A DNA stretch of 34,095 bases from Oscillospiraceae bacterium (lineage in GTDB: Bacteria > Bacillota > Clostridia > Oscillospirales > CAG-272), in contig SVTO01000031.1 of assembly GCA_015063745.1 (NCBI GenBank), positions 1-34,095 of the forward strand, in the 5' to 3' direction. Position numbers and translations under genes: made by a program. The notes beneath the pieces were generated by a model. That model had not been told where the DNA came from, made no database searches, and was given only the letters and a program-made list of their open reading frames with translations. Shown here one piece after another: positions 1-34,095 of this stretch; positions within the stretch are counted from its first letter, which is position 1; every line of letters begins with the position of its first letter.

Positions 1-18
1 CAGAAGTCTTGGGTGTTT

Positions 19-84
19 CGACCGTTGCGACGGTCGATGAGGGGCTTTGCCCCTTCAAACCCCACGAGCTTTTGAAAAAGCTCG
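19..84. repeat. Cluster of three tandem perfect stem-loops
   Basis: Three perfect inverted repeats follow one another. The first has a 7-bp stem (19-25 with 30-36, loop TGCG), the second a 5-bp GGGGC/GCCCC stem (41-45 with 49-53), and the third a 9-bp stem (65-73 with 76-84) closing on GA. None is followed by a clean T-tract on the minus strand, so it is not a classical terminator, although it lies just downstream of the tautomerase gene that ends at 132. It resembles the dispersed multi-hairpin elements found at gene 3' ends in Oscillospiraceae-type genomes; that comparison is from memory and unverified. It could act as a 3' mRNA stabiliser or be a remnant of a non-autonomous repeat. Confidence 0.6.
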
Positions 85-131
85 ACCAAAACTTTTCTAC
101 TTGCAACAGCCTCTTTTTTGTCATAGGAATA

Positions 132-476
132 TCAGAAATTCCGGCCGTTCCAACCCCATGTGCCGATGCCTTCGTACTTTACGTAGATACGGTCTTCGGG
201 AATCTGCAGGACTTCCTTCAGGATGGCACATACATCCCTGGTCATCTTTTCGGCACCGGCAGGGTTAACGTCACCGAAAAGCTTTACTTCCACATAAGCG
301 GTGGGTGCGTCCTGATTGCCCATGAACCACAGGCGGCAGTTGTCTTCAAAATTCAGCATCAGCCATCTTTCCGTTTTGCCGGGGAAATTTTCGATCGCGG
401 CACCGAATTTTTCCTTCAGAAGTTTTTCCTTATCGGGAGTGATGACTGTGGATACTTTCGTTTCGATATAAGGCAT
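132..476 (-). CDS. MIF-like tautomerase family protein
   Basis: This 114-residue protein matches the macrophage migration inhibitory factor/phenylpyruvate tautomerase family in length and layout. The start is MPYIETKVS, so Pro2, the catalytic base exposed after Met removal in this superfamily, is present. The C-terminal part has the family pattern DRIYVKYE followed by WGWNG near the end (residues 96-112). Family members interconvert keto and enol forms of 2-oxo acids such as phenylpyruvate; the substrate here is unknown. The gene starts 12 nt after the stop of the DUF4298 gene and is the last of a three-gene unit headed by a glycyl radical enzyme, which suggests a linked role on a keto or enol intermediate. 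That link is inference. No signal peptide is visible, so it is probably cytosolic. Confidence 0.88.
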   Translation of the reverse strand: MPYIETKVSTVITPDKEKLLKEKFGAAIENFPGKTERWLMLNFEDNCRLWFMGNQDAPTAYVEVKLFGDVNPAGAEKMTRDVCAILKEVLQIPEDRIYVKYEGIGTWGWNGRNF

Positions 477-488
477 ATTTTTTCTCCT

Positions 489-809
489 TTATGCTTTTTT
501 CAGTATTTCCGCAGCTGTTTCCAGCATTTCGATTGCCAGTTCCTGATTTTCCGTCAGCAGGTTCCAAACAGCGTCTTCTGTAAGTACGCCACATCTCAGA
601 TCGGGAGGGAGATTTCCCTTCTCGGAATCCTCGAAATCCGCACGCCACTGCAGACTGTCGTAATAGGTGGACAGACTGCGGATTGTGTCTTGTACATCGC
701 GGAACAGCGCCAGTGCTTCTTCATACTTGGTAAGCACTTCTGTACACCGGTTCAGGGCATCTTCCATCTGTTCGATATATTTTATGCGGTTTTCTGCGGA
801 ATTTTCCAT
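489..809 (-). CDS. DUF4298 domain protein
   Basis: This 106-residue, mostly helical, acidic protein has the DUF4298 signature: a YYDS..W segment followed by GNLPPDLRCGVLTED and a terminal NLL helix. The function of the family is not known. A longer reading frame extends to 872, but the ATG at 809 is preferred because GAGG lies about 7 nt upstream and the extension would run into the end of the glycyl radical enzyme gene. It sits 43 nt downstream of that gene and 12 nt upstream of the tautomerase gene, in the same orientation, so the three are probably co-transcribed. The N-terminal helix (residues 1-50) may form a coiled coil, compatible with a small adaptor or partner protein. Confidence 0.85.
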   Translation of the reverse strand: MENSAENRIKYIEQMEDALNRCTEVLTKYEEALALFRDVQDTIRSLSTYYDSLQWRADFEDSEKGNLPPDLRCGVLTEDAVWNLLTENQELAIEMLETAAEILKKA

Positions 810-852
810 TTTGAATCCTCGGTCTTTCTCTGTTGGCTGAAATGCCGGATTA

Positions 853-3012
853 TCAATACATAGTACGGGCAATTACGTTATTCTGGAGGTCTTCGTTCAG
901 ATTGACAAAACGGTCGCTGTAACCGCCTACACGTACGATCAGGTCGCGGTGTGCGTCGGGGTTCTTCTGGGCGTCGAGCAGTTCTTCCTGGGATACAACG
1001 CCGATCTGGATCTGCTGGCCGCCACGTTCAAAGTAGGATTCCCACAGGGACAGGAAGGCTTCCTTGCCCGGTTCGGAATTGAAGATGTTCTTATCGAATT
1101 TCAGATTCAGGATAAAGCCGCTGGCGGGCAGAGTCTGGTCCAGATGCAGGCAGGAGTTCAGCAGGGCTGTGGGACCGTTGGTATCTCTGCCGGGTGTGGC
1201 ACCGATGGAGTCGGCGATGATCGGGTCGGAGCACTTTCTGCCGCTCGGCAATGCACCCAGCGCACGTCCCATGCCGGGAGAGTTGATGAAGGGAGAACAG
1301 CCGCTGGTGAAGAAGCCCCCGCGGAAGGTCGGAATGGTACGCAGGTAACGGCTGCAGTGGTTGATGGCCTTTTCCGCCAGTTCGTCCACGTATTCGATAT
1401 CGTTGCCGAACTTCAGCTCATTATTGGCGAAGAAGCGGAAATCTTCCTCATGGCCTTCAAAATTCTTAGCGGCCATATCCGCGATTTCCTGAAGGGTATA
1501 CTTTTTCTCTTCAAATACGTACTTCTTGATGGCTGCAAGGGAGTCTGCGGTTTCGGCGATACCGTGGAACAGGATCTGGCCGTGGCCGTAGAGGGGACCG
1601 CCGTTTTTATAGTCCTTTGCCTTTTCGATACATCCTTCGATCAGGATGGAACGGTAGGGGTTCGGGGATTTTTCTGCGTATGTTCTCTGGGCGAGATTGG
1701 CAAGGCCTGTAGTTACGTCCAGCAGGTGCTGTGCCTGAATGATGAAGGCGCTGTAGAAATCTTCGAAAGTCTTGAAAGATTCGATTGTACCCGTTTTCGG
1801 GCCGAGGACATTGCCGGTTACTGTGGAAACACCGTTATTCAGCGCCAGTTCCACCGCTTTCGCCAGGCATACCTGTCCGTCTTCCAGACCCATATGGCTC
1901 TTGGACTGGATGTCGATCTGGTTACAGCCGTTCATAACATATTCATGGGCGTCTGCTGCGGGAATACCCAGGCTTTCCAGTGCCGGGCAGACCACTTCGT
2001 CATTGTACAGAGCCGGCAGACCGCAGCCGGTTGCCAGAGCCTTGTGTGCAGCTTCCATCAGTTCCTTCGGTGTACCTTTATGCCAGCGGAGGGTCAGGTT
2101 GGGCTTGGTGGCATTGGCGGCAGCAGTTTCTTCGAGAATGGCGTAGGTCAGGGAGTTGGTCAGGTCATTGCCTTCCGCGTCGGAACCGGAAATGCAGAGG
2201 TTCCATGCATCCGCTTCGATCAGCTTCCGCCATACCATATGGAGGTATTCTCTGCGGAGAGGTTCATCGGTCTTTTCCCAGAAGGGATACATGTACTGGT
2301 CGAAATGTCCGGGGGAGTCCTGACCGTCGAAGCACATATTCAGAATGAACAGAATGGACGCTTCCGCAAAGTCACGGCAGGGCTTCTTGGGGGCGTGATC
2401 GAAGGTTTTTACGGTGCGGGCATAGTATGCCTTGGTTTTTTCGTCGGTGCAGGCTTCCATGAGCTGGGCCGCTTTTTCGCCGTAACGGGCGCACATGACA
2501 TCGAAGGCATCCAGCATCATGTCCATGGCATCGTAGAAATCGTCCTTGCCTTCATTGATCGCACGGTATTTGGCAACCTTTTCACGGTAATAATCCGTAC
2601 CGTTGGCGGCAAAACCGGCGAAATCAGGGTTGGCGTGGCCCATCCAGCTGCCGGCCCACATATGGCCTTCCGTTTCGTGCATTTCATATTCGGGTGTTCT
2701 CTCATAGCTGTTGGAGGCCCAGGAAGGCATATTCTCCAGAATATATTTTTCGTCTTCCGGATCCACATCGCCGTTCTGGCTGGATCCCTTTACGGAACCG
2801 GGCCGGAATACAAGGCTGTTGGCAAAAGCAAAATATACTTCTCCGAGAGCAACACCTCGGCAGAAGCCCTGTTCATCCACATTGAATGCGGACAAGGGCA
2901 GTTCCTTCATGGCTGTGAGGAATCCGGCTGACATTCTTTTGAGTTTGCTTCCACCTTCACAGGACAGAAAACCTCTGGAAAACGGGAATCTTTTTGTTTT
3001 GAATTCGTGCAT
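853..3012 (-). CDS. Glycyl radical enzyme, pyruvate formate-lyase-like, divergent active site
   Basis: The 719-residue protein is a glycyl radical enzyme. The C-terminal glycyl radical loop is RVGGYSDRF (residues 694-702), with Gly697 as the expected radical site; the residue before it is Gly instead of the usual Ser or Thr. The catalytic Cys loop is NGCNQ (361-365). Cys363 is kept, but the position that is Glu in the GCxE motif of dehydratase and lyase members (glycerol dehydratase, CutC, hydroxyproline dehydratase) is Gln365. It is not a PFL proper, which has two adjacent cysteines. PALYNDE (333-339) is another family landmark. At 719 residues it is short for the family. The start at 3012 has AAGGAGG 9 nt upstream. 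No activating radical-SAM enzyme is encoded in the window, so activation must come from elsewhere. Downstream, DUF4298 and tautomerase genes complete the unit. The substrate is unknown. Confidence 0.92.
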   Translation of the reverse strand: MHEFKTKRFPFSRGFLSCEGGSKLKRMSAGFLTAMKELPLSAFNVDEQGFCRGVALGEVYFAFANSLVFRPGSVKGSSQNGDVDPEDEKYILENMPSWASNSYERTPEYEMHETEGHMWAGSWMGHANPDFAGFAANGTDYYREKVAKYRAINEGKDDFYDAMDMMLDAFDVMCARYGEKAAQLMEACTDEKTKAYYARTVKTFDHAPKKPCRDFAEASILFILNMCFDGQDSPGHFDQYMYPFWEKTDEPLRREYLHMVWRKLIEADAWNLCISGSDAEGNDLTNSLTYAILEETAAANATKPNLTLRWHKGTPKELMEAAHKALATGCGLPALYNDEVVCPALESLGIPAADAHEYVMNGCNQIDIQSKSHMGLEDGQVCLAKAVELALNNGVSTVTGNVLGPKTGTIESFKTFEDFYSAFIIQAQHLLDVTTGLANLAQRTYAEKSPNPYRSILIEGCIEKAKDYKNGGPLYGHGQILFHGIAETADSLAAIKKYVFEEKKYTLQEIADMAAKNFEGHEEDFRFFANNELKFGNDIEYVDELAEKAINHCSRYLRTIPTFRGGFFTSGCSPFINSPGMGRALGALPSGRKCSDPIIADSIGATPGRDTNGPTALLNSCLHLDQTLPASGFILNLKFDKNIFNSEPGKEAFLSLWESYFERGGQQIQIGVVSQEELLDAQKNPDAHRDLIVRVGGYSDRFVNLNEDLQNNVIARTMY

Positions 3013-3053
3013 ATGTCATTACCTCCTTGTAAGAGTTTTTCGCTGCGTTTCAC

Positions 3054-3078
3054 TACGGTTGTACTTTGTAGAACCGTA
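3054..3078. promoter_or_regulatory. 25-bp dyad at the glycyl radical enzyme transcription start
   Basis: A near-perfect palindrome has 7-bp arms (3054-3060 and 3072-3078), one symmetric mismatch, and inner 3-bp arms TAC/GTA around a TTT centre. It begins right after the -10 element at 3086-3091, so it covers the predicted start point and first transcribed bases. It could be a repressor operator or a 5'-terminal mRNA stem-loop. Confidence 0.6.
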
Positions 3079-3085
3079 TACTATA

Positions 3086-3114
3086 TTATTACATTATTCT
3101 TCCGCAAATGTCAA
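3086..3114 (-). promoter_or_regulatory. Sigma-A promoter of the glycyl radical enzyme operon
   Basis: On the minus strand TTGACA (3114-3109) and TAATAA (3091-3086) are separated by 17 nt. The -35 is a perfect consensus. The predicted start is near 3079, giving a leader of about 67 nt before the ATG at 3012. Confidence 0.75.
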
Positions 3115-3150
3115 CACTTTTCCAAATATTTTTTCAAGAAATTTTCCGGT

Positions 3151-4239
3151 TCAGAAACGGTTGTTTACCGCGGCTTCCTCGATGGAATATTTGGAGATGA
3201 TATCGTAGTCCACAACCACCTCGGGAATGTAGCTTTCGATGTAGTCGGTAAACAGCTTGTTGCGCAGGTCCTCTTCAAAATCCGCGAAGAAATCGGCGTT
3301 GTCGGGGTTGTTGTATGCACCTTCGTCAAGGGGCAGGCGCATCAGAAAATGGACGCCGTATGCGCTGTCCACACGGGTGATTTCACCCACTTCCAGTTCG
3401 AATGACGCCTTCACTACATCGGAAATATAGTCGATGGTATGGGTCAGGTAATAGCCGTTTGCGTAGAAATGGTCTTCCGAATAGGTTTCGTAGATCTCTT
3501 CGAAATCTTCACCGGCTTTAATGGCAGCATCGATGATACCGATGGTCTTGTCCTTGGCGGCTTTGTTTTCCTCGGACATGGCATTTATGATATAATTGCC
3601 GTTTTCGTCCGTTTTCAGGTAACCGTCCTCATCGGTTTCGTATTCGTAGCTGTTATTTACGTAGATCTGGCGGACTCTGCAGTAGTTGTCTTCATAATAC
3701 TGCTGTCTGTCCGTGTCAGTTACGGTATTGACGCCGTTTTCACCGTAGGTATAGGCGAACATGAGATCGTTGATCTCCTGCATGAGGCAAACTTCCTTCA
3801 GCATATTCATGTTGATGCCGTATTTGCCCAAAGCGGCGTTCAGGGTGTTTTTGTTGCCGTCCGCGTAGTTCTTCAGAAGATCGGCTATATATTCGTCCAC
3901 CGCTTCTTCCACGGCTTCGGGTACCTTCAGACCGGCTTCACGGAACAACTCGGAGCAGATCAGAGTCATGGAAATATTGTCAACGGTGGAGTCGAACAGG
4001 TACTCTTCCACCGTCATGCCGTTGTCCAGTTTGGAGCGGTAGTGGGCGGCGGTGTCTTCCATGTCCGTGTAGGTATTCAGGTAGATGCCCTTATAGGAGC
4101 AGAGCCAGTAGACAAACTGGTTTTCCGTGATATGGCTTTTGCCGAAGGTCATTACGGGATCGCCCGCGCTGCAGGATGTGAACATTCCGACAATCACAAG
4201 GGCTGCCGTAATGCCGCTTAACCATCTTTTGATTTTCAT
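3151..4239 (-). CDS. PpiC/PrsA-like peptidyl-prolyl isomerase lipoprotein
   Basis: This 362-residue protein begins with a basic-hydrophobic signal peptide ending in GMFTSC, a slightly non-canonical lipobox, so Cys23 should be lipidated and the protein anchored outside the membrane. The body has a SurA/PrsA-like helical N-domain, then a parvulin-type region around residues 190-310 with the family-style stretch ending in YGVHFLMRL, and a C-terminal helical part. It probably helps fold secreted proteins. GAGG sits about 7 nt before the ATG. It starts 53 nt after mfd with no clear terminator between, so it may be the third gene of the pth-mfd unit. The parvulin domain is divergent, and isomerase activity is not assured. 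Confidence 0.82.
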   Translation of the reverse strand: MKIKRWLSGITAALVIVGMFTSCSAGDPVMTFGKSHITENQFVYWLCSYKGIYLNTYTDMEDTAAHYRSKLDNGMTVEEYLFDSTVDNISMTLICSELFREAGLKVPEAVEEAVDEYIADLLKNYADGNKNTLNAALGKYGINMNMLKEVCLMQEINDLMFAYTYGENGVNTVTDTDRQQYYEDNYCRVRQIYVNNSYEYETDEDGYLKTDENGNYIINAMSEENKAAKDKTIGIIDAAIKAGEDFEEIYETYSEDHFYANGYYLTHTIDYISDVVKASFELEVGEITRVDSAYGVHFLMRLPLDEGAYNNPDNADFFADFEEDLRNKLFTDYIESYIPEVVVDYDIISKYSIEEAAVNNRF

Positions 4240-4292
4240 TTCTGTACCTCGCTGTGTGTTTTCTTATACATTACCACATGATTGTGACATTT

Positions 4293-7200
4293 TCAGGTTT
4301 TTTGTATGAAAAGAGTGTATTTTTTCAGAATATCCAGGACAAATTCCGTATTTCTTTCGCCCTTCGGTACCTTCATGAGGAAACAGGGCGACTGGCCGAG
4401 GGAGACACGGGTTCCGGCTTTCGGGAAGGTTTCCGCCAGCTTCGTTACGGCTCCGGCATCCATCTGATAGGGATACATCCGCACCACACCTTCGTTTTCT
4501 TCCACCTTACGCATACCGGCATTCCGGGCCATGGCCTTTATATAGCCTATACGGCACAGGTTAACGGCGGAGGAACCGGGTTCACCGTAACGGTCGCACA
4601 TTTCGTCCAGTACGTCGTTGTAGTCCTCTTCGGTTTCGATACGGGCGATTTTTTTGTACATATCCATTCTCTGGGGGGCGGAGGGAATGTAGCTTTTGGA
4701 CAGGAAAGCGTCGCACTTGATGTCGATGGCACATTCGGGTTTCGGCGGCTTGACTTCGCCTTTTTCCTCGATGACCGCCTCATTCAGCAGCTTCATGTAC
4801 AGATCGTACCCCACTGCTTCCATGTGACCGTGCTGTTCAGCACCGAGCAGGTTTCCGGCACCGCGGATTTCCAGATCGCGCAGGGCGATTTTGAATCCGG
4901 CACCGAATTCCGCATATTCCTTGATGGCAGCCAGACGCTTTTCCGCAACGTCGGACAGTACTTTGGATTTTTTATAGGTGAAGTAAGCAAAAGCACGGCG
5001 GCTGGATCGTCCTACTCTTCCCCGGATCTGGTGAAGCTGGGACAGGCCGTAGTGGTCGGCGTTTTCAATGATCAGGGTATTGGCGTTGGGAATATCCACA
5101 CCGGTTTCGATGATGGTGGTGCAGACGAGGATATCCACGTTGCCCTTCATCAGCTCCTGCCATACTTCCTCGATTTCGTCCCGATCCATTTTTCCGTGGG
5201 CTACAGCAATACGTGCATCGGGAATGGCTTTCTGCAGTTTGCCTGCCACGTTGAAGATGCCGTCCACGCGGTTGTAGAGGTAGAACACCTGTCCGTTGCG
5301 GCGGAGTTCCCGTCGGATGGCTTCGTGGAGGATGGCTTCGTCGTATTCCAGCACGTAGGTCTGGACGGGGGAACGCTGACCGGGGGCTTCTTCTAAGATA
5401 CTCATATCCACGATTCCGCCCATGGCCATATTCAGCGTACGGGGGATGGGAGTGGCGGTCAGGGTCAGGATGTCGGCGTTTGTGGCGATCTGCTTCAGTT
5501 TTTCCTTCTGGGCCACGCCGAAACGCTGTTCTTCGTCGATGATGATCAGTCCCAGATCGTGGAACTCCACGTCCTTGGAAATCAGGCGGTGGGTGCCGAT
5601 AATGATGTCCGTTTCCCCTCTGCGTACTTTGCGGATGGTGGCCTGCTGCTGGGCGGTTGTGCGGAAGCGGGATACCATGTCGATCTGTACCGGGAAAGCG
5701 CGCATACGGCTGAGAAAACTCTGGTAGTGCTGGTAGGCGAGGATGGTGGTAGGGACGAGAATAGCGACCTGCTTCCCGCTCATGACGGCTTTGAAGGCGG
5801 CGCGGAGTGCTACTTCCGTTTTGCCGTAGCCTACGTCGCCGCAGAGCAGTCTGTCCATGGGGAAATCCGCTTCCATATCCCGGCGTACATCCTCGATGGC
5901 GCGGAGCTGGCCGTCCGTTTCTTCATATTCGAAGGAGGCAGCAAATTCACGGCACATATCGTCATCGGGATCGAACCGGATCCCTTTGGTACGTTTGCGT
6001 CGGGCGTACAAATCGATCAGTTCCTTGGCCATTTCCTTTGTGGCGGCTTTGGCTTTGCTTTTCGCTTTTGTCCAGTCGGCGCCGCCCATTTTCGACAGCT
6101 TGACCATACCGCTGTCCGAGCCTGCGCCGATGTATTTGGATACCAGATCCAGCTGATCCACCGGCAGGAACAGTTTATCGGTGCCGGCATATTTGATGTG
6201 CACATAGTCACGGGAGCTGCCGCCGATGGTCAGGTTTTCAAGGCCCATGTACTGGCCGATACCGTATGCGGCGTGGACAACGAAATCCCCCACTTCCAGG
6301 TCGGCATAGGACATTATGGCTTCCGCGGCACTCTTTTTCTTCTGGGATTTGCCCCGCAGGATCTTGCCGATGCCGGATTTTGCCGATGCGGAGGAGAAAT
6401 CCAGAAATACAAACCGGGGGGAGACAAGCTCAAATCCGCCGATGTATTCGCCCGTCATGGTCAGTACGGTATTCGGCAGTTTCCGCACGAACAGTTCGTC
6501 CAGATGGGCGTTCCAGCGGGTATTGTCTGCGTTGTCGGGCAGGGATGCCGCTGTATAGCCTTTGTCGGTACAGGCTTCCAGAACGGATTTCTGTTCACCT
6601 TCCGTAGCACAGAGGACCACTGCGGTACAGCCGGCGTCCGTGTAGTTTCTGAGATCATCCAACAGCAGTTCCATCCGTCCGGCATAAGCAGGAATATGGC
6701 GGGTACCGAAAGAGAAGTTGCCGGCGGGGATCAGGCCTGCGTGGGATCGGGCAAGGGCGTCGATGAATACGGTGGGATAGTTCTCGGTTTTGGCGATGAC
6801 CGATTCCCATTCCCGCATATAGCAGCCGTCCTTTATGGGGGGAAGTTCCAAGTTTTCCAGCATATCTTCTATACTCTGGGACAGAAGGGCGTCGGCGGCG
6901 TAGACTCTTTCTTCCGCGGTCGGTGCGTCCAAAAGGATCATCATGCCTTCCGCGTAGTCCAGAAGGCAGTCGCCGTCCGGATACACAAGGGGCAGGTATT
7001 TATCCAGGAAAGGGATATCCAGTTCGTTTTCCAGCGCTGCCAGTTCTGCCGCAAGCAGGGTGCAGGCACGGCTGTATTTTTCGTCGGCGTTGTCCGTTCT
7101 GCCGATGCGCTGGATTTGTCGGCGGATCAGGGTGATGATCTCCTCACGCTGTTCCCTGTCCAGCAGAATTTCCTTTGCGGGAGGGATTACAGTGTCGCCT

Positions 7201-7901
7201 TCAATGGTTTCGATGAATCGCTGGGTGATGGGGTCGAAGGTTCCGATTCTGTCCACTTCGTCCCCGAACAGTTCGATACGGATCGGGTATCTGGCCGGCG
7301 GATACACATCTATGATGCCGCCGCGGATGGCAAACTGTCCGGCACCTTCCACCAGATCCACACGGGCATATCCGGCATCCACAAGACGGGCGGTCATGTC
7401 GGTGATGTCCAGTTCCGCATTTTCCTTCGGCAGGCGGATGCTCTTTTCACCCAGCAGTGCCGGCGGGATGGTGACCTGCAGAAGTGCTTCCGCTGTTGTA
7501 CAGATCACATCCGGTGTTTCGGCGGGTTCGTATTCGCCGGTGGAGATGCCGTACAGGGCGGACAGCACAATAAGCCTCTCATTTTCGAAATCATGGGAGG
7601 CTGTCATATTATTGAAGTTGTAATCCCGCATGGGATAGAAGGCGGTATGCAGTCCTGCGTTTTCCAGCAGTCCACGGCAGGCGGCGGCTTTTTTCTCGTC
7701 GGCGCATACCAGGAGGATCGGATCCCCCGTATCGCTGAAGTCACGGCAGAAGGCACCGAGGAAGATTCCCTCCGCCCCTTCGCTGAGTCCGCTGACGTAA
7801 TAGGGTCTCTGCTTTCCTCTGCGGGGTTCGTTCAGCATTTTCACAAGACCGGTATACTCCCGGCTCCTGCGGAAAATGTCCTGCAGTATAATTATATTCA
7901 T
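4293..7901 (-). CDS. mfd: Transcription-repair coupling factor Mfd
   Basis: At 1202 residues this is a full-length Mfd. The UvrB-like N-terminal region occupies about 1-350, the RNA polymerase interaction domain about 530-600, and the translocase motor 650-1000. The motor has Walker A GDVGYGKTE (688-696), DEEQ (789-792), TATPIPRTL (815-823) and the motif VI segment QIRGRVGRS (958-966). The C-terminal TRCF domain follows (about 1050-1170). Mfd removes RNA polymerase stalled at lesions and recruits UvrA. Its ATG overlaps the pth stop codon in ATGA, so the two are translationally coupled. The pairing of pth and mfd is common in Bacillota. Confidence 0.98.
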   Translation of the reverse strand: MNIIILQDIFRRSREYTGLVKMLNEPRRGKQRPYYVSGLSEGAEGIFLGAFCRDFSDTGDPILLVCADEKKAAACRGLLENAGLHTAFYPMRDYNFNNMTASHDFENERLIVLSALYGISTGEYEPAETPDVICTTAEALLQVTIPPALLGEKSIRLPKENAELDITDMTARLVDAGYARVDLVEGAGQFAIRGGIIDVYPPARYPIRIELFGDEVDRIGTFDPITQRFIETIEGDTVIPPAKEILLDREQREEIITLIRRQIQRIGRTDNADEKYSRACTLLAAELAALENELDIPFLDKYLPLVYPDGDCLLDYAEGMMILLDAPTAEERVYAADALLSQSIEDMLENLELPPIKDGCYMREWESVIAKTENYPTVFIDALARSHAGLIPAGNFSFGTRHIPAYAGRMELLLDDLRNYTDAGCTAVVLCATEGEQKSVLEACTDKGYTAASLPDNADNTRWNAHLDELFVRKLPNTVLTMTGEYIGGFELVSPRFVFLDFSSASAKSGIGKILRGKSQKKKSAAEAIMSYADLEVGDFVVHAAYGIGQYMGLENLTIGGSSRDYVHIKYAGTDKLFLPVDQLDLVSKYIGAGSDSGMVKLSKMGGADWTKAKSKAKAATKEMAKELIDLYARRKRTKGIRFDPDDDMCREFAASFEYEETDGQLRAIEDVRRDMEADFPMDRLLCGDVGYGKTEVALRAAFKAVMSGKQVAILVPTTILAYQHYQSFLSRMRAFPVQIDMVSRFRTTAQQQATIRKVRRGETDIIIGTHRLISKDVEFHDLGLIIIDEEQRFGVAQKEKLKQIATNADILTLTATPIPRTLNMAMGGIVDMSILEEAPGQRSPVQTYVLEYDEAILHEAIRRELRRNGQVFYLYNRVDGIFNVAGKLQKAIPDARIAVAHGKMDRDEIEEVWQELMKGNVDILVCTTIIETGVDIPNANTLIIENADHYGLSQLHQIRGRVGRSSRRAFAYFTYKKSKVLSDVAEKRLAAIKEYAEFGAGFKIALRDLEIRGAGNLLGAEQHGHMEAVGYDLYMKLLNEAVIEEKGEVKPPKPECAIDIKCDAFLSKSYIPSAPQRMDMYKKIARIETEEDYNDVLDEMCDRYGEPGSSAVNLCRIGYIKAMARNAGMRKVEENEGVVRMYPYQMDAGAVTKLAETFPKAGTRVSLGQSPCFLMKVPKGERNTEFVLDILKKYTLFIQKT

Positions 7902-8584
7902 TTTTCCACCGTTTTTTCTTCTTCGGAAGGCTTGGCTTCTTCCTTTGCTTTCGGCTTCATACCGTTGAATCTGCCCATGGCGTCGTCCGTTTTGCCGGCC
8001 ATGATCAGTTTGATGATCTCATAGGTGGCTTCCAGGCAGGGATAAATGTTTTTGCAGTCCTCATCGCTCAGGTTGCCCAGCACCCAATCGGCCATGTCGT
8101 AATCCTTATGGGGCTTTTCTCCGACACCCAAACGTACTCTGGGGAACTGATCGGAGTTGAGAATTGTGATGATACTGCGCAGCCCTCGCTGGCCGCCGTC
8201 CGAGCCGGATTTGCGGATGCGCATTCTGCCGGGGGCAAGATTTACGTCGTCGGAGAACACGATGATGTTTTCTACGGGAATTTTATAGAAGTTCATGGCT
8301 TCCTGCACCGCTTCGCCGGACAGGTTCATGAAGGTCTGGGGTTTCATGAAAAGAACCCGTTTGCCGTCCACAGTCCCCTCTCCCGTCAGGGATTTGAACC
8401 GGAGGCGCTTGATTTCGATGCCGCATTTCTGGGACAGATAATCCATAGCCATAAAGCCTGCGTTGTGACGGGTACGGGCATATTTGTCACCGGGATTGCC
8501 CAGTCCGCATATAATATATTCCGGCGGCCCCGATGTGGTGCTCTGCTGGCTGATTTTTTTGAACAGTTCCATAATGTCGCTCAT
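7898..8584 (-). CDS. pth: Peptidyl-tRNA hydrolase
   Basis: This 228-residue Pth releases peptides from peptidyl-tRNAs that dropped off the ribosome. Family motifs are GLGNPG, the catalytic-His segment RHNAGF, FMKPQTFMNLSG and FSDDVNL with the catalytic Asp. The segment usually written GGHNG in well-known Pths reads GGQRG here, so the His-Asn pair is replaced. The start at 8584 (MSDIMEL) is chosen because AGGAGG lies 9 nt upstream; the longer reading starting at 8602 would begin within or before that ribosome binding site. An N-terminal extension of about 20 residues and a charged Lys/Glu-rich tail are accessory. It is the first gene of the pth-mfd unit. Confidence 0.96.
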   Translation of the reverse strand: MSDIMELFKKISQQSTTSGPPEYIICGLGNPGDKYARTRHNAGFMAMDYLSQKCGIEIKRLRFKSLTGEGTVDGKRVLFMKPQTFMNLSGEAVQEAMNFYKIPVENIIVFSDDVNLAPGRMRIRKSGSDGGQRGLRSIITILNSDQFPRVRLGVGEKPHKDYDMADWVLGNLSDEDCKNIYPCLEATYEIIKLIMAGKTDDAMGRFNGMKPKAKEEAKPSEEEKTVEK

Positions 8585-8624
8585 TTTTGTGTACCTCCTC
8601 ATGGGTCAATGTGTCCGAACGGCG

Positions 8625-8647
8625 AAAAAACCCCTTTGGAACGGGGG
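8625..8647 (-). terminator. Terminator-like hairpin in the pth-mfd leader
   Basis: On the minus strand a C-run (8647-8643) pairs with GGGG (8634-8631) and is followed by six T residues (8630-8625). It lies between the predicted pth promoter (8666-8694) and the pth ATG, so it could attenuate the operon. The stem is only 4-5 bp. Confidence 0.45.
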
Positions 8648-8665
8648 TGGGGATATTATGCTTAT

Positions 8666-8694
8666 ATGATACCCTAAATCCTTCGTAAAATCAA
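8666..8694 (-). promoter_or_regulatory. Sigma-A promoter of pth-mfd
   Basis: On the minus strand TTGATT (8694-8689) and TATCAT (8671-8666) are 17 nt apart. The start would be near 8659, leaving a leader of about 75 nt that contains the C/G hairpin with a T-tract. Confidence 0.65.
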
Positions 8695-8741
8695 GGGGAA
8701 ATGGGGATATTTCCAAATTTTTCCGAGGTTTTTTCTTTATA

Positions 8742-9434
8742 TTATATCTCTGCAGTCCCGCCCGGGTTCATTTTCAGAATACGGTTTCGGTAAGGTTCGC
8801 TGCTGTCGTCCGCTTTCAGGCGGTCTGCGATATCCGTGGTACCGAAATAATGCATGGGGATGCAGGTAGTTATGTCGAAGTGGCGCATATAGTAGTCGAT
8901 ATTCAGAAAAGCACCTTTTTCCTGTCGGTTGTCCAGTGTCAGGAAAGCAAGGTCGATGGGAATGCCGGCAAGGGGGGCGGTATACTGCATGAAGTGGCCC
9001 ATCATCCGGCGGGACTGGTTTCTGTCCATGCCTTCCCACAGCCAGAGGCACAGGTCCCCGGCGTGATAGATCCGTTTGTCCCCGGCGGTTACGAGAAATG
9101 CCACGCCGCAGTCGGTGGAGAACAGGGTACGCACGGAAACCGTTCCGATCCGTTCTTCCGCATCGCCCCGGAGGAAATGACAGTTCTGCACGCCGTACTG
9201 TGCCGGCCAGTCTTTGCGGATGTCGGCGGCGAGGATGTAGCGGATGGAGGGATATTCCTTCTGCCATGTGAAAATTTCCGGATTCAGGTGGTCGGGGTGG
9301 TGGTGGCTGACAAACACGCAGATCTCTTTATCCGCCGGAATTTTCGGGCGCGGACCGGTGTAATAGTCAAATACGAGAAAATACTTCTCCGTCTCCACGG
9401 AAAAGCCGCTGTGGCCGTGATAGGTGATCTTCAT
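8742..9434 (-). CDS. Metallo-beta-lactamase-fold hydrolase
   Basis: This 230-residue MBL-fold protein has the zinc-binding motif HHHPDH (residues 44-49, HxHxDH type), a later YHAGDLCLW segment with a metal-ligand Asp, and a C-terminal IPMHYFG segment supplying the last His. It resembles the UPF0173/UlaG-like branch of small cytosolic MBL hydrolases; the substrate cannot be told. The ATG at 9434 is chosen over the longer frame to 9488 because AAGGAG sits just upstream and MKITYHGHSGF is the typical start for this family. It is transcribed from its own consensus promoter, divergent from the sugar kinase gene. Confidence 0.88.
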   Translation of the reverse strand: MKITYHGHSGFSVETEKYFLVFDYYTGPRPKIPADKEICVFVSHHHPDHLNPEIFTWQKEYPSIRYILAADIRKDWPAQYGVQNCHFLRGDAEERIGTVSVRTLFSTDCGVAFLVTAGDKRIYHAGDLCLWLWEGMDRNQSRRMMGHFMQYTAPLAGIPIDLAFLTLDNRQEKGAFLNIDYYMRHFDITTCIPMHYFGTTDIADRLKADDSSEPYRNRILKMNPGGTAEI

Positions 9435-9459
9435 CGGACTTGCTCCTTCCTTTTTCTGC

Positions 9460-9488
9460 AGTATAGCAGAATGGGCGGATTTTTGCAA
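9460..9488 (-). promoter_or_regulatory. Sigma-A promoter of the MBL hydrolase gene
   Basis: On the minus strand TTGCAA (9488-9483) and TATACT (9465-9460) have 17-nt spacing. The leader would be about 20 nt. Confidence 0.72.
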
Positions 9489-9527
9489 GAAAAGTATGTT
9501 ACGGAATTGTAAAGTCTTAAAATACCC

Positions 9528-9556
9528 TTTACTTTTTCGGAATTTTATGGTATTAT
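9528..9556 (+). promoter_or_regulatory. Sigma-A promoter of the sugar kinase gene
   Basis: TTTACT (9528-9533) and TATTAT (9551-9556) are 17 nt apart. The -35 overlaps an inverted repeat, GTAAAG (9509-9514) with CTTTAC (9527-9532), which could bind a regulator. The leader is about 80 nt. Confidence 0.65.
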
Positions 9557-9642
9557 ATAAGTTGGAAAACTACGAAACGTGTTTTTGCAATATGTTGTGC
9601 GGTTTCGCACTTATTGAATATCAGAAGGAAAGGATCTGTACT

Positions 9643-10749
9643 ATGTCTTCCAATGTAAACGAAGCTGTAAATGCTCCCTATGACTTTCAGGAAATTCTGA
9701 CCCACTTCAATATCGAAGTTCTGCCTTCTTCCTACGGCAACGGTCATATCAACGATACATTTATCGTTCACTCCAAACCCGATTATATTCTTCAGCGCAT
9801 CAACAAGAATGTATTCAACAGACCCGAAGATGTTATGGAAAACATTCAGGGTGTTACCTCTTTCCTGCGCGAAAAGATCATTGCTGCCGGTGGAGATCCC
9901 GACAGAGAAACCCTGACCCTGATCGAAACCAAGGAAGGTCTGCCCTACTACAAGAACGAAAACGGCGATTATTTCCGTATGTACAAGTTCATCACCGGCG
10001 CTACCTCCTATGATCTGGTGGAAAATCCCCAGCAGCTGTACCATGCCGCAAGAGCATTCGGTAAGTTCCAGAATCTGCTGGCCGAATATCCGGCCGAAAA
10101 GCTTCACGAAACCATCGTGAACTTCCACAACACCAAGGTTCGTTTCCAGAACTTTGTTAAGGCTGTGAATGAAGATGCTGTGGGCAGAGCCAAGGATGTC
10201 AAAGAAGAAATCAAGTTTGTTCTGGACAGAGAAGCGGACTGCAGCGTAGTGGTTGATGCGATTGCGGAAGGTAAGATCCCGCTGAGAGTTACCCACAACG
10301 ATACCAAGCTGAACAATGTTATGTTGGACAATGTTACCGGCGAAGGCGTTTGCGTAATCGACCTCGATACCGTTATGCCCGGTTCTCTGCTGTATGACTA
10401 CGGCGATGCACTCCGTTTCGGCGGTTCCAGCGGTGCGGAAGATGAAAAGGATCTGTCCAAGATCTGGTTCGATATGGAAAAGTTCGAAGCATTCACCAAG
10501 GGCTTCTTAGAAGAGCTGACCTCCATCACCGACGAAGAGCTGGCACTGCTTCCCTTCTCCATCAAGCTCATGACTCTGGAATGCGGTTCCCGTTTCCTGG
10601 CCGACTATCTGGCAGGAGATGTGTACTTCAAGACTCACTATCCGGAACACAATCTGGACAGATGCCGTACCCAGTTCAAGCTCGTTGCTGAAATCGAAGC
10701 CAAGATGGATGAGATGAACGCCATCGTTCGCCGTCTGGCAAACAGATAA
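9643..10749 (+). CDS. NahK-like sugar 1-kinase (APH-fold phosphotransferase)
   Basis: This 368-residue protein belongs to the aminoglycoside-phosphotransferase fold, in the branch of N-acetylhexosamine 1-kinase (NahK), close to that enzyme's usual length of about 360. Landmarks are GNGHINDTF (32-40) in the nucleotide loop, LQRIN (50-54), the catalytic loop THNDTKLNN (217-225, Asp220) and the metal-binding IDLDTVMPG (240-248). NahK phosphorylates GlcNAc or GalNAc at C1, for example after phosphorolysis of mucin or milk-type disaccharides; this substrate is inferred from family resemblance only. The ATG at 9643 has a GGAAAGGA ribosome binding site. It is monocistronic, with its own promoter and a strong terminator, and is divergent from the MBL gene. 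Codon choice looks like that of a well-expressed gene. Confidence 0.85.
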   Translation: MSSNVNEAVNAPYDFQEILTHFNIEVLPSSYGNGHINDTFIVHSKPDYILQRINKNVFNRPEDVMENIQGVTSFLREKIIAAGGDPDRETLTLIETKEGLPYYKNENGDYFRMYKFITGATSYDLVENPQQLYHAARAFGKFQNLLAEYPAEKLHETIVNFHNTKVRFQNFVKAVNEDAVGRAKDVKEEIKFVLDREADCSVVVDAIAEGKIPLRVTHNDTKLNNVMLDNVTGEGVCVIDLDTVMPGSLLYDYGDALRFGGSSGAEDEKDLSKIWFDMEKFEAFTKGFLEELTSITDEELALLPFSIKLMTLECGSRFLADYLAGDVYFKTHYPEHNLDRCRTQFKLVAEIEAKMDEMNAIVRRLANR

Positions 10750-10759
10750 ACGGAATACA

Positions 10760-10793
10760 GGGATTGTTCATCACGGACAGTCCCTTTTTCTTT
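10760..10793 (+). terminator. Rho-independent terminator of the sugar kinase gene
   Basis: A 10-bp stem (10760-10769 with 10775-10784, two G-U pairs, loop ATCAC) is followed by a T-rich tract (10785-10793). Confidence 0.85.
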
Positions 10794-10825
10794 ACTGTGA
10801 TCATTTTTTCGGACAGGAGATTATT

Positions 10826-11317
10826 ATGCGTAATTCGACTCTCGGGTATCTGGAGAAGGACGGATGTTATCTGATGCTTCACCGGATCAAGAAGGAAATG
10901 GATATCAACAAGGATAAATGGATCGGTATCGGCGGCGGTATGGAAGACGGGGAGTCGCCGGAAGAATGTATGCGTCGGGAGGCTCTGGAAGAAACGGGGC
11001 TTGCGCTCGGCAGGATGGATTACCGCGGGATTGTCACCTTCTGGTGTACGGATGAAAAAGGGGAGAATCCTTATGGGGAATATATGCATCTCTTCCTGTG
11101 CCGGGATTTTTCCGGGGAGATGCGGGAATGTGATGAGGGGACACTGGAGTGGGTACCCATAGAAAAAGTTCCTCTTCTCCCCATTTGGGAAGGAGATAAG
11201 ATCTTTCTGCGTTTTTTACAAGAAGAGGTTCCCTTTTTCTCGTTGAAATTGGTATATCGCGGGGATAATTTAATTCAGGTAATTTTCAACGATGATTTTT
11301 ACCCAATCGGATCCTAA
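10826..11317 (+). CDS. NUDIX hydrolase (MutT/8-oxo-dGTPase-like)
   Basis: This 163-residue protein carries a perfect Nudix box, GX5EX7REUXEEXGU, realised as GGMEDGE then REALEETGL (about residues 38-60), which binds Mg2+ and hydrolyses nucleoside diphosphate-X bonds. The N-terminal part (TLGYLEKDGCYLMLHR) and the helix after the box resemble MutT/YtkD-type 8-oxo-dGTP diphosphatases, so nucleotide-pool cleaning is likely but not proven. ACAGGAG lies 8 nt before the ATG. The preceding terminator separates it from the sugar kinase gene, and no convincing promoter was seen in the 30 nt between, so it may depend on readthrough or a weak promoter. Confidence 0.9.
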   Translation: MRNSTLGYLEKDGCYLMLHRIKKEMDINKDKWIGIGGGMEDGESPEECMRREALEETGLALGRMDYRGIVTFWCTDEKGENPYGEYMHLFLCRDFSGEMRECDEGTLEWVPIEKVPLLPIWEGDKIFLRFLQEEVPFFSLKLVYRGDNLIQVIFNDDFYPIGS

Positions 11318-11344
11318 AAAAATCAATATGTTTTACCTTAATAG

Positions 11345-11379
11345 AAAACAGGTTGCCATTCACAGACAACCTGTTTTTT
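11345..11379. terminator. Bidirectional terminator between convergent genes
   Basis: A perfect 11-bp stem (11345-11355 with 11367-11377) has an 11-nt loop and is flanked by a T-run on the plus strand and by A-rich sequence giving T residues on the minus strand. It serves the NUDIX gene and probably the surface protein gene ending at 11439. Confidence 0.85.
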
Positions 11380-11438
11380 ATCGTCATATAATTTCCCACT
11401 AAGCTCAACTGATATGGCCGTACCTTGGAAAATACATA

Positions 11439-12509
11439 TTACTTTCTGTTCTTCTTGTTCTTCAGAACGAGAATACCGCTGGTGATGCTGATTGCAGCCA
11501 AAACGAGGGCAATGTCAGCAGTCTGGGGAGCAGAAGTGGTATCGTCAACAACTTCTTCGGCAGCAGCTTCGGTTGCAGCTTCAGTTGCAGCTTCAGTTGC
11601 AGCTTCGGTGGCAGCTTCGGTTGCAGCTTCGGTTGCAGCTTCAGTTGCAGCTTCGGTTGCAGCTTCAGTTGCGGCTTCGGTTGCAGCTTCGGTTGCAGCT
11701 TCAGTTGCAGCTTCGGTTGCAGCTTCGGTTGCAGCTTCGGTTGCAGCTTCGGTTGCAGCTTCGGTTACACTGGGAACAAGAACATATTCTATAGTTTGAG
11801 TACCCCAAGTATGTCCCTGCACTCCATTCGCCAGAATAACAGGAATTTCATTACCTTCATCATCATAAACAACATACTGTGCATAATCATTGTACTGGAG
11901 GGAGTACGCAAATATAGCACCGGCTTCCAGCTTGAGAACCGCATTCGCCGGAATTGCCACTTCGGTTACGTATCCATTACCGGTGCACACACCGGCTGCC
12001 CATACCTGTGTACTATCAATCAACGCAGATACATCACTTCCATCACCTGCTGCAGCAATGACACCCTGACCCATGGTGTTGACATGAATCTGCAGTACAT
12101 GAGAATTGTAACTGCTACTCAGGTAATGTTCCACATTATCATTAGTATTCCATTTTGTATAATCTACGTCCAGATACAAGTCTTCTGTAGAAGTTTCGTC
12201 ATTGATGACGGTACAAACATATAAGTAGTTTTCATCCCAAACCATGTACGCTTTGGTCCCATATGCAGTGGTGAATTCTGTACTCATCTGCGGTTCCCAA
12301 TAAAACTCAAAGTTTGTCAGTTCTACAGCCGCAGAAGAAAGGTATATATCATCCAATACCCCGTCAATTACAGGAGTCCCATAGGAAACATCAACTTTGA
12401 TAATTTCCACTTTCTCTGTTTCTTCGACAGTTTCTTCTGCGCAAACTGTCATGCACATTGTGGATACAACCATAACAACAGATAACAGAATTGTAAGAAT
12501 TTTCTTCAT
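11439..12509 (-). CDS. Secreted CBM9-like surface protein with TEA-repeat stalk and PQT-type C-terminal anchor
   Basis: This 356-residue exported protein starts with a signal peptide (1-24, cleavage near VCA-EE). Residues about 40-240 resemble the family 9 carbohydrate-binding/DOMON-like beta-sandwich: TPVIDGVLDDIY near the start, then AYMVWDENYLYVCTVINDE. Next come 17 tandem tetrapeptides (VTEA plus 16 ATEA, residues 248-315), a rigid, possibly glycosylated stalk. The end has SAPQTAD (326-332), a hydrophobic segment and a basic tail KNKKNRK: a sorting-signal layout with PQTAD in place of LPxTG. The protein probably displays a glycan-binding domain on the cell wall. No sortase is in the window. 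The ATG at 12509 follows AAAGGA. The gene is more AT-rich than its neighbours, a hint of transfer. Confidence 0.82.
   Translation of the reverse strand: MKKILTILLSVVMVVSTMCMTVCAEETVEETEKVEIIKVDVSYGTPVIDGVLDDIYLSSAAVELTNFEFYWEPQMSTEFTTAYGTKAYMVWDENYLYVCTVINDETSTEDLYLDVDYTKWNTNDNVEHYLSSSYNSHVLQIHVNTMGQGVIAAAGDGSDVSALIDSTQVWAAGVCTGNGYVTEVAIPANAVLKLEAGAIFAYSLQYNDYAQYVVYDDEGNEIPVILANGVQGHTWGTQTIEYVLVPSVTEAATEAATEAATEAATEAATEAATEAATEAATEAATEAATEAATEAATEAATEAATEAATEAATEAAAEEVVDDTTSAPQTADIALVLAAISITSGILVLKNKKNRK
11566..11769 (-). repeat. Seventeen tandem 12-bp units encoding (A/V)TEA
   Basis: Direct 12-bp repeats run from 11566 to 11769 inside the surface protein gene. On the plus strand the unit is GCTTCGGTTGCA or GCTTCAGTTGCA. 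Variation is almost only synonymous (ACC/ACT for Thr, GCA/GCC/GCG for Ala); the last unit encodes VTEA. Near-identical units make copy-number change by slippage likely. Confidence 0.97.
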
Positions 12510-12664
12510 AAAAATGCATCCTTTCTGAATTTTATTTTCATTACAAAAATGTATCCACAACCTCATCCTCCTGTTTCCGGTACGGTGGAACACGTGCTGA
12601 AATGACTGTGGATTTACAGCACCAGGACTTTAACATCCCAATATTTTACATTCTTGTTACTACT
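12510..12664 (-). promoter_or_regulatory. Long 5' leader of the TEA-repeat surface protein gene
   Basis: About 155 nt separate the predicted start (near 12664) from the ATG at 12509, unusually long for this window. It can form a stem of GTGCTG with CAGCAC around an inner CTGT/ACAG hairpin (roughly 12626-12592 on the minus strand). It also contains a GGAGG directly abutting an in-frame ATG, too close to act as a start. No known riboswitch class was recognised. Confidence 0.45.
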
Positions 12665-12670
12665 TTATTA

Positions 12671-12699
12671 AGTATAGCATAATACCTTCTTGCTGTCAA
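12671..12699 (-). promoter_or_regulatory. Consensus sigma-A promoter of the surface protein gene
   Basis: On the minus strand TTGACA (12699-12694) and TATACT (12676-12671) are 17 nt apart. It is one of the strongest promoters in the window. Confidence 0.82.
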
Positions 12700-12904
12700 T
12701 TATTTTAATCAGTAAAATACAATTTCTATTTCTTACACAAATAAGATACCGTTTATTTATGCATTTGCACTGTTTCCATAAATTAAAAGAGGTGTCGCGT
12801 TAAGCGTTCACCTCCAGTTAAGTGTATCCAAAAGGAGCGTTTGTTGTAAAGCAGGTTTTGAGTGTTACCGAAAATAAAGGTATACTGTTTTCTTAGCATG
12901 TTTG
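12700..12904. other. AT-rich intergenic stretch
   Basis: Apart from the terminator at 12781-12814, nothing codes here. 12700-12780 is very AT-rich, and 12815-12904 shows an AAGGAG without a usable start codon or reading frame. With the surface gene, this forms an AT-rich patch of about 1.6 kb. Confidence 0.6.
12781..12814 (-). terminator. Terminator of the phosphodiester glycosidase gene
   Basis: On the minus strand GAGGTG (12814-12809) pairs with CACCTC (12794-12789), with an inner 3-bp GCG pairing with CGC, followed by TTTTAATTT. It lies about 90 nt after the stop at 12905. Confidence 0.7.
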
Positions 12905-13981
12905 TTATTCCGGCAAAACCACAAAGGCATTGTTGATCCATCTCTCATGACCGAGGCTGGGTTTGTTAATGTAGGTATCTTTGTACACCATTGCCGTAGA
13001 GCTTCCGCCGTCCAGCATGGCTGCGTTGTATGCGCCTTCTGCCAGCATGACTTCCTGCAGGACATCCAGATCACAGCCCAGACTCCAGTCTACCTGACGC
13101 CCGTCGATGACCAGGAACAGAAACTCTCCGCTTTCCCGCTGGCCGATAACAGTACGGGGTGCAATCCCCCAACCGCCGGTACCGTCCTTGATCATGCCTT
13201 CTCCGTTGACGACCAGAAAAGGCCAGAAGGATACGGCGCTGACGATATCGTTTTTGAGTGCCCAGTCGGTGGTACAGTGGCGGAGTACCAGAGCACCGTT
13301 TTTGTTGATGCCGATCATATTGTATATGGTTGTATTATCGGAAACATAGGGGTAGATCAGTTCGCTGTTCTCAATCAGCATACCTGCCGGGATGCCGCCG
13401 TTGGAGTCGTAGTTCACGCCGTCCTGGAAGCCGCCGCCGTTGATGCCTGCAATCGCACCGCTGTTCTGTACCATGGTCATGACCTTTTCCCCGCAGGAAT
13501 ACTGCTTGGAGGAATCCACCAGCTTGACACGCATGGGGTTTTCCACAAGCATGACGTACCCTCTCCAGGTACTGCCGCTGACTTCCTTGACGTACAGGCC
13601 TTTTTCCAGTTCTGTGTAGCCTTCGTTGATGTAGGGATTTTCCGGTTCGGCCGGGGTGCTTTCCGCTTCATTGGTTTCCGCATCCGTTTCGGTTTCGGTT
13701 TCTTCCTTGTTGAAATTCAGGATAATGGAATCGTGGGCGGAGTCATCCACTCGGTTGGCATCCATGATGGCATTGATTTTTTCCTCCGGGATAAACATGG
13801 TGGCAAGATATTTATGGGTCATGGTGGTCATGGCCGTGCACACCCATGTATTCTGCAGGGACGAAGATGCTCCTGCGGCGATCACTATGTAAAAACTCAG
13901 CATGGCACCCATCAGAACCACACTTGCGGTACAGAGGATGATGGACACGGTCTGCCAGAGTCGTTTTGTTTTTCTTTTCAT
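12905..13981 (-). CDS. Membrane-anchored phosphodiester glycosidase (NAGPA-domain) protein
   Basis: This 358-residue protein has a basic N-terminus and one transmembrane segment (about 11-36), a spacer rich in Glu/Thr (about 93-115), and a C-terminal NAGPA/phosphodiester glycosidase domain (about 140-358). Landmarks are IAGINGGGF (178-186), GIAPRTVIGQ (272-281), VIDGRQ (291-296) and MLDGGSSTAM (322-331). The family cleaves N-acetylglucosamine-1-phosphodiester bonds and occurs in bacterial exopolysaccharide or wall-glycopolymer processing; the external location fits that. The ATG at 13981 is preferred: the longer frame to 14035 starts with TTG and adds a hydrophilic leader before the membrane anchor. 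The ribosome binding site is weak (GAAGAG). It is divergent from the symporter gene. Confidence 0.88.
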   Translation of the reverse strand: MKRKTKRLWQTVSIILCTASVVLMGAMLSFYIVIAAGASSSLQNTWVCTAMTTMTHKYLATMFIPEEKINAIMDANRVDDSAHDSIILNFNKEETETETDAETNEAESTPAEPENPYINEGYTELEKGLYVKEVSGSTWRGYVMLVENPMRVKLVDSSKQYSCGEKVMTMVQNSGAIAGINGGGFQDGVNYDSNGGIPAGMLIENSELIYPYVSDNTTIYNMIGINKNGALVLRHCTTDWALKNDIVSAVSFWPFLVVNGEGMIKDGTGGWGIAPRTVIGQRESGEFLFLVIDGRQVDWSLGCDLDVLQEVMLAEGAYNAAMLDGGSSTAMVYKDTYINKPSLGHERWINNAFVVLPE

Positions 13982-14139
13982 GTTTCTCTTCACATCCGTT
14001 TTTGATTTGGGTATTAGACGTCCGGTTTCGGACAATGTTCCCTTTTCGGGAAAAATTCGGAAGATTTATTGTATCGGACGGTATATTTCCGAAGGCTTTT
14101 TTCTATATTGTTTACCAGTCTGAGATATGGGGAGGCAAT

Positions 14140-15501
14140 ATGTCCGGTTCGGTTTGGTATGAAGTTCTGCTCGGGGGACTCAATGGGATTCTGGTACCTG
14201 TAATGCTGCTTTTATGCGGACTGGTGCTGTCGAGGAAGATCGGGATCCGGAAAATTCTGCGGCCTGGTTCCTTCTGCAGAATGCTGGCGGATATTCCGGA
14301 GGACAGCCGCACAACTCCTTTCAAAGCGGTCAGTACGGCGCTGGCGGGGACACTGGGGGTCGGGAACATCACGGGGGTTTCTGCAGCCATACTGCAGGGT
14401 GGTGCCGGGGCGGTTTTCTGGATGTGGCTGGGTGCTTTTTTCTCCATGGCGGTGAAATACGGTGAAGTGGCGCTGGCGGTACGGTACAGGCGGAAAAACC
14501 GGGATGGGACGTACGTGGGCGGGGCTATGTACACAATCCGTGACGGTCTTGGAAAATACATCGGCCGTGGGGCGGCACTTCGGTTCGGGCAGATATTTGC
14601 TGTGTTGTGTCTTGTCAATTCTCTGGTCACGGGGACGGTTGTGCAGGCCAATGCGGCAGCGGATGTCTGTGTACCGTTTCCAGAATGGATATGCGGTGGG
14701 TTTATGGCGCTGCTTGTGCTGTTTGCGGCGGTATACGGGATACAGCGGGTCGGGGATATTACGGTGAAGATCATTCCGGTGCTGACGGTTTTGTATATTG
14801 TTCTGTCACTTGGTGTGATCCTGCCGAACATTCGTCTGCTGCCGGGAATACTGGCGGGAATTTTCAAGGATGCTTTTTCCCTTTCCGCTGTGGGTGGCGG
14901 TGTTACGGGATTTACGGTGCGGGAGGCGGTACGTTTCGGGATCACCAGGGGAATATTTTCCAATGAAGCCGGATGCGGTACATCTCCCTCCGCTCATGCC
15001 GCCGCGGATACGAAAAGTCCCCATCATCAGGGGATTTACGGGATTTTCGAGGTGTTCTGCGACACGATTCTGCTGTGCAGTCTGACGGCGTTTGTGGTTC
15101 TTACGGCGGATCGGCGTTACGGGATTCTGGCGTCCGGTTCTTCCCTGACCACACCGGAGGCTTTTGCCCTTTTCGGCGGGACGGCGGTTTTTCGGATTCT
15201 GGCTTTTTCAGTAGTGCTTTTTGCCTATTCTTCCATCCTGGCCCAGATGTACTACGGGATTACGGCACTGGAGTATCTTTCTGCCTCCTATCGGGTCAAG
15301 CGGATGTATATCGGACTGGTGATCGTATGTACGGTGATCGGGGCGGTGATTCCGGCGTGGATGATGTGGAACTGTGCGGATTTTGTGGTGGGGGTGATGA
15401 CCTGTCTGAATCTGGCTGTACTCTGGATCATGCGGCGGGAGATCGGGGAGATTGCGGCGGACGGAGGCAAAAACGGACATAGACAAAAAGGATCACCTTG
15501 A
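14140..15501 (+). CDS. Alanine/glycine:cation symporter (AGCS) family protein
   Basis: This 453-residue polytopic membrane protein is of AGCS length. It has the family core TALAGTLGVGNITGVSAAI (about 67-85), GGAMYTI (127-133) and the signature region NEAGCGTSPSAHAAA (275-289), where most members read NEAGLGSAP. It likely imports alanine or glycine with Na+ or H+. The ATG at 14140 is preceded by GGGGAGG; upstream in-frame codons are ignored for lack of a ribosome binding site. It is GC-rich, with many GGG and CGG codons, unlike the highly expressed pyr genes. It ends inside a bidirectional terminator. Confidence 0.93.
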   Translation: MSGSVWYEVLLGGLNGILVPVMLLLCGLVLSRKIGIRKILRPGSFCRMLADIPEDSRTTPFKAVSTALAGTLGVGNITGVSAAILQGGAGAVFWMWLGAFFSMAVKYGEVALAVRYRRKNRDGTYVGGAMYTIRDGLGKYIGRGAALRFGQIFAVLCLVNSLVTGTVVQANAAADVCVPFPEWICGGFMALLVLFAAVYGIQRVGDITVKIIPVLTVLYIVLSLGVILPNIRLLPGILAGIFKDAFSLSAVGGGVTGFTVREAVRFGITRGIFSNEAGCGTSPSAHAAADTKSPHHQGIYGIFEVFCDTILLCSLTAFVVLTADRRYGILASGSSLTTPEAFALFGGTAVFRILAFSVVLFAYSSILAQMYYGITALEYLSASYRVKRMYIGLVIVCTVIGAVIPAWMMWNCADFVVGVMTCLNLAVLWIMRREIGEIAADGGKNGHRQKGSP

Positions 15502-15521
15502 TATGGGCGATCCTTTCCTTT
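15487..15521. terminator. Bidirectional terminator overlapping the symporter stop codon
   Basis: AAAGGATC (15487-15494) pairs with GATCCTTT (15509-15516), followed by CCTTTTT. The minus strand likewise reads into T residues. The symporter stop codon (15499-15501) is in the loop; the convergent gene ends at 15538. Confidence 0.8.
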
Positions 15522-15537
15522 TTCGGTTATGTACGGC

Positions 15538-15948
15538 TTAAAACAGGATTCTTACGGAAAAACGCTGTTTGCATCTGGGGCATACTACAGTATGTTTTCC
15601 GCGCTTCTTCGGCAGTTTGATGATGGCTCTGCAGTGTTTGCAGCGTCTGTACCGGGCTGTGCGGATGTCGCGGCATCGGTCTTTGAGAAGTACCAGTTCC
15701 GTTTTCAGAGGATGCCAGAATTTCAGGAATTTTTCGTTTTCCCGGCGTCTGGCGGGGATGTTTCTGGAAAACATGCGGAACAGGGTGTATACGAGGCAGA
15801 GGGACATGAAAATTCCCCAGACGATGTTGGGAAGAAGCATATTGGCGATCAGTAAGAGGACATACAGTACCAGAAGGCCGTTATTCAGCTGGTCGGTACC
15901 GTAACGGCCGTACATGAATGCGGCTAATTTTTGTCTGAACGATTGCAT
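15538..15948 (-). CDS. Small membrane protein with C-terminal zinc ribbon
   Basis: This 136-residue protein has a MYGRYGTDQLNN N-terminal motif (12-23), two hydrophobic segments (about 24-60), a basic cytoplasmic region, and a C-terminal zinc ribbon CKHC...CPRC (about 103-126). The combination is common as a conserved hypothetical protein of Clostridia; the function is unknown. The zinc ribbon suggests nucleic-acid or protein contact at the membrane. It is a single gene with a TATAAT promoter upstream (15980-15985). Confidence 0.8.
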   Translation of the reverse strand: MQSFRQKLAAFMYGRYGTDQLNNGLLVLYVLLLIANMLLPNIVWGIFMSLCLVYTLFRMFSRNIPARRRENEKFLKFWHPLKTELVLLKDRCRDIRTARYRRCKHCRAIIKLPKKRGKHTVVCPRCKQRFSVRILF

Positions 15949-15979
15949 TGGGTATTTCCTTTCCGTTGGTTATACCTTT

Positions 15980-16008
15980 ATTATATGCTTACGCAAAGGG
16001 AAAATAAA
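15980..16008 (-). promoter_or_regulatory. Promoter of the zinc-ribbon membrane protein gene
   Basis: On the minus strand a perfect TATAAT (15985-15980) lies 17 nt from a weak TTTATT (16008-16003). Confidence 0.5.
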
Positions 16009-16048
16009 GTGTTTTTGGTGTTAATCCTTTGAATTTTTTGTAACGGAG

Positions 16049-17149
16049 CTACGCTTTTAATCTTTTCAGAATGTCCGCACGGACGGATTGGGTATACTCG
16101 TTCAGGGCGGTGAAATCCATGGCGGAGATGTAGATTTTCTCAAGTGCGAAATGCGCTTTCCCTGCCAGACGGAAGTTCTCCGTACTGTCGGCAAGCAGGG
16201 ATGTCATGCATTTATTGGCCAGACGGAGTTTTCCTTTTTGTCCGTCCAAAGGTTCTTTTTGCAGGAAGCGGGTCATATGAATAGTTTTGTCCGAGGAGTA
16301 TTCGTTCCCTACCATCAGGGACAGTGACAGAGCCGGGATCACAGCGGCGGTGATGCGGTTGTTCAGCGGCAGCATGGCGGTCAGGATATCGTATCCGGCA
16401 TCCTGACAACATTCCGTCAGGCAGGTGAAAAAGTGACCGGCGGTACCCCATGTATCTTCAAGGAAATAATGGTATTTGGTACTTTGGATAAAAGCATCCG
16501 TGCATACCATACCGCCGATACCGATGCCGTGGGTATATACGTGCTGCATCTTCCCTTTTACGCCGTCCGGGGGGATCTGTTTTCTGCTTTTGGTCAGCAG
16601 CCGTCTGCAGAAGCCGCGGATTTTCTCCGTATCCACCAGTTTTGCTGTGGTTTCCCATGTTTCCTTTTCCAGCAGGGCGGTGGCGGCAAGGCATCGGTAT
16701 GCGGCGGAAAAAGCACTCTGTTTCTCTGTACTGAGGCGGCGGATTTCCGATCTGTTTTCTTTCAGAATCTCACTGTTCCAGAAACGGGTAACGTCGATCA
16801 GCTCCGAGGCGGCTCCGGGATACTGCATTTCTCTGGCATGGGGCGGTGTTCCGTCCAGGACTGTGATGCGATTGTCGAGTACAACAGCATCCAGGGAATC
16901 CGGGTCGGAGCCGCACAGATAGTATGTACAGTCAAACCCCTGTGCCTCGGCATCGGCGGCGATCTTGTGCATCAATGTACTCTTCCCCGTACCGCTGCCG
17001 CCTTTGATGATGTACACCCTCTCCATGGTGTTTTCATCGGCAATTGCGTTGTACTGTCCCACAAATCCTTTCTCCGTGTTGCATCCTGCGAAATAAGTTA
17101 CGTGTCCGGGGGTGGAAATGGTTCTGTAGCCGTCAAAAATGGTTTTCAT
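16049..17149 (-). CDS. P-loop ATPase, PRK06851-like conserved protein
   Basis: This 366-residue protein carries Walker A GGSGTGKST (50-58) after a YFAGCNTEKGF segment (19-29). Both features and the length fit the PRK06851-type family of uncharacterised Bacillota ATPases, which consists of two P-loop-like halves. Here only the first half shows a clear Walker A; the second (about 190-366) lacks one. The biological role of the family is not known. GGAGG lies just before the ATG at 17149. The gene is downstream of ilvE on the same strand but separated by a terminator, so it is probably independent. Confidence 0.75.
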   Translation of the reverse strand: MKTIFDGYRTISTPGHVTYFAGCNTEKGFVGQYNAIADENTMERVYIIKGGSGTGKSTLMHKIAADAEAQGFDCTYYLCGSDPDSLDAVVLDNRITVLDGTPPHAREMQYPGAASELIDVTRFWNSEILKENRSEIRRLSTEKQSAFSAAYRCLAATALLEKETWETTAKLVDTEKIRGFCRRLLTKSRKQIPPDGVKGKMQHVYTHGIGIGGMVCTDAFIQSTKYHYFLEDTWGTAGHFFTCLTECCQDAGYDILTAMLPLNNRITAAVIPALSLSLMVGNEYSSDKTIHMTRFLQKEPLDGQKGKLRLANKCMTSLLADSTENFRLAGKAHFALEKIYISAMDFTALNEYTQSVRADILKRLKA

Positions 17150-17228
17150 AGGCCCTCCGTTGGCTCTTTGTCGGTTTTTTCTTCGTTTTCAGTGTATGTC
17201 ATTCCGGCAAAAAGGTGTCCGGGAACAG

Positions 17229-17263
17229 AAAAAAACCGCACTGCCGTTTTCAGCAATGCGGTT
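17229..17263 (-). terminator. Terminator of ilvE
   Basis: On the minus strand an 11-bp stem (17263-17253 with 17244-17234, one G-U pair, 8-nt loop) is followed by a run of T residues (17235-17229). Confidence 0.88.
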
Positions 17264-17279
17264 TGGAGATATGCGGGAA

Positions 17280-18350
17280 TCAGTCTACGGTTACGGTCCA
17301 GCCCATGGTATCGGGTGCCTTGCCCCACTGGATGCCGGTGATGGCGTCGTACAGCTTCTGGGAGATGGGACCGATTTCGTTGTTGTTGATGATCATCTTT
17401 TCGCCGTTGTCGAAGAGCTCGCCGATGGGAGAGATTACGGCTGCGGTACCGGTACCGAATGCTTCGTCCAGCTTGCCGTTCTTATAGGCTTCCACAACTT
17501 CGTCGATGGATACCTTGCGTTCTTCTACCGGAATACCCCAGCTCTGCAGCATTTCGATGCAGGAACGGCGGGTTACACCGGGAAGGATATTGCCGTCGGT
17601 GAGGTCGGGCGTTACTACGGTCCCGTCAATTACGAAGAATACGTTCATCGCGCCTACTTCGTCAATGTATTTTCTGTGTACACCGTCCAGCCACAGTACC
17701 TGTGCATAGCCCATATCTTCCGCACGCTTCTGGCCGATCAGGGATGCCGCGTAGTTACCGCCGGCTTTGGCAATACCGGTACCGCCCTTAACGCAGCGTA
17801 CATATTCTCTTTCCACGTAGATCTTTACGGGGTTCAGGCCTGCTGCGTAGTAGGAACCTACGGGAGACAGGATGATGATGAACATGTAGGTATGGGAAGG
17901 ATGCACGCCCAGGAAAGCATCGGTGGCGATGATGAAAGGACGGATATACAGGGATGTGCCGTCAGCGTAAGGAACCCAGTCACGGTCCACGTCTACCAGA
18001 GCCTTGATGGCCTGCAGGGCGTCTTCGGGATCAATGCGCGGTACGCAGAGACGGTCACAGGTGTTGTTCATTCTTTCGATGTTCTTATCAGGGCGGAAGA
18101 GCTGGATGGTATCGTCCGCTCTGCGGTATGCCTTCATACCTTCGAACAGTTCCTGTGCATAGTGGAATACCATTGCGGAAGGTTCCAGGGTGATGCCGCC
18201 GTAGGGAACGATCTTGGCGTCATGCCAGCCGTTTTCCACGGAGTACTGCATGATAAACATATGGTCAGTAAAAATTTTACCGAAACCCAGTTTGGAAGAA
18301 TCCGGCTTTGCCTTGGGTGCGGTTGTTTTTTCGATTTTAATATTCAGCAT
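17280..18350 (-). CDS. ilvE: Branched-chain amino acid aminotransferase
   Basis: This 356-residue PLP enzyme of the class IV (type II BCAT) fold transfers amino groups between Leu/Ile/Val and 2-oxoglutarate. Key features are YGGITLEPSA (50-59), FEGMKAYR (69-76), the PLP-lysine segment GGTGIAKAGGNYAAS (189-203, Lys195), EVGAMNVFF (231-239) and AFGTGTAA (297-304). The ATG at 18350 is chosen over the longer frame to 18443 because GAGGG sits upstream and the predicted promoter lies within the extension. It is a single gene with its own promoter and terminator. Confidence 0.96.
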   Translation of the reverse strand: MLNIKIEKTTAPKAKPDSSKLGFGKIFTDHMFIMQYSVENGWHDAKIVPYGGITLEPSAMVFHYAQELFEGMKAYRRADDTIQLFRPDKNIERMNNTCDRLCVPRIDPEDALQAIKALVDVDRDWVPYADGTSLYIRPFIIATDAFLGVHPSHTYMFIIILSPVGSYYAAGLNPVKIYVEREYVRCVKGGTGIAKAGGNYAASLIGQKRAEDMGYAQVLWLDGVHRKYIDEVGAMNVFFVIDGTVVTPDLTDGNILPGVTRRSCIEMLQSWGIPVEERKVSIDEVVEAYKNGKLDEAFGTGTAAVISPIGELFDNGEKMIINNNEIGPISQKLYDAITGIQWGKAPDTMGWTVTVD

Positions 18351-18383
18351 TGTGAATTCCCTCACATTCGTAAAATTTCTTAT

Positions 18384-18412
18384 ATTATACACCCATTCCG
18401 TACATTTTGCAA
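18384..18412 (-). promoter_or_regulatory. Sigma-A promoter of ilvE
   Basis: On the minus strand TTGCAA (18412-18407) and a perfect TATAAT (18389-18384) are 17 nt apart. The leader is about 27 nt. Confidence 0.78.
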
Positions 18413-18436
18413 TATATATACTAAAATTTATATATT
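18407..18436 (+). promoter_or_regulatory. Possible divergent promoter of the SLH protein gene
   Basis: The palindromic TTGCAA at 18407-18412 also serves as a plus-strand -35, 18 nt before TATATT (18431-18436). If used, the two divergent promoters share one -35 and exclude each other. Confidence 0.4.
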
Positions 18437-18487
18437 TATTCATTTTTTTGCCAGGGTCGGTTTTGTACCGTGGAGAAGGAGATGCTT

Positions 18488-19762
18488 ATGTTCAAGAAAT
18501 TGCTTGTTTTTCCGGGAATCGCTATGGTCGTATTTCTGCTTGCGGTTCTGCCCGTTTCCGCTGCTGTGCTTTCTCCCGGGCTGAATCTGCTGTCCGACCG
18601 GTGCGATATGGTCAAGTCCGGGATCGTGTATACGGATCTTTCCTTTACCCGGACGGATTTTTCCGATGCGCTGGGGTATCTGCCGGCGGGTATCACGGTG
18701 ACTTCCCTGCCGTCCGCTTCCCATGGAACTTTATATTTCGGCAGTACTCCCGTTTCGGTGAATCAGGAAATCTCTTCCGCCAATCTGGGGCTTCTGCGGT
18801 TTGTGCCCACGGCATCCTGTACGGAAGCATCCTTCCGCTTCCGTGGGGACGGGGATTACAGTCACAGCTGTACTCTGCGCTTTATCCGGAGTGTGAACAG
18901 CGCTCCCACCACCGCTGCTGCTGTTTCGGCTGTGCAGAATCCGGTTTTGTGGACCCAGCAGGACATCAGCATTTACGGTACCCTTTCCGCCACCGATCCC
19001 GATGGGGATGCGCTGCGTTTTGAGATCGTGGATTACCCGGTAAAGGGGTTGATCACCATAAACAACACATCCGTCGGTGATTTCACCTATACGCCTTACA
19101 TGGAAGCGGACGGGGAGGATGTATTCAGTTATCGTGTCAGAGACGAATACGGCCATTATTCCGAAGTACAGACGGTCAGTGTGCAGATCGACAGCGCTGC
19201 CTGTGATATCGAATTTGCGGATATGGAGGATCACTGGGCGCTGAATGCGGCGGTGGTGATGGTGGCGGAGAATGCCATGCCCGTGTATTCCGAAAACGGG
19301 GAGATATACTTTTCCCCCGAGGAGGAAATCAGCCGGGCGGATTTTCTGGTGACGGTGATGAAAGCGCTGGGTGCCGGGGAGATCTCCCCCTGTCAGACGG
19401 TATTCGCCGATCATGAGGATATTCCGGCGGATGCAACAGGGTATGTGAACAGGGCGTATGAGCTGGGGATCATCAAGGGATCGGAGGATGGTATGGCGGT
19501 CCGTTTCCGTCCGGGTGACACGATTACCAGAGCAGAGGCTGCGGTGATTCTGAATGCGATCATCGGTGCCGAAACGCCGGAGATTCAGCCGGTATTCGCA
19601 GATCATTCCGCCATCCCCGCGTGGGCCGGTCCCTCGCTGTATGCGCTGAACAATCTGGGCATCATGCGCGGTACGGGTTCCGGGAATATTTCTCCCGATG
19701 CGACACTGAACCGGGCACAGACGGCACAGATGCTGCTCACCATCAAGCGGCTGATGGAATGA
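18488..19762 (+). CDS. Secreted protein with cadherin-like repeats and three SLH domains
   Basis: This 424-residue exported protein has a signal peptide (1-26), a first beta-domain (about 28-135), a cadherin/Ig-like domain with ATDPDGDALRFEI (168-180) and FSYRVRDEYG (213-222), and three S-layer homology motifs: FADMEDHW (243-250), FADHEDIP (306-313) and FADHSAIP (370-377), each with a later TRAE/NRAQ/SRAD helix. SLH domains bind pyruvylated or similar wall polymers, so the protein is probably wall-attached; its partner is unknown. The ATG at 18488 has AAGGAG 6 nt upstream, better than the ATGs at 18470 and 18482. It is divergent from ilvE. Confidence 0.88.
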   Translation: MFKKLLVFPGIAMVVFLLAVLPVSAAVLSPGLNLLSDRCDMVKSGIVYTDLSFTRTDFSDALGYLPAGITVTSLPSASHGTLYFGSTPVSVNQEISSANLGLLRFVPTASCTEASFRFRGDGDYSHSCTLRFIRSVNSAPTTAAAVSAVQNPVLWTQQDISIYGTLSATDPDGDALRFEIVDYPVKGLITINNTSVGDFTYTPYMEADGEDVFSYRVRDEYGHYSEVQTVSVQIDSAACDIEFADMEDHWALNAAVVMVAENAMPVYSENGEIYFSPEEEISRADFLVTVMKALGAGEISPCQTVFADHEDIPADATGYVNRAYELGIIKGSEDGMAVRFRPGDTITRAEAAVILNAIIGAETPEIQPVFADHSAIPAWAGPSLYALNNLGIMRGTGSGNISPDATLNRAQTAQMLLTIKRLME

Positions 19763-19860
19763 ACTTTAAAAATGTGCTGTGATGTGTTGTATAAAACGGA
19801 CTTTTTTCTGTCATACTATACCCGTACCCTGATGATGTAAAGAAAACAGGAAGGTCAATT

Positions 19861-20007
19861 ATGAACAACCAGAATCAGAATCAGAACAAAAACCAGAATA
19901 ATCAGAACAAGCAGACCAACCAGAACCAGAACAAGAATCAGAACAACGCTCAGAACAAGAACCAGAATCAGAACCAGAACCAGAGAGACGAAAAGGATAC
20001 GTTCTGA
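19861..20007 (+). CDS. 48-residue Asn/Gln-rich small protein
   Basis: Translation from the ATG at 19861 gives 48 residues made almost entirely of Asn, Gln and Lys (a run of NQ, NK and NN pairs) and ending in a charged tail QRDEKDTF. An AGGAAGG ribosome binding site lies about 6 nt before the start and a good terminator follows at 20106-20142, so it looks like a real gene though too short for routine calling. Its composition resembles prion-like or intrinsically disordered segments; some Clostridia have comparable NQ-rich mini-proteins of unknown role (recalled, unverified). A CATACTATA at 19812-19820 fits the sigma-K -10 pattern CATAnnnTA, but no matching -35 was seen. It is in the same direction as the SLH gene 98 nt upstream. 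Confidence 0.68.
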   Translation: MNNQNQNQNKNQNNQNKQTNQNQNKNQNNAQNKNQNQNQNQRDEKDTF

Positions 20008-20105
20008 GTCCCGCTTATCCTTTTTTGTGAACCGGTGCTTTTCGGCCGGCGAATGTACAGATGACAGCAGGGAAAATCTGTCTGTCGGAGAAATATAGGG
20101 TACGG

Positions 20106-20142
20106 AACAAGAGCTGCGGCATACCGTGGCTCTTGTTTTTTC
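20106..20142 (+). terminator. Terminator after the Asn/Gln-rich peptide gene
   Basis: AACAAGAGC (20106-20114) pairs perfectly with GCTCTTGTT (20129-20137), with an inner CGG/CCG pairing, followed by TTTTTT. Confidence 0.85.
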
Positions 20143-20265
20143 CATTTATTTGTTTTTCCTCTTTCCCCTTCCCTTTTTTCCAGAAAATTAGGGGTACCAT
20201 TTTTCCCGTCTGCGGATTATAATATAGTATATCTGCAGCGGCAGAAATGCCGGAAAGGAGCTGTT

Positions 20266-20850
20266 ATGGAGCTCATTGTAATCAACGAATCCAAACTGAA
20301 GGTGATGCTGGATCAGCATGATTTAGATGACCTTCATATTACCGATACAAAACGTCTGGCCGCCAGAGAGACGCTGACGGAGATTCTGCACAAGGCCAAG
20401 GAAAACTGCGGGTTTGATGCCACGGCAGGCAGGATTTTTGTACAGATGTATCCCTGCAGGCAGGGCGGATGCGAGCTGTTTGTCACCAAACTGGAAATGC
20501 GCGGCGGAAAGGAATCCGTTACCCACAGCGGAGGTGAGCGCACTTTGACGGAATACAAGCGGTATACCTCGGAAAGACGGTACAAAAGCGGGCACGTCAT
20601 TTATGCGTTCCGGGAAATGGCACATCTGCTTTCCACCTGCGCCTGTCTGCAGCACAGCGGATACAGCGGAGACAGCAGTGCCTATCACGATCCCGGTGCC
20701 TTTGTGTACTACCTTTCTCTGGATGAGGAAACCTTTTTCGCGGGAGAGCATCTCGGAAGACTTTGTCCCAGTTCTTATTATTACTACATAAATGAGCACT
20801 GCCGGATGATCTGTGACCGGGCGGTACCGGTACTGGGTGGGCTTGCCTGA
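20266..20850 (+). CDS. MecA-like ClpC adaptor family protein
   Basis: This 194-residue protein resembles the MecA/YpbH adaptor family. The N-terminal MELIVINESKLKVML followed by an acidic DLDDL segment matches the substrate-binding N-domain. RIFVQMYPCRQGGCELFVTKLE (about 56-77) parallels the family's end-of-domain strand pair, and the C-terminal domain (about 110-190) would contact ClpC. MecA delivers regulators such as ComK for ClpCP degradation; the target here is unknown. AAAGGAG precedes the ATG at 20266. A perfect TATAAT (20218-20223) lies upstream without a convincing -35. Confidence 0.72.
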   Translation: MELIVINESKLKVMLDQHDLDDLHITDTKRLAARETLTEILHKAKENCGFDATAGRIFVQMYPCRQGGCELFVTKLEMRGGKESVTHSGGERTLTEYKRYTSERRYKSGHVIYAFREMAHLLSTCACLQHSGYSGDSSAYHDPGAFVYYLSLDEETFFAGEHLGRLCPSSYYYYINEHCRMICDRAVPVLGGLA

Positions 20851-20891
20851 GGCGAAAAACGAAATTTTCTTTCTCCATTCATAAATTACCG

Positions 20892-20920
20892 TTGAATGGT
20901 GTCGTGTTTCATGGTACAAT
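20892..20920 (+). promoter_or_regulatory. Sigma-A promoter of the zinc finger-LRR gene
   Basis: TTGAAT (20892-20897) and TACAAT (20915-20920) have 17-nt spacing. The leader is about 30 nt. Confidence 0.75.
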
Positions 20921-20957
20921 AGAATAAATTATTATAAGTCCCATGTGAGGATGTTTT

Positions 20958-22472
20958 ATGGAAGACAGAAAAATCGTCAGTGACAGAGAACAGAAGGAAT
21001 GGTACACACGCTGTCCTCTGCGGATTACCGGAAATACGATCACCAAGGGGAACGACGGTACGTTTCTCAGGATTGCCATGCTCCCCTGTACGGATACGGT
21101 TATTGCAAAAATTGAAGTCCGTGCGGCTTTTGCCGATGCCAGACGGGCGCCGCTGGATACCCTGTCCTATACCGTTCGGCCGGAAGACAGCGGGGAGCTG
21201 CCCTGTCCGGAAAATGCGGTGTATGTCGTTACGACTGTGGAAAATGTGTACGGTGCGGATGACGGGCTGCTCTGGTCCAGAGGGAACAGCACGCCTGCCG
21301 TTCTGCCTGCTCAGGAAATTCTCTGGCAGACCGATCCGCTGTACGAACAGCTGAGACGGGAATGTGAGGGGATCGTCAAGCCGGTTTACAGACCGGATAC
21401 GATTGACGGCGGCTGGAGATGTACCTGCGGTCACATCAACCTGACGGAAAGCGGCAGATGCGGTGCCTGCGGTGCGGATCACGAATGGCTGATCACGCAC
21501 TTTGATCCGGAATTTCTGAAACGGCAGCAGGCAGTTTATGAGGATCTGAAAGCCGCTTCCCCCGAGAAAAAGAAAGTGGTCTACCGCAATGAAAAGATGC
21601 GGGAGAATCAGCGGAAGATGTATCTCCTCCTCGGCGGGATCGGTGCGGTCATTATTCTGGTGGTGTTATTGTTTGTGCTGGTGATTCCGTCCGTTCGTTA
21701 CAGCAATGCTGTGAAAGCGCTGGAGGCGGGAGAATTTGACAAGGCGGCGGCTGTTTTTGCGGATCTCGGCGGATTCCGGGATGCCGAAGAACGGGTCGGC
21801 GAGGCTGTTTACCGTAAGGCACAGGCTATGACGGGGCTGGATAGCGTCAATCCGGTAACTACGGCGGAATGTCCCTGGTTGGCTATTACGGAAGACGGGG
21901 TACTTTCCATGCGGAAGGAAAAATACACGGGCAGCTGGGAGCATTTTGTGATACCCGACATGGTGGACGGTGTGATCGTCCGTGAACTGTCCAAGAGCTT
22001 TTTCCTGAACTGTGATGAAATGATCGAAGTCACCCTTTCCGACTGTCTGGAAGTGCTGGGGGAACAGACATTTTTCAACTGCGCTTCCCTGCGCAAGGTG
22101 CATTTCGGCAAGAGTATCACCGCGATTGGTGCAAGAGCGTTCATCAACTGTACTTCGCTGACGGAGATCGTGATTCCCGATACGGTGACGGAGATCGGAC
22201 TGCGGGCTTTCAACAGCTGTACGAATCTGCGGAATGTTTCTCTCGGAAGCGGGATCACGAAGCTGCCCAGTTATGTGTTCAGCTGCTGCAGCTCGCTGGA
22301 ACAGGTATTTCTGCGGGGAATTGTTACGGAGATCGGTGCTTATGCCTTTTCCGAATGTCCTGCGGTGAAGACCATTACATACAGCGGTACGGCGGAACAA
22401 TGGAACGATGTGGTAATTGCGCCGGAGGATAATGATATTTTATCGGAAGTAACTGTCATTACGGCAGAATAA
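20958..22472 (+). CDS. Membrane protein with RanBP2-type zinc finger and BspA-like leucine-rich repeats
   Basis: This 504-residue protein has no signal peptide. Residues 1-140 form a beta-rich domain of unknown type. A zinc finger WRCTCGHIN...CGAC (153-171) has the W-x-C-x-C-G-x-x-N layout of RanBP2-type fingers. A basic stretch precedes one transmembrane helix (about 221-245), then a short helical repeat-like segment (AVKALEAGEFDKAAAVFADLGGFRDA, a TPR-like pair), and finally TpLRR/BspA-type repeats (about 340-470) with the unit NCTSLTEIVIPDTVTEIG. The finger is predicted inside the cell and the LRR outside. BspA-type LRRs usually mediate binding. It has its own promoter (20892-20920) and terminator. 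Confidence 0.8.
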   Translation: MEDRKIVSDREQKEWYTRCPLRITGNTITKGNDGTFLRIAMLPCTDTVIAKIEVRAAFADARRAPLDTLSYTVRPEDSGELPCPENAVYVVTTVENVYGADDGLLWSRGNSTPAVLPAQEILWQTDPLYEQLRRECEGIVKPVYRPDTIDGGWRCTCGHINLTESGRCGACGADHEWLITHFDPEFLKRQQAVYEDLKAASPEKKKVVYRNEKMRENQRKMYLLLGGIGAVIILVVLLFVLVIPSVRYSNAVKALEAGEFDKAAAVFADLGGFRDAEERVGEAVYRKAQAMTGLDSVNPVTTAECPWLAITEDGVLSMRKEKYTGSWEHFVIPDMVDGVIVRELSKSFFLNCDEMIEVTLSDCLEVLGEQTFFNCASLRKVHFGKSITAIGARAFINCTSLTEIVIPDTVTEIGLRAFNSCTNLRNVSLGSGITKLPSYVFSCCSSLEQVFLRGIVTEIGAYAFSECPAVKTITYSGTAEQWNDVVIAPEDNDILSEVTVITAE

Positions 22473-22475
22473 AGC

Positions 22476-22509
22476 AAAAAAAGATGTCGTCCCGATGCGG
22501 CATCTTTTT
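22476..22509 (+). terminator. Terminator of the zinc finger-LRR gene
   Basis: An 11-bp stem (22478-22488 with 22499-22509, one G-U pair) encloses a 10-nt loop and ends in TTTTT. Confidence 0.82.
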
Positions 22510-22545
22510 GTCCTGTTGATGATTGCAGTATGAGCGGAGGCTTTT

Positions 22546-23217
22546 ATGGAGAATTGTGTGTTTTCTGATGTGTATTCCGAGTTCTTCCCTTTCTGGGGGG
22601 CGCTTTCGGAGAGTGACCGGGCGACTCTCTGCCGCAGTTCCGTGCTGATGAAATACCCGAGGGGGACCAATATTCACGACGGCAGCGAATGTACAGGGGT
22701 GATTCTTGTGCGCTCCGGCTGTCTCAGAGTGTATATGCTGTCGGATGAAGGCAAGGAAATTACGCTGTACCGGCTTTATGCGGGGGAAATCTGTATTCTT
22801 TCCGCTTCCTGTGTACTGAACAGCATCACCTTTGATGTGTTTGTGGATGCCGAAGAGGAAAGTGAATGCTGTATTGTGGGCGGATGTGCTTTTGCGGATA
22901 TTTCGGCAAAAGTGGCGGAAGTAAAGATTTTTGCGCTGGAAACCACGGTCGGGCGGTTTTCCGATGTGATGTGGGTCATGCAGCAGATTCTGTTCATGAG
23001 TATGGACAAGCGGCTGGCCATCTTTTTGCTGGACGAAAGTGCGAAAACCGGTTCGGATACCGTAAAATTAACACACGAGCAGATCGCAAAATACATGGGA
23101 TCTGCCCGTGAGGTAGTTACGCGTATGTTGAAATATTTTGCTTCCGAAGGGATCGTGGAGGTCTCCCGGAAAGGGATCGCCATTCTGGACAAGCCGAAGC
23201 TGCGCAAGCTGGTGTAG
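22546..23217 (+). CDS. Crp/Fnr family transcriptional regulator
   Basis: This 223-residue regulator has an N-terminal cyclic-nucleotide-binding-type beta-roll (about 15-125) and a C-terminal winged helix with LTHEQIAKYMGSAREVVTRMLKYF (about 174-197), the Crp-type recognition helix. Cysteines in the N-terminal half (Cys4, Cys29, Cys49, Cys59 and others) are scattered, not in the FNR iron-sulfur layout, so the effector is unknown. Candidate targets include neighbouring envelope genes, but no TGTGA-type sites stood out. GGAGG is just upstream of the ATG. It ends 3 nt from the convergent queT gene. Confidence 0.92.
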   Translation: MENCVFSDVYSEFFPFWGALSESDRATLCRSSVLMKYPRGTNIHDGSECTGVILVRSGCLRVYMLSDEGKEITLYRLYAGEICILSASCVLNSITFDVFVDAEEESECCIVGGCAFADISAKVAEVKIFALETTVGRFSDVMWVMQQILFMSMDKRLAIFLLDESAKTGSDTVKLTHEQIAKYMGSAREVVTRMLKYFASEGIVEVSRKGIAILDKPKLRKLV

Positions 23218-23220
23218 GAT

Positions 23221-23700
23221 TTATTTTTTCTTCCGTTTCAGCAGATACCAGATCAGTACCGTACCGAACACGCCGCAGGAAATCACTTCGCCGATTCCGA
23301 CGGTCAGGCAGTTGAGCAGGTAGGTTTCTGCAGAAAAAAATCCGGAAAGGATCAGAACCCACGGGATGATGAAGGTATTGGCCAGAATCGTGGGAACGGA
23401 TGCGGCGTAGGGGAATCTGCGCAGGAGGCGGGCGATAACAGCACCGATCAGGGTTGCAAGTACGCCGAGGGTCAGATCCCATACGGTTCCGCCGGTGAGC
23501 AGATTGGCGATGAAGCAGCCGACTGTTACACCGGGTATGGCTTCAGGCATAAACACCGGCAGCACACACAGGGCTTCGGAAATACGTACCTGTATGGCGC
23601 CGGAGGACAGGCCCAATGAAGCGGAAACCAATGTAAGGGCTACGTACATGGCTGCGATCATGGCGGAACGGGCTAAGTTTTGGATTTTTGTGTTTTTCAT
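23221..23700 (-). CDS. queT: QueT family queuosine-precursor transporter (ECF S-component)
   Basis: This 159-residue membrane protein has five to six hydrophobic segments and the QueT-family pattern: ARSAMIAAMYVALTL at the N-terminus, IQVRISEALCVLPVFMPEAIPGVTVGCFIANLL in the middle, and a basic KRKKK tail. QueT members are substrate-binding S-components of energy-coupling factor transporters that import queuosine precursors such as preQ1. The ATG at 23700 is used; a GTG at 23706 is possible, and the ribosome binding site is weak. The 120-nt leader contains a candidate preQ1 riboswitch plus terminator, which supports the substrate assignment. Confidence 0.88.
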   Translation of the reverse strand: MKNTKIQNLARSAMIAAMYVALTLVSASLGLSSGAIQVRISEALCVLPVFMPEAIPGVTVGCFIANLLTGGTVWDLTLGVLATLIGAVIARLLRRFPYAASVPTILANTFIIPWVLILSGFFSAETYLLNCLTVGIGEVISCGVFGTVLIWYLLKRKKK

Positions 23701-23723
23701 GTGCACTCGCTTTCTGAAAAAGC

Positions 23724-23762
23724 AAAAACCGCCTGTGACGAAAAAAATCTGTCACGAACGGT
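23724..23762 (-). terminator. Regulatory terminator in the queT leader
   Basis: On the minus strand ACCG plus GTGAC (23762-23751) pair with GTCAC plus CGGT (23739-23728), with two extra G-U pairs between them, followed by TTTTT. Its 5' arm CCGT (23761-23758) can alternatively pair with ACGG (23773-23770), the 3' strand of the aptamer pseudoknot, giving an antiterminator. Confidence 0.68.
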
Positions 23763-23769
23763 CCTTTTT

Positions 23770-23822
23770 CCGTAGTTTTGATTCGGGGCAGATGCCCGCA
23801 GTGAGGATGGTCACGAACTCAC
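23770..23822 (-). promoter_or_regulatory. Candidate preQ1 riboswitch aptamer upstream of queT
   Basis: On the minus strand GTGAG (23822-23818) pairs with CTCAC (23805-23801) around a 12-nt loop. Loop bases TCGTG (23816-23812) can pair with TACGG (23774-23770), forming an H-type pseudoknot. Between them sits an embedded 5-bp hairpin GGGCA/TGCCC (23797-23786) and an A-rich AATCAAAAC joint. A pseudoknot with embedded hairpin in front of queT is the hallmark of preQ1-II and preQ1-III riboswitches; the class is inferred, type III fitting the presumed host better. TATATAAA just upstream may be a -10. Confidence 0.62.
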
Positions 23823-23833
23823 TTTATATAAAT

Positions 23834-23871
23834 AACCCAACCGTTTCGGTTTGCGCCGGTTCGGTTGGGTT
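23834..23871 (-). terminator. Probable terminator of the two-component operon
   Basis: A perfect 10-bp stem (23834-23843 with 23862-23871) encloses an 18-nt loop. On the minus strand it is followed by TTATTTATAT, a poor T-tract; on the plus strand by TTTATT. It separates the kinase gene from the queT leader. Confidence 0.65.
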
Positions 23872-23942
23872 TTATTATAGCACAATTTTTTGCCGGTGTA
23901 AAGTGGTATTCCGGAATTTTTTCGGCCGCTTTTCCGGAAACT

Positions 23943-25886
23943 TTACGGGATCACGGGGAAAATGATGTCACAGCGGAACAGATCTCCGTCACAGTGGACC
24001 TTGAATTCACCACCCTGCAGCTCCACAAGGCTCTTGGCGATATTCAGTCCCAGTCCGCTTCCCTCGGAGGCACGGCTGCGATCCCCCTGGACAAATCTTT
24101 CGGTCAGTTCGTCGGAGGATACGCTCAGCACTTCTCTGGAGATATTCTTCACGCTGATGCATACGGTATTTGTATCTGCGGTAACGACGATATAGACTCT
24201 TGTTCCCGTCAGGGCGTATTTGCAGACATTGGAGTAGAGGTTATCCAGTACCCGCCACAGCAGTCTGCCGTCCACGCTGGCGTATATATCCTCCGGCGGC
24301 AATACAGTCATGACGGTCAGGCCGTTTTGTTCCATTTTGTTTTCGTATTCCCCGACGGACTGGCGGACGATCTGGCAGATGCTCAGTCTTTCCGGAGAGA
24401 CGGGGAGGTTGCCGGTGGAGGCTTTTGAGGCTTCGATCAGGTCTTCCGTCAGCTTTTTCAGCCGTGCGGACTGTCTGCCGAGGATTTCCGTATATTCCCG
24501 GGCGGCGGGGGGCAGGTCTTCTCTGGCCAGCAGATCGGTGTAGTTGATGATGGAGGTCAGGGGAGTTTTGATGTCATGGGAGACATTGGTGATCAGTTCG
24601 GTTTTGAACCGTTCGCTTTTCATTTTTTCTTCCACGGCTTTTTCCATGCCGTAACCGATGGCGTTCAGATTCCGGGCGTGTTCACGGAAGGTGAGAAATA
24701 CGCCGGATGTGTCGGTTTTGTAGGACAGATTTCCGTTTGCCAGTTCCCGTCCGGCTTTTTCCACGGTGCGGTATGCCAAAGCGGCGTACAGGAACAGGCC
24801 GAAGATCAGGATATTGTAGGATACGGCACACAGGAAGAAGAAGAAGCTATGCCAGCTCCAAAGGATCAGAATACCGTTGACCAGCAGGACAATGGGGACG
24901 ATGACGGCGGCCTGCCATACGGTCGGGAGTTTGGTAACCCAGCTCAGCATACGGCCGATACCGCGGAAAATCCAGCGCAGGAAACGGAATACGGCGGCGA
25001 TGCAGTACCAGATCAGGGTATTCTGCAGAAGAGTTCCCTTTTTGATTCTGGCAACGGTGGTGCACCACAGGGCAAGCACAAACAGAATCAGCAGGACAAT
25101 GGAGATAACACCCAGCACAAACTGCAGCAGTTCCGGGCGCAGATAGTAAAACTGTTCCACAGCATCGATCACGAAGAATAGGGGGAATGCGCCAAGACCG
25201 GCGAGGATAGCGAGGTACAGGTCATAGGGGATTTTATCCAGCCAAAACAGGGTGATCCCTTCCCTGCCGCCCACGTGCCCTATGGCAAAGGTCATGGCAA
25301 TGCCGGATACCAGCCACAGGAGAATGACGGCGGTCAATACGATGGGCAGGGCGATGTGCATGGTATAGCCGAAGTGAATTACATCTGTTACGAGGGTGTA
25401 CATATCCACAACACCGTTCTGCGGGCAGTAGTATCCTTTGACAAGGTACTGTGTGCGCTCCATCTCCCATCCGTTGGACGATTCTTTGTACACATCCACA
25501 GCAAAGACATTCGTACGTTCCTCTGTGACGATCGCTTCTTCTCCGTTATAGGTGGAATGTACTTCGGTATACTCAGGTTCCGCAGATCCGTCAAGAGTGG
25601 CTTTATAAATGGTATACCGGAAGTTGTTGGTACCGCGGAGGTCGGCGGAAGAGTTGTAGTATTCCATGCTGTCATCGTACGACCATGCGTATTCGTCCAT
25701 GACGTTATAGCATTTCTGGGCGGTGATCTGTTTGTACAGATACTGTCGGGTATCCCCCTCGTTACGGCTGTATACACCCAGTATGACGGAGATCACCATC
25801 ATTACCGCCAGAAAAATCATGCTTACTGCCAGCACAAAAGTGGAAAATACAAGCAGGATCTGTTTCATCCAGGATGCGATTTTCAT
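23943..25886 (-). CDS. Polytopic sensor histidine kinase
   Basis: The 647-residue kinase has one N-terminal transmembrane helix (about 12-38), an extracellular domain (about 40-165), then a block of about six transmembrane segments (about 172-375). A HAMP-like linker follows, then the HisKA helix NVSHDIKTPLTS with phospho-accepting His437 and an HATPase domain with N-box LDNLYSNVCKY (547-557) and G-box GSGLGL (609-614). The large membrane block between sensor loop and catalytic core is unusual and suggests detection of a membrane or envelope signal. AGGAG precedes the ATG at 25886. It lies 47 nt downstream of its response regulator gene, on the same strand. Confidence 0.95.
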   Translation of the reverse strand: MKIASWMKQILLVFSTFVLAVSMIFLAVMMVISVILGVYSRNEGDTRQYLYKQITAQKCYNVMDEYAWSYDDSMEYYNSSADLRGTNNFRYTIYKATLDGSAEPEYTEVHSTYNGEEAIVTEERTNVFAVDVYKESSNGWEMERTQYLVKGYYCPQNGVVDMYTLVTDVIHFGYTMHIALPIVLTAVILLWLVSGIAMTFAIGHVGGREGITLFWLDKIPYDLYLAILAGLGAFPLFFVIDAVEQFYYLRPELLQFVLGVISIVLLILFVLALWCTTVARIKKGTLLQNTLIWYCIAAVFRFLRWIFRGIGRMLSWVTKLPTVWQAAVIVPIVLLVNGILILWSWHSFFFFLCAVSYNILIFGLFLYAALAYRTVEKAGRELANGNLSYKTDTSGVFLTFREHARNLNAIGYGMEKAVEEKMKSERFKTELITNVSHDIKTPLTSIINYTDLLAREDLPPAAREYTEILGRQSARLKKLTEDLIEASKASTGNLPVSPERLSICQIVRQSVGEYENKMEQNGLTVMTVLPPEDIYASVDGRLLWRVLDNLYSNVCKYALTGTRVYIVVTADTNTVCISVKNISREVLSVSSDELTERFVQGDRSRASEGSGLGLNIAKSLVELQGGEFKVHCDGDLFRCDIIFPVIP

Positions 25887-25933
25887 AAGCAGTTCTCCTA
25901 TATTGTATATTGTAGGGATTATTTAATCCATCT

Positions 25934-26623
25934 TCAGATTTTTTCCATTTTGTAACCCAGTCCCCAGACTACACGGATGTAACGGGGCTCGGAGGGGTTG
26001 ATTTCCAGTTTTTCTCTGAGATGCCGGATGTGGACCGCTACGGAATTTTCACTGCCGATGGGGGATTCCTTCCAGACCTGTTCGTAAATCTGGTGAATGG
26101 AGAAAACCTGTCCCGGGTTCTGCAGGAACAGCCGCAGCATACTGTATTCGATGGGCGTCAGGGAAACCGCTTCGCCGTCCACGGTAACCGATTTGGTTTT
26201 GTCGTTCATGATAATACCGCCGTTGGCTAAGGTATCCGTGGTTTTCGGCATACCGCCGAGGGTGGCGTACCGTCTCAGATGGGAGCGTACGCGGGCTGTC
26301 AGCTCCAGGGGATCGAAGGGCTTGGTCACATAATCGTCGGCACCGATGTTCAGGCCAAGTATCTTGTCCCCGCTTTCGCTTTTGGCCGTCAGGAACAGTA
26401 TCGGCAGGTTGTGCTCTTTGCGGATCTTTGCGGTGGCGGTGATCCCGTCCATTTCCGGCATCATGATGTCCATCAGAATCAGGTGGACTTCGTTATTTTC
26501 CAGTATATCCAGCGCCTCAAGGCCGTTGGCGGCTTTCAGGACGTTATAGCCTTCGGCTGTCAGGTAGATTTCCACAGCGGATACAATATCTTTTTCGTCA
26601 TCACATACCAGTATCGTATACAT
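25934..26623 (-). CDS. OmpR/PhoB-type response regulator
   Basis: This 229-residue regulator has a receiver domain with acidic pair Asp8-Asp9, phosphorylation site Asp52 in MDIMMPEMDG (51-60), switch Thr79 (FLTAK) and Lys101 (TKPFD), and a C-terminal winged helix (about 130-229) ending in RVVWGLGYK. The ATG at 26623 is chosen because GGAGG lies 6 nt upstream; the frame extends to 26635 but that start lacks a site. It pairs with the kinase gene downstream. Targets are unknown. Confidence 0.95.
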   Translation of the reverse strand: MYTILVCDDEKDIVSAVEIYLTAEGYNVLKAANGLEALDILENNEVHLILMDIMMPEMDGITATAKIRKEHNLPILFLTAKSESGDKILGLNIGADDYVTKPFDPLELTARVRSHLRRYATLGGMPKTTDTLANGGIIMNDKTKSVTVDGEAVSLTPIEYSMLRLFLQNPGQVFSIHQIYEQVWKESPIGSENSVAVHIRHLREKLEINPSEPRYIRVVWGLGYKMEKI

Positions 26624-26653
26624 ATATGCCTCCATGTTTCTCTTTCTGTATAT

Positions 26654-26659
26654 ATTGTA
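26654..26659 (-). promoter_or_regulatory. Extended -10 promoter of the two-component operon
   Basis: On the minus strand TACAAT (26659-26654) is preceded by TGG, an extended -10, with no good -35 (TTTCTT). This places the start about 25 nt before the ATG. Confidence 0.5.
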
Positions 26660-26787
26660 CCAGAAAAGATATTAAAAAGAAAGAGGGGAAAACTTTAAGA
26701 ATTTATTATGATCGCAAACTTCGCCGGGACATGGCAAAAACCACAGTTTCACGACGGCGGAAAAACAGAAATTCCCGCTTTTGCCCA

Positions 26788-26816
26788 TTGACTTTCACTG
26801 ACGGATATGGTACACT
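26788..26816 (+). promoter_or_regulatory. Sigma-A promoter of the pyr operon
   Basis: TTGACT (26788-26793) and TACACT (26811-26816) are 17 nt apart. A perfect 10-bp palindrome ACTATATAGT (26814-26823) overlaps the -10 and the predicted start. Confidence 0.78.
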
Positions 26817-26826
26817 ATATAGTAGG

Positions 26827-26864
26827 TTAGAATGAGCGTAGTGCGGACTTGTTCCGTGCGCTAA
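26827..26864 (+). promoter_or_regulatory. Structured leader hairpin of the pyr operon
   Basis: Three 4-bp helices stack: TTAG with CTAA, CGTA with TGCG, and CGGA with TCCG (loop CTTGT), with bulges only on the 5' side. It starts a few nt after the predicted transcript start and ends 18 nt before the pyrC ribosome binding site. No T-tract and no recognisable PyrR-binding consensus were seen. Confidence 0.45.
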
Positions 26865-26894
26865 GTAAATATGCAATGAATGGGGAGTAGTATG

Positions 26895-28145
26895 ATGATT
26901 ATCAGCAGTAAGAATGTTTGGATCGACAATCAGTTTACACCCGCCGCTCTTTGTATTGAAGATGGAAGAATTGTTCGTGTGGATCCGTTTACGGAGAATG
27001 CGGACATTTTTTTAGGTGATTATGCTGTTTTTCCCGGTTTTATCGATGTGCACGTGCATTTGCGAGAACCGGGTTTTTTATACAAAGAAACCATTGCCAG
27101 CGGTACAAAAGCGGCAGCAAGAGGCGGATATACCACCGTTTTTGCCATGCCCAACCTAAATCCCGTGCCGGACTGTCCCGAGCATCTGGTTGTTCAGCTG
27201 GAGGCGATTCGCAAGGATGCCTGCATCAGAGTCCTTCCCTACGGTTCTCTGACGGTAGGTCAGAACGGTAAGGAAATGGCGGATCTGGCCGGTATGGCTG
27301 CGAATGTGTGTGCCTTCTCCGATGACGGACGGGGGGTACAGAACGAAGATATGATGCGGCAGCTGATGTTCGAAGTAAAGAAACTGGGTAAGATCGCTGC
27401 GGCACACTGCGAAGTCAATGATCTGCTGAACGGCGGGTACATTCACGACGGTGATTACGCCAAAGCACACGGACACAGAGGGATCTGCTCCGCTTCCGAA
27501 TGGAGGATGATTGAGAGAGACATCCGTCTGGCGGAAGAAACCGGTTGTCCCTATCATGTATGCCATATTTCCACCGCGGAAAGCGTTTCCCTGATCCGGG
27601 ATGCCAAGAAGCGCGGTGTGGACATTACCTGCGAAACCGGCCCCCATTATCTGACCATGTGTGATGCGGATCTGCAGGAAGACGGACGATTCAAGATGAA
27701 TCCCCCTCTTCGCAGTGCGTCGGACAAGGAAGCACTGCTCGCCGGTATTCTGGACGGTACGATCGACATGATCGCGACGGACCATGCGCCTCACAGTGCC
27801 GAGGAAAAAGGCCGGGGACTGGAAAAGAGTGCCATGGGTGTGGTCGGTATCGAGACGGCCTTCCCGGTTCTCTATGCAAAGCTGGTGAAGACCGGGTTTA
27901 TGTCTCTGGAGAGACTGATCGGTATGCTGACCACGGCGCCGGCTGCCCGATTCGGTCTGGAAAATCCGGAAATCAAAGCAGGGGCGAGAGCCGATATTAC
28001 GGTATTTGATCTGGACTGCGCATACACGGTAGATCCGGCGGATTTCCTGTCCATGGGCAGGGCAACTCCTTTTGCCGGATGGACGGTTCAGGGCAGATGT
28101 GTGCTGACACTTGCCGCAGGTAAGATCGCTTACGAGGGGAGATAA
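26895..28145 (+). CDS. pyrC: Dihydroorotase
   Basis: This 416-residue class I dihydroorotase cyclises carbamoyl-aspartate to dihydroorotate. Metal-site motifs are DVHVHLREPG (51-60), AAHCEVND, the CHIST segment and ATDHAPHS. ETGPHYL is another family landmark. The ATG at 26895 lies 7 nt after GGGGAG; ATGs at 26880 and 26892 are alternatives of little consequence. It is the first gene of the pyr operon and ends 2 nt before pyrK. Confidence 0.97.
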   Translation: MIISSKNVWIDNQFTPAALCIEDGRIVRVDPFTENADIFLGDYAVFPGFIDVHVHLREPGFLYKETIASGTKAAARGGYTTVFAMPNLNPVPDCPEHLVVQLEAIRKDACIRVLPYGSLTVGQNGKEMADLAGMAANVCAFSDDGRGVQNEDMMRQLMFEVKKLGKIAAAHCEVNDLLNGGYIHDGDYAKAHGHRGICSASEWRMIERDIRLAEETGCPYHVCHISTAESVSLIRDAKKRGVDITCETGPHYLTMCDADLQEDGRFKMNPPLRSASDKEALLAGILDGTIDMIATDHAPHSAEEKGRGLEKSAMGVVGIETAFPVLYAKLVKTGFMSLERLIGMLTTAPAARFGLENPEIKAGARADITVFDLDCAYTVDPADFLSMGRATPFAGWTVQGRCVLTLAAGKIAYEGR

Positions 28146-28147
28146 TC

Positions 28148-28876
28148 ATGAAGCAGAGTATTTTTACGATTGAAACCAATGTAAATATTGCCAAGGATGT
28201 GTACCGCATGACGCTGATCGGGGATACGTCCGAAATCACCCGTCCCGGTCAGTTTGTGAACATTCAGCTGGACGGATTCTATCTGAGACGGCCGATTTCC
28301 GTATGCGACTGGGAAGAACGAACGCTGACGCTGATCTACAAGGTTCTCGGACGCGGCACCGAAGCTATGTCCCATTATACCCCCGGCACCGGGCTGGATG
28401 TTCTGACCGGGCTCGGCAACGGATTTGATGTGGACAAGGCCGGGGACAATCCGGTTCTGGCAGGCGGCGGCGTGGGTGTGCCTCCCATGTACGGTCTGGC
28501 CAAGAGACTGCGGGAAATGGGTAAGAATGTTACCGTGGTTATGGGCTTTGCCTCTGCGGAGGATGTATTTTATGAAGAAGAGCTGACAAAGCTGGGCTGC
28601 ACTGTGAAGGTGGCTACCGTGGACGGAAGCTACGGCAAAAAGGGATTTGTGACCGATCTGATGGACGGCAGTTATTCCTACAGCTATGCCTGCGGTCCCA
28701 TTCCCATGCTGAAGGCGGTTTACGACAAGCTGCCCTGCGGCGGTGAATACAGCTTTGAAGAACGCATGGGCTGCGGATTCGGTGCCTGCATGGGTTGTTC
28801 CTGCAAGACCAAATACGGCAGTCTGCGTATATGCAAGGACGGTCCCGTTCTGGAAAAGGAGATCATCGTATGGTAA
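28148..28876 (+). CDS. pyrK: Dihydroorotate dehydrogenase B electron-transfer subunit
   Basis: This 242-residue FAD/[2Fe-2S] subunit passes electrons from PyrD to NAD+. It has the flavin-binding RRPISVCD (47-54), the nucleotide-side GGGVGVPPMYGLA (106-118) and the [2Fe-2S] cysteines Cys209, Cys214, Cys217 and Cys229. It overlaps the start of pyrD by 7 nt, as expected for subunits made in equal amounts. Confidence 0.97.
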   Translation: MKQSIFTIETNVNIAKDVYRMTLIGDTSEITRPGQFVNIQLDGFYLRRPISVCDWEERTLTLIYKVLGRGTEAMSHYTPGTGLDVLTGLGNGFDVDKAGDNPVLAGGGVGVPPMYGLAKRLREMGKNVTVVMGFASAEDVFYEEELTKLGCTVKVATVDGSYGKKGFVTDLMDGSYSYSYACGPIPMLKAVYDKLPCGGEYSFEERMGCGFGACMGCSCKTKYGSLRICKDGPVLEKEIIVW

Positions 28877-29784
28877 ACACTACAATTCATCTGTCCGGTC
28901 TTGTGCTGGACAATCCCATCATTCCGGCAAGCGGTACTTTCGGTTACGGCAGAGAATTTGCGGAGCTGTACGACATCCGCTGTCTCGGTTCCTTCTCCAT
29001 CAAGGGTACCACCAAGGATCCCCGTTTCGGCAATCCTACCCCGCGTATTGCTGAATGTCCCAACGGTATGATCAACGCGGTCGGTCTGCAGAATCCCGGT
29101 ATTGAAAAGGTAATTGCGGAAGAACTGCCCAACATCAAGAAGATTTTCGGCAAGCCCGTTGTGGCCAATATCGGCGGGTTCTCCCTGGAAGAATATGTTT
29201 ACTGCGCCGAAAAGATGGATGCCTGTGACAATGTGGGTATTCTGGAGGTCAACATCAGCTGTCCCAATGTACACGGCGGCGGTATGGGCTTCGGTACTAC
29301 GGCGGAATCCGCGGCTTCTGTTACGGAAGCGGTAAAAAAAGTGACCACCAAGCCTGTTTATGTAAAGCTGACACCCAATGTTACCGACATCGTATCCATT
29401 GCCAAGGCGGTGGAAGCGGCCGGTGCTGACGGGATCAGCATGATCAATACTCTGGTCGGTATGCGCATTGATTTGAAACGCAAGAAACCCGTGATCGCCA
29501 ACACTACCGGCGGTTTCTCCGGTCCTGCCATCCTGCCCGTGGCTCTGGCGCAGGTTTACAGAGTATATGACGCTGTCAACATTCCCATCATCGGTATGGG
29601 TGGGATTTCTTCTGCGGAAGATGTGATTGAAATGATGCTTGCCGGTGCTTCTGCCGTGCAGATCGGCGCCGCAAATCTGGTCAATCCCTACATCTGCAGA
29701 GATATCGTTGCCGCTCTGCCGGAGGTTATGCAGAAATACGGAATCACAAATTTAGAAGAATGCACAGGAGGAGCACACAGATGA
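28870..29784 (+). CDS. pyrD: Dihydroorotate dehydrogenase B catalytic subunit
   Basis: This 304-residue class IB FMN protein oxidises dihydroorotate to orotate. The active-site segment [11 protein letters not shown] contains Cys131, the base typical of class I enzymes. Other landmarks are PASGTFGYG (19-27), the GIISAEDV-like GGISSAEDV and the phosphate-binding AGASAVQIG. The adjacent pyrK confirms type IB, which uses NAD+. The ATG at 28870 overlaps pyrK. Its stop overlaps the pyrF start in ATGA. Confidence 0.97.
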
Positions 29785-30479
29785 ACAGAGATGTAATTAT
29801 TGCATGCGATTTCGCGTCCAAGGAAGAGGTTATGACCTTTCTGAACCGTTTCGGTGATGAAAGACCTTTTGTCAAGATCGGTATGGAGCTGTACTATTCC
29901 GCAGGTCCCGATATCGTCAGAGAAATCAAGGAAAGAGGTCACAAGATCTTCCTCGACCTGAAGCTGCACGATATTCCCAATACTGTTAAGAAGTCCATGA
30001 ATGTTCTCTCCCGTCTGGGTGTGGACATGACCAACCTGCACGCTGCCGGTACCGTTGCCATGATGGAAGCCGCCATCGAAGGCCTGACCCGTCCCGACGG
30101 AACCCGTCCCCTGCTGATCGCCGTTACGCAGTTGACTTCTACCGGTGAAGACCGTATGCGCGAAGAACTGCTGATCGATCATCCCATCGACGAGGTTGTT
30201 ATGCACTATGCCGCCAATGCCAAGAAGGCAGGTCTGGACGGTGTTGTATGTTCTCCTCTGGAAGCCGGCAAGGTTCACGAAACCTGCGGTAAGGAATTCA
30301 TCACCGTGACCCCCGGTGTCCGTTTCGCGGACGGTGACATCGGCGACCAGGTTCGTGTTACCACTCCCGCCAAGGCAAAGGAAATCGGCTCCGACTTCAT
30401 CGTTGTGGGCAGACCCATTACCGCTGCTGCCGATCCTCTGGCCGCTTACAAGCGCTGTGTGGAAGAATTCTGTAAGTAA
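29781..30479 (+). CDS. pyrF: Orotidine 5'-phosphate decarboxylase
   Basis: This 232-residue enzyme decarboxylates OMP to UMP. The catalytic charged network is in [11 protein letters not shown] (58-68: Asp59, Lys61, Asp64), with [10 protein letters not shown] (30-39) and the phosphate-binding end VGRPIT. AGGAGG precedes the ATG, and the start overlaps pyrD by 4 nt, showing translational coupling. It is of the bacterial group 1 (short) type. Confidence 0.97.
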
Positions 30480-30501
30480 TATTTGATACAAGGAGATAGA
30501 T

Positions 30502-31158
30502 ATGGAAAGCTACAAGAGAGAGTTCATCAAGTTCCTGCAGGATGCGGGAGTTCTGAAGTTCGGTGATTTTACTGCCAAGAGCGGCCGTAAGATTCCCTAT
30601 TTTATCAATGCCGGCGACATCAAGACCGGTGAACAGATCGCCAAGTTGGGTGAGTTCTATGCCAAGAGCTATCTGGAAAAGGTTGGCAATAAGAGAACCG
30701 TTCTGTACGGCCCCGCTTACAAAGGCATTTCCATTGCCGTTTCCTCTTCCATCGCTCTGTCCAAGAACGGCCTGGATGTTCCCTTCTTCTTTAATCGCAA
30801 GGAAGCCAAGGACCATGGCGAAGGCGGTATCTTTGTAGGGTATGTTCCGAAAGCCGGCGAAGAAGTGGTGATCGTGGAAGACGTTATCACCGCCGGTACC
30901 GCAATCCGCGAAAGCATGGCCAACCTCAGCTCTCTGGAAGGTGTTAAGGTTGCTGCTACCTTCGTTATGGTTGACCGCAAGGAAAAGGGTAAGGGCGAAA
31001 AGTCCGCCATGGCTGAAGTGGAAGAAGAATTCGGTTTCCCCGTTTATTCCGTTGTGGATGTTTATGACATCATCGAATATCTGGAAGAAGATCCGGCGAA
31101 CACCGAAAATGTGGAAAGAATCAAAAATTATCTGAGTGTGAATGGAGCCAAAGCATGA
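30502..31158 (+). CDS. pyrE: Orotate phosphoribosyltransferase
   Basis: This 218-residue PRTase joins orotate and PRPP to make OMP. The PRPP-binding motif is [16 protein letters not shown] (122-137), and [12 protein letters not shown] (23-34) and LYGPAYKGI (68-76) are typical. It follows pyrF by 22 nt with its own AAGGAG and overlaps pyrB by 4 nt (ATGA). Confidence 0.97.
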
Positions 31159-32075
31159 GAAGTCTGATCGACATTCTGGAGCTGTCCACGGAAGAAATTG
31201 AAGATCTGATGGCCACAGCTGCCGATATTATTGCCAATCCCAAGAAATACTGTGAAGTTGCCAAGGGTAAGAAGCTGGCTACCCTGTTTTTTGAGCCTTC
31301 TACCAGAACCAGACTGAGTTTCGAAGCCGCTATGTATGAGCTGGGCGGTAATGTACTCGGTTTCTCCGAAGCACAGAGCAGCTCCGCTTCCAAAGGCGAG
31401 AGCGTTGCCGATACCGCCAAGGTTGTCAGCTGCTATGCGGACATTATTGCCATGCGTCATCCCAAGGAAGGTGCGCCCTATGTGGCTTCCCTGAATGCTT
31501 CCATCCCCGTGATCAATGCGGGTGACGGCGGTCACAATCATCCTACCCAGACCCTGACCGACCTGTTCACCATTCAGGCCGAAAAGAAGCGTCTGTCCAA
31601 CATGACCGTGGGCTTCTGCGGGGATTTGAAGTTCGGCAGAACCGTACATTCCCTGATTGCCGCGCTCTCCCGCTATGTGGGCATCAACATTGTGCTGATC
31701 TCTCCCACCGAGCTGAAACTGCCCGAATATGTACGCCGCGACATTCTGGTGAAGAACCGTATTCCCTACAAGGAAACCAACAATCTGGAATCCGTTATGC
31801 CGGAGCTGGATGTACTGTACATGACCAGAGTGCAGAAGGAACGTTTCTTCAGCGAAGAAGAATATCTCCGTCTGAAGGACAGCTACATTCTCACCGAAGA
31901 CAAGCTGAATGCCGCGAAATCCGATCTCTGCATCATGCATCCCCTGCCCCGCGTAAACGAAATTTCCGTAGCCATCGACAAGGATCCCAGAGCGTGCTAC
32001 TTCAAGCAGGTGCTGTACGGCAAATATATGCGTATGGCTCTGATCATGATGCTGCTGGAACTGAGCGCTGAATAA
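31155..32075 (+). CDS. pyrB: Aspartate carbamoyltransferase catalytic subunit
   Basis: This 306-residue subunit forms carbamoyl-aspartate, the first committed step. Carbamoyl phosphate is bound by [12 protein letters not shown] (46-57), with [10 protein letters not shown] and [10 protein letters not shown] as further landmarks; the length is that of E. coli PyrB. The pairing with pyrI next door implies the class B, allosteric dodecamer. It is coupled to pyrE by a 4-nt overlap. Confidence 0.98.
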
Positions 32076-32093
32076 GGAACGGAGGATACGTAC

Positions 32094-32522
32094 ATGAAAA
32101 TTGATTCCATCAAGAACGGTCTTGTACTGGACCACATCACCGCCGGCCGCAGTATGGACATTTACAATCTGCTGAAGCTGGGCGATCTGGACTGCTCCGT
32201 TGCCATCATCAAGAATGCCCCCTCCAAGAAAATGGGTAAGAAGGACATTATCAAGATCGATGCCGATATGGATCTGAAGCTGGATGTACTGGGTTATATT
32301 GACCCCGATATTACCGTAAATGTGATCCGTGACGGCAGCTGTGTGGAAAAGAAGCATCTGGAGCTTCCCGAAAAACTCACGGGTGTGATCCGCTGCAAGA
32401 ATCCCCGCTGCATCACTTCCACGGAACAGGAACTGCCCCACATTTTCCATCTGACGGACCGCAGTGAGGGTACTTATCGCTGTGTGTACTGTGATACCAT
32501 GGCTAAGAAAATGCATTATTGA
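32094..32522 (+). CDS. pyrI: Aspartate carbamoyltransferase regulatory subunit
   Basis: This 142-residue subunit has the N-terminal nucleotide-binding domain (NGLVLDHITAG) and the C-terminal zinc site with Cys101, Cys106, Cys130 and Cys133. It confers CTP/ATP feedback on PyrB, so the pathway has protein-level control in addition to any leader control. It is the last gene of the operon, directly before the terminator. Confidence 0.97.
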   Translation: MKIDSIKNGLVLDHITAGRSMDIYNLLKLGDLDCSVAIIKNAPSKKMGKKDIIKIDADMDLKLDVLGYIDPDITVNVIRDGSCVEKKHLELPEKLTGVIRCKNPRCITSTEQELPHIFHLTDRSEGTYRCVYCDTMAKKMHY

Positions 32523-32539
32523 TCGGTTAATCCGTTCGG

Positions 32540-32572
32540 AGAGGATGCCCTGTGGGGGTATCCTCTTTTTTT
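32540..32572 (+). terminator. Terminator of the pyr operon
   Basis: AGAGGATGCCC (32540-32550) pairs with GGGTATCCTCT (32556-32566) with one G-U pair and a short loop, followed by seven T residues. It ends the seven-gene operon. Confidence 0.9.
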
Positions 32573-32738
32573 GCGCATAAATCTCCGGGTCTATCCTATG
32601 GCGATATATTGCTTTTGTGTAGTTTGCTGTTTTTGTTGTGTTTTTGCATATTTCACAAGCGGATTATCCTTGCCATTTTTTATGTTTACGATATAGCTTT
32701 TGTTAATTTCACGATTTTTGAAAAAAAGCAAAAGGCAC

Positions 32739-32767
32739 TTTACTTTTTGAAAAATTTGAAGTAAAAT
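32739..32767 (+). promoter_or_regulatory. Promoter and inverted repeat before the solute-binding protein gene
   Basis: TTTACT (32739-32744) and TAAAAT (32762-32767) are 17 nt apart. A perfect 7-bp inverted repeat, TTTACTT (32739-32745) with AAGTAAA (32759-32765), covers the whole promoter and could be an operator. The rest of 32573-32738 is AT-rich and appears non-coding. Confidence 0.58.
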
Positions 32768-32796
32768 ATAATTAATTCTACTCAAGGAGTCAGATT

Positions 32797-34095
32797 ATGA
32801 AAAGATTTATTTCTCTCTTACTGCTTGGCGGAATGCTTCTTCAGCTTGCTTCCTGCACCAGCGAACCTGTAACTGATGAAACACAGGATACTACGGAAAC
32901 TCAGGCAGTATCCGAAGAAGAAACCCGTGAACAGACCAAGCTGCCAAAGTTGGATTTTGAAGGTGCTGTGTTCAACACCGGTTTTAAAAACGGTACCTGG
33001 CAGGCTGAAGATTATTTTGCGGAAGAGCTTTCTGCGGATAATCTGAAGGCTTCTTTATATCGTCGTGCGAAAAGTACCGAAAACAAGCTCAATATCGTCT
33101 TGAAATGGGAAACTGATGTGAATCTGGAAAAAGTCAGAGAACTCTTCCTTGCGGGTGAGGATGTACATCAGCAATTGGTTCTCGGCGGTATTGACGAAAC
33201 GCCTTTCCTTACCGGCGGCTATCTGTACAACACAGATCTCCTGCCATACATCGAAACCTCTGCCGACTGGTGGAATCAAACCCAGATCGATACACTGCGT
33301 CTCGGTAAAAACACCTATTTCCTTGTATCCGATTTTCTGCTGACCGACCCCGCTGCCCTTTTCTTCAACTGGGATATGATCGAGGACAATAATTTTGAAA
33401 ATCCGTACACAATGGTTAATGAGGGTACATGGACACTGGATAAACTGCAGGATATGTGTATTGCCGTTAAAAACGATGCAGACGGTGACGGTCTCTATGA
33501 AAGCGAAGACGATATCCTTGGTTTGACCTACGGTGATACCTCTCAGCTTGCGCCCTTCTTCCCAGGCTGCGGGCAGTTCATCACCGAACGCACAGAAGAC
33601 GGCAAAATTGCAATGGCCATGAACAATGAAAGAACCTTGCTGATCTGGGATAAGCTTTTGCGCTTCAACGCCAACGCAGGTTCCATTCCCACTTCAAACG
33701 CTATCAAAGCAGGGGAATTCAGTAACTCCAGGTCCTTGTTTGCTGCCGACAAGATCTCCGCTCTGGAAACTTATGCCGGTATGTCCGGAATTAACGTAGG
33801 TCTTGTTCCCTTCCCGAAGTTTGACGAAGCCCAGGAACAGTACTATTCCCTCGGTCATGACCCCATTATCGCAGTTCCTGATACCATCAAAAATCCCGAA
33901 CTGGTCGGTGCAGTTCTGGAATTCCTGGCATGGGAAAGCGGTAATGAAGTTACAAACACCTACTACGAAAAGCTGATGAAGACCAGATACTCCGCCGATC
34001 TTGAAACCAGAGCCATGGTTGAGTTGATTTTCGATACCCTCTCTTATGAAATCGGTATTACCTACTTTATGTTCCAGAACGGTTTCTGCGGTCTG
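32797..34095 (+). CDS. Extracellular solute-binding lipoprotein of an ABC transporter (3' end beyond window)
   Basis: The reading frame is open from the ATG at 32797 to the end of the window (433 codons, no stop), so the gene is truncated by the window edge, not broken. It starts with a signal peptide and lipobox LASC (Cys18-20 region), then a Thr/Glu-rich linker. The body resembles family 1 (sugar-type) solute-binding proteins: FFNWDMIED, the GTWTLDKLQDM segment with DGDGLYESEDDILGLTYG, and a PFPKFDEAQEQYYSLG region. AAGGAG is 7 nt before the start. It probably delivers a carbohydrate to an ABC importer encoded further downstream; the substrate is unknown. Confidence 0.85.
   Translation, partial: MKRFISLLLLGGMLLQLASCTSEPVTDETQDTTETQAVSEEETREQTKLPKLDFEGAVFNTGFKNGTWQAEDYFAEELSADNLKASLYRRAKSTENKLNIVLKWETDVNLEKVRELFLAGEDVHQQLVLGGIDETPFLTGGYLYNTDLLPYIETSADWWNQTQIDTLRLGKNTYFLVSDFLLTDPAALFFNWDMIEDNNFENPYTMVNEGTWTLDKLQDMCIAVKNDADGDGLYESEDDILGLTYGDTSQLAPFFPGCGQFITERTEDGKIAMAMNNERTLLIWDKLLRFNANAGSIPTSNAIKAGEFSNSRSLFAADKISALETYAGMSGINVGLVPFPKFDEAQEQYYSLGHDPIIAVPDTIKNPELVGAVLEFLAWESGNEVTNTYYEKLMKTRYSADLETRAMVELIFDTLSYEIGITYFMFQNGFCGL

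Follow-up and report, generated by a model that had tools for sequence, protein, structure and literature searches.

Sequence comparisons make it close to certain that a group of glycyl radical enzymes (GREs), in which a fixed glutamine replaces the glutamate of the CXE motif, is a real and active-looking subfamily. The representative analysed here is encoded in a 34,095-nucleotide contig of an Oscillospiraceae bacterium, called the window hereafter, meaning the whole stretch of DNA that was analysed. By all signs in its sequence, this protein is probably an active member of the group, which is found in anaerobic Clostridia and which we call the NGCNQ subfamily after the residues of its Cys loop. 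The subfamily is uncharacterised, as judged by the models, structures, and references that were tested. No description of it was found among the openly accessible papers and abstracts covered here. GREs are responsible for some of the most demanding anaerobic reactions in the gut, and the CXE glutamate is regarded as a hallmark of the eliminases. Its replacement by glutamine in every member of a clade, at times in tandem arrays and in bacteria of which some carry ten or more GRE genes, would mean either that the glutamate can be dispensed with when other acids are present, which would put the accepted mechanism directly to the test, or that a GRE reaction of a new kind awaits discovery.

The window gene and its conserved residues

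The encoded protein passes the Pfam cut-offs for both the PFL-like domain (PF02901, 343.4 bits against a cut-off of 24.3) and the Gly_radical domain (PF01228, 87.8 against 22.2). Membership in the GRE superfamily is indicated by these two domains together with the radical glycine Gly697 in an RVxGY-type loop and the thiyl cysteine Cys363, and both residues are present in 116 of the 116 members of the clade described below. A preliminary description of this DNA had read the Cys loop as NGCNQ, with Cys363 and Gln365, and the radical loop as RVGGYS, with Gly697. Both readings are borne out by the minus-strand ORF, in which these loops occupy residues 361–365 and 694–699 (Table 1) and the wider Cys-loop string is MNGCNQIDI. 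Comparison with an 82% identical orthologue (L010; both genes have 719 codons) gave a dN of 0.12 and a saturated dS of 1.87, values that show purifying selection on the window gene.

The same description held that serine or threonine usually precedes the radical glycine. The RVGGYS loop is present as stated, but this generalization did not stand. The most common residue at the position is alanine in HypD, CutC, Grp, YbiW, and PflD, and serine in PflB. The 110 GREs of our collection that lack GCNQ carry S (38), G (20), A (19), C (15), W (8), T (7), or a gap (3), and G is present in all 116 sequences with GCNQ.

Table 1. Features of the window that relate to the GRE gene and its nearest neighbours
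Feature	Position	Strand	Basis and remarks
Glycyl radical enzyme (GRE), NGCNQ clade	853..3012	minus	719 aa, ATG start, stop codon included; ORF, PF02901 and PF01228, tree
Cys-loop codons N361-G-C363-N-Q365	1918..1932	minus	ORF translation and alignment
S372-H-M-G-L-E377-D378, (nearly) fixed clade block directly after the Cys loop	1879..1899	minus	Alignment
Radical loop R694-V-G-G697-Y-S	916..933	minus	ORF translation
His126, at the HypD His160 position	2635..2637	minus	116/116 in clade
Asp232, near the HypD Asp278 position (register uncertain)	2317..2319	minus	116/116; profile alignment to 6vxc
Ribosome-binding site AAGGAGG	3022..3028	minus	9 bases before the GRE ATG
DUF4298 protein adjoining the GRE gene	489..872	minus	Pfam PF14131
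MIF-like tautomerase	132..476	minus	Pfam PF01187, 31.8 bits, cut-off 22

The NGCNQ clade among glycyl radical enzymes

A tree was constructed from 226 distinct GRE ORFs of at least 550 amino acids, which were left from 273 hits after the removal of duplicates. The references, among them GrpM, were HypD (11 sequences, ten from loci passing the NF043068 model and one annotated plasmid copy), CutC (three sequences passing TIGR04394), two plasmid GREs with pdu-type genes next to them, a GRE from Moraxella, and YbiW, PflD, and PflB from E. coli. Isethionate lyase, the sulfopropanediol dehydratases, the decarboxylases, HplG, and benzylsuccinate synthase were compared through model or PDB scores.

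All 116 GCNQ sequences form one clade with nothing else inside it (support 1.0). The same 116 grouped again in a tree made without the Cys-loop columns, which rules out the clade as an artefact of its own motif. The preliminary description had proposed that the protein be placed in a tree and residue 365 read across its nearest cluster, and it named as the contrary outcome a characterised cluster in which Gln is standard and the substrate is known. What emerged is Gln in 116 of 116 sequences of a clade that contains none of the characterised references of the tree. Since the matching NCBIfam equivalog models also all scored below their cut-offs, membership in a characterised cluster was rejected for the models and references compared.

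Conservation within the clade extends well past the Cys loop. Residues G125, H126, D232, N361, G362, C363, N364, Q365, D367, S372, H373, G375, L376, G696, and G697 are invariant in all 116 sequences, and E377 (114/116) and D378 (115/116) are nearly so. Across the 226 GREs, the position of the CXE glutamate is occupied by Q (117), E (93), W (7), S (6), N (2), or D (1). Because NGCNQ was one of the patterns in the scan that supplied the locus set and part of these 226 GREs, the share of GCNQ is biased upward. A similarity search free of any motif recovered NGCNQ in 30 of 30 loci at E ≤ 1e-150, a threshold that may omit more distant members lacking NGCNQ. This result rules out a sequence error or a lone variant.

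The one additional Gln sequence is more distant and reads GCGQ (L172). Four sequences from this and related bacteria that read GCQE (L002 on contig C16 of the window's own genome, L198, L244, and L250) are placed adjacent to the GCNQ clade with weak support (0.138), and the GCNQ, GCQE, and GCGQ sequences are held together with a support of 0.952. The GCQE proteins share with the clade an RVGG or RIGG radical loop as well as Asp229, Asp232, Glu377, and Asp378, but they retain the CXE glutamate. All four carry Glu365 in addition to these acids and Gly696. Branching just outside of the three types is a group of 23 sequences with GCIE or GCVE and RVSGF (L136, L142, L155, L171, and relatives).

Scores of the window protein against models of known GREs all fell below the respective cut-offs. 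The highest was for the broad PFL2-3 subfamily, whose cut-off was also missed (371.1 versus 678.2 bits), followed by HypD (NF043068, 332.6 versus 1100). Lower values were obtained for the sulfopropanediol dehydratases HpfG (NF048009, 309.5) and HpsG (NF048011, 294.8), both with a cut-off of 1000, choline TMA-lyase CutC (TIGR04394, 290.7 versus 1050), indoleacetate decarboxylase IAD (NF033718, 239.3 versus 1100), HPAD (NF033715, 184.3 versus 1150), and pyruvate formate-lyase (PFL; TIGR01255, 68.0 versus 994.2). The Cys-Cys pair of PFL is absent, with GCNQ in place of CCVS, and the CXE motif of GRE eliminases is replaced by CNQ in 116 of 116 sequences.

Among proteins of solved structure, glycerol dehydratase (1r8w), diol dehydratase (5i2a), a glycyl radical protein (9rco), and HypD (6vxc) match the sequence best. 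The B12-independent glycerol dehydratase and the diol dehydratase resemble the clade in the aligned His, the radical loop, and the Cys loop, although they carry GCVE and RVAGY where the clade carries GCNQ and RVGGY. In the alignment, Glu377 sits at the position of a substrate-binding Asp of glycerol dehydratase. Annotated relatives (L236 and L237) lie with microcompartment genes, whereas no match to the microcompartment shell gene PF00936 was found at E ≤ 0.001 in the window's genome, which is 82% complete; two of 14 control genomes match. The clade keeps the His160 position of HypD, as His126, and its Asp232 lies near HypD Asp278. Asp232 is paired with Asp278 by profile alignment to 6vxc and not by multiple alignment, which leaves the register uncertain. 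YbiW and PflD, which act on sugar-derived substrates and combine GCIE or GCVE with RVAGY, fall outside the NGCNQ clade. These two E. coli enzymes are reported to cleave anhydrosugar 6-phosphates (PMC12441222).

The window's genome gives 11 matches to PF02901, representing ten GRE genes, six of which carry NGCNQ. These six are the window gene (contig C33), four genes in tandem on C64 (about 64783-73682), and one at C48:20486-22624. Within the genus, PFL-like matches occur in 24 of 25 genomes, with up to 19 in one genome, where one gene may give two matches. At the family level, 25 of 196 genomes match the clade profiles at E ≤ 1e-200, with the motif read in nine new loci plus the earlier ones and the rest judged by score. 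Six of 291 genomes match at the class level (E ≤ 1e-180), and NGCNQ was confirmed in five because the sole match of the sixth (G072, locus L244) is GCQE. At the phylum level, the only match among 398 genomes is the window's own.

Tandem arrangement is recurrent. The 87 runs of NGCNQ genes in 86 loci include 75 single genes, seven runs of two, two runs of three, and one each of four (C64 of the window's genome), five (L053), and six (L052, whose first copy is cut by the contig end). Five NGCNQ-profile matches in a row were also noted at G750:C42:33924-45004 and G852:C42:4159-15141, both from the same family, and genome G771 gave 36 first-look candidates, five of which were scored. Host information was taken from the best 80 of 358 relatives (78 distinct), and not all 358 need carry NGCNQ. 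By title, all 78 named loci are metagenome assemblies, of which 43 derive from the gut of herbivorous mammals (goat, sheep, deer, buffalo, cattle, yak), one from chicken, and 34 state no host. Many clade members come from herbivore guts.

Activating enzymes and neighbouring genes

In at least 34 of the 86 distinct loci, a gene for a GRE-activating radical-SAM enzyme lies on the same strand as an NGCNQ gene and no more than 300 bases away from it. Since many contigs are short, these counts are minimum values; genes were called with a simple script. The single adjoining activase that was tested (L063) passes TIGR02494 with 298.0 bits against a cut-off of 174.35, and L060 is another locus with such a pair. 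No activase lies beside the window GRE. The preliminary description had proposed to look for an activating radical-SAM enzyme elsewhere in the genome, and a stand-alone candidate was located at the very end of a contig (C24:38949-39728), with 336.8 bits against the same cut-off. A second activase adjoins an ACWE-type GRE on C23, and further ones may be missing from this assembly of 81 contigs that is 82% complete. Another radical-SAM protein (L039:8702-9676) is encoded on the opposite strand where the array of four GREs on C64 ends. This protein is unlikely by eye to be an activase, because it lacks the DGxGIR-type start of these enzymes.

Apart from activases and other GREs, no fixed operon partner of the NGCNQ genes was seen in the 86 loci. 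An aldo/keto reductase of one family adjoins the GRE in six of them, five of which (L094, L104, L124, L126, and L127) also have an activase. These reductases are 63–70% identical to the one at L104 and are relatives of YvgN and the 2,5-diketogluconate reductases. A Pfam scan covered 19 neighbours chosen by eye plus one activase, and two of the 19 gave no match. The matches comprised GH4, GH109-type, and GH28 proteins, BNR repeats, an MGH1-like glycosidase, aldo/keto reductases, Gfo/Idh/MocA proteins, an FGGY kinase, fucose isomerase-like and TIM-barrel isomerase-like proteins, a glutaminase A-like protein, a beta-propeller, an SDR, an FAD oxidoreductase, and an amidohydrolase. This hand-picked set may point to carbohydrates; many other neighbours read across the loci lack a link to sugars.

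The window GRE itself is located beside genes that read by eye as mfd and pth, which appear to be housekeeping genes. A MIF-like tautomerase gene lies near a GRE in two loci only, at a distance of 204 bases in L051, the closest orthologue, and of 377 bases in the window, where the DUF4298 gene intervenes. A link between tautomerase and GRE would be a guess, and with this occurrence the tautomerase was set aside as a pathway partner.

Several other features of the window were observed. In an ORF at 11439-12593 on the minus strand, a 12-base unit encoding TEAA is repeated about 18 times, and the tail behind these repeats resembles, by eye, a sortase sorting signal. Another TEAA-repeat protein is encoded close to the orthologous locus in L042. 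At 19867-19984, AAC-AAG/CAG units form short-period repeats. On the plus strand, the translations at 26880-32522 read by eye as a row of pyrimidine synthesis genes, encoding dihydroorotase, an electron-transfer subunit, dihydroorotate dehydrogenase, OMP decarboxylase, orotate phosphoribosyltransferase, and the catalytic and regulatory chains of aspartate carbamoyltransferase.

The role of Gln365 and the possible reactions

The CXE glutamate of GRE eliminases is described as conserved, in contact with a substrate hydroxyl group, and generally taken as the base (PMC7077986, PMC8473560). The preliminary description had likewise assigned Glu the role of a base in GCxE dehydratases and lyases, in agreement with these sources. 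For HypD, the E436Q, H160Q, and D278N variants are reported to have no activity, and the authors give Glu436 the different role of positioning the leaving hydroxyl (PMC7077986). This residue, which is essential in HypD, is Gln in the window GRE. The concern that Gln would block the usual proton abstraction is therefore a fair one, because the clade lacks the eliminase CXE motif and E436Q inactivates HypD. The further proposal that Gln must signify a different reaction, such as decarboxylation, is unsupported. The clade keeps the active-site His126 and has the invariant or nearly invariant acids Asp232, Glu377, and Asp378, acids that the four GCQE relatives carry as well, so another residue may act as the base. 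No positive support for decarboxylation was found in the analysis of the window GRE.

Our best guess from these sequences, which we hold at a probability of about 0.5, is a rewired elimination in which moved acids act on a sugar-derived polyol. An activating radical-SAM enzyme would generate the radical at Gly697, and Cys363 would take a hydrogen atom from a hydroxylated, probably sugar-derived substrate. A leaving group, which might be water or a ring or glycosidic oxygen, would then be lost via radical elimination to yield a carbonyl product that a partner reductase could reduce in some members. In place of the missing Glu, His126, Asp232, and Glu377-Asp378 would together serve as base and acid, and Gln365 would hold the substrate hydroxyl or His126 through hydrogen bonds. 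We prefer this reading over a new reaction type mainly because the GCQE proteins carry Glu plus the extra acids. Acids able to take over may thus have been present before Glu365 became Gln. Also counted as support are the closest solved structures, which include HypD as well as glycerol and diol dehydratases, together with the monophyly of the clade, its invariant residues, the activases, reductases, and carbohydrate genes beside some members, and the low dN of the window gene. Counted against it are the absence of CXE from the clade, the loss of HypD activity in E436Q (PMC7077986), and the weak placement of the GCQE proteins beside the clade (0.138). In addition, the window gene lies beside apparent housekeeping genes and not in a sugar operon, with no adjoining activase, and the reductase and glycosidase neighbours are found in few loci and differ among them.

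A more tentative reading is that the NGCNQ proteins constitute a separate functional class, in which a His-Gln pair replaces the His-Glu pair of the eliminases and runs a reaction not yet known for GREs that was diversified by tandem duplication. Examples would be base-free rearrangement of a sugar or cyclitol, epimerisation, or cleavage of a glycosidic or ether C-O bond. If this were true, tandem duplication would let one gut bacterium attack many plant-derived sugars.

A less likely alternative to the rewired elimination is that the enzymes carry out a radical reaction without elimination, one that can dispense with a carboxylate base at this position, such as C-C cleavage like that of PFL, decarboxylation, or epimerisation or isomerisation of a sugar or cyclitol by hydrogen-atom transfer. 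Gln365 cannot provide a carboxylate base, the corresponding residue of PflB is Ser (CCVS), and the occurrence of Gln in 116 of 116 sequences suggests a positive role for it; the inactivity of HypD E436Q (PMC7077986) favours the same reading. However, the decarboxylase (239.3 and 184.3 bits) and PFL (68.0 bits) scores are lower than that for HypD (332.6 bits), the Cys-Cys pair of PFL is missing, and no pointers to CoA or arylacetate metabolism were noticed among the neighbours that were read or scanned.

We consider it improbable that the proteins are ordinary dehydratases of a known substrate such as a diol, in which the change from Glu to Gln is nearly neutral. The glycerol and diol dehydratases among the best solved matches favour this reading, but identity to plasmid GREs is at most about 31% among the matches listed (60 of 135 records), and the window's genome (82% complete) has no PF00936 shell gene at E ≤ 0.001. 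Moreover, the invariant Gln belongs to an entirely new block (NGCNQIDIxGKSHMGLEDG), a pattern that a neutral change would not produce. A catalytically dead or regulatory GRE, as might be supposed from the loss of a residue essential in HypD (PMC7077986), is very improbable. Against it stand the invariance of Cys363 and Gly697 in 116 sequences, shared by most of the active-site block, the activating genes found beside NGCNQ genes in 34 of the 86 loci, the purifying selection on the window gene, and the arrays of up to six NGCNQ genes.

Non-CXE types of GRE number more than the NGCNQ type alone. Seven sequences have Trp at the position of the CXE glutamate, reading GCNW in six cases and GCQW in one. 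These are located at L072:2978-5122, L150:1087-3297, L219:1166-3376, L220:1156-3366, L176:1015-3201, L176:3229-5415, and L173:885-3113. Two further GREs read TCMN (L165 and L182) and one reads LCQD (L164). The His at position 126 is kept in all ten of these proteins.
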